From Hydrogenophilus sp. (GTDB lineage Bacteria; Pseudomonadota; Gammaproteobacteria; Burkholderiales; Thiobacillaceae): a stretch of 50,546 nucleotides of DNA. Below are positions 1 through 50,546 of the stretch, piece after piece (the first letter of the stretch is position 1; every line of letters starts with the position of its first letter). The position numbers were made by a program, and so were the translations under genes. The stretch covers positions 71,481 through 122,026 of the forward strand of contig JAIMKU010000001.1 of NCBI GenBank assembly GCA_020692235.1, given 5' to 3'. A model generated the notes under the pieces. That model saw only the letters and a program-made list of their open reading frames with translations, did not search any database and was not told the origin of the DNA.

Positions 1-157
1 CAACATCTCCCTGTTCATCGACCTGATGTTCGTGGTCAAGGCCATCGAGCGGATCGGCGACCATGCCAAGAACATCTCCGAGTACGTGGTTTACATGGTC
101 AAGGGCAAGGACGTCCGCCACACCACCCTGGAACAACTCGAAAAAGAACTCGAATAA
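1..157 (+). CDS. phoU: PhoU, phosphate signalling regulator (3' end only)
   Basis: The frame starting at base 2 encodes the last 51 residues of PhoU and stops at TAA 155-157. The motif [15 protein letters not shown] and the following [12 protein letters not shown] are the conserved last helix and tail of PhoU. PhoU is a cytoplasmic helical protein that links the Pst phosphate transporter to the PhoR kinase. The 5' part lies outside the window. A decayed response regulator begins almost directly after the stop, so the normal downstream neighbour has been lost. Confidence 0.9.
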
Positions 158-159
158 TC

Positions 160-582
160 CTTGAGCCGGCAGTTGCGCTGCGCCCCGAAGCGACCCACCC
201 AGTACTGGACTTGAAACTGGCGGCGGAATCGGGCCTGGGCCTGATCGGCCCGCTCAAGGCGCTACACCCCGAGATGCGCATCCTGCTGTTGACCGGCTAT
301 GCCAGCATCGCCGCGGCGGTCGAGGCGATCAAACTAGGCGCCACGTATTACCTGGCCAAGCCGGCCGATGCCGACGAGATTCTGGCCGCATTGGGCCGGG
401 ATGTCGGCGACGCGGCCATCCTGCCCCCGGATGAGCCGATGTCGGTTGGCCGGCTGGAATGGGAACACATCCAGAGGGTGCTGAGCGAAAATGACGACAA
501 CATCTCGGCCACGGCGCGGGCGCTCAAGATGCACCGGCGGACGCTGCAACGTAAACTGATGAAAAGGCCGGTCAAGGAGTGA
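160..582 (+). pseudogene. RegA/PrrA-type redox response regulator, 5'-truncated
   Basis: The remaining frame keeps the phospho-acceptor segment VLDLKLAAESG (Asp codon at 208-210), the receiver end LLLTGYASIAAAVEAIKLGA with the conserved Lys of LAKPADADE, and a complete Fis-type helix-turn-helix, NISATARALKMHRRTLQRKL. About the first 50 residues of a normal protein of roughly 180 residues are absent. The frame runs back into phoU with no suitable start; TTG at 211 is the first possible one and lies after the Asp. RegA proteins are activated by the kinase RegB and control redox genes. I read this as a deletion remnant joined to the phoU 3' end. A DNA-binding-only product is conceivable but unproven. 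Confidence 0.8.
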
Positions 583-590
583 GAGAGGGA

Positions 591-626
591 GATTCAAGAC
601 GCAAGGCAAGTCACATTCCTTGAATC
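591..626. terminator. Inverted repeat between convergent regA remnant and hslV
   Basis: GATTCAAG at 591-598 pairs with CTTGAATC at 619-626, and a second CTTGAATC copy overlaps the hslV stop at 626-633. It sits between two convergent genes, where a bidirectional terminator is expected. There is no T-run, so the assignment is weak. Confidence 0.3.
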
Positions 627-632
627 TTGAAT

Positions 633-1172
633 CTAACCCAGCGTCTCGATGGTGAAGTTGTGGTTGGTGTAGATACAGATGTCGCTGGCGATGCCAAGCG
701 CTTCCCGGACGATCTGTTCAGGCGCCAGCTCGGTGTGTTCCAGCAAGGCGCGTGCCGCCGCCTGGGCATAGGCGCCGCCGCTGCCGATGGCGCCCAGGCC
801 CTGCTCCGGTTCGAGTACATCGCCGGAGCCGGTGATAATCAGCGTGGTACTGGCATCGGCCACGATCAGCATCGCTTCCAGGCGGCGCAGGATGCGGTCG
901 GTGCGCCAGTCCTTGGCCAGTTCGACCGCGCTGCGCAGCAGATTACCCTGATGTTTTTCCAACTTGGCCTCGAACCGCTCGAACAAGGTGAATGCGTCGG
1001 CCGTGCCGCCGGCAAAGCCGGCCAGTATCCGGTCCTGATAAAGCCTCCGCACCTTGCGCGCCGTGGCCTTGATGACGATGTTGCCGAGCGTGACCTGGCC
1101 GTCGCCGCCGAGGGCGACCTGGTCACCGCTGCGGACGCTGAGTATGGTGGTGCCGCGCCATTGTTCGGTCAT
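633..1172 (-). CDS. hslV: HslV, ATP-dependent protease peptidase subunit
   Basis: This 179-residue protein is the threonine peptidase of the HslUV (ClpQY) cytoplasmic protease. After a short leader, MTEQWRG, the mature N-terminus TTILSVRS supplies the catalytic Thr. Other family signatures are [37 protein letters not shown] and the end [17 protein letters not shown]. Its ATG overlaps the stop of the upstream tandem-STAS gene as ATGA, so the two are probably translationally coupled. The unfoldase gene hslU normally follows directly, but here the strand turns over into the regA remnant and phoU. HslU must be encoded elsewhere or be lost. Confidence 0.95.
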
Positions 1173-2335
1173 TCCCTGGCCTCGTGTCGAATCGCCGCAA
1201 ATTGGCCGACGCCGATCAATTGCAGGAGCAGATTGACCATGCCGTTGCCGCCTTCGAAGGTGATCTGCTTGCCGGCCATGGCCAGGGCCATGACGCTGTC
1301 CATGAGCAGGCCGACAACCGCGAAGTCGATGCGCGTAACCTGACTGAGGTCGATCTCGACGCGCTTCAGCGGCGCGGCGAAGGCACGCAGACTATTGAAT
1401 ATGCTCGTCGAACTGGCACCCAGCAGACCGCGCATGGAGAAGCGCTCACCAGTCGGGGCGGGCTCGATAATGGCCCCGGTCGTTTCGCTGGAGACCTGTT
1501 TGGGCGGGCTGTAGGATGGCGGCGATATCTCGAAGTGAACCGCGTATTCCAGTGCGACCTGGTCGAATTCATTGCCCTTGGCTTGTAATTGCAGCAACAG
1601 CAGCAGCAATAGCCAGGTTGACTCGGTCAGGCGCCCTGCCGTCCGTGAGGCATTGAGACGCACCACGAAGGCCTCGCCGTCGAGCAGGCGCACCTGCTTG
1701 GCCGTAGCCACGAGACCGGAGAGCGTTTTCAGCATCAGCAGGGCATATGCATCGTCGTCGGGCACCGACGTCTTGCTGAAATCCAGCACCACCGTGTCGG
1801 CGGTTTCGCATTCCTGACGGAAGTGCGCCAGCCTCGGCTTGTCCTGCGGCGACAGGTTGGGGCCGAAGGCGAAGGTCGGGTACTGAGCGGCTTTTTTTTC
1901 GGCCCCGGATTGTCGAATCGGGCGCCAGGTGGGTGGCGAGCTTTCAAAACGAACCGCATAGTCCATGGCCAGGTCTTCGAAGGGCCGGCGCTGCCCGGTA
2001 ACCTCATATAGATCGAACAGCAGGCGCCAGGCTAGGCTATCCGGGCTATCCGGATGATCCAGGATGAAGCGATTCAGCGCCGCGCAGGCCTCGCCGGCAC
2101 GGTCATTGGCATAGAGCATGACCGCTTCCTCGATCTCCGGCGCCAGTTGCAGGCCCATCTCATAGACCTGGATGCCGTTGTTGGCGGGCGGTTTGGGCGG
2201 TTGCGGCGGGGCTGTGACGGCCGGGCTCGCACTGTGCCTGGCCTCGGGCCGGGGCGCGATGGATTGGGTCGGTTCGGCAGTGTGCGGAATGGCCGGTTTG
2301 GCGCTGGCCTGGCCCTTACGAAAGAATGGAAGCAT
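1169..2335 (-). CDS. Tandem STAS-domain protein
   Basis: The protein has 388 residues. Residues 1-55 are a Pro/Ala-rich linker. A helical module at about 101-136 ([26 protein letters not shown], then SPPTWRP) recurs at about 241-276 ([24 protein letters not shown], then SPPSYSPP), a period of 140 residues. Each module is joined to an STAS-like domain, at about 150-232 ([21 protein letters not shown]) and 296-388 ([21 protein letters not shown]). The layout suggests an internal duplication. STAS domains act as switch or scaffold modules in anti-sigma antagonists, sulfate transporters and MlaB. No transmembrane segment or signal peptide is evident. It is coupled to hslV by ATGA overlap. Its specific role is unknown. 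Confidence 0.75.
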
Positions 2336-2433
2336 GGTCGTAATACTGTACCCGTAAGAACTGAATCAAGTGTACTCCGAAGCCTCGGCCAGACCGAGAT
2401 ATTTCGCGCCGCGACAACGACAGGCTCCTAGGT

Positions 2434-3186
2434 TCAACCCTCCAGCCTCATCCCCAGTATGACCACGCAGATGCCGGCGAGGAGCAGACCCAGTTGCACC
2501 GGAAAGTCATGGGGACGGCGATGTTCCTGTAACTCGGGGATCAGATCGGCCATCGCGATATAGACGAAGCTGGCGACCGCCAGCGCCATCACGTAAGGGA
2601 TGACGCCGCTGACGCCCTGCAAGGTCGACCAGCCGATGACCCCGCCCAGCATGGCGGCGGAGCCTGCGAGCACGTTCAGCCAGAGCGCTTCCTTGCGGCT
2701 GTGGCCGGCTGCGAGCAGGACAACGAAGTCGCCGATCTCGTGCGGAATCTCGTGGGCGATGACGGCGATGGCCGTAGCCAGGCCCAGTTTGACGTCCTGG
2801 ATAAAGCTCGCGGCGATCAGCACGCCATCGACGAAGTTGTGCATGGCACTGCCCAGCACGATCATCATGCCAGTGGCCGAATGGCCCTGCTCATGGCTGT
2901 GGCCACCCTGCTCATGGACATGATCGTGGCGCCACAAAGCGGTCTTCTCCAGGATGAAGAACAGCAGGATACCGACGACGATGGCGGTCCCTACCGACTT
3001 GATCTCAAGGTCCTTGGCGGCCTCCGGCAACAGGTCGATAAAGGCGACGGCGAGCAGAATACCGACTGAAAGCGCCACCAGTCGATGGGCCAGATTGGCC
3101 AGAATGGTCAGCGACAGGGTGGCTGCGGCGAATACCGAAAGCACACCACCGGCAAAGGTGGCAAGCAGGATATAGACGAGCGTCAT
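2434..3186 (-). CDS. ZIP-family divalent metal transporter
   Basis: This 250-residue inner-membrane protein has about eight hydrophobic segments and a His-rich cytoplasmic loop (HDHVHEQGGHSHEQGH) near residues 87-102. The two metal-binding helices carry HNFVDG and HEIPHE, the ZIP signature. ZIP proteins import Zn2+ or other divalent metals. A good AGGAA ribosome site lies 9 bases before the ATG. Its promoter overlaps two palindromes, and a Fur/Zur-type regulator gene lies just upstream, so Zn-responsive control is likely. Confidence 0.9.
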   Translation of the reverse strand: MTLVYILLATFAGGVLSVFAAATLSLTILANLAHRLVALSVGILLAVAFIDLLPEAAKDLEIKSVGTAIVVGILLFFILEKTALWRHDHVHEQGGHSHEQGHSATGMMIVLGSAMHNFVDGVLIAASFIQDVKLGLATAIAVIAHEIPHEIGDFVVLLAAGHSRKEALWLNVLAGSAAMLGGVIGWSTLQGVSGVIPYVMALAVASFVYIAMADLIPELQEHRRPHDFPVQLGLLLAGICVVILGMRLEG

Positions 3187-3221
3187 GGGGCTGATTCCTG
3201 GGATATATTAGGATGTTACCG

Positions 3222-3274
3222 TGCAACAGAGTTGCATGATACGGGGTGGCTGACCGGATCGCAACCTTGTTGCA
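3222..3274 (-). promoter_or_regulatory. ZIP promoter with paired palindromic operators (probable Zur boxes)
   Basis: Two copies of the dyad GCAACnnnGTTGC occur, TGCAACAGAGTTGCA at 3222-3236 and GCAACCTTGTTGCA at 3261-3274, with centres 38 bp apart. On the minus strand a promoter reads TTGCGA (3264-3259), a 17-bp spacer, then TATCAT (3241-3236). One palindrome covers the -35 box and the other starts at the -10 box. Repression by the adjacent Fur-family protein would fit this geometry. The protein-site pairing is inferred. Confidence 0.65.
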
Positions 3275-3282
3275 TCGGGCTA

Positions 3283-3744
3283 TTAGCCGGCGGTGGTTCT
3301 TTTATTGCGTGGCCGCGCCGCTTTCGCGCAGCCCGGACAGATGCCCTGGATGGTGAGTTCGGCCCGTTCGAACTGGAAGCCTTTGGGCAGGTTGAAGCCC
3401 AGCGCCGGGTGCAGGTCGTTGAGGCAAAAGACCTGGCCGCACTGGGTACAGCGGAAGTGGGCGTGGCCGTGCGCCTCGGGACCGGCGGCATTGAAGCGCC
3501 AGACCCGGTCCTCGCCGGCGATGCGGTGGGCATGGCGGCGCGCCACCAGCCAGTCCAGGACCCGGTAAAGCGTTACCCGGTCGGCGCTGATGCCTCGCTC
3601 CCGTGCATTCTGCTCGATCTCCTGGTGGGTCAGGGCGCTGGCGGCATCGAGCAGGATGTCGAGCACAACCTCACGCGCCGGAGTGGCCCTCTCGCCGGCA
3701 TTGCGCAGAATGTCGTGGGCCGGGATGTCGAATCGCTTACTCAT
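3283..3744 (-). CDS. zur: Fur-family transcriptional regulator, Zur-like
   Basis: The product is about 153 residues. It has an N-terminal winged helix (TPAREVVLDILLDAASALTHQEI, then VTLYRVLDWLVAR), a His-rich hinge (EAHGHAHFRC) and two CxxC pairs (CTQC, CPGC) for structural zinc. These are Fur-superfamily marks. Its location directly upstream of a ZIP transporter with palindromic operators supports Zur rather than Fur. The start MSKRFDIPAHD at 3744 begins one base after the yidD stop; an in-frame ATG at 3762 is an alternative that would overlap yidD. The zinc assignment is inference from context. Confidence 0.85.
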   Translation of the reverse strand: MSKRFDIPAHDILRNAGERATPAREVVLDILLDAASALTHQEIEQNARERGISADRVTLYRVLDWLVARRHAHRIAGEDRVWRFNAAGPEAHGHAHFRCTQCGQVFCLNDLHPALGFNLPKGFQFERAELTIQGICPGCAKAARPRNKRTTAG

Positions 3745-3745
3745 G

Positions 3746-3964
3746 TCACGGCACCGGGTCATGCCCGCCAGGGTGATAAGGATGGCAGCGACCGATGCGC
3801 CGGATCGCCAGCCAACCGCCCTTCAAGGCGCCGTATCGAACCACGGCCTGCCGGGCATATTCCGAGCAGGTTGGGGTGAAACGGCACTGACTGCCAAAGT
3901 AAGGCGACAAGGCGATTTGGTACAGACGGATCGCCCCGACCAGCAGTCGTTGCAGAGGGTTCAT
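3746..3964 (-). CDS. yidD: YidD, membrane protein insertion efficiency factor
   Basis: This 72-residue protein has the YidD/DUF37 signatures [27 protein letters not shown] and [14 protein letters not shown]. YidD is a small membrane-associated protein that helps the YidC insertase. It usually sits between rnpA and yidC. Here it stands apart, directly upstream of the Fur-family gene, with which it probably shares a transcript. Confidence 0.93.
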
Positions 3965-4021
3965 GGCGCGCCCGGAGACAAGCCGACGCCCTGGGAGTCG
4001 ATAAACAATAAACTTGAGCCG

Positions 4022-4831
4022 TTAGTCGGCGTACAGTTTTTCCAGCCGCTCGTGTTTTTCCTGGGCATCGATGGATAGATCGGCGGTCGGCCGAGCCAAT
4101 AGCCGCGCCAGCCCGATTGACTCGCCGGTCTCCAGGCAGTAGCCATATTCGCCGTCCTCGATGCGGCGCAGGGCGGAGTTGATCTTTTTCAGCAGCTTGC
4201 GTTCGCGGTCGCGGACTCGCTGCTCCAGCACGTTTTCCTCTTCCACGGTAGCGCGGTCGTTGGGGTCGGCGAAGATCTCGTTTTCTCTCAGGTGCTCGCC
4301 GGTTTCCCGTGCGCTGTCGAGCATCTCATCCTTCATGGCTTGCAGGCGATGCTTGAAAAAGGCCAACTGAACATCGTTCATGTAGTCCTTATCCGACATC
4401 TTGAGCAGCATCGCTTCACTAATGATATTAGCGTCGGTTTTATGTTTGACGGGCTTCTTGACGGTGGTTTTAGTCGCTTGGCTGGTTACGGGCATTGGTC
4501 TATTTACAGTTTTCCGGATCAGAGCCGGCTTGGCCGGCTTGGTGATGGGTTTAGGGGCGGCCTTGGCGGCCGCGACGGGCTTGGCGGCTGGCTTGGGTGC
4601 TGGCCGTTTCGGGATCGCAAGCGTCTTTGCTGCGACCTTTTTAATCGTTGGCGCAACGGTCTTTTTGGGCCGCGCGGCGGGTTTGGTAACTGGCCTGGCA
4701 GCCTGTTTCGGCGCTAACCTTTTGGCTGCCGCACGGGGCCTTACCACCGGCATTTTTGGGGCGGGTTTAACAGCCGTTTTTTTTGCCGCGGTCTTGGGCT
4801 TCACGGCGGATTGCTTAGTTGCAGTGGCCAC
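4022..4831 (-). CDS. DksA-like RNA polymerase-binding protein with H1-like N-terminal tail
   Basis: I start at GTG 4831-4829 because GAGGAG (4846-4841) lies about 7 bases upstream; an ATG at 4927 has no such site. The product has 269 residues. Residues 1-130 are almost entirely Lys, Ala, Pro and Val in PAKK/KPAA-type repeats, as in bacterial histone-H1-like proteins. The rest is a DksA domain: a coiled coil with the tip motif ADPNDRATVEEEN, which keeps the Asp and Ala used against RNA polymerase, then YGYCLETGESIGLARLLARPTADL. Only one of the four zinc-finger Cys remains, a pattern known in Cys-poor DksA homologues. The tail may bind nucleic acid, but this is inference. Confidence 0.85.
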   Translation of the reverse strand: MATATKQSAVKPKTAAKKTAVKPAPKMPVVRPRAAAKRLAPKQAARPVTKPAARPKKTVAPTIKKVAAKTLAIPKRPAPKPAAKPVAAAKAAPKPITKPAKPALIRKTVNRPMPVTSQATKTTVKKPVKHKTDANIISEAMLLKMSDKDYMNDVQLAFFKHRLQAMKDEMLDSARETGEHLRENEIFADPNDRATVEEENVLEQRVRDRERKLLKKINSALRRIEDGEYGYCLETGESIGLARLLARPTADLSIDAQEKHERLEKLYAD

Positions 4832-4956
4832 GCCTTGACTCCTCGAATGGTTATTGGAGATGAAAGTTAGTGGCGGATTATGCCATGCCTCGGACGCTTG
4901 GCTAGCGTCGCCTCGTCGCCTGGGCAAAATTCATCGCCGGCCTGGCGATAAAAGCC

Positions 4957-5265
4957 TCACTCGAAGGTCGATGATGAGCACAAATTGCCCGCCATCCTCT
5001 TTCGCTTTTTGCTCCGGGGGGCCGGTTTATCAAGCGCCACAAGCACATGTAAGAAAGGCATTTCTTGCAACCTGTTCCCTTGTGCATGGGAATAACAATG
5101 ACTAGGCTGAGCGGGTAAAAGTGTTGGGCCGACCAGCAGGTTGCGGGCGGTGGCCCGGTCGTCGACGATGAATACCGCGCCATGGCCGGGCTGTTGAGCA
5201 ATGCCCGACGGCGCATCGGCCGGTTGGGCGATGCTGGTCACTAATTTCAACCGCTTGGCGTTCAT
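4957..5265 (-). CDS. Hypothetical small protein, possibly truncated
   Basis: A strong GGAGG site precedes ATG 5265-5263, giving a 102-residue frame that starts MNAKRLKLVTSIAQPADAP and contains VFIVDDRATARNLL. I do not recognise the family. The second half (from about residue 50) lacks a protein-like pattern and may be read-through of a broken gene. The remaining non-coding parts of 4832-5459 show only the palindrome AAGAAA-ggca-TTTCTT at 5051-5066. Confidence 0.35.
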   Translation of the reverse strand: MNAKRLKLVTSIAQPADAPSGIAQQPGHGAVFIVDDRATARNLLVGPTLLPAQPSHCYSHAQGNRLQEMPFLHVLVALDKPAPRSKKRKRMAGNLCSSSTFE

Positions 5266-5459
5266 TTCACCCTCCTGCCAGGCCATGGACGGGGCTGGGA
5301 TTTCATCTTAACGCTTTATTTTCACTTGATTTATGACCATGCTTCAAATTCGGACGCAGCCGCCACCCGGCGCATTGCCGTGATCCTATATTGGCAAACT
5401 GGTAGCGAACTTTAACAGAAGCGATAATCCAGCCAGAATCAAGGCATTTTTAGGCAACC

Positions 5460-6809
5460 ATGCACATCCATATACTCGGCATCTGCGGCACCTTCATGGG
5501 CGGTATCGCGGTCATCGCCAAACAGGCCGGCCACCAGGTCACCGGCTGCGACGCCCAGGTCTATCCGCCCATGAGCACGCAACTGGAGGCCCAGGGCATT
5601 GCCCTGATCGAGGGCTTCGGCGCGGAGCAGGCCGCAATCGGCGCCGACGTATTCGTGATTGGCAACGTGGTCAGCCGGGGCAAACAGCCTTTGATGGAAG
5701 AGATACTCAATCGCGGCTTGCCCTATATCTCCGGCCCGCAATGGCTGTACGAGAAGGTGTTGCGGGACAAATGGGTGCTGGCGGTGGCCGGCACCCACGG
5801 CAAGACCACCACCTCGGCCATGCTGGCCTGGATACTGGAGGACGCCAAGCTGAATCCCAGCTATCTGGTCGGCGGCGTGCCGCTGAACTTTGCCGTCTCG
5901 GCCCGGCTGACCGACTCGCCCTTCTTCGTCATCGAGGCCGACGAGTACGACACCGCCTTCTTCGACAAGCGCTCCAAGTTCGTTCATTACCGGCCGCGCA
6001 CGGCGATCCTGAACAACCTGGAATATGACCACGCCGACATCTTCCCCGACCTCGCCGCCATCGAGACCCAGTTCCATCACCTGGTCCGTACCGTGCCGGG
6101 CAATGGTCTGGTGGTGGCCAACGGCGGCGACCACAACATCCTGCGCGTGCTTGGCCGTGGCTGCTGGAGCGGCGTCGAGTATTTCGCTGGACCGGGCTTC
6201 GGCTGGAAGGCCAGGGCCATCGATGCGGCGAGCTTCGAGGTAACGCTGGACGACCGGCCGGTTGGTCGCGTGACCTGGGAACTGGTCGGCGAGCACAACC
6301 GCCATAACGCGCTGGCGGCCATCGCCGCCGCCCGCCATGTCGGGGTGCCGCCGCTGGCCGCCATCGATGCGCTGTCCCGGTTCAAGAACGTCAGGCGCAG
6401 GCTGGAGCTGCGCGGCACGGTCGCCGGCATCACCGTCTACGACGACTTCGCCCATCACCCGACCGCCATCGCCACCACCCTGGCCGGGCTGCGCTCGCGG
6501 GTCGGCGCGGCGCGCATCCTGGCGGTGCTGGAGCCGCGCTCCAACACCATGAAACTGGGCACGCTGAAGGACCAACTGGCCGACAGCCTGAAGGACGCGC
6601 AGCAGGTGTTTTGCTATGCCAGGGACCTGGGCTGGGACGCCGCCGATGCGCTGCGGCCGTTGTCCGAGCGGGCGGCGGTGTACGACGACCTCGATGCCCT
6701 GGTCGAGGCCGTGGCCGGCGCGGCCCGGCCCGGCGACCAGATACTGGTGATGAGCAACGGCGGCTTCGGTGGCATCCACGCCAAGCTGCTGGCGCGGCTG
6801 GCCCGATGA
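5460..6809 (+). CDS. mpl: Mpl, murein peptide ligase
   Basis: This 449-residue cytoplasmic Mur ligase joins recycled tripeptide (L-Ala-gamma-D-Glu-mDAP) to UDP-MurNAc in peptidoglycan recycling. The start MHIHILGICGTFMGG and the central ATP loop AGTHGKTTTSAMLAW are diagnostic, with EADEYDTAFFDKRSKF and HNRHNALAAIAAARH as Mpl-type motifs. The Mur ligase C-terminal region contains YDDFAHHPTAI. The stop overlaps the start of mlaE as ATGA, so mpl begins the lipid-transport operon. Confidence 0.96.
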   Translation: MHIHILGICGTFMGGIAVIAKQAGHQVTGCDAQVYPPMSTQLEAQGIALIEGFGAEQAAIGADVFVIGNVVSRGKQPLMEEILNRGLPYISGPQWLYEKVLRDKWVLAVAGTHGKTTTSAMLAWILEDAKLNPSYLVGGVPLNFAVSARLTDSPFFVIEADEYDTAFFDKRSKFVHYRPRTAILNNLEYDHADIFPDLAAIETQFHHLVRTVPGNGLVVANGGDHNILRVLGRGCWSGVEYFAGPGFGWKARAIDAASFEVTLDDRPVGRVTWELVGEHNRHNALAAIAAARHVGVPPLAAIDALSRFKNVRRRLELRGTVAGITVYDDFAHHPTAIATTLAGLRSRVGAARILAVLEPRSNTMKLGTLKDQLADSLKDAQQVFCYARDLGWDAADALRPLSERAAVYDDLDALVEAVAGAARPGDQILVMSNGGFGGIHAKLLARLAR

Positions 6810-7927
6810 CCATGACCGATCGCCGGCCGTTTACCCTGGAGCCGACCGAGGCGGGCGGGGTGGTGCGACTGGCTGGAGAGTGGCGGCTGGCCGATCTGGT
6901 TGAACTGGACCGGGTGCTGGCCGGCGCGGTCTGGCCGAAGGGCCGCTTGACTGTCGATGGCGCGGCGCTAACCGGCCTGGACAGCGCCGGCGTCATGCTG
7001 CTGTACCGCCGCTTGCAAGCCGCCGGTGTCCCCTGGTCGCGGGTCGATCTGACCGGTTTCGATGCCGATTGTTTACCCTTGGTCGAACTGGTTGCCGATC
7101 GCCTGGCCGCGCTCGGGCCGCCGCCACCGCCGCAGTTCGGCTGGCTGGCCCGGCTCGGCCGGCGCGTGAGCTCGGCGCTTGGGGCGCTACCGAACTGGCT
7201 GTATTTCCTGGGCCAGGTGAGTGCCGCGCTGTTGGAATCGCTCCGCCTGCCGACCGGTTTTCGCGCTCGGGAAACGGTTGTGCAACTGGAAGCCGTCGGC
7301 CTGCGCGCCGTGCCTATCGTGGCCCTGATGACCTTCCTGATCGGCGTGGTGTTCGCCTATCTGCTGGGTATCCAGATCAAGAAATACGGCGCCAACATAT
7401 TCATTGTCGACGGGGTGTCGATGGCCATGGCCCGCGAGCTGTCGCCGTTGTTGGTGGCTATCCTGATGGCCGGCCGTTCCGGCGCCGCCTTTACCGCCCA
7501 GATCGGGGCCATGAAGGTGACCGAGGAGATCGACGCCATCACTACCCTGGGTCTGTCGCCGATGCAGGTACTGGTGCTGCCGCGTCTGATCGCCATCATC
7601 GTGGCCATGCCGCTCTTGACCTTTTTCGGTGACCTGGTCGGCATCGCCGGCTCAGCCGTGGTGGCGGCCAGTCAACTGGACATCACCTTGGTGACCTTCG
7701 TCAACCGGCTGAAGGACGTGTTGCCGCTCGACATGGTCGTCTACGGGTTGTACAAGGCCCCGGTGTTCGCCGCCGCCATCGCCTTGATCGCCTGCCGCAA
7801 CGGCTTCGCCGTCAGTCGTGACGCGCGCAGCGTCGGCGAGCGCACCACCTCGACGGTGGTGACCAGCCTGGTGGCGGTCATCCTCATCAATGCCCTGTTC
7901 GCCATATTGCACACGGAGAGCACATGA
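6806..7927 (+). CDS. mlaE: MlaE-type permease with N-terminal STAS (MlaB-like) domain
   Basis: The product has 373 residues. Residues 1-95 form an STAS-like domain (GRLTVDGAALTGLDSAGVML) like separate MlaB. The rest is the MlaE permease: VALMTFLIGVVFAYLLG, ARELSPLLVAILMAGRSGAA, IGAMKVTEEIDAITTLG. MlaE is the inner-membrane channel of the MCE phospholipid transporter. The start at 6806 overlaps the mpl stop; ATG 6812 is also in frame. The MlaB function is therefore fused to the permease, and no separate mlaB occurs in the operon. Confidence 0.92.
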   Translation: MTMTDRRPFTLEPTEAGGVVRLAGEWRLADLVELDRVLAGAVWPKGRLTVDGAALTGLDSAGVMLLYRRLQAAGVPWSRVDLTGFDADCLPLVELVADRLAALGPPPPPQFGWLARLGRRVSSALGALPNWLYFLGQVSAALLESLRLPTGFRARETVVQLEAVGLRAVPIVALMTFLIGVVFAYLLGIQIKKYGANIFIVDGVSMAMARELSPLLVAILMAGRSGAAFTAQIGAMKVTEEIDAITTLGLSPMQVLVLPRLIAIIVAMPLLTFFGDLVGIAGSAVVAASQLDITLVTFVNRLKDVLPLDMVVYGLYKAPVFAAAIALIACRNGFAVSRDARSVGERTTSTVVTSLVAVILINALFAILHTEST

Positions 7928-8688
7928 GTGCCGTGCTGGAACTGGAAGGGGTCCGCACCCGGCTGGCCGGCCAGTGGCTGCACGACGGCGTGAGCTTTAG
8001 CGTGAACAAGGGCGAGGTGGTGGCCCTGATCGGCGCCAGCGGCTCCGGCAAGACGGTCCTGCTGCGAGAATGCGTCGGCCTGCTACGGCCTGACGGCGGC
8101 ACCATCAAGCTGCTGGGACAAGACCTTTTGCGGCTATCACCCCAGGGCCTGAACCAGGTGCGGCGACGGTTTGGCATGTTGTTCCAGGAAGGCGCGCTGT
8201 TCTCCTCGCTGACCGTGGCGGAAAACGTCGCCGCGCCGCTACGCGAGCACACCGATCTGCCGGCCCGATTGCGCGACCAGGTGGTCGCCCTCGATATCCG
8301 CCTGGCCGGCCTGCCGCCGGATGCCGCCGGCAAACGGCCGGCCGAACTGTCCGGTGGCATGAAGAAACGCGCGGCACTGGCCCGCGCCCTGGCGCTGCAA
8401 CCGGAGATGCTGCTCCTGGACGAGCCAACCTCGGGCCTCGACCCCATCAGCGCGCGCGAATTCGACCGCCTGTTGCGTACCCTGTGCGACAGCCTCGGCC
8501 TGACCGCGTTGCTGACCACCCACGATCTCGATACTCTATGGGGCATGGTGGATCGGGTGGTGGTCCTGCACGGCGGCAAGGTCATTGCCGAGGGACCGGT
8601 GGCCGAGGTGGCCAAGGTCGATCAGCCATGGATACAGTCCTATTTTTCCGTCCGGAGACAATCGAAGGGGACCTTGGATGGAATCTGA
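7924..8688 (+). CDS. mlaF: MlaF-type ABC ATPase
   Basis: The 254-residue ATPase has Walker A GASGSGKT, signature LSGGMKKRAALARALAL, Walker B MLLLDEPTSGLDP and switch TTHD. The GGMKKR form of the signature is typical of MCE/Mla ATPases. It powers lipid movement by MlaE. The start overlaps mlaE as ATGA and its 3' end overlaps mlaD by 11 bases, a tight translational operon. Confidence 0.93.
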   Translation: MSAVLELEGVRTRLAGQWLHDGVSFSVNKGEVVALIGASGSGKTVLLRECVGLLRPDGGTIKLLGQDLLRLSPQGLNQVRRRFGMLFQEGALFSSLTVAENVAAPLREHTDLPARLRDQVVALDIRLAGLPPDAAGKRPAELSGGMKKRAALARALALQPEMLLLDEPTSGLDPISAREFDRLLRTLCDSLGLTALLTTHDLDTLWGMVDRVVVLHGGKVIAEGPVAEVAKVDQPWIQSYFSVRRQSKGTLDGI

Positions 8689-9628
8689 AGCGAGGTATAT
8701 ACAGGTCGGGCTGGTCACCCTGCTGCTGATCGCGCTGCTGGTCGGCGGCCTCGCCTGGCTGGCCGGCCGGACCGGACAAACGGCGCAGGATCGTTACCTG
8801 GTCTATTTCCGCGAACAGTCGCTGGAAGGCTTGCAGATCAACAGCGACGTGCGTATGCAAGGGGTCAAGGTGGGCAAGGTGGTCGACTATGCCATCCTGC
8901 CCGGCGAGGCCCACAAGGTGCGAGTGCTGTTGCAGGTCGATGACCGTACGCCGGTGATGGTTGGGGCCAAGGCCATTGTTTCCCGTCATTTGGTGACCGG
9001 CCTGGCGGCTATCGACCTGGAAAATCCGCCTCAGGCCACTGAAGCGCTGATCCAGGCCCCCGCAGGCGAGAAATACCCGGTCATTCCCGAGGGCGTTTCG
9101 CGCCTGGACAAGGTGACCAATTCCCTGGAAGAACTGGGCAAGTCCAGCCAGGAGTCGTTCAGCCGCTTCAATGCCTTGCTGTCTGACCGCAATCAGCGGG
9201 CGATCGCCAATACCCTGGCCAACCTCAACCGCGCGACCGACGACCTGAACAAGGCACTGCCTGAAATCCAGGCCACGGCGGTCAGCGTGCATCGAGCCGC
9301 GAACCAGATCGACGGTCTGGGGGCCGAGGCCCGGGTAGCGCTTAAAGATGCGGCCGGGCAATTGAGCAAGGTGGCGGGCGAGACCTCGGCCACCCTGGTT
9401 TCGACCCGCGCCACGCTGGACCGGATGGACCGTGAGATGACCGGCCTGTCGGGGCAAATAAAACTGACCACCGATCTGGCCGGCCAGGATATCCAGTCCA
9501 TGGCCCAGTCGCTACGCGAGGCCGGCGATGCCCTGAAGGATAGCGGCCGCGCCCTGTCCGATCCGGCTCAGGTGCTGTTCGGCCCCAACCCGAAACAACT
9601 GGGGCCGGGCGAGGAGATCAATAGATGA
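8678..9628 (+). CDS. mlaD: MlaD-type MCE-domain lipid-binding protein
   Basis: The 316-residue product has one N-terminal membrane anchor (VGLVTLLLIALLVGGLAWLA) and an MCE domain at about 36-115 (SLEGLQINSDVRMQGVKVGKV, HLVTGLAAIDLE), followed by a long helical region at about 140-290 that could form a periplasmic tube or coiled coil. MCE proteins bind phospholipid between the inner membrane complex and the outer membrane. The start MESEARYIQVG lies inside the end of mlaF. Confidence 0.92.
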   Translation: MESEARYIQVGLVTLLLIALLVGGLAWLAGRTGQTAQDRYLVYFREQSLEGLQINSDVRMQGVKVGKVVDYAILPGEAHKVRVLLQVDDRTPVMVGAKAIVSRHLVTGLAAIDLENPPQATEALIQAPAGEKYPVIPEGVSRLDKVTNSLEELGKSSQESFSRFNALLSDRNQRAIANTLANLNRATDDLNKALPEIQATAVSVHRAANQIDGLGAEARVALKDAAGQLSKVAGETSATLVSTRATLDRMDREMTGLSGQIKLTTDLAGQDIQSMAQSLREAGDALKDSGRALSDPAQVLFGPNPKQLGPGEEINR

Positions 9629-10218
9629 AGCGCATACAGTCGTTCACCCTGATCCTGCTGTTGGCCGGCTGTGCCAGTCTGCCAGGCCCGTCGCAGCCGG
9701 TTACCCATTATGTTTTGAGCGATCCGGGGCCGGCCCTGCACCTGCCGCACAGCCAGCCCGGTGTGCTTTTGCTGCGCGAGATGGATACCCCGGCCTTTTA
9801 CCAGGAACCCGGACTGGCTTACAGCCGCGAACCGGGCACCCGGTCTCGCTATGCCTTCGCCCAGTGGGCCGAACTGCCGGGCAAGCGCCTGACCTGGCTG
9901 TTACGCCAGCGGCTGGAGACGGCTGGTGTCTTCGCGGCGGTCGCGCCCATGGCCTCGGGCGTGGTTGGCGACTATCAACTCAATACCCGGCTGATCGATT
10001 TCTATCATGACGCCTCGACCCCGCCGGGCTCGGCCTTTCTGCTGGTCGAGGCGGAACTGGTGCGGCGCGCTAAGGGCGAATTGGTGGCCCGACAAGCTTT
10101 CGTCGCCCAATTGCCGGTTGCCGCCTATGACGCTGCCGGCGCCGCCGCGGCCATGGATAGTGCGGCGACTCGAATCATCGACGAAATCACCTTATGGCTG
10201 GCGCGGGTGAGCGGTTAA
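9625..10218 (+). CDS. ABC-type transport auxiliary lipoprotein (PqiC-like)
   Basis: The 197-residue product has a lipoprotein signal with lipobox LLAGC (Cys at about 16) and the auxiliary-lipoprotein pattern THYVLSDPGP, MDTPAFYQEPGLAYSRE, YAFAQWAELPGKRL and YQLNTRLIDFYHD. PqiC-like lipoproteins work at the outer membrane with MCE transporters. The start overlaps mlaD as ATGA. It occupies the place where the soluble carrier mlaC would be in the E. coli arrangement. Confidence 0.88.
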   Translation: MKRIQSFTLILLLAGCASLPGPSQPVTHYVLSDPGPALHLPHSQPGVLLLREMDTPAFYQEPGLAYSREPGTRSRYAFAQWAELPGKRLTWLLRQRLETAGVFAAVAPMASGVVGDYQLNTRLIDFYHDASTPPGSAFLLVEAELVRRAKGELVARQAFVAQLPVAAYDAAGAAAAMDSAATRIIDEITLWLARVSG

Positions 10219-10251
10219 AATTGTCGTTTTTCGGACCCATCCGGGCGCGGC

Positions 10252-10809
10252 ATGCTGATCTACATCCATGGTTTCAACAGTTCTTCCCAGTCGAACAAGG
10301 CGTGCGAGCTCGCGGCCTGGATGGCGGCGCGCGGCCTGGCCGAGGCATTCGTCTGTCCCGACCTGCCACCTCGGCCGGCCGAGGCCATCGCCCTGCTGGA
10401 GGGGCTGATCGTCGCCAGTCGCGGCACGGCCAAACTGGCGGGTAGTTCGCTGGGTGGTTATTACGCCGCCTGGCTGGCTGAGAAGCATGGCCTGAAGGCG
10501 GCGTTCGTCAACCCCTGCGTCGGTTGTGACGTCAAGCTGGCATCGGAGGTCGGCAAGGCGCAAAAGAATTGGTACAGCGGTGACGAATATACCCTCACCG
10601 CGCAACATGTTGCCGAACTCGCGGCCCTGCGGGTCGAGCGCCTGAGCCGGCCGGAAAATTACCTGCTGCTGGTCGAGACCGGCGACGCGGTGCTCGACTA
10701 CCGTGAGGCCGTCGCCTATTTCGCCGGCGCGAAACAGATCGTGCTGCCAGGCGGCGAGCACGGTTTCAGCCGGTTCACCGATTACATTCCCACCCTACTG
10801 GAGTTCTAG
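10252..10809 (+). CDS. YqiA/YcfP-family alpha/beta-hydrolase (esterase)
   Basis: The 185-residue hydrolase begins MLIYIHGFNSSSQS and has a nucleophile elbow, GSSLGGYYA, an Asp in LVETGDAVLDY and a His in GGEHGFSRF. This is the Ser-Asp-His set of the small YqiA esterase family. The substrate is unknown. It lies 33 bases after the lipoprotein gene and 3 bases before the RNase gene. Confidence 0.88.
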   Translation: MLIYIHGFNSSSQSNKACELAAWMAARGLAEAFVCPDLPPRPAEAIALLEGLIVASRGTAKLAGSSLGGYYAAWLAEKHGLKAAFVNPCVGCDVKLASEVGKAQKNWYSGDEYTLTAQHVAELAALRVERLSRPENYLLLVETGDAVLDYREAVAYFAGAKQIVLPGGEHGFSRFTDYIPTLLEF

Positions 10810-10812
10810 GCG

Positions 10813-12657
10813 GTGTTCGCTTACTACGAAGAAGACGGCGACATCAAGGTTGGCACCATCCTGACCGACAATGACAGCTCGGTACAGATGGAATCCCGGT
10901 TTGGCAAACGGACCAAGGTGAAGGCCGCCCACATCCTGCTCCGCTTCGCCGCCCCCGGACCCGGCGAGGCGATGGAGACGGCCCGCCGGCTGGCCGCCGG
11001 GATCGACGCGGATTTCATCTGGGAGGCCGCCGGCGCGGACGAGTTCGGCTTCGCCGATCTGGCCCTGGATTATTACGGCAAACCGCCATCCGGGCCGGAG
11101 GCCGGCGCCGTCCTGCTCTGTCTGCACAGCGCCCCGATCTACTTCTACAAGAAGGGCAAGGGTCGCTACAAGGCCGCGCCGGCCGATGCCCTGGCCGCCG
11201 CCAAGGCCGGACTGGAGCGCAAGGCCCGAGAGGCCGAGTTGCGCGCCGAATGGGCCGACCAGTTGAGCTCCGCTGGCCTGCCGGAGCCGTTCCGGGCCAA
11301 GGTCTATGAACTGGCTCACAAGCCGGACAAGAACAGTCTGGAATACAAGGCACTGATCGATGCCTGCAACGAAACCGGGCTTTCGCCGGCGCGGCTATTG
11401 GATAAATGCGGCGCCATCCCGTCCAGCCAGGAATTCCACCTGCAAGCCTTTCTGCTGGAATACTTTCCCAGGGGCAAGGGTTTTCCCACCCTGGCCCCGC
11501 CGCCGCCGCCGCCCGAATTGCTGGCCGGCGACGCGCCGGCATTCAGCATCGACGATGCCGCCACCACCGAGATCGACGACGCCTTTTCGGTGGTCTTCCG
11601 GCCGGATGGCAGCGTCCGGGTCGGCATCCACATTGCCGCCCCGGCCCTCGGCATCACCCCCGGCAGCGACCTCGACCGCATCGCGGCGGCCCGGCTGTCC
11701 ACGGTCTATATGCCCGGCGACAAGATCACCATGCTGCCCGAGGCCCTGGTCAATCAGTACGCCCTGGCCGAAAACCGCGACTGCGCGGCGCTGTCGCTGT
11801 ATGTCGAGGCAGGCTCCGATTTCAGTATCCTGGGGCTCGAAACTCAGGTCGACAGCGTGCGCATCGCCGCCAACCTGCGTCACGAGACGCTGGAGCCGCT
11901 GTTCAACGAAGACACCATCAAGAATCCGGCCGCCCCGGACTATGCCTTCCGGCGCGAACTGGAATGGCTCTGGGGCTTCGCCTGTCATCTCGAAGCGGCG
12001 CGCGGCAAGGCCGATCAGGTCCAGCGCGACGATTACCTGTTCAAGGTGGTCGACGACCGGGTGCAGATATCGACCCGCCAGCGCGGCAATCCGATCGACA
12101 AGCTGGTGTCCGAGCTGATGATCCTGGCCAACAGCTGCTGGGGCAAACTACTGGCCGACCATAACGTCGCCGGCATGTATCGGGCGCAAACCGTCGGCAA
12201 GGTACGCATGACCCTGAGGCCGGCGCCGCATGAGGGCCTGGGGCTGGAATGCTATGCCTGGAGCACCTCGCCGCTGCGCCGTTATGTAGACCTGATTAAC
12301 CAGCGTCAGATACTGGCCGTGGCCCGCGGGGAAAAACCGCCCTACAGCAACAGCGACCCATTGCTGTTCGCTGCACTGCGCGATTTTGAACTGGCCTACG
12401 ACGCCTATAACGACTTTCAGCGCAGGATGGAACGCTACTGGTGCCTGCGCTGGTTGATTCAGGAAGGGGTGCAGGAGTTGAACGCCGCCGTGCTGAAGGA
12501 AAACCTGGTGCGCTTCGAAGGGCTGCCCTTTGTCGCCCGCGTGACCGGTGCGCCGGCGCTCAATCAGGGTGACCATATCCGGGTGGCTGTGGCCGATTTT
12601 GATCTGCTGGATGTCGAGTTGTCATGCCGCTACCTGGCGACCTTGCCCGCCGCCTGA
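10813..12657 (+). CDS. RNase II/R-family (RNB-domain) exoribonuclease
   Basis: The 614-residue product starts at GTG. The N-terminal part (1-230) has a small beta domain and a Lys/Ala-rich helical segment unlike classical RNase R. The RNB catalytic domain holds the metal-binding cluster FSIDDAATTEIDDAFSV (about 244-260), HIAAPALGI and YAWSTSPLRRYVDLINQRQ. A short C-terminal segment follows, smaller than the usual S1 domain. It is predicted to degrade single-stranded RNA 3' to 5'. The esterase gene ends 3 bases before it. Confidence 0.9.
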   Translation: MFAYYEEDGDIKVGTILTDNDSSVQMESRFGKRTKVKAAHILLRFAAPGPGEAMETARRLAAGIDADFIWEAAGADEFGFADLALDYYGKPPSGPEAGAVLLCLHSAPIYFYKKGKGRYKAAPADALAAAKAGLERKAREAELRAEWADQLSSAGLPEPFRAKVYELAHKPDKNSLEYKALIDACNETGLSPARLLDKCGAIPSSQEFHLQAFLLEYFPRGKGFPTLAPPPPPPELLAGDAPAFSIDDAATTEIDDAFSVVFRPDGSVRVGIHIAAPALGITPGSDLDRIAAARLSTVYMPGDKITMLPEALVNQYALAENRDCAALSLYVEAGSDFSILGLETQVDSVRIAANLRHETLEPLFNEDTIKNPAAPDYAFRRELEWLWGFACHLEAARGKADQVQRDDYLFKVVDDRVQISTRQRGNPIDKLVSELMILANSCWGKLLADHNVAGMYRAQTVGKVRMTLRPAPHEGLGLECYAWSTSPLRRYVDLINQRQILAVARGEKPPYSNSDPLLFAALRDFELAYDAYNDFQRRMERYWCLRWLIQEGVQELNAAVLKENLVRFEGLPFVARVTGAPALNQGDHIRVAVADFDLLDVELSCRYLATLPAA

Positions 12658-12659
12658 AG

Positions 12660-13562
12660 ATGGCCGGTTTCCTGCCGGGCGGCGCGGCATCGTATCGGCC
12701 GTTGACCGCCAACGACATGAACCAGCGTTTCGATACGGCGCTGATCGCTTCACTCATCGCCCACATCATTCTGATCTTCGGCCTGACTTTCAAGGCCGCC
12801 AACCCGGCCCTGTTCCAGCACGACAAGCCGCTGGAGGTGGCGCTGGTCAACGCCCGTAGCGACGCCAAGCCACTCAAGCCCGAAGTGCTGGCCCAGCACA
12901 ACCTGGACGGTGGCGGCAATGTCGACGAGGCGCGTCGGGCCAAGAGCCCGCTGGCGGCCAGCGAGACCGAAAGCCCGGCCTCGTCGGCCAGCCTCAGCCA
13001 ACGGATCAAGGCGCAGGAGGAGCGGGCCCGGCAGTTGACGGTTCAGGCTAAATCGACCTATTCAACGGCCGTCGATCAACCCGATAACGCCCCCCGGCCC
13101 AGGTCGCCGGCGCCCCTCGATCTGGCCACCGACAGCGTCGAATTGGCCCATTTGCAGGCCCGCATCGACCGTGAATACGACGCCTACCAGAAGCGGCCGC
13201 GCCGGGTCTTCGTCGGGGCCAGGGCGCAGGAATACAGCTATGCCCGCTATGTCGAAGACTGGCGTATCAAGGTTGAGCGGGTCGGCAACCTGAACTATCC
13301 CGAGGCGGCCAAGCGCGGCCACATCTACGGTCAAGTCGTGTTGACCGTGAACATCAAGGCCGATGGCAGCCTGGAAGACGTCCAGATCGACCGCCCATCC
13401 GGGTCCAGGGTACTCGACGCCGCGGCACTCAAGATCGTCCGGATGTCGGCGCCGTTCGCGCCGTTCTCGACCGATATGCGCAAGACCGTCGATGTCCTGG
13501 GCATCACCCGGGTCTGGAATTTCACCAACGACCTGCAGACCAGCCAGACCCAGAAGCAGTAA
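12660..13562 (+). CDS. TonB-family energy transducer
   Basis: The 300-residue product has one N-terminal membrane segment (LIASLIAHIILIFGLTF), a charged periplasmic stretch with a Gln/Glu/Arg coiled-coil-like part (SLSQRIKAQEERARQL), and a C-terminal TonB domain (VGNLNYPEAAKRGHIYGQVV, IKADGSLEDVQIDRPSG, LDAAALKIVRM). TonB proteins pass proton-motive energy to outer-membrane transporters. No exbB/exbD lies nearby. I chose ATG 12660, just after the RNase stop; ATG 12624, overlapping that gene, is possible. Confidence 0.88.
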   Translation: MAGFLPGGAASYRPLTANDMNQRFDTALIASLIAHIILIFGLTFKAANPALFQHDKPLEVALVNARSDAKPLKPEVLAQHNLDGGGNVDEARRAKSPLAASETESPASSASLSQRIKAQEERARQLTVQAKSTYSTAVDQPDNAPRPRSPAPLDLATDSVELAHLQARIDREYDAYQKRPRRVFVGARAQEYSYARYVEDWRIKVERVGNLNYPEAAKRGHIYGQVVLTVNIKADGSLEDVQIDRPSGSRVLDAAALKIVRMSAPFAPFSTDMRKTVDVLGITRVWNFTNDLQTSQTQKQ

Positions 13563-13654
13563 GGTATTTCAACTTGGGAGTCCGACAGACGCTCAGGAGC
13601 GCCTCGGAATACGGAAAATAAAGCACGGTACGCAATCGCGCACCGCCCTTGGTA

Positions 13655-13675
13655 TGTAGTAACAACGCTACTACA
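13655..13675. promoter_or_regulatory. Inverted repeat upstream of dinJ-like gene, candidate autorepression operator
   Basis: TGTAGTA at 13655-13661 and TACTACA at 13669-13675 form a perfect 7-bp dyad with a 7-base spacer, ending 33 bases before the antitoxin start. Antitoxins of this family usually repress their own operon at such dyads. Confidence 0.5.
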
Positions 13676-13708
13676 ATCAAACCCCTGAAACCTTCAATGG
13701 AAGTCACC

Positions 13709-13975
13709 ATGAGCACCGCCGATACCTATGTCCGCGCTCGCATTGACACCAACACCAAGGAACGCGCTGCCGATGCGCTCGAAGCAATGGGTTTGTCCAT
13801 CTCGGACGCCATTCGCTTGCTGATGCTGCGCGTGGCGGATGAACGCCGTTTGCCTTTTGAGGTAAAGGTGCCCAATGCCACCACGCACAAGGCCATTGCC
13901 GAGCTTGAGGCAGGGAAGGGCAAGCGGTTCGCCAACGTTGACGACCTGATGGCCGACCTGCATGAGGACGATTGA
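13709..13975 (+). CDS. dinJ: RelB/DinJ-family antitoxin
   Basis: The 88-residue protein has an N-terminal ribbon-helix-helix (YVRARIDTNTKERAADALEAMG, LSISDAIRLLMLRV) and a toxin-binding tail (PNATTHKAIAELEAGKGKRF). ATG 13709 has GGAAG 6 bases upstream; ATG 13697 is also in frame. The 3' end overlaps the toxin start by 14 bases. It remains intact although its toxin is frameshifted. Confidence 0.9.
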   Translation: MSTADTYVRARIDTNTKERAADALEAMGLSISDAIRLLMLRVADERRLPFEVKVPNATTHKAIAELEAGKGKRFANVDDLMADLHEDD

Positions 13976-14242
13976 TCGCGCCTCCGCCTTCAAGCACGAT
14001 TACAAGCGGAGGCCAAGGGTCAGCACCGGGTCACCCTGGATAGTGAACTGATGCCCGTTCTCGTGGCGCTGGCGACCGACCGGCCGCTTGATGCCAAATA
14101 CCGCGACCATGACCTGAGCGGCGATTGGGCAGGCTACCGTGAATGCCACGTCAAACCGGACTTGCTGCTGATCTATCGCAAGTCGGATGCCGACACGCTC
14201 AGACTTGCGCGGCTTGGCTCCCACAGTGAGCTTTTCGGTTGA
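13962..14242 (+). pseudogene. yafQ: YafQ-family mRNA interferase toxin, frameshifted
   Basis: From ATG 13962 the frame reads MRTIDRASAFKHDYKR and then goes wrong. From 14009 the next frame reads EAKGQHRVTLDSELMPVLVALATDRPLD and continues through GDWAGYRECHVKPDLLLIYRK to SHSELFG, the normal YafQ end. AAGCGGAGGCC at 14004-14014 should be AAGCGCGAGGCC, so one base has been lost near 14008. YafQ cuts translating mRNA; the catalytic His, Asp and Phe region lies after the shift and would not be made. A sequencing error is possible. Confidence 0.85.
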
Positions 14243-14342
14243 GCCCGTCCGGTTGGAGTACGCCTCAATCTGGCGTCAGGTGAACGCCGGAATCACGTCA
14301 GACCAGGGCCGTCCCCATTGAGTATCGTCACCCGCAACGGGG

Positions 14343-15179
14343 CTATTTTTTGCCGCCGCCGACCCGGGTCTGCCCGGCCAGGTCGCGCGCCGTAAAGACC
14401 TCTCCGAAGCCGGCCTCGGCCAGCCGCCGGGCGACGGCCGGGCCTTGATCCCAACCATGTTCCAGTAACAGCCAGGCGCCGGGTTCGAGGTGAGCGGGCG
14501 CTTGCTTTATGAGCCGGCCAAGGGTGTCCAGGCCAGCCACGCCGGAGCGCAGCGCGGCGCTCGGTTCGAAGCGGCAATCGCCCTGGCTCAGGTGCGGGTC
14601 GGCCTCGGCGACGTAGGGCGGGTTGCTGACGATCAGGTCGAAGGTACGGCCGGGCAAGGCGCCGAACAGATCGCTCTCCAGCCATTCGACCGGCGCATCG
14701 AGCCGGGCGCCGTTGTCCTGCGCAATCGCCAGGGCGGCGGGGCTCAGGTCTACGGCGGTGACCTGGCAATCGGGTCGTTGCCGTTTCAGGGTAATGGCGA
14801 TGCAGCCGCTGCCGGTGCCGACGTCGAGCACTCGGGCATTGGCCGGCGCGCGGGCCAGGGCGGCGTCGATCAGGTGTTCGGTCTCTGGGCGGGGGATCAG
14901 GGTGGCGGGGGTGACCCGGAAGGCGCGGCCATAAAATTCGCGTTCGCCGAGGATATAGGCCACCGGCTCGCCAGTCAGCCGGCGGCAAACGAGGGCCTCA
15001 AGGGCGGCGGCCTGCGCGCCGTCAAGCGTATCCGTGTCGTGGGCCAGCAACCAGACCGTTTCGACCGTCAGGGCGTGGCCGGCCAGTATCCGGGCCTCCA
15101 GCCGGGCCTCGCGCGGGCTGAGACCGAGTTGCCCGGCCAGGCGGGCGGCGGCGTCGGCCAGGAGGGCCGCGACGGTCAT
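14343..15179 (-). CDS. prmC: PrmC, release factor glutamine methyltransferase
   Basis: The 278-residue SAM-dependent enzyme N5-methylates the GGQ glutamine of release factors. It has an N-terminal helical domain ([19 protein letters not shown]), the SAM loop [12 protein letters not shown], and the catalytic NPPY in [12 protein letters not shown]. The start ATG overlaps the prfA stop (15176-15179), so it is coupled to its own substrate gene. The 100 bases after it (14243-14342) show nothing further. Confidence 0.95.
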
Positions 15180-16261
15180 TCGCCGGTGCCGGCCAGGTGG
15201 GCCAGCAGTTCGGCCTGGTGTTCGGCGGTCAGGCCGGCGATCAGCTCGTTCAGGTCGCCGTCCATAATGGCGTCGATCTTGTACAGGGTCAGGTTGATGC
15301 GGTGGTCGGTGATTCGACCCTGGGGAAAATTGTAGGTGCGGATGCGGTCGGAACGGTCGCCGGTGCCGACCAGCGACTTGCGGGTGCTGGCCTCCTCCGC
15401 GTGCGCCGCGCGTTCCTGCCGGTCCTTCAGCCGCGCCGCCAGGACCTGCAAGGCCCGGGCCTTGTTCTGGTGTTGCGAGCGGCCGTCCTGACACTCCACC
15501 ACCAGGCCGCTGGGCAGGTGGGTGAGGCGCACCGCCGAGTCGGTCTTGTTGATGTGCTGGCCGCCGGCGCCCGAGGCCCGGAAGGTGTCGACGCGCAGGT
15601 CGGCCGGGTTGATGGCGATCTCCTCCAGTTCGTCCGCCTCCGGCATCACCGCGACGGTGCAGGCCGAGGTGTGGATGCGGCCTTGCGATTCGGTTTCCGG
15701 CACCCGCTGGACGCGGTGCCCGCCGGACTCGAACTTGAGTTTGGAATAGGCGCCCTGGCCGACGATGCGACAGACGATCTCCTTGTAGCCGCCGACCTCG
15801 CCCGGACTTTCCGAGATGATTTCCAGCTTCCAGTGCTGACGCTCGACATAGCGCGCGTACATGCGAAACAGGGCGCCGGCGAACAAGGCCGATTCGTTGC
15901 CGCCGGTGCCGGCGCGAATCTCCAGGAACAGGTTGCGTTCGTCGTTGGGGTCGCGCGGCAGCAGCAGGCATTGCAGCTCGTCCTCGAATTGGGCCAGACG
16001 GGCCTTGCCGTCGGCCAATTCGGCCTCGGCCAGCGCCTTCATTTCCGGGTCGGCCAGCATCTCGCGGGCCGCTGCCAGGTCGGCCTCGGTCTGGCGATAG
16101 GCGCGGTAACGCCGGACCACCGGCTCGATCTCGGCATGTTCCCGGCTGAGCTTGCGGTATTGGTCCAGATCGGCCGTGGCCTCGGCGCTGGCCAGGAAAC
16201 GGTTGATCTCTTCCAGGCGCTGGTCGAGTTGGTCGAGCTTGGCTAGCAGGGACGGCTTCAT
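15176..16261 (-). CDS. prfA: Peptide chain release factor 1
   Basis: The 361-residue RF1 ends translation at UAA and UAG. It shows the catalytic GGQ in [19 protein letters not shown], the codon-recognition PxT motif as PET in [14 protein letters not shown], and [16 protein letters not shown]. It is full length and overlaps prmC as ATGA. Confidence 0.97.
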
Positions 16262-16273
16262 GAGACGCTTTTC

Positions 16274-16295
16274 GTGGGTCGGCCTTCAGACCGAC
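16274..16295 (-). repeat. REP-like hairpin, GTAGGTCGG subfamily
   Basis: GTGGGTCGGCCTTCAGACCGAC, with stem GGTC/GACC and a near-terminal GTGG, lies between hemA and prfA. It resembles the three hairpins at 30982-31116 (GTAGGTCGG...CCGAC), which suggests a dispersed REP family with GTAG-type ends. Confidence 0.55.
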
Positions 16296-16304
16296 AGGCC
16301 CGAG

Positions 16305-17573
16305 CTACTGGTCGTTATGCAGGTTATACAGGCGAGTGACCCATTGTTGCAGCTCATCCCGTTCGTTGCCGCTGGCCTCGTTGATGGCGTGGCTGGGGTC
16401 GTGCAGCAACTTGTTCATCAGGCCCTGGCTCAAGGCCTCCAGCACGGCCTGCGGTTCGTCGCCCATGGCCAGCCGTTTGTGGGCCTTGTCCATCTCGTGC
16501 CGGCGCAGGCGTTCGGCGTGGTCGCGCAGTGCGCGCAGGGTGGGTACCGCCTTACGGCCTTCCAGCCAGTGCATGAACTGGCCGACGTTTGCCCCGACGA
16601 TGACCTCGGCCTGTTCCACCTTACCGTGGCGGGCATCGTGACCGGCCTGGACGACCTCGCCCAGGTCATCGACCGTGTAAAGATAGACATCGTCAAGTTC
16701 GCCGACCTCGGCCTCGACATCGCGCGGCACGGCCAGGTCGACCATGAACATGGGGCTGTGCTTGCGGGCCTTGAGCGCCCGCTCGACCAGACCCAGGCCG
16801 ACGATGGGCAGCGGGCTGGCGGTCGAGGTGACCACGATGTCGAACTCGTGCAGCACTTCGGACAGGCTGGACAGCGAGGCGGCCTCGCCGCCGAACTTGT
16901 TGGCCACTTCCCGCGCCCGTTCGACGGTGCGGTTGATGACCATGAGCCGGCGCGGCTTGCGGGCGGCGAAGTGAGTGGCCACCAGGTCGATCATCTCGCC
17001 GGCGCCGATGAACAGCACCGATTGCTGGCCGATGGAGGGAAAGATGCGCTCGGCCAGGGTGACTGCGGCGGCCGACATGGAGACCGTGCTGGCGCCGATC
17101 TCGGTGGCGGTACGGACCTCCTTGGCGACCGAGAAGGTGCGTTGAAACAGCTTGTTCAGCAGCAGGCCCAGGGTGCCGGCCTCCTGCGCGGATTCGACCG
17201 CGTTTTTCATCTGGCCCAGTATCTGGGTCTCGCCCAGGACCATGGAGTCGAGGCCCGACGCGACCCGGAAGGCGTGCTTGACGGCCTGGTCCTGAGGCAG
17301 CAGGTAGAGGTAGGGGCGTACCTCATGGGGTTCCATGCTGTGGAAATTGGCCATCCATTGCACCACGCCCTCGGGCTCGGCGGTGTTGCAGTAGAGCTCG
17401 GTGCGATTGCAGGTGGACAGGATGGCGACCTCGTGCGCCACGCCGTTGCCGGTTACGTCGGCCAGCGCGCGGGACAGGATGTCGGCGGGAAATGCCACCC
17501 GCTCCCGTATCGCGACTGGGGCGGTATGGTGGTTGACGCCACAGGCGAGCAGGACCTGCTTCGAGTCGCTCAC
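16305..17573 (-). CDS. hemA: Glutamyl-tRNA reductase
   Basis: HemA reduces glutamyl-tRNA(Glu) to glutamate-1-semialdehyde, the first step of C5 tetrapyrrole synthesis. The sequence shows [17 protein letters not shown], the catalytic Cys in [24 protein letters not shown] and the NADPH-binding [10 protein letters not shown]. The start is uncertain: GTG 17573 (AGGTG about 6 bases upstream) gives 422 residues, close to the family norm, while the frame is open to ATG 17687. It has its own promoter region at 17574-17683. Confidence 0.93.
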
Positions 17574-17683
17574 TTGCGGCACCTGTGTGAAACCGGGCAA
17601 TAACTTTGGGGTGACATCTGCTTGAACCTGGAAATGACTTGAGCAAACAAGGGTGCATTGTACTGCTAACCCGGACATTCCAA

Positions 17684-20600
17684 TCAATCGATGAGTCTGA
17701 AGCCTTCGCCCGGCGCCGAAAGGGCGGGGTCGAACTTGTCCGCCGGCGATTTTTTCGGCGCGGCGGGCGGTGCCGGCGGTGCGGGCCTGGCCATTAGCTT
17801 GGTCGCCATGGCCGCCGCCGGCGTGCTCGCGGGTTTTGTCGGCGTCGGTTCGTTGTGGCCCTTGCCGTCTTTCGCCCTGACCACGATTGGCGTCGGTGGC
17901 AGTGCCATGGCGGGCGCTTTGGGCGCTATGACCGGTGCTGGTTTGCGCATCGGTTTGACTGGCATCGGTGCGCCGCGATCCTTGTCGTCTTTGGCCTTGG
18001 CGGCGGGTGGTGTGGTTGTGGCCTCGAACTCGGTGAGGTCTTCCTGCCAGCCCAACGATCGGCCCTTGCCGGCGACCACCGTGGCTTGCAGGATCGGCGC
18101 CATGGCCTTAAGCACCTGTACCGGCAATGCACTGGTGAAGCCGTAGTCGCCGGCGGCCTCGCCCGGCACATAGGCGGTGATGACGCCATAGAAGTGACGG
18201 CCGAGGAAGAATACGAAGGTGGCGACCCGGTTGACGACCCGCGATTTGACCACCGCGCCGTTGGCGGCATAGGTATCGAAGCGGTTGTCGCCGGTGCCGG
18301 TCTTGCCGCCGACGACCAGCTTGCCCCGCGGCGTGACGAAGGCGCCGTTGAGTCGGCCGGCGGTACCGCTGGCGACCACGTTGACCAGCGCTTCGCGCAC
18401 CACCTGGGTCAGCTCGGCGGGCAGAACTTGCCGGGCCGGCGATTCGGCATGGGCGAACAGGCTGTGATAGGGCGTGTCGGCGGCGAAGTCCAGCCGCTTG
18501 ATGGTCGCGGATGACTGTCTGGCGCCCTCGTTGAGGAGGATGCCCATCAGTTCGGCCAGGGCGGCCGGGCGGTCGGCCGAGGCGCCGATGGCCGTGGCAT
18601 AGGAGGGCGTCAGGCTGGCAAAGGGATAACCCAGTCGCTGCCAGCGACGCTGGACTTCCTGGAATGCCTCGATCTCCAGCAGCGATAGGATGCGGATGTC
18701 CTGGGCATTCTTTCGGCTGGTCTTGAATAGCCAGTCGTAGCCGTCTATGCGGGCCTGGGTGCTGGCCTTTACCAGTTCGTCCCAGCGGGCCCGGGGATGT
18801 TTGCGGATATAGGCTACCAGCCACAGTTCCAGCGGATGGACCTGGGCGACATAGGCACGGTCGGCCAGGTTGAACTTGCCCGGCGCATAGGTTGCATAGA
18901 GTGCGGCTAGATCGCCTTCGCTATAGCTGTCCGGCGCCTCCAGGCGGGCCTTCATCAAGCGGCTGAAGGTCGCCGGATCGGCGTCGGGTTCCAGGTAGCG
19001 GAGCACCGCCGCCAGGCGCCGGGGGTGCGGCGTCATGTGGCTGAACAACAGGTCGGTGCTTTGATTGGGGTCGAGCCCGCGATATTTCTTGTGGAACTGG
19101 AGCAGGAAGGTCTTGCCTTCCTGGTCGGCAAACTTGAGTAGATAGGTTTGCCGGCGCGGTTCCCCGGCGTCTTCCAGGATGTGGCTGGCGGTGCTCGGCG
19201 CGCGGTACATGAAATGGCGGACAATGTCCCGCATCAGGCGGACAAAGGGCAGGTTGACCGAATTGCGGGTGGCCTCCCACAGGTCCATGACGCGGCCGTT
19301 GTCGGCCTGGTGAAAGTTGGAAAAATAATGCAGCCCGCCGCCGGTGTAAAAACCCTCGCCGGTGTTGGCCGAATAACGTCGGCTCATGGCCGCGCGCAGC
19401 ATGGCGGTCAGGTTCCGATCCGGCGTGGCGCGCAGATAGTCCAGCGCCCATAGGCTCAGTACGTCTTTTTCCGGAACCTGAACTTGAGCCAGCGCCTTCT
19501 GGTCGAGTTTTCCATACTGGTTGTGCAACTCGGCGACGATTTCGAGATAACTGACCAGGGTGCGTAGCTTGGCCGACGAGCCCATGCCCAGCTTGGCGCC
19601 CTGGTTGATGTCGAAGGGTTGGTTCAGGCTGTCGGCCTGGACCCGCAATGCCGAGCCCTCGGCGGTCCGCTGGTAAAGGGTGAAGCTATAGATGATCTTG
19701 CCTGGATCGTTTTCGGGGCCGATCAGTCGCGCGCCGTATAGACCGGCGCGCTGGGCGGCATCGGGCTCTTTCAGGGTGGCCAGAAAGTCGCTGACCGCCT
19801 GCTGTGCGGAGTTGTCGAACGAGGTCGCGACGGTCAGGTCGAGCCGGTCCAGGTCATATAAACGATCGATGCCCAGCATGGCGGCAAGCTGGTTGCGGGT
19901 GGCGGTGGCCGCCTTTTGCTGGCTGAAATGGGCGTCGCCAGCCGACTGGCGGACATCCCGAAAGACGATGTGTTGCCGGCGGGCGAGGTCCCTGAAGGCT
20001 GGCGTGACGATCCCTGCCTGGGCCAAAAGGCCGAGGTGGACATTGGCCTGGGCATCCAGTTGGGCGCGGCCGGTAAGCAGATACCAGGACGGCTTGCGCT
20101 GGGCGATCAGCAAGGCCACCACGTGCTTGTAGGCGAGCGCCGCCTCGGCGGTTGGCTCGGGCTTAGCCAAGAGGCGATTGACCTGGTCGAAGTCCTCGCC
20201 GAACCAGGCGGCCAGACCATCGGCCAGACCATCGACCTCGCCGAAACCGGGCGCGCCCGAGAGCGGCACGGTGTTCAGATAGTCGAGCACGATGCGCCGG
20301 CGGGTGACCCGGGTATCCGGGCCGTCGAGATAGGTACGGACCGAGGCCGAGGCCATCTGGCGCAGCTTGTCGCCGGGGGTCAGGGTCAGGCCGCCATTGG
20401 CATGACGGTATTTCTCCAGTTGCGTGGCCAGGGTCGAGCCGCCGGGCACATGGCGGCCGGGCTGTACCACCTGGACCATCTTTTCCAGCACCGCCTCGCC
20501 GAAACGGTCCCATTCCACCGCCGGGTTGCGATGCGGATGGTTGGGGTCGAGCAGCTCACGGTTTTCGATGAACAACAGGGTGTTGGCCACCACCGCCGGG

Positions 20601-21025
20601 ATCGCGGCAAAGTCGGGGTAGGCACGCCGGGGTTGGCGGAAACGGTAATAGGGTGTGCCGGAGTAGTCTTCCAGGGTTAGGCCGGCCACGGATTTTTCGT
20701 GGTACGGCAAAAACAGGCCGAAATGGTCCAGGTTGGCCATTTCCTCGGTGATATGGGCCTGGCGGACGATGACAAAGCCCTGTTTCTCCAGGCGCTTGGC
20801 GAATTCCGGCAACTGGACGTAGCCGAGCCTCAGATCGTGGGGACCATACTTGGGAAAGCGGATGCGCTCGCTGGCCCCGGCCATGTCCCGATAATTCAAC
20901 CGCCTGGCATAGTCGGCCAGAAACATGGCCTGCATCGGCGAGGCGATCAACTCATAGGCGGCGATCAGTGCTGCGGTACCGAAGACCAGGCCGAACAACA
21001 GCCAGTGCAAGGCTCGGTGTGCCAT
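17684..21025 (-). CDS. Very large class A penicillin-binding protein (GT51 plus transpeptidase)
   Basis: The 1113-residue protein has one N-terminal membrane anchor ([20 protein letters not shown]). The glycosyltransferase-like domain at about 145-290 shows [29 protein letters not shown] and [14 protein letters not shown]. The transpeptidase domain carries SxxK as SSAK in [10 protein letters not shown], SxN as SVN and KTG in [10 protein letters not shown] Pro/Ala/Lys-rich tail covers the last 120 residues. It is much longer than PBP1a/1b and has a large insert between the two catalytic domains. It would polymerise and cross-link peptidoglycan. It lies 7 bases after hemF on the same strand. 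Confidence 0.87.
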
Positions 21026-21032
21026 CGACCGG

Positions 21033-21954
<922 letters not shown>

Positions 21955-22241
21955 TTTTTTTCATCGTGAGTCGATTGCCGCATTCTATCGCAGCTACCCC
22001 GTGGCTCACCTGGAATGTGGTGATTCAGCAGGGTCCCGGTGACAAAGGGTCGTGCGGCAATTTGTCGCATTTCCGGCCACCCTGCCCATACTCCCTGCCG
22101 CTGGGCGGCGCCTATGCCGGTCAGGGGACGACCATGGCGATCAACGGCATTCCATGGGGCATTGCCGTGCGGCCATCGGCATTCCTGCGCAGACCTATTT
22201 GTCTGGCGAAAGGAACGGTTACCGCGTCCATGTCGGTTTCC

Positions 22242-22784
22242 TTATGCGCGCAGCAGGCGGCCGCTGGTCGGATCGACGATGGTCGACGGCCGCCGGCGGT
22301 CGCCGATGCGGCCGGCCAATACCCAGACCGACTGAGCAAACGCAGCGCGACATTGGGCCGCCGTTTGCAGAGTGCGCTGGCCATAACGATTGGCGCTGGT
22401 CGAGACCAGCGCCATGCCGAGCGCCCGACACAGGCGGGCGGCCTCCGGGTGGGCGGTGACCCGCACGGCGAGCTTTGTGTGGCGGCCCGTCAACCAACGC
22501 GGACAACGGCGCCCAGCCGGCAGCAGCAACGTAGTCGGACCGGGCCAGTATTGCGGCCAGGCGGCCGCTGCTTCGGCCAGGTAGGGCGTGAATTGTTCCG
22601 GCGCGCTGCCGATCAGGATCAGCCCTTTGCTTTTGGGCCGGCCTTTGAGCCGTAGGAGGGTCGCCACGGCGCGGGTGTTCATCGGGTCGCAGCCCAGGCC
22701 GTAGCAGGACTCGGTCGGGTAGGCGATGAGGCCGCCCGTGGCCAGGTGACGGCGCAGGGCGGTGATGTCGGGCAGCGGGGTCAC
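22242..22784 (-). CDS. tsaC: TsaC/YrdC-family threonylcarbamoyl-AMP synthase
   Basis: The 180-residue YrdC-fold enzyme has AYPTESCYGLGCDP, KGRPKSKGLILIGS, WPGPTTLLLPA, LAVRVTAHP and MALVSTSAN. It uses threonine, bicarbonate and ATP to make threonylcarbamoyl-AMP for the universal t6A37 tRNA modification. It is the short TsaC form without the Sua5 C-terminal domain. Its ATG overlaps the purD stop. Confidence 0.94.
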   Translation of the reverse strand: MTPLPDITALRRHLATGGLIAYPTESCYGLGCDPMNTRAVATLLRLKGRPKSKGLILIGSAPEQFTPYLAEAAAAWPQYWPGPTTLLLPAGRRCPRWLTGRHTKLAVRVTAHPEAARLCRALGMALVSTSANRYGQRTLQTAAQCRAAFAQSVWVLAGRIGDRRRPSTIVDPTSGRLLRA

Positions 22785-24052
22785 CGCCGCTTGATGGCTC
22801 GCCAGCCGATGTCGCAGCGCATCTGGCGGCCGGCGAAATTGATCTGCTCGGCTACTTCATAGGCACGGCCCTGGGCGATCTTTACGGTGTCGCCCAGCGC
22901 CGTCACGCACAGTACCCGACCGCCACTGGTGACCACCTGGTCGCCCTGGATGGCGGTGCCGGCATGGAAGATGTGGAAGTCATCGCCCTTGATGCCCAGG
23001 CCGGTGATGGCATCGCCCTTGCGGGGCGAGTCGGGGTAATTGGCGGCGGCCAGCACCACGCCCAGTGCCACCCGGCGATCCCACTCGGCCTCGACCTGGT
23101 CCAGCCGGCCGTCGATGGCGGCCTCGATCAGCACGGTAAGGTCGCTCTTCATGCGCAGCATGATCGGCTGGGTCTCCGGGTCGCCCATGCGGCAGTTGAA
23201 TTCCAGCACGCCGATCTTGCCGCTCGGGTCGATCATCACGCCGGCATAGAGAAAGCCGGTGTAGGGCGTGCCCTCGGCCTTCATGCCCTGGACCACCGGG
23301 CGGATCACCTTGCGCAGGATGCGGGCGTGCAGCTCCGGGGTAACCACGGGGGCGGGCGAATAGGCGCCCATGCCGCCGGTGTTGGGGCCCTTGTCCTCGT
23401 CGAGCAGGCGCTTGTGGTCCTGGGACGTGGCCATGGCCAGCACGTGTTCGCCATCGACCATGACGATGAAACTGGTCTCCTCGCCTTGCAGGCACTCCTC
23501 GATCACCACCCTGGCGCCGGCGGCGCCAAATGAGTTGTCGGCCAGCATCGTATCGACCGCCGCATGGGCTTCTTCATTGCTTGTCGCCACCACCACGCCC
23601 TTGCCGGCGGCCAGGCCGTCGGCCTTGATGACGATGGGCGCGCCCTCGGCATCGATGTAGGCGTGGGCGGCGGCGGCATCGGTGAAGGTCGCGTACTTGG
23701 CGGTCGGGATGTGGTGCCGGACCATGAACTGCTTGGCGAAGTCCTTCGACGATTCCAACTGCGCGGCGGCCTGGGTGGGCCCGAATATCTTCAGATGAGC
23801 AGCCCGGAAGGCATCGACGATGCCGGCCGCCAGCGGCGCCTCCGGCCCGACCACGGTGTAGGCGATGTTTTCCTGCCGGGCAAATTCGATCAGCTCCGGG
23901 ATGGTCGTCAGCGCGATATTTTCCAGGCCCTCCTCGCGCGCCGTGCCGCCGTTGCCGGGGGCGACGTAGACCTTCTGGATGCGCGGGCCCTGCGCCAGCC
24001 GCCAGGCCAGGGCGTGTTCGCGGCCGCCGGAACCGATCAGCAACAATTTCAT
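22781..24052 (-). CDS. purD: PurD, phosphoribosylamine-glycine ligase
   Basis: This is a 423-residue ATP-grasp enzyme of purine synthesis step 2. It has the start MKLLLIGSGGREHALAWRLA, VVGPEAPLAAGIVD, the ATP-grasp segment APIVIKADGLAAGKGVVVA, DEDKGPNTGGMGAYSPAP and the metal-binding LEFNCRMGDPE. I chose ATG 24052; the frame extends further but without homology. A DUF2442/DUF4160 pair is inserted between it and purH. Confidence 0.96.
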   Translation of the reverse strand: MKLLLIGSGGREHALAWRLAQGPRIQKVYVAPGNGGTAREEGLENIALTTIPELIEFARQENIAYTVVGPEAPLAAGIVDAFRAAHLKIFGPTQAAAQLESSKDFAKQFMVRHHIPTAKYATFTDAAAAHAYIDAEGAPIVIKADGLAAGKGVVVATSNEEAHAAVDTMLADNSFGAAGARVVIEECLQGEETSFIVMVDGEHVLAMATSQDHKRLLDEDKGPNTGGMGAYSPAPVVTPELHARILRKVIRPVVQGMKAEGTPYTGFLYAGVMIDPSGKIGVLEFNCRMGDPETQPIMLRMKSDLTVLIEAAIDGRLDQVEAEWDRRVALGVVLAAANYPDSPRKGDAITGLGIKGDDFHIFHAGTAIQGDQVVTSGGRVLCVTALGDTVKIAQGRAYEVAEQINFAGRQMRCDIGWRAIKRR

Positions 24053-24053
24053 A

Positions 24054-24332
24054 TCAGGCGGCCTCCGCCAGTTTCTGGTGTCTGGCCGGACCACCGTGGA
24101 GCATACCGGCCACGCTGATGTCTTCGTCGATCTCGGACCAGTGTGCGCCAAGGCCGGACCCGATCAACTCATAGTGGTTGCGTTGAGCCTGGGTGGCCTC
24201 GGACAACCGCCAGGACCAGGCCAGGGGTACGCTGACCGTGCGACCATCGCTCAAGTCGGCGATGATGGCGTTGTCGGTCACGCGCAGTGCGAGTATGCGC
24301 GGTGTGTTGTATTCAATCACCACAGTGCTCAT
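24054..24332 (-). CDS. DUF2442-family protein
   Basis: The 92-residue protein carries the DUF2442 pattern: ALRVTDNAIIADLSDGRTVSVPLAWSWRL, then HYELIGSGLGAHWSEIDEDISVAGML. DUF2442 genes commonly pair with DUF4160 genes in a toxin-antitoxin-like arrangement, with no settled biochemical function that I can confirm. It ends one base before purD and overlaps the DUF4160 remnant by 20 bases. Confidence 0.85.
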   Translation of the reverse strand: MSTVVIEYNTPRILALRVTDNAIIADLSDGRTVSVPLAWSWRLSEATQAQRNHYELIGSGLGAHWSEIDEDISVAGMLHGGPARHQKLAEAA

Positions 24333-24552
24333 GCCATGCCTCCATCAGTAAATTGTGGTGCGCCACGACCAGCCGGCGAATCTGGCTTAACTCATGGGCC
24401 GAAAAGCCATCGTTGCCGGCAAAGTTCACCGGATTGAGCCAAAACTTGCAAGTCATGTCTTCGCGTTTGATGTGGACATGCGCCGCTTCGTTACAGTCGA
24501 AACTGTAGAAGAAAAAACGTTAGGCGCCTGTTATTCCGCGAACCGTCGGCAT
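24313..24552 (-). pseudogene. DUF4160-family protein interrupted by one TAA codon
   Basis: From ATG 24552 the frame reads [10 protein letters not shown], then TAA (24522-24520), then [40 protein letters not shown] and RRLVVAHHNLLMEAWHEH. Family members begin MPTV and continue into YRFFFYS, so the stop replaces an expected Tyr codon (TAT or TAC). No frameshift is needed. The gene starts 6 bases after the purH stop. It is either a fresh nonsense mutant or a single-base sequence error. Confidence 0.8.
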
Positions 24553-24557
24553 GTCGA

Positions 24558-26123
24558 TCAGTGTCTGAAGTGCCGCATACCGGTAAACACCATGGCCATG
24601 CCGCGTTCGTCGGCGGCGGCGATGACCTCCGCGTCGCGCATCGAGCCGCCGGGCTGGATCACCGCCCGGATGCCGGCCTCACCGGCGTTGTCGATGCCGT
24701 CGCGGAACGGGAAGAAGGCGTCGGAGGCCATCACCGATCCGGGCACTTTGAGGCCGGCGTGTTTGGCCTTGATGGCGGCGATGCGGGCCGAGTTGACCCG
24801 GCTCATCTGGCCGGCGCCGACGCCGATGGTCATGTTGTCCCGGGCGTAGACGATGGCGTTGGACTTGACGAACTTGGCCACCCGCCAGGCGAATAACAGG
24901 TCGCGCAGCTCGGCTTCGGTCGGCGCGCGCCGGGTGACCACCTTGATCTCGTGGTTGAGCAGGAGGTCGGCGTCCTGCACCAGCAGGCCGCCGTTGACCC
25001 GCTTGTAGTCCAGGCGCTGGCCTGGCTGGGTCGGCCACTGGCCGCATTCGAGCAGACGTACATTCTTCTTGGTGGCGCAGATGGCGATGGCGGCCTGGGA
25101 AATTTTTGGCGCGATGATGATCTCGACGAACTGGCGCTCGACGATGGCGGCGGCGGTGGCGCCGTCCAGCTCGCCGTTGCAGGCGACGATGCCGCCGAAG
25201 GCCGATTCGGGATCGGTCTGGTAGGCACGGTCGTAGGCTTCGAGTAGCGTTGCGCCATAGGCGACGCCGCATGGGTTGGCGTGCTTGACGATGACGCAGG
25301 CTGGGGCGGCATCGAACTGCTTGACGCATTCCAGGGCGGCATCGGCGTCGCCGATGTTGTTGTAACTGAGTTCCTTACCCTGCAACTGGCGGGCAGTGGC
25401 GATGCTCGCCTCCCTGGCCCCGGCCTCGACATAGAAGGCGGCATTCTGGTGCGGGTTCTCGCCGTAGCGCATGGCCTGCCGCTTACTGAATTGCAGGTTG
25501 ATGGTGCGCGGAAATTCGGAGTCTTCAACCAGCTTGCCGAAGTGGTTGGCGATGGCGCCGTCGTAGGCGGCGGTGTGCTCGAAGGCCTTGATGGCCAGCG
25601 AGAAGCGGGTCTGGTCACTGACCGCGCCGCCGTTGGCCTTCATCTCTTCAATGACTTTCGCGTAGTCGGCCGGGTCGGTGACGATGGTGACAAAGGCGTG
25701 GTTCTTGGCCGCAGAGCGGACCATGGCCGGGCCGCCGATGTCGATGTTCTCGATGGCCTCCGCCAGGGTGCAGCCGGGCTTGGCCACGGTGGTGACGAAC
25801 GGGTACAGGTTGACGCAGACCAGGTCGATGTTGCCGATGTTGCTGCGGTTCATCGCCGCGACGTGCTCGGGCAGATCGCGGCGGCCCAGTATGCCGCCGT
25901 GGATCTTCGGGTGCAGGGTCTTGACCCGGCCGTCCAGCATCTCCGGGAAGCCGGTGTAGTCGGCCACCTCGATGACCGGGATGGCGGCCTCGCGGAGGGC
26001 CTTGGCGGTGCCGCCGGTGGAGAGCAACTCGACGCCCTGGGCGTGGAGGACGCGGGCGAGGTCGATGAGACCGGTCTTGTCGGATACGGAGAGCAGTGCG
26101 CGTTTAATCATTTGCTGGGCCAA
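24558..26123 (-). CDS. purH: PurH, AICAR formyltransferase/IMP cyclohydrolase
   Basis: The 521-residue bifunctional enzyme performs the last two steps of IMP synthesis. It has an N-terminal cyclohydrolase (MGS-like) domain ([44 protein letters not shown]) and a formyltransferase domain with [13 protein letters not shown], the catalytic Lys-His in [12 protein letters not shown], and [12 protein letters not shown]. It is full length. The usual purH-purD adjacency is broken by the DUF4160/DUF2442 pair. Confidence 0.97.
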
Positions 26124-26139
26124 AGTGGATAGAGGGACG

Positions 26140-26162
26140 GTAGGAGCGGCCTTGGCCGCGAT
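26140..26162 (+). repeat. REP-like hairpin, GTAGGAGCGG subfamily
   Basis: GTAGGAGCGGCCTTGGCCGC with stem GCGGCC-tt-GGCCGC fills the space between the fis stop and the purH start. The GTAG head followed by a GC-rich hairpin is typical of REP sequences mobilised by RAYT transposases. No RAYT gene is present here. Confidence 0.6.
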
Positions 26163-26414
26163 TTATTTGATTCCGTGTTGCAGCATCTTCTTGCGCAGGG
26201 TGTTGCGGTTGATGCCCAGTATGTCGGCGGCGCGGCTCTGGTTGTTGCCGGCCTGGTCGAGCACGATCCGCAACAGCGGCCTCTCGACGCAGTTCATCAC
26301 CATCTCGTGGACGTTCGCGGCGACCTCGCCATCGAGGTCCTTGAAATACTGGGTCAATACCTTTCTCACGCAAACGCTGAGTTCGTTTTCATCCACCGCC
26401 AACATTGTTATCAA
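26163..26414 (-). CDS. fis: Fis, nucleoid-associated DNA-binding protein
   Basis: The 83-residue product is Fis, with the C-terminal helix-turn-helix NNQSRAADILGINRNTLRKKM and the core VHEMVMNCVERPLLRIVL. Fis bends DNA and tunes rRNA, recombination and growth-phase genes. The canonical dusB-fis operon is preserved, with dusB ending 26 bases upstream. An in-frame Met four codons in is an alternative start. Confidence 0.95.
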   Translation of the reverse strand: MITMLAVDENELSVCVRKVLTQYFKDLDGEVAANVHEMVMNCVERPLLRIVLDQAGNNQSRAADILGINRNTLRKKMLQHGIK

Positions 26415-26440
26415 TCCCCTTGTCGTCGTTTCGGTCGTGC

Positions 26441-27466
26441 TCAGGCGGCTCGCCGGTCCAGCAGTTGGTCTTGCCGGTACAGCAGCCGGCAGCTCCTTTC
26501 GGCCGCGCGGCTGAAAAATTCATTGGCCGCCTGCATCTGTTCCCGGGTGGTTTCCAGCCGGTTCATGGCATGGCGGAAACCGGCCGAATCGGTCAGACCA
26601 CGGGTGTACCATGCAATGTGTTTGCGCGCCATGAGCACGCCAGTGTATTCGCCATAGAAACGATATAGATCGTCCAGATGTTCCAGCATGATCCGGTGGA
26701 TTTCGACCACCTCGGGTGCCGGCAGGCGTTCGCCGCTGGCCAGGTAATGGGCGATCTCGCGAAACAGCCAGGGCCGTCCCATCGCGGCGCGGCCGATCAT
26801 GATGGCGTCGGCGCCGGTGTAGTCGAGCACATGCTTCGCCTTTTCCGGCGTGGTGATGTCGCCGTTGGCGATGACCGGAATCCTGGCCGCGGCCTTCACC
26901 GCCCGGATGGTGTCGTACTCGGCCTCGCCGGTGTAGGCGCAGGCGCGGGTGCGGCCGTGCAGGGCCAGGGCCTGGATGCCGGATTCCTGGGCGATCCTGA
27001 GTATGGTCAGGGCGTTGCGGGCGGACTTGTCCCAGCCGGTGCGGGTCTTCAGGGTCACCGGCACCTCGGGCACCGCGTTCACCACCGCCTCCAGGATGCG
27101 GCCGACCAGCGCCTCGTCCTTGAGCAGGGCTGAACCGGCCATCACGTTGCACACCTTCTTGGCCGGGCAGCCCATGTTGATGTCGATGATCTGGGCGCCG
27201 TTGTCAACGTTGTGGCGGGCGGCCTGGGCCAGCATGGCCGGGTCGGCGCCGGCGATCTGGACGCTGATCGGCGCCGTCTCGCCCTCGTGATTGGCCCGCC
27301 GCCGGGTCTTCTCGGAACCGTACAGGAGCGAATTCGAGGTCACCATCTCGGACACCGCCATGCCCGCGCCCAGGCGCTTGCAGAGCTGACGGAACGGCCG
27401 GTCTGTGACGCCCGCCATGGGCGCGACGATCAGGTTGTTCCGTAGGATGTGGGGGCCGATGTGCAT
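26441..27466 (-). CDS. dusB: DusB, tRNA dihydrouridine synthase
   Basis: The 341-residue FMN enzyme reduces uridines in tRNA. It has VAPMAGVTDRPFRQLCKRLG, SVQIAGADP, the catalytic Cys in INMGCPAKKVC, LKTRTGW, LHGRTRACAYTG and IMIGRAAMGRPWLF. It heads the dusB-fis operon. Confidence 0.96.
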   Translation of the reverse strand: MHIGPHILRNNLIVAPMAGVTDRPFRQLCKRLGAGMAVSEMVTSNSLLYGSEKTRRRANHEGETAPISVQIAGADPAMLAQAARHNVDNGAQIIDINMGCPAKKVCNVMAGSALLKDEALVGRILEAVVNAVPEVPVTLKTRTGWDKSARNALTILRIAQESGIQALALHGRTRACAYTGEAEYDTIRAVKAAARIPVIANGDITTPEKAKHVLDYTGADAIMIGRAAMGRPWLFREIAHYLASGERLPAPEVVEIHRIMLEHLDDLYRFYGEYTGVLMARKHIAWYTRGLTDSAGFRHAMNRLETTREQMQAANEFFSRAAERSCRLLYRQDQLLDRRAA

Positions 27467-27612
27467 GACATTCTGGTGACGCGGGAGGGCCCGGATTCTA
27501 CCCTCTAGAGTGCCGATACGAAAGCCGATTTGCTGAAAAATTGGGCACGTTTTAAGTGCATGGCAGACAAAGGATGGCGCGATCCGGCAGGATTGGGCAT
27601 CATCGCCCGGCT

Positions 27613-29088
27613 ATGAAAAAAACCGACCCGCGCAGATTCGTTTTGACCTGGATAGTCCCCGCATTGCTGGGCGGCGTCACGGTGTTCGGTTTCGCGCCGT
27701 TTTATCTCTTTCCCATTCCTATCGTCGCCCTGGCACTGTTTTACCGCAGCCTGACCGGCCTCGGCCCGGGCGAGGCCTTTCGGCGTGGCTACGTCTTCGG
27801 CCTGGGCTGGTTCCTGGCCGGGGTGTCCTGGGTCTACGTCAGCATGCACGATGTCGGCGAGCTGAGCCTGCCGCTGGCCGGGCTGGTGACCGTGCTGTTT
27901 GCGTCCGTGCTGGCCTTCTTCCCGGCCCTGGCCGGCGGGTTGTCGGCCCAATTGCGGGTCTCCGGCAACCTGCGTGCCCTGCTCGGGTTTCCGGCGCTTT
28001 GGGCGTTGGCCGAATGGTTGCGCGGCTGGGTATTGACCGGTCTGCCGTGGCAGTCGCTGGGGTATTCGCAAGTGCCATATGGACCGCTGGTCGGCTTTGC
28101 CCCGATCCTGGGCGTCTATGGGGTGACCTGGCTGGCGGCCCTGTCGGCGGTCGGCATCGGCCGCTGGCGGCCCTGGCCGCTGGCGCTGGTGGTGGCGCTC
28201 TGGGCAGCCGGTTTGGGCCTGCAAACGCTGGAATGGACCCAACCCGCAGGCGAGCCGGTCAGCGTCAGCCTGCTCCAGGGCAATGTTCAGCAGGACCTCA
28301 AGTTCCGTCCTGAGCGTTTGGCCGCGACCCTGGAGCTTTACGGCCAGCAGGCGATGGCTAGCCAGTCACGCCTGACCGTCCTGCCGGAGACGGCCTTGCC
28401 GTTGTTCCGCGAGGATGTGCCGCCGGACTATTTGCAGCGCCTGGCCGACCATGCCAGGGCCCAGGGCGGCGACCTGCTCTATGGCGTGCCGGACCGGGAC
28501 GCCGACGGCCGCTATTACAACAGCGTGATGTCGATCGGCGTATCGGCCGCGCAGACCTACCGCAAGGTGCATCTGGTGCCGTTCGGCGAGTTTGTGCCGC
28601 TCGGCTTCAGGTGGCTGGTCGATGCCATGAAGGTGCCGCTGTCGGACTTCAGCCGGGGCCGGCCCAATCAGCCGCCGCTTGATGTCGCCGGTCAGCGGCT
28701 GGCCATGAACGTCTGTTACGAGGACGTCTTCGGCGAGGAGTTGATCGATGCCCTGCCGGCCGCGACGCTGATGGCCAACGTCAGCAACGATGCCTGGTTT
28801 GGCGATTCCTTCGCGCCCTGGCAGCACCTGCAGATCGCCCAGATGCGGGCGCTGGAGACCGGCCGCTGGTGGCTCAAGGACAACAACACCGGCATCACCG
28901 CCGTGCTTGACCATAAGGGCCGGGTGGTGGCCAGCCTGCAACCGTTCACCGCCGGCACGCTCGACAGCCAGGTCCAAGGCATGACCGGCGCGACGCCCTT
29001 CGTCCGCTGGGGTAATCGTGCGTTCCTGGCACTGGCGGCCCTCAGCCTGCTGGTGGCGGCCGGCCTGGGCCGCCGGGAGACCGCTTGA
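27613..29088 (+). CDS. lnt: Lnt, apolipoprotein N-acyltransferase
   Basis: The 491-residue inner-membrane enzyme adds the third acyl chain to lipoproteins. Six hydrophobic segments at about 8-220 precede a nitrilase-like domain with the catalytic Glu in VLPETALPLF, Lys in YRKVHLVPFGEFVP and Cys in NVCYEDVFGEE, plus NVSNDAWFGDS. I start at ATG 27613 (MKKTDPRRF); an upstream in-frame ATG at 27556 lacks homology. Its last codons lie in a 19-bp direct repeat also found at 29804, suggesting the native end read GLGRRAR rather than GLGRRETA. Confidence 0.93.
   Translation: MKKTDPRRFVLTWIVPALLGGVTVFGFAPFYLFPIPIVALALFYRSLTGLGPGEAFRRGYVFGLGWFLAGVSWVYVSMHDVGELSLPLAGLVTVLFASVLAFFPALAGGLSAQLRVSGNLRALLGFPALWALAEWLRGWVLTGLPWQSLGYSQVPYGPLVGFAPILGVYGVTWLAALSAVGIGRWRPWPLALVVALWAAGLGLQTLEWTQPAGEPVSVSLLQGNVQQDLKFRPERLAATLELYGQQAMASQSRLTVLPETALPLFREDVPPDYLQRLADHARAQGGDLLYGVPDRDADGRYYNSVMSIGVSAAQTYRKVHLVPFGEFVPLGFRWLVDAMKVPLSDFSRGRPNQPPLDVAGQRLAMNVCYEDVFGEELIDALPAATLMANVSNDAWFGDSFAPWQHLQIAQMRALETGRWWLKDNNTGITAVLDHKGRVVASLQPFTAGTLDSQVQGMTGATPFVRWGNRAFLALAALSLLVAAGLGRRETA
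29055..29073 (+). repeat. Left 19-bp direct repeat flanking brnTA
   Basis: GGCGGCCGGCCTGGGCCGC occurs here in the lnt 3' end and again at 29804-29822. The two copies bracket the BrnT/BrnA genes, like the duplicated target of an inserted element. Confidence 0.75.
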
Positions 29089-29112
29089 TGCCATAAAGCA
29101 CACGGGCGTATC

Positions 29113-29400
29113 ATGAAAAATATGAAGCCTGTGAACTGGAATTCCGAAAAGAGCATCCGTCTCAAGGCAGAACGAGGCGTCTCCTTCGAGGAGGTGCTAT
29201 CAGCCATGTCGCATGGTGGGCTTCTCGATGTTCAAGACCATCCAAATATGGGCCAGTATCCGAACCAACGTATGCTGGTGGTTCGGATTCGCGGCTATGC
29301 CTATCTGGTGCCGTTTGTGGAAACCGAAACCGAAGTCTTCCTGAAGACGATCATTCCGAGCAGGAAGGCTACCCGCAACTATTTGACTGAGGGCTGTTGA
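29113..29400 (+). CDS. brnT: BrnT-family toxin
   Basis: The 95-residue protein ends with the BrnT pattern YLVPFVETETEVFLKTIIPSRKATRNYL and contains LKAERGVSFEEVLSAM. BrnT toxins are ribonucleases with a RelE-like fold. ATG 29113 or 29122 could be the start. The antitoxin gene begins 1 base after the stop. Lower GC and AT-rich codons compared with lnt and selD suggest transfer. Confidence 0.8.
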   Translation: MKNMKPVNWNSEKSIRLKAERGVSFEEVLSAMSHGGLLDVQDHPNMGQYPNQRMLVVRIRGYAYLVPFVETETEVFLKTIIPSRKATRNYLTEGC

Positions 29401-29401
29401 A

Positions 29402-29725
29402 ATGGATAAAGAACGTAGACTTGAGGAGGAGATTTTGGCCTCCTTTGAAAGGGGCGAATGGCAGTCCGTGCCAAATCTCAGCGCTGAAATTGCTCGCTTT
29501 TCCTCAATGGCATCAGCCTCGCTCGTCAAGGATAAGCGCGTCAACATTCGCATTTCTTCCCGCGATCTCGAAGATATTCAAGCTAGGGCTGCCGAGGAAG
29601 CCATTCCATATCAAACGCTCATGGCTAGCGTACTTCACAAATTCGTTACCGGACGCCTTGTCGAGCCGTCACTCAGTCCGGCGAATAAAGTTCGATCGTG
29701 CAAGCGAGGCGCCAGCACGATCTGA
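29402..29725 (+). CDS. BrnA/CopG-type antitoxin
   Basis: The 107-residue protein has the antitoxin core KDKRVNIRISSRDLEDIQAR and AIPYQTLMASVLHKFVTGRLVE, a ribbon-helix-helix that neutralises the toxin and represses the operon. Residues 1-45 are an acidic toxin-binding part. The last 14 residues after LVEPSL may be read-through into flanking DNA. Confidence 0.82.
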   Translation: MDKERRLEEEILASFERGEWQSVPNLSAEIARFSSMASASLVKDKRVNIRISSRDLEDIQARAAEEAIPYQTLMASVLHKFVTGRLVEPSLSPANKVRSCKRGASTI

Positions 29726-29803
29726 GCCGTTTGTTGGATGCGCCCGGTTCGACGTATCACCGGGAGAACGGGTGCCTGACCGCCCGTTCATGCGTGTTGT
29801 TGC

Positions 29804-29822
29804 GGCGGCCGGCCTGGGCCGC
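29804..29822 (+). repeat. Right 19-bp direct repeat flanking brnTA
   Basis: This exact second copy of the lnt-end repeat is followed by AGGGCAAGGTAA. Joining the left copy to this sequence gives an lnt end of GLGRRAR and stop, so this copy appears to carry the original lnt 3' end. Confidence 0.75.
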
Positions 29823-29868
29823 AGGGCAAGGTAAAATTCAGCCTGTTCGATTCACAAGGTAGATCGCG

Positions 29869-30933
29869 ATGTCCGAACCCGTCCCTATCCGTCTCACCCA
29901 CCTTTCCCATGGCGGCGGCTGCGGCTGCAAGATCGCGCCGGCGGTACTGGAGAAAATCCTGGCCGATACGCCGTTCGCAAAAGGCGTCCTGAGCCAGTTT
30001 CCCGACCTGTTGGTGGGCATCGAGTCGGGCGACGATGCCGCCGTGTGGCGGTTGAACGATCAGCAGGCCATCGTTGCCACCACTGATTTCTTTATGCCTA
30101 TCGTCGACGATCCATTCGTGTTCGGCCAGATCGCGGCGACCAATGCCCTCTCCGATGTCTACGCCATGGGCGGCCGGCCGTTGTTCGCCCTGGCCCTGGT
30201 CGGTATGCCCATCGACAAACTGCCTCACGACACCATTCGCCAGATACTGGCGGGTGGCGCGGCCGCGGCGAAAGATGCCGGCATCCCCATCGCCGGCGGC
30301 CACTCCATCGACTCGCAGGAACCGATCTATGGCCTGGTGGCCATCGGCGTGGTGGACCCGGCCAAGTTCAAGAAGAACAACGCGGCCCGGCCCGATGATG
30401 TGCTGATTCTGGGCAAGGGCCTGGGCGTGGGTATCTATTTGGCGGCCTTGAAAAAGGACGCCCTGCCGGCGGCGGGTTACGCGGCGATGGTGGCCTCAAC
30501 CACCCAGCTCAATACCCCGGGTATTGCACTGAGCGAGCTGGAGGGCGTCCATGCCATGACCGATGTAACCGGCTTTGGCCTGTTGGGCCACGCCCTGGAA
30601 CTGGCGCGCGGCTCCAGCCTGAACGCACATGTGGCGTTCGGCCGGCTGCCGGTCTTGCCGGGCGTGGCGGCGCTGGCCCAGGCCGGTCTGGTCACCGGCG
30701 CCAGCGGCCGTAACTGGACCAGCTACGGCGCCAGCGTCAATCTGTTCGAGGGCTGCCAGGACTGGCAGCAGGCGATACTCACCGATCCGCAGACCAGCGG
30801 CGGTCTGCTGGTGGCCTGCGCGGCCGACAGGGTCGAGGTGGTGCTGGATATTTTTCGCCGTCAGGGGTGCGAACAGGCGGCGGTCATCGGCGAGTTGACC
30901 GCCGCCGAGCCGGGGGTAACCGTGACGGCTTGA
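29869..30933 (+). CDS. selD: SelD, selenide water dikinase
   Basis: The 354-residue enzyme makes selenophosphate from selenide and ATP for selenocysteine and selenouridine synthesis. It shows the catalytic Cys-Lys loop in LSHGGGCGCKIAP (Cys encoded by TGC, not UGA), GDDAAVW, ATTDFFMPIVDDP, ATNALSDVYAMGG and AGGHSID. A rather long downstream interval of REP hairpins separates it from the next gene. Confidence 0.96.
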   Translation: MSEPVPIRLTHLSHGGGCGCKIAPAVLEKILADTPFAKGVLSQFPDLLVGIESGDDAAVWRLNDQQAIVATTDFFMPIVDDPFVFGQIAATNALSDVYAMGGRPLFALALVGMPIDKLPHDTIRQILAGGAAAAKDAGIPIAGGHSIDSQEPIYGLVAIGVVDPAKFKKNNAARPDDVLILGKGLGVGIYLAALKKDALPAAGYAAMVASTTQLNTPGIALSELEGVHAMTDVTGFGLLGHALELARGSSLNAHVAFGRLPVLPGVAALAQAGLVTGASGRNWTSYGASVNLFEGCQDWQQAILTDPQTSGGLLVACAADRVEVVLDIFRRQGCEQAAVIGELTAAEPGVTVTA

Positions 30934-30981
30934 TGGGCAAGCCCGGTCGATACAAGGCCCGGTTGTCAGGCAAGGTCGGTC

Positions 30982-31003
30982 GTAGGTCGGGATTCTCCCC
31001 GAC
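30982..31003 (+). repeat. REP-like hairpin A
   Basis: GTAGGTCGGGATTCTCCCCGAC begins with GTAG and folds GTCGGG against CCCGAC. It is opposed by hairpin B at 31029-31050, giving an inverted REP pair. Confidence 0.6.
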
Positions 31004-31028
31004 AACCCACGCCCATGGGACCCGCAAC

Positions 31029-31050
31029 GTCGGGATAAATCCCGACCTAC
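31029..31050 (-). repeat. REP-like hairpin B, inverted to A
   Basis: GTCGGGATAAATCCCGAC followed by CTAC is the reverse complement form of hairpin A. A and B together form a larger palindrome centred near 31016. Confidence 0.6.
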
Positions 31051-31094
31051 CACACCGCCGGTTGGGATTGAAACCCCGTGCAAGCTTGCCGGGC

Positions 31095-31116
31095 GTAGGT
31101 CGGACTTTAGTCCGAC
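31095..31116 (+). repeat. REP-like hairpin C
   Basis: GTAGGTCGGACTTTAGTCCGAC lies 6 bases beyond the stop of the DUF1566 gene, so it may also stop its transcript. Confidence 0.6.
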
Positions 31117-31122
31117 AAACCA

Positions 31123-31671
31123 TCAGCGGCCGTAGTTCGCGCCGCTGTTGCCGCCGCGCACCAGCATGACCGGATGCAAGGTGGCGCGGCCCTGGCCATA
31201 GAAGGAATAGCCGGTCGAGAAGTCGACGTACCAGACGGTGTTTTGCTCCAGGTAGGTGGGTGTGCTGGACCAGACGATGGCGGAGGGGGCGTTCGGGAAA
31301 ACGGCGGTGTTGAGCGCCGGTTTGGTGCGGCATTCCTCCACCAGGGTGAACAATTCCTTGACGTTCGGCAGGCGCCAGTCGTTGTTGCCGGCGTAGGCGG
31401 TACCGGCTTGCGCCAGCGCATCGGTCCATTTGAAGGATTGGGCCGAGCCGGTGCAGGTTGCGCCGTCCCAGGTCATACCCTCGGCGCAATGTTTCCACAT
31501 TAGTTGCGTGCGGCTGTCGGTCACCGTGCCGTCGCCGTTGTCGGTGTAGGCGGCATCGGGATTCCGGGCCGGGATGGTGGTGTCGGTACAGCTTACCGCG
31601 AGGGCCTGGCCGGCAAGCCCGCCGCCCAGCAAAAGAAGGGTGGCCGTGTTCCGGAGGGTGAGGTTTTTCAT
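31123..31671 (-). CDS. DUF1566 (Lcl C-terminal domain) exported protein
   Basis: The 182-residue protein has a Sec signal peptide (MKNLTLRNTATLLLLGGGLAGQALA) and the DUF1566 pattern YTDNGDGTVTDSRTQLMWKHCAEG, NDWRLPNVKELFTLVE, WSSTPTYLEQNTVWYVDFSTG, LVRGG. DUF1566 domains are found in secreted, lectin-like bacterial proteins of unknown ligand. I start at ATG 31671. A broken second DUF1566 copy lies just upstream on the same strand. Confidence 0.88.
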   Translation of the reverse strand: MKNLTLRNTATLLLLGGGLAGQALAVSCTDTTIPARNPDAAYTDNGDGTVTDSRTQLMWKHCAEGMTWDGATCTGSAQSFKWTDALAQAGTAYAGNNDWRLPNVKELFTLVEECRTKPALNTAVFPNAPSAIVWSSTPTYLEQNTVWYVDFSTGYSFYGQGRATLHPVMLVRGGNSGANYGR

Positions 31672-31699
31672 GGTCGGTTCCTTGGCGATGGTTTCCGGC

Positions 31700-31987
31700 T
31701 TATGGCGCGCTGCGCACCAGAAGCACGGCGTAGTTGTTGCTGCGATAGCCATAACTGGCCAGGCCGTAAACGAAGCTGACATAACGGGCGAGATTGGCCT
31801 GTCCGGCATAGCCGGAACCGGACCAGTAGTTGAGGCTAAGCGTATTGGGGACACTGGTGGTGTCGATGGTCGGTGTGGTCGAGCCGAGCAGGGTCAGTCC
31901 GACCAGTTCCTGCTGGTTGGGCAGCCGCCAGTCAGCATGGCCGCAAAGCCCTTGAGCGTTGACGTCCTGAACGTATTTCTGAGCCTG
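31700..31987 (-). pseudogene. DUF1566 protein, C-terminal fragment
   Basis: The minus-strand frame ending at TAA 31702-31700 reads QKYVQDVNAQGLCGHADWRLPN, QQELVGLTLLGS, NYWSGSGYAG, FVYGLASYGYRSNNYAVLLVRSAP. This is the second half of a DUF1566 domain. Its N-terminal half and signal peptide are missing, and the homology breaks at a TGA (31990-31988) where an IS256-type end begins. Confidence 0.75.
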
Positions 31988-32101
31988 TCATAAATTTTGT
32001 GTTTGAGGCATAACTTGTCACCAAGGGACATGTATGCCAAGCAAACCCAGCAAGAAGCAACCGTCGGCGCTGCCGATCCTCCCGAAAGAACTCATTGACC
32101 A
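31981..32101 (+). mobile_element. IS256-type transposase start and left end, remnant
   Basis: From ATG 32034 the plus strand encodes MPSKPSKKQPSALP, ILPKELIDQ, the start of an IS256/mutator-family transposase, preceded by a probable terminal sequence GAGCCTGTCATAAATTTTG at 31981. After about 22 codons it joins P-type ATPase sequence in the other orientation. All catalytic DDE residues are absent. It marks a deletion junction between the DUF1566 fragment and the ATPase fragment. Confidence 0.6.
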
Positions 32102-32102
32102 G

Positions 32103-32933
32103 GTCCGCGAACAGGGACTCGATCCGGGTTCGCGCCGCCTGGTCGAGCACGATGGCGGCGCCGGTCGTGTCCTCGTAATGGCTGCACAGGCGCAGTATGT
32201 CTTCCGGCGCGCCCTTGACCGCCAGCATCCGGGAGTTCGCCCGCTCTACCAGCACCGAAACCCGCCGCCGTTCGAAATCGAAATGCACCTCGTCAATCTT
32301 TTCCCAGCCGGTAACGTCGATCTCGCCATGTTGCAGGATGGCGTCGTCGAGCGGGCTTTTCAGGCCGCTCTCGAAGTAACTGTTGAGATAGGCCAGCTCC
32401 AGCACCCGCGCGCTTTCCCGCCCCAGGGCGTCGATGTGGCGTTCCAGGCGGATGCGGGCCTCGGTCAGGGTGCTGGTCTTGTCGGTGCAGAGCACGTCCA
32501 TCGCCCCCATGTCCTGGATCGCCGAAGGCCGTTTGACGATGACCCGCCAGGCCGCCATGCGCAACGCGCCGCGCGCCAGGGTCACCGACACCACCATGGG
32601 CAGCAGCTCCGGCGTCAGCCCCACCGCCAGCGCTACGGCGAACAGGAACGACTCCAGCAAGGGACGGTGGAAGGCCACGTTGACCAGCAGCGTGAACAGC
32701 ACCAGCAGCAGGGTCAGACGCATGATGAGCAGGCCGAAATGGCGCGTGCCGCGCTCAAAGGCGGTCGGCGGCGGCGCCAGCGCCAGGCTGTCCGCAATCT
32801 GGCCGAGGGCGGTTCCGCTGCCGGTACGGCCGAGCAGGACCTGGGCCGAGCCGCTCACCACCGTGCTGCCCATGAATACAGCGTGGTCCGCCTCGGGCGC
32901 CCAGTCGTCGGCACTGGCCGCCGTTCCGGCGTT
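32103..32933 (-). pseudogene. MgtA-type P-type ATPase, internal fragment
   Basis: The frame shows FMGSTVVSGSAQVLLGRTG, AVGLTPELLPMVVSVTLARGA, IVKRPSAIQDMGAMDVLCTDKTSTLTEAR and MLAVKGAPEDILRLC, from the middle of an Mg2+-transporting P-type ATPase. The catalytic motif reads DKTST instead of the universal DKTGT. The N-terminal membrane helices, the LTGES region and everything after the nucleotide-binding domain are missing. An IS256 end truncates it at the C-terminal side and a rhodanese piece at the other. Confidence 0.82.
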
Positions 32934-33050
32934 ATGCAGCAGAAACTGCTCGCACAGGGCTTCACGCAGGTCTATTCGGTCAAGGGCGGTATGGCCGGCA
33001 GCGGCGAAGGGACGGGCTGGCTCGCGCAAGGCCTGCCGGTGGTTCGCTGA
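32934..33050 (+). pseudogene. Rhodanese-domain protein, C-terminal fragment
   Basis: The plus-strand frame reads LLAQGFTQVYSVKGGMAGS, then GWLAQGLPVVR and TGA, the conserved end of single-domain rhodaneses. The catalytic Cys loop is missing. Its opposite strand is the formally open start of the ATPase fragment, but that part has no ATPase homology. Confidence 0.65.
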
Positions 33051-33086
33051 TTAGAAAAGGAACCTCTGATTAAGTCCAATTCGGCG

Positions 33087-33104
33087 TTCCCGCGCTGGCG
33101 GGAA
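33087..33104. repeat. Short GC hairpin
   Basis: TTCCCGC-gctg-GCGGGAA is a perfect 7-bp stem with a 4-base loop in the non-coding stretch 33051-33253. Confidence 0.5.
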
Positions 33105-33117
33105 TCCAGCAGCCTAC

Positions 33118-33185
33118 CGGACCTGAAGGGTAATCGGCTGCAAAAGTGGCGGAACGGTCCATTTCCCGCCGCTTACTTGGGCAAT
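33118..33185 (+). repeat. Diverged partial copy of the 160-bp MITE
   Basis: AATCGGCTGCAAAA, GCGGAACGGTCCAT, CCGCCGCTTACTTGGGCAAT match in order the left half of the element at 40737-40896, with several differences. The terminal repeats and CTAG duplications are not recognisable, so this is an old copy. Confidence 0.6.
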
Positions 33186-33253
33186 TGCTGAGGCGGGTGG
33201 CTTTCGAAACGGAAAAAATCGTTCGCTAAGCATGGTCGCGCAATTCGCGATGG

Positions 33254-33529
33254 CTACCGATTTTCGCGCGTGTGCCATAGCCGCAGCACGTAGATGATTG
33301 ATTCCTGAATTTCGTAGCGCACCTCATAGTGCCCAACGAGAATTCGTCGAACGTCGCGGGGATCAAACTCTTCGAGTCTTTTGCCGATGTGTGGGTTGCC
33401 TAACAGGTTGGTCGGTGCCGCCGCAAGCGATTGCACGGTGCGCGCCGCAGCTATCTTGTTAACCGGGGCCAGAAACTCATGTAGCCGCGCCAAGTCAGAT
33501 AGTGCCTTGTTCGTCCACTTCAGTTCCAT
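33254..33529 (-). CDS. parE: RelE/ParE-family toxin
   Basis: The 91-residue protein has the ParE pattern MELKWTNKALSDLARLHEFL, GKRLEEFDPRDVRRILVGHYEVRYE and IYVLRLWHTRENR. ParE-type toxins inhibit gyrase and RelE-type toxins cut mRNA; the sequence alone does not decide. Its start overlaps the stop of the antitoxin gene, which lies upstream in the same direction. Confidence 0.88.
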   Translation of the reverse strand: MELKWTNKALSDLARLHEFLAPVNKIAAARTVQSLAAAPTNLLGNPHIGKRLEEFDPRDVRRILVGHYEVRYEIQESIIYVLRLWHTRENR

Positions 33530-33798
33530 TAGCGCGGCACTGGCAACGGGGTATCGGTGTTTAGGCTATCGGCCCACGCTTGTACGGCTTGATGGTCAAT
33601 GATGCGGCCGGCATCCACCTCGGCTAATGCCTCACGGGTCAGGCGGTTACGCTCCTCTTCCTGGTCGATCCAGGCCGATAGTGCCTGTTTCATGATCCAG
33701 CCGCGGGAGCGCTCAAGACGTGCTGCCATCCGATCGATTTTCTCGGCCAGTGGCAGCGGCACGTGTGCGGTGAGAACTTTTGTCTCGGTATGTACCAC
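33529..33798 (-). CDS. CopG/ParD-type ribbon-helix-helix antitoxin
   Basis: The 89-residue protein starts at GTG 33798 behind AAGGGAAAAAGG. KVLTAHVPLPLAEKIDRMAARLERSRGWIMKQALSAWI is the ribbon-helix-helix DNA-binding part; EALAEVDAGRIIDHQAVQAWADSL is the toxin-binding tail. It likely represses its own operon. Confidence 0.88.
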   Translation of the reverse strand: MVHTETKVLTAHVPLPLAEKIDRMAARLERSRGWIMKQALSAWIDQEEERNRLTREALAEVDAGRIIDHQAVQAWADSLNTDTPLPVPR

Positions 33799-33855
33799 CC
33801 TTTTTCCCTTTTACAGTTGAGTCGTTTTTAATCATAGAGATTAACAATGATTTAA

Positions 33856-33872
33856 ACAAGGCGCAGCCTTGT
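33856..33872 (-). terminator. Hairpin at the end of the ars operon remnant
   Basis: ACAAGGC-gca-GCCTTGT is a perfect stem, followed on the minus strand by TTTAAATC. It lies just past the decayed permease and probably ends the ars transcript. Confidence 0.5.
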
Positions 33873-33889
33873 CCAACGCGCCTTGTTGA

Positions 33890-34329
33890 CCATCGGCGCC
33901 GAGATCAAAAAGGAGAAGGTCACGCCCCGCGCCCCCCAACCTGCAGAAAGCCGATAAAGAGAGCGGCATCGCAGAGCATGAACAGAACGGTGTGACGATG
34001 CCCTGCGTGGCCGCCATCATGTTGCCCACGCCTAGCCGCCGTCCGGCGAGCATGGCGCGGGTGCGTTCCGGCGAGACGAAGGTGTGAACGATGCCCATGA
34101 CGAAAACGATGCCGGTCAAGAGCAGCAACACCTTGGGCGTGTCATAGAAGAAGAATTGCAGCGCCCCGCCCAGATGGCTGTCGCGCGCCACCGGCAAGGC
34201 CGCGACCAGCGCGTCGGCGGCGGGAACCAGGGCTTGGTAAAGGACGAACCACAGCGCGCTCGCCAGCAGCAGGAAAAACCGCGGCTGACGCGCGGGCCAG
34301 TGTTTCAGGCGGATGACAAGTGCTTGCAT
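33890..34329 (-). pseudogene. ArsP/DUF318-type permease, truncated and frameshifted
   Basis: From ATG 34329 the frame encodes MQALVIRLKHWPARQ, a hydrophobic N-terminal half (FFLLLASALWFVLYQAL, VLLLLTGIVFVMGIVHTFVS) and the permease motif GIVTPFCSCSAMPL. Then it shifts: the expected FIGFLQ and VTFSFLISAPMVN appear in other frames, and homology ends near 33890. ArsP-type permeases export organic arsenicals, which would suit a position after arsM. At least two indels make it non-functional. Confidence 0.75.
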
Positions 34330-34407
34330 GTAGGCATCTCCAGGAAGGTTGGCCAGGCTGTCCACGGCGACCCGGTCATCAGGCAATTCATGGGTGTTTT
34401 CGAGGCC

Positions 34408-35202
34408 TTAATCCAACTTGATCGCCTCGATGCTGGCCGCGGCAATGTAGTGCTCGACACCGCGCCCCGGCGCCCACTGGCTGATGTAATCCGCGCTGGC
34501 GTCCTTGGGCGCGATGCGGATGTCGGCGAAGCCGGCAGCTTTGAGCATGGCGGTCAACGCGGGCACATCGGCGGCACCGGCGACGCAGCCGGTGTAGAGC
34601 GCGATCTCGGCGTGCATGTCGGCCGGCAGTTCGGCGCTGAGGACGATGTCGGAGATGGCCAGGCGCCCGCCCGGCTTCAGCACCCGCAGGCAGTCGCGGA
34701 ACACCTGGGCCTTGTCGGGCGACAGGTTGATGACGCAGTTGGAAATAATGACGTCGACCGTGGCATCGGCCACCGGCAGGTGCTCGATCTCGCCGAGGCG
34801 GAATTCGCAGTTGGCATAACCGCCCTTGACTGCGTGGGCGCGTGCCTTGGCGAGCATGTCCGGAGTCATGTCGACACCGATCACCCGGCCCGTTTCGCCG
34901 ACCGCGCGGGCGGCGAGGAAGGCATCAAAGCCGGCGCCGCTGCCCAGGTCGAGCACGGTCTCACCCGGCTTGAGCGCGGCGATGGCCTGCGGGTTGCCGC
35001 AGCCGAGGCCGAGGTTGGCGCCTTCAGGGACGTTGGCGGTGTCCTCGGCGCTGTAGCCGATGCCCTGCGAGAGGATGTTGGCGCCGGTGGCTTCGCCCGG
35101 CGTGCAGCAGCTCGGGCCGCAGCCACAGCCGTTGTTGCGGGCGATGGCGGCGTAGGCGTCGCGGACCTGTTGGCGGATAGCGTCGTGTTCCGTGATGGAC
35201 AT
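34408..35202 (-). CDS. arsM: ArsM, arsenite S-adenosylmethyltransferase
   Basis: The 264-residue enzyme methylates As(III). It has a Cys-rich N-terminal arsenite site ([14 protein letters not shown]), the SAM loop [32 protein letters not shown], the conserved Cys in [12 protein letters not shown], and [16 protein letters not shown] start at ATG 35202 ([12 protein letters not shown]). It lies 10 bases after the Cys-tailed helical protein in the ars operon. Confidence 0.95.
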
Positions 35203-35212
35203 GGACACCCTC

Positions 35213-35542
35213 TCAGCAGCAGGACTGACCCGACTTGGTCGGCGTGCAGCATGAACCGCCGCTTTCAACCACGGCGATGTTGGCGAACGGGTCGGGCTTG
35301 ATATTTGGCTTGACCGGCTGCATGGCCTCGGCGTAGGCCTCGGCGAATTTCGCATCCATCTTTTCGCCGGCCTCGTCGCGGATGTGGCGGGCGATCTCGA
35401 TCACGGTGTCGATCTGTTCCTTGGCGACGCCGTATTGCTTTAGCCGGTCAACCTGGCACAGACCCTGTTTGGGGTGGTTGGAGGCGATATTGGCGGCCAG
35501 GGAGACCAGGGCCACGATGGAAGGGTGCAGGTCGGTAGTCAT
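35213..35542 (-). CDS. Small helical protein with CC-tail, ars-associated (CMD-like)
   Basis: The 109-residue protein is mostly helical (IVALVSLAANIASNHPKQGLCQ, IDTVIEIARHIRDEAGEKMD), resembling carboxymuconolactone-decarboxylase/AhpD-like folds without a clear CxxC active site. It ends CCTPTKSGQSCC. The same CCTPG-type Cys pattern is at the start of neighbouring ArsM, so the tail may bind As(III) and hand it over. That role is inference. Confidence 0.6.
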   Translation of the reverse strand: MTTDLHPSIVALVSLAANIASNHPKQGLCQVDRLKQYGVAKEQIDTVIEIARHIRDEAGEKMDAKFAEAYAEAMQPVKPNIKPDPFANIAVVESGGSCCTPTKSGQSCC

Positions 35543-35564
35543 GTGAGTCCTCTCAGGGAAATAA

Positions 35565-36494
35565 TCATTCGTTCATGAGTTCGGTGTAGGCCCGGTTCAT
35601 GTTGGCCCGGTGCAGGCCATCGTAATTTTTCAGGTGCCGGAAGGCGGGCAGATCGGCATAGCGGTTCAGAGTTTCCTGCATGTCCTCCATGTCGTGTGCT
35701 GCCGGTCCGATCTTCTCGACCAAGAAATCCTCGTAATCGCCGGAGTCCGCTTTGGCCTTGGCCAGGTCGCAAACCCGACCATGGCCCGGAACGATGATTT
35801 TCGGGTTCAATTTTTCCATGGCACGGAAGGCGCGCTGACCATTCCTGACGCTGGACCAGGGGAGCACGCCCAGCATGCGATCGACATAGACCAGGTCGCC
35901 GGTGAAGACGACGTTGCGCTTGGGCAGCCAGACCCAGGCGTCGCCGGGGAAGTGGGCGTCGGTGTAGTGGAGGATCAGTGATTCACCGCCCAGCTCCAGT
36001 CTGCCCTCATCGCCGGATAAGGTGTGGCTGGCTGGCAGTGGTTGGGTACCGTGCAAATGATCGCCCAGCAAGGTCTTGAGGCTTTGAATTTCTTGATTGG
36101 CGTATTCGGACTGGGTCGCAGCAGTGCGGGTCATGGCGATAATCTCAGATCCCTTTGATGCGAAATACGCGTTGCCCAGCCAACGGTGATCCTGGCTGCC
36201 GGTGTTAAGCACCCAGCGAACCGGCTTGTCGGTGACGTTGGCGACGGCGGCGGCCAGTTTCTCCGCGCCCAGCTTGCTGGCGCCGGAGTCGATCAGGATC
36301 ACGCCTTCCGGGGTGACGATGAAACCGTAGTTGGCGTTGAGGCCGTCGTTGTCGGCACTGCGCTGGCCCAAGGGGCCGACGATGGCGTAGACATTGTCGA
36401 CCACCGGCTCGGCCTTGGGTTGGTAGTCCGCCAGGGCTGGCAGGGCGAGCAGGGTGGCGAACAGGGTGGCGAACAGGGCCAGGAATTTGCGCAT
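35565..36494 (-). CDS. Exported metallo-beta-lactamase-fold protein in ars operon
   Basis: The 309-residue protein has a Sec signal peptide (MRKFLALFATLFATLLALPALA) and an MBL fold: YGFIVTPEGVILIDSG, LNTGSQDHRWLGNAYF, DAHFPGDAWVWLP, FTGDLVY, IIVPGHG. The usual HxHxDH is TGSQDH here, so the first two metal His are replaced; His in DAHFPGD, Asp in TGD and His in PGHG remain. It may hold one metal or be altered in activity. It lies between acr3 and the CC-tail protein, on one transcript. Confidence 0.8.
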   Translation of the reverse strand: MRKFLALFATLFATLLALPALADYQPKAEPVVDNVYAIVGPLGQRSADNDGLNANYGFIVTPEGVILIDSGASKLGAEKLAAAVANVTDKPVRWVLNTGSQDHRWLGNAYFASKGSEIIAMTRTAATQSEYANQEIQSLKTLLGDHLHGTQPLPASHTLSGDEGRLELGGESLILHYTDAHFPGDAWVWLPKRNVVFTGDLVYVDRMLGVLPWSSVRNGQRAFRAMEKLNPKIIVPGHGRVCDLAKAKADSGDYEDFLVEKIGPAAHDMEDMQETLNRYADLPAFRHLKNYDGLHRANMNRAYTELMNE

Positions 36495-36503
36495 CGGGGT
36501 TCC

Positions 36504-37583
36504 TTAACGGATAGTCAGGCCGGCTTCATACCAGCCTTTGCTGCGGTTGACGAGTTTTACTACCAGCAGCATTACCGGCACCTCGATCAGCACGCCGACC
36601 ACGGTGGCCAGTGCGGCGCCCGACTCGAAGCCGAATAATGAGATCGCCGCCGCCACCGCCAGCTCGAAAAAGTTGGAAGCGCCGATCAAGGCGGACGGAC
36701 AGGCCACGCTGTGTTTTTCGCCGACCTGGCGGTTTAGCCAGTAGGCCAGGGCCGAGTTGAAGAACACCTGAATCAGGATCGGTACGGCGAGCAACGCGAT
36801 GATCAGCGGTTGATTGATGATGGCCTCGCCCTGGAAGGCAAACAGCAGCACCAGGGTAGCGAGCAAGGCCAGGATGGAAAGATGGCCGAGCGTGGCCAGC
36901 ATGGCGTCGAACCGCGCCTGCCCCTGCTTGAGCAGCGCCTTGCGCCAGACCTGCGCGAGGATCACCGGGATGACGATGTACAGCAGCACCGAGGTGAACA
37001 GCGTCGCCCAGGGCACCGTGATCGCCGACAGCCCGAGCAGCAGGCCGACGATGGGCGCGAAGGCAAAGATCATGATGGTGTCGTTGAGCGCCACCTGCGA
37101 CAGGGTGAAATACGGGTCGCCGTTGGTCAGGCGGCTCCAGACGAAGACCATGGCGGTGCAGGGCGCGGCGGCCAGCAGGATGAGACCGGCGACGTAGCTG
37201 TCGATCTGGTCCGCCGGCAGGTACGGGGCGAACCACTGGCGGATGAACAGCCAGGCCAGCAGCGCCATCGAGAAGGGCTTCACCGCCCAATTGACGAACA
37301 GGGTGACGGCGATGCCGCGCCAGTGTTCTTTGACCTGGTGCAGGGCGGCAAAGTTGATCTTCATCAGCATGGGGATGATCATCACCCAGATCAGCAGGCC
37401 GACCGGCAGGTTGACCTGCGCCACTTCCATGCGGCCGAGGGCCTGGAACGGCGCCGGGAACAACTGGCCCAGCGCCACCCCGGCGACGATGCAGAGGAAT
37501 ACCCAGAGCGTCAGCCAGCGCTCGAACAGGCTCATCGGCGCGCCGGCGACACGCTTGGCGGTGACTTCGCACTGGGCCGACAT
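36504..37583 (-). CDS. acr3: Acr3-type arsenite efflux transporter
   Basis: The 359-residue inner-membrane protein has ten hydrophobic segments and the ACR3 signatures VNWAVKPFSMALLAWLF, AAPCTAMVFVWSRLTNGDP (conserved Cys), QVALNDTIMIFAFAP and ALIGASNFFELAVAAAI. It exports As(III) formed by ArsC. Start ATG 37583 lies two bases after the arsC stop. Confidence 0.95.
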   Translation of the reverse strand: MSAQCEVTAKRVAGAPMSLFERWLTLWVFLCIVAGVALGQLFPAPFQALGRMEVAQVNLPVGLLIWVMIIPMLMKINFAALHQVKEHWRGIAVTLFVNWAVKPFSMALLAWLFIRQWFAPYLPADQIDSYVAGLILLAAAPCTAMVFVWSRLTNGDPYFTLSQVALNDTIMIFAFAPIVGLLLGLSAITVPWATLFTSVLLYIVIPVILAQVWRKALLKQGQARFDAMLATLGHLSILALLATLVLLFAFQGEAIINQPLIIALLAVPILIQVFFNSALAYWLNRQVGEKHSVACPSALIGASNFFELAVAAAISLFGFESGAALATVVGVLIEVPVMLLVVKLVNRSKGWYEAGLTIR

Positions 37584-37585
37584 CG

Positions 37586-37999
37586 TTACAACCCCAGTGC
37601 TTCTTTGACCGCCGGCACCAGTCGGGCGCGGATCGCGTCGCGCACGGCGATGAACGATTCCACGGGTTCGCCGTGCGGGTCGTGGAAGGGCAGATGGATG
37701 CTGCGTACCGGCTTGGGAAAGATCGGGCAGGTTTCCTTGGCGTTGTCGCAGACGGTGATGACCAGGTCGATGTCCTGGTCCAGGAAGACCTCGACATCTT
37801 TCGGATAAAGACCGTCGGTGGCCAGGCCGATCTGTTTCAGCGCCGCGATGGCGCCGTCGGCCACCTTGGGTTGCGGCCGGGTACCGGCCGACACGGCGCG
37901 CGCCTTGTCGGCCAGGTCGTGGTTGACCAGGGCCTCGGCCATCTGGGACCGGCAGGAGTTGCCGGTGCAAAGGATCAGTACGGTTTTGGTCGGGCTCAT
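37586..37999 (-). CDS. arsC: ArsC, arsenate reductase (LMW-PTPase type)
   Basis: The 137-residue enzyme has the P-loop ILCTGNSCRSQMAEAL with catalytic Cys and Arg, and the redox Cys pair in VITVCDNAKETCPIFP. This is the thioredoxin- or glutaredoxin-linked ArsC class that reduces As(V) to As(III). A GAATATATTC palindrome at 38066-38075 lies upstream, next to the arsR stop. Confidence 0.94.
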   Translation of the reverse strand: MSPTKTVLILCTGNSCRSQMAEALVNHDLADKARAVSAGTRPQPKVADGAIAALKQIGLATDGLYPKDVEVFLDQDIDLVITVCDNAKETCPIFPKPVRSIHLPFHDPHGEPVESFIAVRDAIRARLVPAVKEALGL

Positions 38000-38073
38000 G
38001 GCGTAATCCCGGTAGTGGGAAAGCGCGGACAGCCTGGACTTTTTCCATTAAATATATGTGACATAGAATATAT

Positions 38074-38418
38074 TCAAGCGCAGCAATGGCCCGGCCTGTC
38101 CACCATCCCGGCCAGGCGTTTGCGATCTGCGTCGCCGAACGCATCCGGGGTATCGCGGGCCAGCGTTTCCAGAATACGGTAGGCCCAGAGTGGAAGCTGC
38201 GGGTCGAGTCGGTAGAAAATCCAGGTGCCTTCGCGGCGCACCGCCAATAGCCCAGTCTCGCGCAGGACGGCCAGGTGCCTGGATATTTTTGGTTGGGATA
38301 TATCGAGCGCGGCGGTCAATTCGCAGACGCACAACTCACCCTGGATCAGCAACATGGACAGCAGCCGGCGACGGGTTGCGTCGGAGAGTGCGTCGAAGAA
38401 TTTCTGGATCTCCAACAT
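38074..38418 (-). CDS. arsR: ArsR, arsenic-responsive repressor
   Basis: The 114-residue winged-helix protein has the metal-binding ELCVCELTAAL, the recognition helix QPKISRHLAVLRETGLL and the wing RREGTWIFYRLDP, plus a C-terminal GHCCA that may add ligands. It represses the ars operon until As(III) binds. An operator-like dyad lies in its promoter. Confidence 0.95.
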   Translation of the reverse strand: MLEIQKFFDALSDATRRRLLSMLLIQGELCVCELTAALDISQPKISRHLAVLRETGLLAVRREGTWIFYRLDPQLPLWAYRILETLARDTPDAFGDADRKRLAGMVDRPGHCCA

Positions 38419-38428
38419 GGCGTCAATA

Positions 38429-38448
38429 ATATACGCCTAATCGAATAT
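38429..38448 (-). promoter_or_regulatory. Candidate ArsR operator and ars promoter
   Basis: ATATACG-cctaat-CGAATAT is an imperfect 7-bp dyad, 10 bases before the arsR ATG. On the minus strand it lies just downstream of a TTGCTA (-35-like) box and runs into an ATTATT (-10-like) sequence 17 bases further on, a common ArsR repression geometry. Confidence 0.6.
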
Positions 38449-38469
38449 AGCAAGTGGCCGACTGGCCGT

Positions 38470-39178
38470 TTATGGCATCAAGGCCAGGGCCAACAGGGCG
38501 GTCAGGGTGAAACCGAAATGGAGCCAGACCCGCAATCGGTAGCGACCGGCCAGTTGTCGCGGCGGAAAGCTGGCGATGAGGAACGGGCGGCCGCTGCGCG
38601 GCCTGGTGAGTAGATGACTGGCGGGGGTTTCCAGGGCGGCCTCCTGGCGGGCAGCTACTTCTCGTTGGGCGGCGGTTTGGGCGAGTTGCCATTCTTGCCG
38701 ATCGATCTCGTCGTTGCCGTCCAGATCAAACCGATGGTGCAACGAGTCCCGATCCTGCTTCCAGTCCTACAGCACGTTGCCCAGTTCGGCGCGTTGGTCG
38801 AACAGACGCTGGCTGCCGAATTCGCCCAGGGCATAGATCGGCGCGTCGATCAGCAATAGTTCCTCTTCGAGCTGATAGTCGCCGTCCCGGTAGCGCTCTT
38901 GCCGGTCGGTCAGGATTTCCGCGCCGGCCGGGTCGATCTGGCAGCGACCGGCGCTGTCGTCCAGGATGAACGGGCTATCGCTGGCGCCGGATTCGATCTG
39001 CCGCCATTTACCGTCGCTGAGTTTGAAGCGGCGATAGCGGTACCACAGGCAAGGCAGGTACGGCCGATTTTTCCTCCGTGGCCGAGGCCCATCAAGCCCT
39101 GGTCGACCAGCAGGACTTTGCGGCACGGACAAAGTCCATCAGACTCATAGGGTGCTCGGGGTGGAAGGTGTTGTACAT
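38470..39178 (-). pseudogene. GIDE-type (E3-ligase-like) membrane protein, degenerate
   Basis: From ATG 39178 the frame reads MYNTFHPEHPMSLMDFVRAAK, then breaks. Another frame gives LPCLWYRYRRFKLSDGKWRQIESG, FILDDSAGRCQIDPAGAEI, RDGDYQLEEELLLIDAPIYALGEFG and meets TAG (38769-38767); in the same frame it continues DWKQDRDSLHHRFDLDGNDEID (EF-hand-like) and a final membrane segment. LWYRY with the L-GEFG segment resembles bacterial GIDE-domain proteins. There is one internal deletion or frameshift and one nonsense codon, so it is non-functional as read. The family call is moderate. Confidence 0.65.
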
Positions 39179-39257
39179 CGGTCGGGCTCCAAGGGGTAAT
39201 GAATCGGTAGCCGAAAATATCACATTGCGCGATTATCCTGTCTCGTTAACATGACGG

Positions 39258-39425
39258 CTAGGAGCCTGTCGGACTTGAAGAATCGAAGCGAAAAATTGTC
39301 TGAACGAGGACAGATTTCGACGATTTCGCTGGGCGATAGTCATTCTATTGCCCAAGAAGGCGGCGGAATATGGACCGTTCCGACGGTTTTGCAGCCGGTT
39401 TCATTTAAGTCCGACAGGCTCCTAG
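39258..39425 (+). mobile_element. MITE copy 1 (160 bp with CTAG target duplication)
   Basis: CTAG (39258-39261) and CTAG (39422-39425) flank an element with 15-bp perfect terminal inverted repeats GAGCCTGTCGGACTT / AAGTCCGACAGGCTC. There is no coding capacity. An internal imperfect hairpin, GGGCGATAG / CTATTGCCC, is present. It is nearly identical, in opposite orientation, to copy 2 at 40733-40900. CTAG duplications are typical of IS5-group and some other transposases. Confidence 0.88.
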
Positions 39426-39452
39426 TGATTGAAACACGGCTAAGGGAGCGAG

Positions 39453-39896
39453 ATGGAACTGGCTTGGTGGCATTGGATGGTGTTGGGCATGACCCTGGTG
39501 GCGCTGGAGATGCTGGTCACCACGTTTTTTTTGATCTGGTTTGGTATGGCCGCCTTGCTGGTCGGCGTGCTCATGCTATTTGCGGCGCCGGGGTTTGCGG
39601 CTCAAATGGTCTTGTGGGCGATCCTGTCGGTGGCCATGACCGGCGCCTGGCTGAAATTCTTCAAGAATCCGGATCGCACCCGACTTGGCCAGGCCAAGGA
39701 TGGGGTCAAGGGCCTCAGCGGCCTGATGACCAAACCGGTGACTGAGACCGAGTCTGGCGAGATGATGTTCCGGCGCCCGGTGCTGGGTGCTGACCGCTGG
39801 CCAGTGGTGGCGGACGAGCCAATCGCCGCCGGTGGGCGAGCGCGGGTGGTCGATGTCCTTGGCCAGACTTTGAAAGTTGAAAAGATAGGAGGTTAA
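39453..39896 (+). CDS. NfeD-like membrane protein
   Basis: The 147-residue protein has two or three N-terminal hydrophobic segments (WHWMVLGMTLVALEMLVTTFFLIWFG, QMVLWAILSVAMTGAWLKFF) and a C-terminal OB-fold domain (GEMMFRRPVLGADRWPVVADE, ARVVDVLGQTLKVEKI). NfeD proteins work with SPFH partners in membrane microdomains. The SPFH gene follows 2 bases later. Confidence 0.92.
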   Translation: MELAWWHWMVLGMTLVALEMLVTTFFLIWFGMAALLVGVLMLFAAPGFAAQMVLWAILSVAMTGAWLKFFKNPDRTRLGQAKDGVKGLSGLMTKPVTETESGEMMFRRPVLGADRWPVVADEPIAAGGRARVVDVLGQTLKVEKIGG

Positions 39897-39898
39897 TC

Positions 39899-40753
39899 AT
39901 GGGCGGCCAGATCGTTTCCCTGGTGTTGATAGGTTTATTGTTCCTGACCCTGTGGAAGGGCGTGCGCATCGTCCCCCAGGGCGAAGAATGGGTGGTCGAG
40001 CGGCTGGGCAAGTACCGGGATACGCTGTTGCCGGGCCTGCATATCCTGGTGCCTTACATTGATGACGTGTCCTACAAGGTCACTACCAAGGACCTGATCC
40101 TGGACATCCCCCAGCAGGAGGTCATTACCCGCGACAATGCGGTGCTGGTGACCAACGCCATCGCCTTCGTCAAGGTCACCGACACCCAGAGCGCGGTCTA
40201 CGGCGTCACCAATTTTCAGCTCGGGGTGACCAACCTGGTGCAGACCACCTTGCGAGCGATCATCGGCGACATGGACCTCGACCAGGCACTGTCCAGCCGC
40301 GACCAGATCAAGGCCCGGCTGAAGGCATCCATTGCCGATGAGGTCACCGATTGGGGGCTGACCCTCAAGTCGGTCGAGATACAGGACATTTCGCCGTCGG
40401 CGACGATGCAGAAATCGATGGAATTGCAGGCCGCCGCCGAGCGTGAGCGGAAGGCGACGGTCACCCGTGCGGAGGGCGACAAACAGGCCGCCATCCTGGA
40501 GGCCGAGGCCCGACTGGAATCGGCCAGGCGCGATGCCGAGGCTCAGGTACTACTGGCCAATGCCTCGGCCGAGGCCATCCGGCGCATTGCCGCCGCCATT
40601 CCGGACCGGGAACTGCCGGCCATGTACATGCTCGGGGAAAAGTACATAACGGCGTTGAAGGCGATGGCGTCCTCCAGCGGTAGCAAGACGGTCATGTTGC
40701 CGGGCGATCTGGTCAAGAGCATTGAGGGTCTGCTAGGAGCCTGTCGGACTTAA
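39899..40753 (+). CDS. SPFH/stomatin-family protein (QmcA-like), C-terminus altered by MITE
   Basis: The 284-residue protein has one N-terminal anchor, an SPFH domain (WVVERLGKYRDTLLPGLHIL, QQEVITRDNAVLVTNAIAFVKV, LRAIIGDMDLDQALSSRDQI, DWGLTLKSVEIQDISPS) and a coiled coil rich in Ala/Glu/Arg (AERERKATVTRAEGDKQAAI). The last codons CTA-GGA-GCC-TGT-CGG-ACT-TAA are the left end of MITE copy 2. Without the element the same codon runs CTA-GGT-CGG-CAC-GCT-TAA, restoring a short natural end. The five-residue change probably leaves function intact. Confidence 0.92.
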   Translation: MGGQIVSLVLIGLLFLTLWKGVRIVPQGEEWVVERLGKYRDTLLPGLHILVPYIDDVSYKVTTKDLILDIPQQEVITRDNAVLVTNAIAFVKVTDTQSAVYGVTNFQLGVTNLVQTTLRAIIGDMDLDQALSSRDQIKARLKASIADEVTDWGLTLKSVEIQDISPSATMQKSMELQAAAERERKATVTRAEGDKQAAILEAEARLESARRDAEAQVLLANASAEAIRRIAAAIPDRELPAMYMLGEKYITALKAMASSSGSKTVMLPGDLVKSIEGLLGACRT

Positions 40754-40900
40754 AGGAAATCGGCTGCAAAATCGTCGGAACGGTCCATATTCCGCCGCTT
40801 TCTTGGGCAATAGAACGGCTATTGCCCAGCGAAATCGACAAAATCTGTCCTCGTTCAGACAATTTTTCGCTTCGATTCTTCAAGTCCGACAGGCCCCTAG
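40733..40900 (-). mobile_element. MITE copy 2, inserted in the SPFH stop region
   Basis: CTAG (40733-40736) and CTAG (40897-40900) flank a 160-bp element with GAGCCTGTCGGACTT at the left and AAGTCCGACAGGCCC (one mismatch) at the right. A perfect internal stem, TGGGCAATAG-aacgg-CTATTGCCCA, lies at 40804-40828. It is the inverted near-twin of copy 1. Removing the element and one CTAG restores an open SPFH ending, which fixes the element borders. Confidence 0.9.
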
Positions 40901-41042
40901 GTCGGCACGCTTAATTTCTGGCGCGGCCCGGCGCGCCGCGCATGTTAAAATGGCCTTGCGCACAGTTAAACCTTTTTCTAAAGTATCAAGCGTAACTGTC
41001 GATATTGTCGATGTAATGAATTAGGTTCGATTGGGGTTCTCA

Positions 41043-42260
41043 ATGCAAAAGTGGTTGCTTGTGCTATTAGCGGTTCTGGTTGCTACGACCATGCCATTGG
41101 CCGAGGCGGCCGGCAAAAAACACGACAAGGTCGGCACGTCGGCCCAGGCCGCCAAGGCAACCAAATCAGTGGTGGCCACCGCCAAACACCGCAAACAGGC
41201 CCACAAACGGCATACCAAGCAGTTAGCCCAGGCCCACAAACGGCATACCAAACAGCTAGCCCAAGGCCACAAGCAGCACAGCAAGCAGGCAGCCAAGAGC
41301 CACAAACGTGTGGCTCGTCACGGCCATCGTCACCATGCCGCCGTGGCCCGCGTTGCCGCCTCGGCCATTGCCGTCCCGGTCGCCGGCAATGGCCTGAAGC
41401 CCCGCCAGAGCGTCGATCCGCTGGTCGCGAGTGTCGCGCAAGAGACCCCAGCCGGGACCAATCTGGATCTCCGCTCCGCCGCCGTGCTGGTGGTTGACCA
41501 GAAAACCGGCGAGGCGCTCTATGCCAAGAACGCTGACGTACAAACCCCCATCGCCTCAATCACCAAGTTGATGACCTCGCTGGTCGTGCTGGATAAAGGC
41601 CAGTCCCTATCGGAACCGATTACCATCAGCGTGCAGGATGTCGATCGCGTCAAGGGCACCCGTTCCCGCCTGCCGGTCGGCGCCACGCTAAGCCGTGGCG
41701 AATTGATGAATCTGGCGCTCATCGCCTCGGAAAACCGCGCGGCGGCGGCGCTGGCGCGCTCCTATCCGGGTGGCGCCGATGCCTGCATCAAGGCCATGAA
41801 CCGCAAGGCAGCCGAATTGGCCATGGCCAGTACCCATTATGTCGATGGCACCGGGCTGAATAGCGGCAATCGGTCCACTGCCGCAGATTTGGCCAAGCTG
41901 GTTAATGTGGCCTCGGCAAACCCGAACATCCGCCAGATCACCAGTACCGGCGAGTACGGCATCGATCTGCCGGGCTACAGGACCGTGCGGGTACGGAAAC
42001 ACGGCAAGACCCGTCGGGTTTCCCGTGAGGTGGAGCGGCGGGTGGCCTTTCACAACACCAATGTGCTGACCCGCGACCCGGATTGGGAGATTGGCCTGTC
42101 CAAGACCGGGTTTATCAATGAGGCTGGCCATTGTCTGGTGATGCAGACCCGGATCGCCGACCGCAAGGTCATCATGGTGTTGCTCGACTCCGAAGGCAAG
42201 ATGTCCCGGATCGGTGATGCCAACCGGGTCCGTCGCTGGCTGCAAGGCGCGGCCGGCTGA
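41043..42260 (+). CDS. pbpG: D-alanyl-D-alanine endopeptidase (PBP7-like) with His/Lys repeats
   Basis: The 405-residue protein has a signal peptide (MQKWLLVLLAVLVATTMPLAEA). Residues about 48-95 contain 11-residue repeats of the type QAHKRHTKQLA, three clear copies and a degenerate one, encoded by 33-bp tandem DNA repeats at about 41197-41305. The peptidase domain shows SxxK as SITKLMTS, SxN as SEN in IASENRAAAAL, and KTG in LSKTGFINEAG. Enzymes of this class cut D-Ala-mDAP cross-links in the periplasm. The basic His-rich stretch might bind the wall, nucleic acid or metals; this is unproven. Confidence 0.92.
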   Translation: MQKWLLVLLAVLVATTMPLAEAAGKKHDKVGTSAQAAKATKSVVATAKHRKQAHKRHTKQLAQAHKRHTKQLAQGHKQHSKQAAKSHKRVARHGHRHHAAVARVAASAIAVPVAGNGLKPRQSVDPLVASVAQETPAGTNLDLRSAAVLVVDQKTGEALYAKNADVQTPIASITKLMTSLVVLDKGQSLSEPITISVQDVDRVKGTRSRLPVGATLSRGELMNLALIASENRAAAALARSYPGGADACIKAMNRKAAELAMASTHYVDGTGLNSGNRSTAADLAKLVNVASANPNIRQITSTGEYGIDLPGYRTVRVRKHGKTRRVSREVERRVAFHNTNVLTRDPDWEIGLSKTGFINEAGHCLVMQTRIADRKVIMVLLDSEGKMSRIGDANRVRRWLQGAAG

Positions 42261-42320
42261 ATCTTTGGCCGGGTGGTGTGGGCGGTGTTCGAACCCGGCC
42301 ATAAATTTACCGAGTAGCCA

Positions 42321-42338
42321 GGAGCCTGTCGGGTTTTG
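42321..42338 (+). repeat. Solo end resembling the MITE terminal repeat
   Basis: AGGAGCCTGTCGGGTTTT matches the first 11 bases of the MITE end but no second end or CTAG pair is found in 42261-42388. It is a weak similarity, perhaps a relic. Confidence 0.3.
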
Positions 42339-42388
42339 CCGGAAACGGTTTTATCGGTATCCTCCGCTGCCTGAAGAAAACCGAAGTT

Positions 42389-43042
42389 ATGTCCGATACC
42401 CCTTATCTTTCTGTCCATGAGCTTGCCTGCGCCCGCGGCGAGCGGACGCTATTCTCCGCCATGAATTTCCAACTGGGGACCGGCCAACTGCTATTGGTCC
42501 TGGGCGGTAACGGCCGAGGCAAGACCAGTCTGCTCAGGTTGCTGTGCGGCCTGGCCCAGCCGCTGGCGGGCGAGGTGCGCTGGCGCGGCCAGGCGATTGG
42601 CGCCGCGCGCGAGGAATACCATCGCAGCATGGCCTATATCGGCCACGTCAACGGCATCAAGGACGACCTGACGCCGATGGAAAATCTGCGCCTGAGCGCC
42701 GCCCTGGCGGGCCGCAACCTGGACGAGGCGACGGCCACGCAGTCGCTTATCAAACTGGGCCTGGAACGCTGTCTCGACCTGCCGGCGCGGGTTTTGTCCT
42801 TCGGCCAACGCCGGCGCGTGACCCTGGCCGGACTAATGACCGCCGGCGCGCTGCTCTGGATACTGGACGAGCCGCTAACCGGCCTTGATATCCATGGTGT
42901 CGCCCTGGTTGAAGGGCTGCTGCGCGATCAAGTGACTGGTGGCGGCATGGTGGTGATGACCACCCATCAGCCGCTTTCGCTCGACGGAGTGGCCACCGTG
43001 CCATTGCAAGTCGGCCCACTGCTTCAACCCGACGAGGACTGA
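42389..43042 (+). CDS. ccmA: CcmA, heme exporter ATPase
   Basis: This 217-residue ABC ATPase has Walker A GGNGRGKTSLL, signature LSFGQRRRVTLAGL and Walker B LWILDEPLTGLD. With CcmB it releases heme-charged CcmE in System I cytochrome c maturation. It heads the ccm operon, 128 bases after pbpG. Confidence 0.95.
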   Translation: MSDTPYLSVHELACARGERTLFSAMNFQLGTGQLLLVLGGNGRGKTSLLRLLCGLAQPLAGEVRWRGQAIGAAREEYHRSMAYIGHVNGIKDDLTPMENLRLSAALAGRNLDEATATQSLIKLGLERCLDLPARVLSFGQRRRVTLAGLMTAGALLWILDEPLTGLDIHGVALVEGLLRDQVTGGGMVVMTTHQPLSLDGVATVPLQVGPLLQPDED

Positions 43043-43048
43043 GCCGCC

Positions 43049-43717
43049 ATGTTGCACTTCCTGCTCACCGTCATTCGCCGCGATCTATTGCTGGCCGCCC
43101 GGCGCAAGGGTGACTGGCTGACGTCGCAATTCTTTTTCGTCATGGTGGTGAGTATGTTCCCGCTGGGCATCGGCCCGGAACCGGAGATGCTGCGCCGAGT
43201 GGCGCCGGGCGTGATGTGGGTGGCCGCGCTGTTGGCCTCCCTGCTGTCGCTGTCCCGCTTGTTCGCCGAAGATTACCGTGACGGCAGCCTGGAGCAGATG
43301 CTGCTATCGCCGGAGCCGCCGGTCCTGCTGGCGCTGGGCAAGGCCCTGGCGCATTGGCTGATCTACGGTATTCCGTTGCTGCTGATTGCGCCGGTGCTGG
43401 GCCTCCAGTTCGGTCTGCCGGCCGATGTCATCGGCGTGCTGATGCTGTCGCTGCTGATCGGTACGCCGGTGCTTTCGCTGCTCGGGGGCGTCGGCGCGGC
43501 GCTGACCTTGGGCCTGCGTGGCGGAGGGGTATTGTTGACGTTATTGATCCTTCCCTTGTATGTTCCTGCCTTGATCTTCGGCGCCGGCGCGGTGGACTCC
43601 GCCTTGTCCGGTCTGGGGCCGGAGGCCAATTTGTCGTTGCTGGCCGCCTTCGAGGTATTGACCCTGATGGTGGCGCCCTGGGTGGCTGCGGCCGCCCTGA
43701 AAATTTCGATCGAGTGA
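43049..43717 (+). CDS. ccmB: CcmB, heme exporter permease
   Basis: The 222-residue protein has about six membrane segments and CcmB motifs FFFVMVVSMFPLGIGPEPEML, LLSLSRLFAEDYRDGSLEQML and ALGKALAHWLIYGIPLLLI. It pairs with CcmA. It starts 6 bases after ccmA and ends 2 bases before ccmC. Confidence 0.95.
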   Translation: MLHFLLTVIRRDLLLAARRKGDWLTSQFFFVMVVSMFPLGIGPEPEMLRRVAPGVMWVAALLASLLSLSRLFAEDYRDGSLEQMLLSPEPPVLLALGKALAHWLIYGIPLLLIAPVLGLQFGLPADVIGVLMLSLLIGTPVLSLLGGVGAALTLGLRGGGVLLTLLILPLYVPALIFGAGAVDSALSGLGPEANLSLLAAFEVLTLMVAPWVAAAALKISIE

Positions 43718-43719
43718 AT

Positions 43720-44457
43720 ATGGCTTTCTCAATTTACAAATATGCCTCGCCGATGACCTTTTACGGCCTGGCCGGCAAGCTGATCCCCTGGTTCGCTTGG
43801 GGCGCCGCCATCCTGACCGTGCTGGGTTTGTACATCGCTTTTTTCATGGCCCCCACCGATTTTCAGCAGGGCGAGGCCTACCGGATCATCTTCATCCATG
43901 TGCCCGCCGCCTGGATGTCGATGTTCATCTACATAATCATGGCCTTCTGGTCGGCCGTCGGCCTGGCCTGGAATACCCGGTTGTCGTTCATGATGTCGCG
44001 GGCCTTGGCGCCCACCGGCGCGGTATTCGCCTTCTTGTCGCTGTGGACCGGCGCCTTGTGGGGTAAACCCATGTGGGGCGCGTGGTGGGTGTGGGATGCC
44101 CGGCTGACGTCGTCCCTGATACTGTTTTTCCTGTATGTCGGTATCATGGCCCTGTGGTCGGCCATCGACGACCGCCGGCGCAGCGATAGGGCCGGGGCCT
44201 TGCTGATCCTGGTCGGCGCGATCAATGTGCCGATCATCTATTTCTCGGTGAAGTGGTGGAACACCCTGCACCAGGGGGCGTCGGTCAGCCTGATGAAGTC
44301 GCCCTCCATGGCCAGCATCATGCTGATCGGTATGCTGGTACTGGCCATCGCCGCCTGGTTCTATGCCATCGCCACCGCCTTGACCCGGGTGCGCGGCATC
44401 ATCCTGGAGCGGGAACGGCAGACCGAGTGGGTCAAAGAATTGTTGGAGAAAATCTGA
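43720..44457 (+). CDS. ccmC: CcmC, heme transfer protein
   Basis: The 245-residue protein has six membrane segments, the tryptophan-rich [15 protein letters not shown] motif and the two periplasmic heme-ligand His in [10 protein letters not shown] and [11 protein letters not shown]. It loads heme on CcmE. I chose ATG 43720 ([11 protein letters not shown]), two bases after ccmB. Its stop overlaps ccmD. Confidence 0.96.
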
Positions 44458-44630
44458 TGCAATGGGCGAGCTGGAGCGCATTCTGGGACATGGGCGGCTA
44501 TGGCCTATATGTGTGGGGTTCCTACGGGGCCTTGTTTTTTCTCATCCTGGCGGAAACGTTTTTCCTGGTGCGCGGTCGGAAACGGACATTGCAACAAATC
44601 CGCCGCATGAAAAACTGGGAACAACAATGA
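44457..44630 (+). CDS. ccmD: CcmD, small heme exporter subunit
   Basis: The 57-residue protein has one membrane helix ([23 protein letters not shown]) and a basic cytoplasmic tail, [14 protein letters not shown], the CcmD pattern. It stabilises the CcmABC-CcmE complex. The start overlaps the ccmC stop as ATGC/TGA and its end overlaps ccmE as ATGA. Confidence 0.92.
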
Positions 44631-45082
44631 AGTCACGCAACAAGAAACTACTGGCCATCGGCCTGGCGGTGGTCGGTCTGGCCATTGTCGCCGCCCTGGT
44701 CCTCAACGCATTCCGCAACAACCTGGTGTTCTTTTTTACCCCAACCCAGGTGGCCAATGGCGATGCGCCCAAGGATAGGGCCTTCCGGATCGGCGGTCTG
44801 GTCGTGGCCGGCACGATCAAGCGCTCGGCCGATGGCATGAACGCGATCTTCGTCGTCACCGATACCGCCAAGACCATGCCGGTCAGTTACAGCGTCAAGG
44901 ACAACGGTCCGTTGCCCGACCTGTTCAAGGAAGGCAAGGGCATGGTGGCCGAAGGCAAGCTGGGCGCGAACGGCGTTTTCGCCGCGACCCAGGTGCTGAC
45001 CAAGCACGACGAAAACTACATGCCGCCCGAAGCCGCCAGTGCCATCGCCCAGGCGCAGAAGGCCCAGACCCTGGTCAAATAA
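44627..45082 (+). CDS. ccmE: CcmE, periplasmic heme chaperone
   Basis: The 151-residue protein has an N-terminal anchor ([19 protein letters not shown]), an OB-fold ([34 protein letters not shown]) and the heme-binding His/Tyr motif [10 protein letters not shown]. Heme attaches covalently at the His before transfer to apocytochrome. The start overlaps ccmD. Confidence 0.96.
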
Positions 45083-45121
45083 TTGCGTGGCAGATCCCCG
45101 CCACGGTAGAGGAGAAATCCA

Positions 45122-47098
45122 ATGATTCCTGAAATCGGCCATTTCGCACTAATCCTCGCCCTGTTGCTGGCGTTGGTCCAGGGCATCCCACCCTTGATCG
45201 GGGCGCATCGTGGCAACGCCACATTGATGGCCGTCGCGCGGCCAGCCGCTCAGGGCCAGTTCCTGTTCGTGGCAATCGCCTACGGCTGTCTGGCCTACTC
45301 CTTCCTGGTCAACGACTTTTCGGTGGCGAACGTGGCGCGCAACTCGTTCTCCCAGTTGCCGCCGGTCTATCGCTTCGCTGCCTCCTGGGGTTCCCACGAG
45401 GGCTCCATCCTGCTCTGGGCACTGATCCTGGCCTTGTGGACCACGGCGGTCACGATCTGGAGCCGACATTTGCCCGAGGATATGTCCGCCCGGGTGATCG
45501 GCGTCATGGGTCTGGTCAGCTTCGGCTTCCTGCTCTTCATCCTGGTGGCTTCCAACCCCTTCGTGCGCTTGTCTCCTGCGCCGATGGACGGCAGCGACCT
45601 CAATCCCCTGCTGCAAGACCCCGGCATGGTCTTCCATCCGCCCATGCTCTACATGGGCTATGTTGGCTTCTCGGTGGCCTTCGCCTTCGCCATTGCCGCC
45701 TTGCTGTCCGGCAAGATGGACGTCGCCTGGGCGCGCTGGTCGCGGCCCTGGACCGCCGTCGCCTGGGTGTTCCTGTCGATCGGTATCACCGGCGGTAGTT
45801 GGTGGGCCTATAACGAGCTGGGTTGGGGCGGCTGGTGGTTCTGGGACCCGACCGAGAACGCCTCCTTCATGCCCTGGTTGGCCGGCACGGCGCTGCTTCA
45901 TTCCCTGGTGGCGACGGAAAAGCGCGGGGCGTTCAAAAACTGGACGGTGCTACTCGCCATCCTCGCCTTCTCCATGAGTCTGGTGGGCACCTTCCTGGTC
46001 CGTTCCGGCGTCCTGTCGTCGGTCCATGCCTTTGCCACCGACCCGACTCGCGGCATCTTCATGCTCGCCTTCCTGGGTGTGGTGATCGGCGGCTCGTTGG
46101 CCTTGTTCGCCTTTCGCGCCGCCAAGATGCCTACCGGCGGCAGCTTTACCTGGTTCTCGCGCGAATCGCTGCTGCTGGCCAATAACGTGGTACTGGTCGC
46201 CGCGCTCGGCGCGGTGCTGCTGGGCACGCTTTACCCGTTGTTCATGGATGCCTTGGGCATGGGCAAGATATCGGTCGGCCCACCCTATTTCAATTCGGTA
46301 TTCGTGCCGCTGATAACGCCGCTGCTGTTTCTGATGGGGGTTGGCCCATTGGCCCGCTGGAAGCAGGCCAGCCTGCCCGCCATGGCCAAACAGTTGCGCG
46401 TCGCCCTGGCCATTGCGGCGACCACCGGTGTGCTGGTCTCGCTGGCCTCGGGCAGCTTCAAGCCGATGGTTGGTTTCGGCGTGGCACTGGCGGTGTGGAT
46501 CGTGGTTACCATCTATCTCGGCTTTGCCCAGCGCCTGAAATATATCGGCGGGCCGACGCTGCCGGCATTGCTGAAGATTCCGCGTGGCTTCTGGGGTATG
46601 CAGATGGCTCACTTGGGCCTGGCCTGGGTGGTGGCCGGCATCACCCTGGTATCCGGACTTGAGACCGAGCGCAACGTCAAGATGAACATCGGCGACACCA
46701 CTCACCTGGCCGGCTACGATTTCACCTTCCAGGGCGTAAGCCCGCACGAAGGCCCCAACTACCGCGCCGCAAGCGGCAACGTCGAGGTTGCTGCCGGCGG
46801 CAAGCAGCTCTTTGTCCTGCACCCACAGAAACGGATCTACAACGCCTCCGGTATGCCCATGACCGAGGCCGCCATCGACTACGGCTTCACTCGCGATGTC
46901 TATGTCGCACTGGGCGATGAACTGGACAACGGCGCCTGGACGGTCCGGGTATTCCACAAGCCATTCATCAACTGGTTGTGGATTGGCGGTTTATTCCTGG
47001 CCCTGGGCGGCGTGTTGGCGGCATCCGACCGGCGCTATCGCATCGCCCTGCGGGCGGCCGAAGCGCCTGCGGTCGCGCCTCAGGGAGCGCAAGCATGA
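45122..47098 (+). CDS. ccmF: CcmF, cytochrome c heme lyase subunit
   Basis: The 658-residue membrane protein has about 14-15 helices and the WWD motif in GWGGWWFWDPTENASFMPWLA. Other marks are SWGSHEGSILLWALIL, NPLLQDPGMVFHPPMLYMGY and the C-terminal NIGDTTHLAGYDFTF. It ligates heme to CxxCH in apocytochromes with CcmH. Its stop overlaps ccmG. Confidence 0.97.
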   Translation: MIPEIGHFALILALLLALVQGIPPLIGAHRGNATLMAVARPAAQGQFLFVAIAYGCLAYSFLVNDFSVANVARNSFSQLPPVYRFAASWGSHEGSILLWALILALWTTAVTIWSRHLPEDMSARVIGVMGLVSFGFLLFILVASNPFVRLSPAPMDGSDLNPLLQDPGMVFHPPMLYMGYVGFSVAFAFAIAALLSGKMDVAWARWSRPWTAVAWVFLSIGITGGSWWAYNELGWGGWWFWDPTENASFMPWLAGTALLHSLVATEKRGAFKNWTVLLAILAFSMSLVGTFLVRSGVLSSVHAFATDPTRGIFMLAFLGVVIGGSLALFAFRAAKMPTGGSFTWFSRESLLLANNVVLVAALGAVLLGTLYPLFMDALGMGKISVGPPYFNSVFVPLITPLLFLMGVGPLARWKQASLPAMAKQLRVALAIAATTGVLVSLASGSFKPMVGFGVALAVWIVVTIYLGFAQRLKYIGGPTLPALLKIPRGFWGMQMAHLGLAWVVAGITLVSGLETERNVKMNIGDTTHLAGYDFTFQGVSPHEGPNYRAASGNVEVAAGGKQLFVLHPQKRIYNASGMPMTEAAIDYGFTRDVYVALGDELDNGAWTVRVFHKPFINWLWIGGLFLALGGVLAASDRRYRIALRAAEAPAVAPQGAQA

Positions 47099-47616
47099 AA
47101 CGCTGGATACCGCTGCTGATCTTTGTCGCGCTGGCCGGTTTTCTGTATGTCGGTCTGCATCGTGACCCAAGGGAAGTGCCCTCGCCCTTCATCGGCAAGC
47201 CGGCGCCCGCCTTCACCCTGCCGGTGGTGGGTCAGCCGGGTATGACCTTCTCGCCGGCGGATAACAAGGGCAAGGTCTGGCTGCTCAATGTCTGGGCGCC
47301 CTGGTGCGTATCCTGCCGCCAGGAACATCCGGTACTGATGCAGTTGGCTCAAGCGGGCATCGTCCCTATCGTCGGCCTGAACTGGAAGGACAAGGACCGC
47401 GAGGCCGAGGCCCTGCTGGCTCGCCTGGGCAGCCCATATACCGCAGTGGCGGACGACGTCAGCGGCCAGACCGGCATCGATTACGGCGTCACCGGAACCC
47501 CGGAGACCTACGTCATCGACAAGAATGGCATCATCCGGATGAAGCATATCGGAATCATCAACGAAGAGGCGTGGCAGACCAAGTTCGTGCCGCTGCTCAA
47601 GGAGTTGAACCAATGA
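47095..47616 (+). CDS. ccmG: CcmG/DsbE, thiol-disulfide oxidoreductase
   Basis: The 173-residue protein is a membrane-anchored thioredoxin-fold protein with active site WAPWCVSCRQEHP and the cis-Pro GTPETYVIDKNG. It reduces the Cys of the apocytochrome heme motif. It is coupled by ATGA overlaps to ccmF and ccmH. Confidence 0.96.
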   Translation: MKRWIPLLIFVALAGFLYVGLHRDPREVPSPFIGKPAPAFTLPVVGQPGMTFSPADNKGKVWLLNVWAPWCVSCRQEHPVLMQLAQAGIVPIVGLNWKDKDREAEALLARLGSPYTAVADDVSGQTGIDYGVTGTPETYVIDKNGIIRMKHIGIINEEAWQTKFVPLLKELNQ

Positions 47617-48068
47617 AACGCTGGCTACTCGCTATGACAATGTTACTGGCCGCGCCGCTGTGGGCGGCCGAGGCCGTGCCGGTCGGTGAAGACCCGGCTA
47701 TCGAACAGCGTATGGTGAACCTGGCTCAGGACCTGCGCTGCCTGGTCTGCCAGAACGAAACCCTGGCCGGCTCCCACGCCGAACTGGCGGAAGACCTGCG
47801 CAAGGATATCCGCCAGCAGATGAAGTTGGGCAAGAGCGACCCGGAGGTCATCCAGTACCTGACCGACCGCTATGGCGACTTCGTCCTCTACAAGCCACCC
47901 TTCCGCAGCTACACCCTGCTGCTTTGGTTCGGACCCTTCATCTTCCTGCTGGGCGGCGCGGCGATCTGGTACTTCACCCTGAAAAGACGGCGCGCCATGA
48001 AACCCGCCAACCAGGCTGGCTCGGAAGCGCTCAAGCAAGCCGTCGACCTGCTGGAAAAAAACAACTAA
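47613..48068 (+). CDS. ccmH: CcmH, cytochrome c biogenesis protein
   Basis: The 151-residue protein has a signal peptide, the thiol motif LRCLVCQNETLAGS, DLRKDIRQQMKLGKSDPEVI, YLTDRYGDFVLYKPPF and one C-terminal membrane helix. It is the short CcmH form; the CcmI-type TPR domain found fused or adjacent in many bacteria is not downstream. Confidence 0.95.
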   Translation: MKRWLLAMTMLLAAPLWAAEAVPVGEDPAIEQRMVNLAQDLRCLVCQNETLAGSHAELAEDLRKDIRQQMKLGKSDPEVIQYLTDRYGDFVLYKPPFRSYTLLLWFGPFIFLLGGAAIWYFTLKRRRAMKPANQAGSEALKQAVDLLEKNN

Positions 48069-48210
48069 GGCGATACTCATTCATTTCGTCGTCCCGGCGC
48101 TGGCTCTTGGTTTAAATAAAGGCCCCGGTAGCAGCCCTCGTCCCTTTTCCACCCCGAGGGTTGCGCGATGTCCGCCGCAAAATCTGTAAGCAGTTGCCCC
48201 CGCCGCTAAA

Positions 48211-48254
48211 TGACAAGGTGACACAAATCGTCACATTACGCCGTTATTGTGTCA
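48211..48254 (+). promoter_or_regulatory. Candidate PilR binding region upstream of pilA
   Basis: TGACA at 48211 and TGACACA at 48219-48225, with TGTGTCA at 48248-48254, form a perfect 7-bp inverted pair. It lies about 100 bases upstream of the sigma-54 promoter, where an enhancer-binding activator such as PilR would bind. The rest of 48069-48430 shows no gene. Confidence 0.5.
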
Positions 48255-48354
48255 TTTCCCCTTCCGCAGATGAGTGGGCCGATGCGCAGCCATAGCGCCA
48301 CGAGCAGGCGCATCAGCCCGATATGCCAGGCCAGAACCAGGGCATGAAGCAACC

Positions 48355-48369
48355 GGCACGCGCTTTGCA
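48355..48369 (+). promoter_or_regulatory. Sigma-54 promoter of pilA
   Basis: GGCAC-gcgct-TTGCA matches the -24/-12 consensus, with GG (48355-48356) and GC (48367-48368) separated by exactly 10 bases. The pilA ATG is 62 bases downstream of the -12 box, behind AAGGAG. Confidence 0.8.
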
Positions 48370-48430
48370 TATATAAATACCAAACACCTAGTGTGTTTGT
48401 TTTGACCTAACTGAATCAAGGAGATTTATC

Positions 48431-48865
48431 ATGAAAAAGATACAACAAGGTTTCACCCTCATCGAACTGATGATCGTCGTGGCTATCATCGGTATCCTGG
48501 CTGCGGTCGCGTTGCCGGCGTACAAGGACTACACGACTCGAGCAAAGGTATCTGAAGTCGTTCTCGCCGCTTCGGGCTTGCGGACATCGATTTCAGAGGC
48601 CTATCAGACGCTTGGCCGTATGCCGACTAAGGCTGAACTGCCGACTTCGGGCCAAGTATCGAAATATGTTGCCAGCGTGGTGTATACAAGAGCCGGCCCC
48701 ACGGTGGGTTTGAGTACCGCAACGGCTCAAGGATTTAATGATGGGGCGATCGACGGCAAAACCATTGTGCTGATAGGCACGGCCAACGTCGCCACGGGTG
48801 TCGTGGACTGGGTATGCAATGGCACCATCCCTTTGCAATACAAGCCTACCAACTGCCGCCATTAA
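48431..48865 (+). CDS. pilA: Type IV major pilin (PilA-like)
   Basis: The 144-residue prepilin has a six-residue basic leader MKKIQQ, then the PilD cleavage site [18 protein letters not shown] with Glu5, and the conserved [18 protein letters not shown]-terminal disulfide loop is likely between the two Cys in [16 protein letters not shown]. It builds type IV pili. It has its own sigma-54 promoter and strong terminator, so it is monocistronic. Confidence 0.95.
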
Positions 48866-48893
48866 TGCTATCAGCGTTAGTCAGTCGAGCAAG

Positions 48894-48921
48894 AAAAAGC
48901 CCCGCAGTTGCGGGGCTTTTT
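48894..48921. terminator. Strong bidirectional terminator after pilA
   Basis: AAAAAGCCCCGCA-gt-TGCGGGGCTTTTT is a perfect 13-bp inverted repeat with a T-run on each strand, 28 bases after the pilA stop. Confidence 0.92.
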
Positions 48922-49041
48922 CTTTAACCCTACTTAGCTTCACTTTGGCATTCGCATACTCACGGTGATTATCATTATTAGGGACTAATTCCCATCCACG
49001 CTTTCGGACTTTTGCAACTTCATCAATGATCAGGTGAGAAA

Positions 49042-49318
49042 TTGAAATTTGCTCACGCCTTGGCAGCCGGTCTGCTATTTGTCCTGCTGTTGCTGACCGG
49101 AGCAATCTATTGGTCTGGTCTGTCAGGTGGTTTCGCTTTCGACGACCACACAAACATTGTCGATAACGCCGCGCTGGAGCTATTCGACGGCTCGTTTTCC
49201 AGCCTTATCGATGCCAGTTCAACGGGTACCGCCAGCCCACTGGGGCGCCCCCTCAGCATGGCAAGCTTCGCCATCGACCGTTATTTCTGGGGATACCAGC
49301 CTTTCTATTTCAAGTTGG
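49042..49318 (+). pseudogene. Membrane glycosyltransferase/TPR-type protein, N-terminal fragment
   Basis: From TTG 49042 with AGGTGA upstream, the frame encodes a hydrophobic start (ALAAGLLFVLLLLTGAIYWSG) and the pattern FAFDDHTNIVDN, GRPLSMASFAIDRYFWGYQPF. This resembles the first periplasmic loop of GT-C/TMTC or pilin-glycosylation proteins. Homology ends at FYFKLVN, where a vapB-type fragment begins. It might once have modified the neighbouring pilin; this is inference. Confidence 0.65.
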
Positions 49319-49408
49319 TCAATCCCCAAGACCTCCATCAAGGAACTACGCGGCATCGCCCGTGGCGCGAATCCCGCGAAATACCGTGACCGGAAAGATC
49401 GCGTCTGA
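49319..49408 (+). pseudogene. AbrB/VapB-type antitoxin, C-terminal fragment
   Basis: The frame ending at TGA 49406-49408 reads SIPKTSIKELRGIARGANPA and on to RDRKDRV, the toxin-binding tail of AbrB-type VapB antitoxins. The DNA-binding N-terminal half is missing. Its stop overlaps the vapC start as in functional vapBC operons. Confidence 0.65.
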
Positions 49409-49512
49409 TGTTTTTGGTTGATACCTGCGGCTGGATCGAATGGATGACCGATGCGCCGTTGTCGAACGGGTTTGAACAGTTCTATTACAATCTATCCATA
49501 GCTATTCTCTAA
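49408..49512 (+). pseudogene. VapC PIN-domain toxin, N-terminal fragment
   Basis: From ATG 49408 the frame reads MFLVDTCGWIEWMTDAP, then LSNGFEQF, the first strand and the first catalytic Asp of a PIN-domain RNase, and then leaves homology at about 49485 and stops at TAA 49510. The IS607-type left end lies here, so the toxin was cut by that insertion. Confidence 0.7.
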
Positions 49513-49522
49513 TATATACATT

Positions 49523-49963
49523 ATGGAGAGAATCGTAAGCATAGGCGAGGCATCCGAGGCGCTGGGCGTGTCAATCACGACCCTGCGCCGCTGGGAAGCG
49601 GCGGGCAAACTGGTGGCTGAGCACACGGCGGGCGGTCATCGTCGCTACGATCTGGGCAAGCTGCGACCGGAGATGTTCCGCGCCGAAGACGCGGCCAGTC
49701 GCCAGACTATCGCCTATGCTCGGGTGTCGAGCCAGGACCAGAAGCTGCTCGACGAATTGCCGCTGTCGGTGCGTGAGTGGGTGTGTCCGGTCTGTGGCAG
49801 CACCCACGACCGCGACGTGAACGCGGCGATCAACCTGAAGAACATGGCCGTGAGTTCCACGGTCGCCGCCTGTGGAGAGGAAGGCGCTGGCCTTCGTCGC
49901 AAGACGAAGACGAAACCGGCCTCGGCGAAGCAGGAAGTCAGCGGCAGGTTTGCTCAGCGATGA
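49523..49963 (+). mobile_element. IS607 deletion derivative encoding a TnpA-TnpB chimera
   Basis: One 146-residue frame joins two different proteins. Residues 1-74 are the IS607 serine transposase start: MerR-type helix-turn-helix [30 protein letters not shown], and the catalytic-Ser segment [12 protein letters not shown]. Residues 75-146 are the end of Tnp[14 protein letters not shown] (one half of the zinc finger), the RuvC-III segment [14 protein letters not shown] and a Lys-rich tail. The middle of the element is deleted in frame. Neither enzyme can work, but DNA binding could remain. The TnpB 3' end is where guide (omega/re) RNAs are encoded in related elements. Confidence 0.85.
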
Positions 49964-49996
49964 GCGGATTTGCATGGGTCTGACGGAACGGCTACA

Positions 49997-50023
49997 TTAT
50001 CACTTGGTATCACCAAGTGATAA
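49997..50023. promoter_or_regulatory. Perfect palindromic operator of the copG-parE pair
   Basis: TTATCACTTGGT-atc-ACCAAGTGATAA has perfect 12-bp arms and ends 10 bases before the antitoxin ATG. Ribbon-helix-helix antitoxins autorepress at such sites. It would also block the ribosome site region if bound. Confidence 0.8.
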
Positions 50024-50033
50024 GAGGTTCACT

Positions 50034-50306
50034 ATGGCAACGTCTCTCAAGATCGACGACACTCTGAAAAGCCGTGTCCATCACCTCGCAAGCCAGCGCC
50101 GCCGCTCGCCGCACTGGCTCATGCTCGAAGCCATCCAGCAGTACGTCGAGCGAGAAGAATCCCGCGAGAGCTTCAAGCAGGAAGCCTTGGCCTCCTGGGC
50201 GGCCTACAAGGAAACCGGCCGGCACCTGACCGGCCAGGAAGTGCGCGCCTGGTTGAGCACTTGGGGCACCGATGACGAAAAGGCGGTGCCTGAGTGCCAC
50301 GAGTAA
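50034..50306 (+). CDS. CopG/ParD-type antitoxin
   Basis: The 90-residue protein starts MATSLKIDDTLKSRVHHLASQRRRSPHWLML, a ribbon-helix-helix, followed by the helical tail AIQQYVEREESRESFKQEALASW that binds toxin. I chose ATG 50034; the frame is open upstream into the IS607 remnant. It overlaps the toxin gene by 13 bases. Confidence 0.9.
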   Translation: MATSLKIDDTLKSRVHHLASQRRRSPHWLMLEAIQQYVEREESRESFKQEALASWAAYKETGRHLTGQEVRAWLSTWGTDDEKAVPECHE

Positions 50307-50546
50307 TCGTTACCGAAGGCGCAGCGGAAGGCTTGGAACGCTGCCGGCGGTTCCTGGCGGCCAAGGCCCCGGAAGCCGCCAGGCGGGCCGGCCAGATCAT
50401 CGAACAGCAATTCTTGCCGCTGGAAACGGCTCCCGACATTGGCCGCCCGTTGCCCGAACTGCCCGAGCTGCGCGAGCTGGTGATTGCCTTCGGGGATTCC
50501 GGCTATGTGGCCTTGTACCGCCACGAGCCGGCCGACGATGCAGTGT
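50294..50546 (+). CDS. ParE/RelE-type toxin (3' end beyond window)
   Basis: From GTG 50294 the open frame reads VPRVIVTEGAAEGLERCRRFLA, PEAARRAGQIIEQQF, PDIGRPLPELPELRELVIAFG and YVALYRH, a ParE/RelE fold (the RP-x-E-L-R-E and Y-x-x-L-Y-R segments). The last part is cut by the window end. No ribosome site is obvious, so translation probably couples to the overlapping antitoxin. Confidence 0.85.
   Translation, partial: MPRVIVTEGAAEGLERCRRFLAAKAPEAARRAGQIIEQQFLPLETAPDIGRPLPELPELRELVIAFGDSGYVALYRHEPADDAV

Follow-up and report, generated by a model that had tools for sequence, protein, structure and literature searches.

A histone H1-like N-terminal tail on the only full DksA of a Hydrogenophilus genome, and its recurrence in other DksA proteins

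Results

The window analysed here, a 50,546-nucleotide stretch of a Hydrogenophilus sp. genome, encodes a DksA protein preceded by a long, strongly basic N-terminal tail resembling those of histone H1-like proteins, and comparable tails are predicted in DksA proteins from many other genomes. An initial annotation had placed a DksA domain behind a tail of ~130 residues at 4022-4831. This observation is confirmed, with the coordinates right and the gene on the minus strand; the plus-strand reading of the interval is ruled out by in-frame stops, the minus strand being open (Table 1).

DksA domain and genomic context

The protein scores 134.7 bits against the TIGR02420 equivalog profile (cut-off 115.5) over residues 151-259, contains the Pfam domains PF21157 (DksA_N) and PF01258, and matches the E. 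coli DksA structure PDB 1TJL at E 4e-28. The acidic RNA-polymerase tip, DxxDxA, is intact as the initial annotation had stated, and is invariant across 27 relatives. Only one of the four cysteines that bind zinc in a C4 finger is left. Tail and zinc finger are uncoupled, as the four cysteines are kept in 29 of 43 long-frame genes sampled at class level, nearly all of them tailed. An AlphaFold model built from 27 sequences displays a coiled-coil DksA domain (pLDDT mostly 60-85) and a tail in coil (pLDDT about 42-56). Since its mean pLDDT is 60.9, we take the model as support for the fold only. The coiled coil and globular part match 4IJJ, 1TJL and 5VSW with probability 1.00, the best fold match being DksA2 (4IJJ), and the RNA-polymerase-bound DksA of 5VSW and 7KHI is matched as well. 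RelA/SpoT-family genes are found in the genome. As judged from its sequence, the protein is the main DksA of the cell, i.e. a regulator acting with ppGpp through the RNA polymerase secondary channel, of a betaproteobacterial type that lacks a complete zinc finger.

The initial annotation had proposed a search for a second, tail-less dksA. In the source genome (1.8 Mb, 97% complete), no such full DksA is found, the tailed gene being the only one above the TIGR02420 cut-off. The genome's one further DksA/TraR zinc-finger protein, of 132 aa and C4 type (L001), was rejected as a second DksA, with 43.6 bits against the required 115.5. This DksA/TraR-like protein (L001:1240-1638, plus strand) carries the sequence DSSDEA, a possible counterpart of the tip motif. 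In each of six other genomes sampled from the same genus, one DksA above the cut-off is listed, its open frame spanning 299-405 codons.

The neighbourhood of dksA, with yidD, a Fur-family gene and a ZIP gene, recalls the link to Zur of the cysteine-poor (zinc-finger-less) DksA paralogues in Pseudomonas (PMC2770081). Despite the Zur-like neighbour, no Zur box was found near dksA with a guessed palindrome pattern. Promoter and terminator scans gave results no better than on shuffled sequence. The Fur-family and ZIP genes (2434-3762) lie downstream of this cysteine-poor dksA in the same arrangement in the relatives L033, L036, L053 and L058.

Table 1. Features of the tailed dksA gene and its neighbours in the window
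Feature	Position	Strand	Remarks
dksA with H1-like tail	4022..4831	-	269 aa; GTG start at 4831; stop 4022-4024
Ribosome-binding site GAGGAG	4839..4844	-	7 nt before GTG; AGGAG/GGAGG-like counterpart in Thiobacillaceae relatives L033-L063
N-terminal Lys/Ala/Pro-rich tail, residues 1-132	4436..4831	-	zero acidic residues; coil in model
DksA domain and its N-terminal segment, residues 147-269	4025..4393	-	profile matches, PDB match, model
Coiled-coil tip motif DPNDRA (DxxDxA), residues 189-194	4250..4267	-	1TJL alignment, against E. coli DPVDRA
Degenerate zinc-finger region, residues 227-262	4046..4153	-	cysteine pattern C-T-S-A
yidD	3746..3964	-	directly downstream of dksA; usually near tailed dksA in relatives
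Fur-family (Zur-like) regulator gene	3283..3762	-	adjoins dksA
ZIP metal transporter gene	2434..3186	-	adjoins Fur-family gene

Composition of the tail

Read by eye, residues 1-132 consist mainly of Lys, Ala, Pro, Thr and Val, with neither Asp nor Glu and no aromatic residue. A slightly longer cut of 143 residues contains 20% K, 22% A and 15% P, with two acidic and no aromatic residues and a net charge of +34. At a lysine fraction of 0.22, the tail stands well apart from every other 100-residue stretch of the window, whatever the frame; the next highest, at 0.16, is antisense noise. Over 31 tails, KPAA-type motifs occur 121 times when 22 are expected from shuffled tails. The tail thus has the character of those of AlgP and PhaF: long, disordered and rich in K, A and P, with KPAA-type repeats and hardly an acidic or aromatic residue. 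The H1-like resemblance noted in the initial annotation is borne out at this level of composition and repeats. It does not extend to known profiles: the HC2 profile (PF07382, histone H1-like) has zero matches genome-wide, and a Pfam search of the tail gave no match. A search with the tail, of low sensitivity for such a sequence, revealed no other K/A/P-rich protein in the genome; a weak second match (L224) was rejected, being antisense to a P-type ATPase. The genome also contains four HU-family open frames, of only 101-136 codons. In the open-licence literature, we found no paper calling any DksA tail H1-like. Overall, the tail is a strongly basic, predicted disordered, H1-like extension at the N-terminus of DksA.

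Translation of the tail

The initial annotation read the ribosome site as supporting translation of the whole tail, and comparison with relatives strengthens this reading. The start codon and an AGGAG/GGAGG-like ribosome site are found at the same position in relatives from nine genera, and in L033 a stop six codons upstream of the GTG shuts the frame, with no start codon in between. In frame-neutral nucleotide alignments, the indels within the closest pairs all have lengths divisible by three (30, 27, 18, 12, 69 and 9 in the tails of the window protein and L033; 6, 6, 12, 66, 15 and 6 in those of L050 and L074). Taking 12 pairs together, 66 of the 108 indels have such lengths; most of the others stem from diverged or repeat-rich pairs whose alignment is unsure. 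Substitutions in the 12 pairs number 205, 128 and 355 at codon positions 1, 2 and 3, respectively. Codon alignments, made protein-first and so biased to low values, give dN/dS of 0.13-0.58 for the tail and 0.01-0.23 for the domain. The conserved ribosome site and start, the in-frame indels and the excess of third-position substitutions, together with proteomics and start-codon mutagenesis of the long-form DksA in Xanthomonas euvesicatoria (PMC5559785), all argue for translation of the tail. These comparisons give good support to a frame that is coding and conserved over its full length, tail included.

A mis-read start, with the true N-terminus near the DksA domain, is suggested by the ATG codons at the beginning of the domain (MLLKMSDKDYM) and by the short N-terminus with which Xanthomonas dksA was formerly annotated (PMC5559785), but it is very improbable and already mostly refuted: in the 20 genes inspected, the internal ATGs where the domain begins have no Shine-Dalgarno-like site in front of them, while the upstream start and its site are conserved, the tail shows a coding pattern in indels, codon positions and dN/dS, and the Xanthomonas long form is backed experimentally.

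The open frame opposite the tail (4401-4838, plus strand) was rejected as a gene; it is the same kind of artefact as XCV2557 of Xanthomonas (PMC5559785). Nearly all Thiobacillaceae relatives share the GTG start codon of the tailed DksA (4829-4831), and GTG also opens the long form in Xanthomonas. A weak start codon conserved in this way may hold down DksA synthesis.

Tails across Thiobacillaceae

All 30 orthologues fetched besides that of the window, from nine genera of Thiobacillaceae (g1-g4 and g7-g11), carry a tail of 25-295 residues. Each starts with GTG, except for ATG in g11, and each has an AGGAG/GGAGG-like ribosome site. The shortest tail (L059, genus g10) has 25 residues and a net charge of +3.

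We then placed these proteins in a tree of 109 DksA domains, made with a quick method on 126 columns and with many forks unresolved, in which a betaproteobacterial type (the window protein, Cupriavidus, Herbaspirillum) is split from a gammaproteobacterial type with support 99. The DksA matches listed at ~170 bits, from genera g5, g6 and g12 (L003-L032), are C4 proteins of the gammaproteobacterial type, and the seven of them placed in the tree form a single group within that type (support 100). The gamma-type DksA of these three genera was probably acquired by transfer. Among the matches listed, g5 and g12 have the gamma type only, and the tailed genera, at that score level, the tailed beta type only; Thiobacillus (g6, a name deduced by us) has a gamma-type DksA plus an untailed beta-type copy. 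In g6, absence of the tail from the beta-type gene therefore coincides with the presence of a second DksA, a pattern of one lineage only and beyond statistics. This single family offers a natural comparison: most genera have one DksA only, with a tail, and Thiobacillus pairs an untailed DksA of the beta type with one of the gamma type.

Tails beyond the family

From a class-wide search of 369 genomes, we fetched 40 of the matches listed, each with an open frame of at least about 205 codons. By a simple criterion, 35 of these 40, and three more loci, have a lysine-rich tail, in about 25 families; note that this sample was picked for long frames among the matches listed and is not a prevalence. 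At the order level, a long tail would not fit in most of the DksA frames, but it is present in a few of the long-frame genes fetched (L257, L259, L260, L263, L264 and L271). The DksA of Cupriavidus has a conserved extension that is less basic. When tail status is mapped on the tree, 11 changes are counted, five of them forced by well-supported branches, which indicates that the tail was gained or lost repeatedly. Within the predicted proteins sampled, the H1-like tail is a recurrent DksA variant, neither a unique fusion nor peculiar to the source genome.

Three gammaproteobacterial DksA tails (L163, L202 and L219) are nearly pure Lys/Ala/Ser repeats, L163 with a repeated SKKK, and are more basic than the tails of Thiobacillaceae.

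Discussion

By analogy with AlgP and PhaF, for which it is proposed, and CarD, for which it is known, tethering to DNA is the likeliest role of the tail, and we give it about an even chance of being right. The tail would bind DNA without sequence specificity, like the KPAA peptides of AlgP, and, once bound, would hold DksA on the nucleoid. Retention there would raise the local concentration of DksA at promoter-bound or transcribing RNA polymerase, and DksA action would thereby be coupled to the state of the nucleoid. The variable length of the tail suits a segment whose overall charge and reach matter more than any defined fold. The initial annotation had suggested that a DNA-tethered DksA could act on RNA polymerase in a location-dependent way; by the same analogies this is reasonable, and that earlier interpretation is on the whole partly supported. 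Three observations bear on how far the role may reach. The 25-residue, +3 tail of L059 and the tail-less beta-type DksA of Thiobacillus indicate that DksA can do without the tail; the processed form reported in Xanthomonas suggests that part of the DksA pool may be tail-less; and the association of AlgP, which has the same repeat, with polyphosphate granules suggests that the target of the tail may not be DNA.

The tail could instead be a weakly constrained disordered extension, kept mainly by repeat turnover and tuning the solubility, expression or stability of DksA with no specific binding. Its length varies over more than tenfold inside one family, it evolves much faster than the domain, and the relatives include short-tailed and untailed DksA genes. 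We nonetheless consider this reading rather unlikely, as lysine content, absence of aromatics and the KPAA pattern survive the turnover of the sequence, a similar composition turns up again in separate lineages (five or more changes being forced on the tree), and dN/dS of the tail is below 1 throughout.

The main rival to DNA as the target holds that the principal partner of the tail is polyphosphate (or RNA), DksA being sequestered or released according to the polyphosphate level. AlgP is found at polyphosphate granules (PMC9239181). Lysine-rich sequence is a tight binder of polyphosphate; in Pseudomonas, proteins bind it through regions of this kind (PMC12077175). DksA regulates polyphosphate accumulation in E. 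coli, according to the title of a reference cited in that paper. Polyphosphate and ppGpp are both part of the starvation response, and a polyphosphate kinase is encoded in the source genome. The polyphosphate-binding Pseudomonas proteins have, however, nine lysines in 20 residues, four of them in a row (PMC12077175), whereas the lysines of the window tail are spaced, with no KKKK, and we judge this alternative unlikely. Note that binding of polyphosphate and binding of DNA are not mutually exclusive.

Assuming DNA tethering, a wider picture can be drawn, which we put forward tentatively and with more doubt than trust: H1-like nucleoid-binding tails would have been gained repeatedly by DksA in beta- and gammaproteobacteria, the stringent response would operate there via a DksA attached to chromatin, and the E. 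coli DksA of the textbook model, which has no tail, would be only one form of the protein. DksA has been studied mainly without a tail. If many DksA proteins have tails that bind DNA or polyphosphate, they may differ from the tail-less form in how their concentration, location and choice of promoters are set, an effect that would escape constructs lacking the tail.

Several known systems share one or other trait with the tailed DksA. DksA2 of Pseudomonas aeruginosa (4IJJ) has the same globular fold and an incomplete zinc finger, and DksA proteins without the finger can act like DksA (PMC9239242). DksA2 is, however, an extra copy without a tail (129-136 residues in the structure), whereas the cysteine-poor form of the window is the only full DksA.

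The DksA of Xanthomonas euvesicatoria starts at an upstream GTG, giving 256 residues instead of the 147 annotated, as established by MS/MS peptides and start-codon mutagenesis; a processed form was observed as well (PMC5559785). It shares with the window protein the upstream GTG, the N-terminal extension and a rejected overlapping antisense ORF, but belongs to a gammaproteobacterium, and the accessible text of the paper treats the extension as a correction of the start site, without reference to its composition or function.

AlgP (AlgR3) and PhaF of Pseudomonas have a disordered Lys/Ala/Pro tail with KPAA repeats in variable number, likened to the histone H1 tail. The KPAA tail of AlgP, similar to that of PhaF, is required for the spacing of polyphosphate granules, and a tail fragment of AlgP and KPAA peptides bind DNA (PMC9239181). 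These tails are C-terminal, and what carries them is a helical domain in AlgP and a granule-binding protein in PhaF, not a regulator of RNA polymerase. CarD of Myxococcus xanthus differs in its unrelated polymerase-binding fold (Tudor-like, binding beta) and in its HMGA-like tail being C-terminal; like the tailed DksA, it joins a polymerase-binding module to an unfolded tail, and this intrinsically unfolded tail binds DNA and is needed for full activity (PMC4374960).

Follow-up and report, generated by a model that had tools for sequence, protein, structure and literature searches.

The in-frame fusion of a TnpA start to a TnpB end that was found in the window (the whole stretch of 50,546 nucleotides of Hydrogenophilus sp. 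DNA that was analysed) is considered here to be the non-autonomous relic that internal deletion has left of an IS607-family insertion sequence, a reading to which we give a probability of about 87%. The relic most likely does nothing in its present host, and the 146-aa protein predicted from it is in all likelihood a by-product without function. Evidence for this reading comes from the single copy of the relic, from a genome that holds neither another TnpB nor a serine recombinase, from a junction seen, among the genomes sampled, in its own genome only, and from flanks that are broken or mobile. The preservation of the sequence would then reflect a recent origin together with a guide-RNA constraint inherited from the parent element. 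Coordinates of the features are collected in Table 1.

Table 1. Features of the IS607 relic and of its flanks (positions in the window)
Feature	Coordinates	Strand	Evidence
vapC-like toxin gene, 5' fragment (MFLVDTCGWIEWMTDAPLSN), left flank	49408..49467	+	matches intact vapBC in L122/L121
IS607 left end (GGGTTTGAACAG...)	49468..49522	+	aligned to L035/L036/L037/L040/L041 from ~position 3948 on; GG at boundary; conserved in intact relatives
Chimeric ORF, TnpA N-terminus/TnpB C-terminus, 146 aa	49523..49963	+	Pfam, NCBIfam, protein alignment
TnpA-derived part: MerR-like DNA-binding domain and first strand of serine recombinase domain	49523..49744	+	84-85% aa identity to TnpA 1-74 of L034-L038
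Junction patch ACCAGAAGCTGCTCGACG	49737..49754	+	from tnpA 3' end (KNQKLLDG in relatives); 18/18 match to L035 4575-4592
TnpB-derived C-terminal part: second CxxC of zinc ribbon, RuvC-III DRDVNAA motif, C-terminal tail	49747..49963	+	84.5% aa identity to final 71 residues of L035/L036 TnpB
Guide-RNA (omega/reRNA) scaffold region	49843..49991	+	RAGATH-18-like core 49869-49936; Rfam RF03064 and covariation
IS607 right end (...GTCTGACGGAACGG)	49943..49991	+	aligned to right ends of L035, L036, L037, L075, L067
Would-be guide in the flank of the right end, equal to parD operator/promoter sequence	49992..50011	+	putative, by analogy with the known IS607 guide-RNA layout (PMC11061315)
parD-like antitoxin gene, right flank	50035..50306	+	RHH_1 Pfam match; parDE DNA 83-87% identical to G410, G437, G129

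Composition and extent of the fused element

The open reading frame joins residues 1-74 of an IS607 TnpA, which are MerR-like, to the final 71 of the ~400 residues of a TnpB. Pfam matches, both far from chance level, were obtained with MerR over residues 6-42 (E 1.7e-13) and with Cas12f1-like_TNB, the TnpB zinc/RuvC-III domain, over residues 81-105 (E 7.6e-9), and NCBIfam matches with the IS607 transposase over residues 9-74 (model 2-68 of 187) and with IS607_TnpB over residues 77-138 (model 361-424 of 431). Since the TnpA and TnpB families are neighbours in one element, the fusion is most simply derived from a single IS607. Together with separate DNA alignments of the left part (77-79% identity) and of the right part (86%) to the intact elements L035 and L036, these matches confirm the first-pass annotation, in which the ORF was described as an in-frame TnpA-TnpB chimera from an IS607 element.

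The domain make-up proposed at that stage, a MerR-like TnpA start joined to the RuvC-III/zinc part of TnpB, is right in outline, but the zinc part consists of just one (the second) of the two zinc-ribbon CxxC pairs, next to DRDVNAA, and a third piece at the junction had been overlooked. On the TnpA side the whole HTH is retained, followed by the YARVSS strand as the sole remnant of the recombinase domain. The supposed loss of the catalytic parts is borne out: the catalytic core of TnpA is deleted, as is almost the whole of TnpB, and helix E and half of the zinc ribbon are missing as well. The HTH is complete and close to that of intact TnpA, and deviations at conserved TnpA positions (2/39) are within the range seen in intact relatives. 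The ORF is open and bears no obvious decay, which counts against the relic reading, although a young scar predicts the same; selection is compatible with it.

Alignment to the intact elements L035, L036 and L037 revealed that both element ends are kept, the left at ~49468 and the right at 49991, with GG at both boundaries. The span first reported (49490-49990) thus placed the element correctly and its true extent, 49468-49991, is wider. Insertion of IS607 is known to occur at GG without target duplication (PMC6188088), and the boundaries of the relic are in line with this; the flanks on its two sides derive from different genes (a vapC fragment and a parD promoter).

The nearest intact relatives of the relic are L035, from Extensimonas perlucida, and L036, from a Burkholderiales MAG. 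With IS607-family elements, which comprise a TnpA serine transposase and a TnpB, it shares the ends (among them the left end, located ahead of tnpA in intact elements), the gene order, the TnpA HTH, the TnpB C-terminus and the 3' guide-RNA scaffold. In contrast to them, it measures 524 bp, as against 1,904 bp in L035 (~1,904 bp in intact relatives), ~1.38 kb being absent between its left and right parts, and the distance from the tnpA start to the tnpB end is 437 nt instead of ~1.8 kb. It holds neither the complete TnpA gene of an autonomous IS607 nor a complete TnpB, and is incapable of autonomy. Other shortened IS607 loci were encountered in L098 and L139, where the tnpA start and tnpB end are 1354 and 1474 nt apart (vs ~1800) and the fusion is not the same; with these as further cases, loss of part of the interior may be recurrent in the IS607 family.

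Tripartite junction and proposed route of deletion

The junction is made of the TnpA N-terminal part, a small patch of the tnpA 3' end (KLLD) and the TnpB C-terminal part. Where relatives read DQK-DDLERQ at the tnpA side of the junction, the chimera reads KLLDEL, and its additional L is explained by the KNQKLLDG of the tnpA 3' end. When the deleted region was codon-shuffled 2,000 times, no match to the 18-mer patch exceeded 13, compared with 18 in the real sequence. Two 8-nt microhomologies overlap the patch: ACCAGAAG (49737-49744), its first 8 nt, identical to the end of the tnpA part that is kept, and GCTCGACG (49747-49754), its last 8 nt, which recur in tnpB of relatives such as L051.

We infer that this junction is best accounted for by either two joins at microhomologies or a single template switch, in a reconstruction made from relatives at 77-86% identity, the immediate parent not having been found. 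One microhomology-guided deletion would have run from ACCAGAAG to ACCAGAAG within tnpA and another from GCTCGACG in tnpA to GCTCGACG in tnpB; alternatively, one template-switching event would lead to the same junction. Measured on L035, ~360 nt were lost inside tnpA, and a second loss of ~1,022 nt extends from the end of tnpA into tnpB; this second length is not a multiple of three because tnpA and tnpB lie in different frames. The codon phase of each microhomology is identical in both its partners, so that the open frame is kept without need of selection, and the reading frame would have survived through a coincidence of repeats. The internal deletion with a preserved frame that had been postulated from the first reading is thus upheld, both by the ~1.38 kb gap relative to intact relatives and by the phase-matched repeats. 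A fusion of TnpA and TnpB that looks designed can accordingly arise from two codon-phase-matched microhomologies without selection, which calls for caution in scans for domesticated TnpB proteins: an in-frame fusion alone can be selection-free.

The 9-nt repeat GACGATCTG, common to tnpA (KDDL) and tnpB (KLDDL) in L035, was also considered as the site of one single deletion; this was rejected, as the KLLDEL of the chimera is unlike such a join.

The missing immediate parent counts against the relic reading, as does a run of N near the locus, which, in a fragmented scaffold, leaves a misassembly possible. An artefactual junction between two pieces of a normal IS607 would agree with this fragmentation and with the frequent breakage of assemblies at IS elements, but it is highly improbable: the sequence is contiguous and free of N across the junction, where microhomology and a third patch are present, and the assembly holds no intact copy that could have been collapsed.

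Guide-RNA scaffold, host genome and possible functions

The suggestion that a guide RNA is retained at the 3' end was borne out at sequence level, the scaffold structure being intact, with 25/25 of the covarying pairs of its relatives kept in the relic copy. The Rfam search at the gathering cut-off gave no match, and the RAGATH-18-like core surfaced only in a relaxed search, in which RF03064 (RAGATH-18) was matched over the full model length with 24.9 bits, under the gathering score of 44.9. Among 42 aligned sequences, 97.6% of cells were paired and 109 cells were changed on both sides, with a covariation score of 0.342 (shuffles 0.131; slid controls <=0.077). RAGATH-18-derived RNAs are the guide RNAs (reRNA) of IS607 TnpB (PMC11061315), and the relic resembles them by its position at the TnpB 3' end, by the conserved CCUGUGGAG...GAAGCAGGAA closing stem and by a covarying hairpin; it differs from them in that its scaffold is below the Rfam gathering cut-off, overlaps TnpB coding sequence and stands in a genome without a TnpB partner. 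The scaffold thus appears intact in sequence, yet no TnpB remains in the genome to be guided; in a relic formed by deletion, the scaffold of a guide RNA can thus persist after its nuclease is lost.

A strongly covarying RAGATH-18-like scaffold that overlaps the TnpB 3' coding end was also observed in other proteobacterial IS607 (L035 at 5703-5851, L036, L045, L051 and others). None of the six IS607 loci scanned reached the Rfam gathering score for it; the Rfam model may miss the proteobacterial IS607 scaffold group.

Apart from one copy of the relic, the genome (1.8 Mb, 97% complete) contains neither a TnpB nor a serine recombinase nor a sibling IS607 copy. As no IS607 transposase is present, the relic is most likely immobile in this host. 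It is very unlikely that it instead represents a mobile miniature element (MITE-like), with its ends and guide RNA kept and moved in trans by a full IS607: both ends, the terminal GG and the fold of the scaffold are as expected for such an element, but the genome holds one copy and no transposase, and the junction has no copies elsewhere in the sequences searched. In IS1535, the footprints at the left end reach inward by ~70-84 bp (PMC6188088); by analogy, the corresponding span of the relic would reach into the ORF, and transposition competence is possible.

The search for the same fusion in the other genomes sampled gave none, which is one of the outcomes named beforehand as pointing to a simple deletion scar. 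No further listed match spanned the fusion in 399 genomes of the order; the two parts were nowhere joined in the 117 genomes of the family apart from its own, with 6 further members of the genus among them; and the junction pattern was absent from 368 other genomes of the class and 398 others of the phylum (369 and 399 with the own genome, the samples partly overlapping). Further strains of its own species are not among these samples. A scan of GTDB contigs and searches of plasmids and IMG/VR yielded TnpA or TnpB relatives and no fusion among the loci fetched, none of which had both parts in one ORF. Where tblastn rows gave the appearance of uninterrupted coverage of residues 1-104 or 1-123, the loci fetched proved to have an intact TnpA with a chance extension, and ten IMG/VR matches to the junction pattern were unrelated proteins. 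In the open-library literature, no TnpA-TnpB fusion of such kind was found described.

The first-pass annotation had further proposed that the product could bind element ends or guide RNA and act as a dominant regulator of sibling elements. An expressed fusion whose HTH sits on IS607 ends and blocks the transposition of incoming elements would be consistent with the complete MerR-like HTH, near that of intact TnpA, and with the left end retained ahead of tnpA. This dominant-negative role nevertheless has a very low probability, given that there is no sibling IS607 in the genome, and so nothing there for the fusion to regulate, no related fusion in the other genomes searched, neither helix E nor the catalytic dimer core in the fusion, and no sigma-70-like site on the + strand in a simple promoter scan of 49300-50300. 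In IS1535, helix E is required for efficient cooperative end binding; its removal alone renders the assembly of the paired-end complex defective, although the right end can still be bound in a simpler complex (PMC6188088). The HTH of the fusion may bind DNA weakly. Guide-RNA binding by the product is unlikely, since nearly all of TnpB is lost.

Nor was any positive evidence obtained for the fusion as a first step toward domestication, the in-frame join following from the phase-matched microhomologies. TldRs are nuclease-dead TnpB regulators, with an inactivated RuvC, in which the binding of guide RNA and of DNA is preserved (PMC13418256). The relic resembles them by its TnpB origin and by the adjacent guide-RNA scaffold. 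Unlike the near-full-length TnpB of TldRs, almost the whole TnpB is deleted here (only the final 71 residues being left). TldRs also recur across genomes beside a gene that does not belong to a transposon, whereas the fusion was not found a second time in the genomes searched. A combined scheme, in which the fusion is expressed and its HTH binds IS607 ends against incoming elements while the orphan guide RNA is loaded by an incoming TnpB and directs that TnpB to the target sequence of the relic, is extremely unlikely; if true, the 146-aa fusion would protect the cell against incoming IS607.

Flanking mobile-element remains

The deletion relic stands in a locus that is a stack of mobile-element remains. 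Its left flank consists of the initial 20 codons of a vapC-like gene, with a fragment of vapB ahead of them; a family member (L122) has vapBC intact. In the right flank, parD is followed by parE, which starts at 50294, has a ParE_toxin Pfam match and runs into a scaffold gap, the assembly being fragmented and scaffolded with the run of N just after the window. In two of the three family members with similar parDE (G410 and G437), a TTGACG-like -35 is located upstream of parD, where the right end of the relic now stands; from this comparison, insertion of the IS appears to have separated the -35 of parD from its -10.

About 100 nt past parE lies a terminal inverted repeat of the Tn3 family (TCCGTTTTCTGAGGCGACCCC), followed by the 3' part of vapC. 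No partner end was found in the window or in the following 8 kb, so that a decayed transposon is likely; transposons of this family carry toxin-antitoxin passengers, parDE included (PMC7157771). The repeat is Tn21-like and was located at ~7145-7172 of L002, just past the window end and beside parDE. The vapC-like PIN toxin gene is split (49408-49467 and L002 7172-7530) by an insert with the IS607 relic, parDE and this inverted repeat. Further to the left, the ORF at 49042-49389, which gave no match in the Pfam search and comes after a pilin gene (48431-48865), has a membrane-protein-like start and is seemingly cut near 49330, where vapB-like sequence starts.
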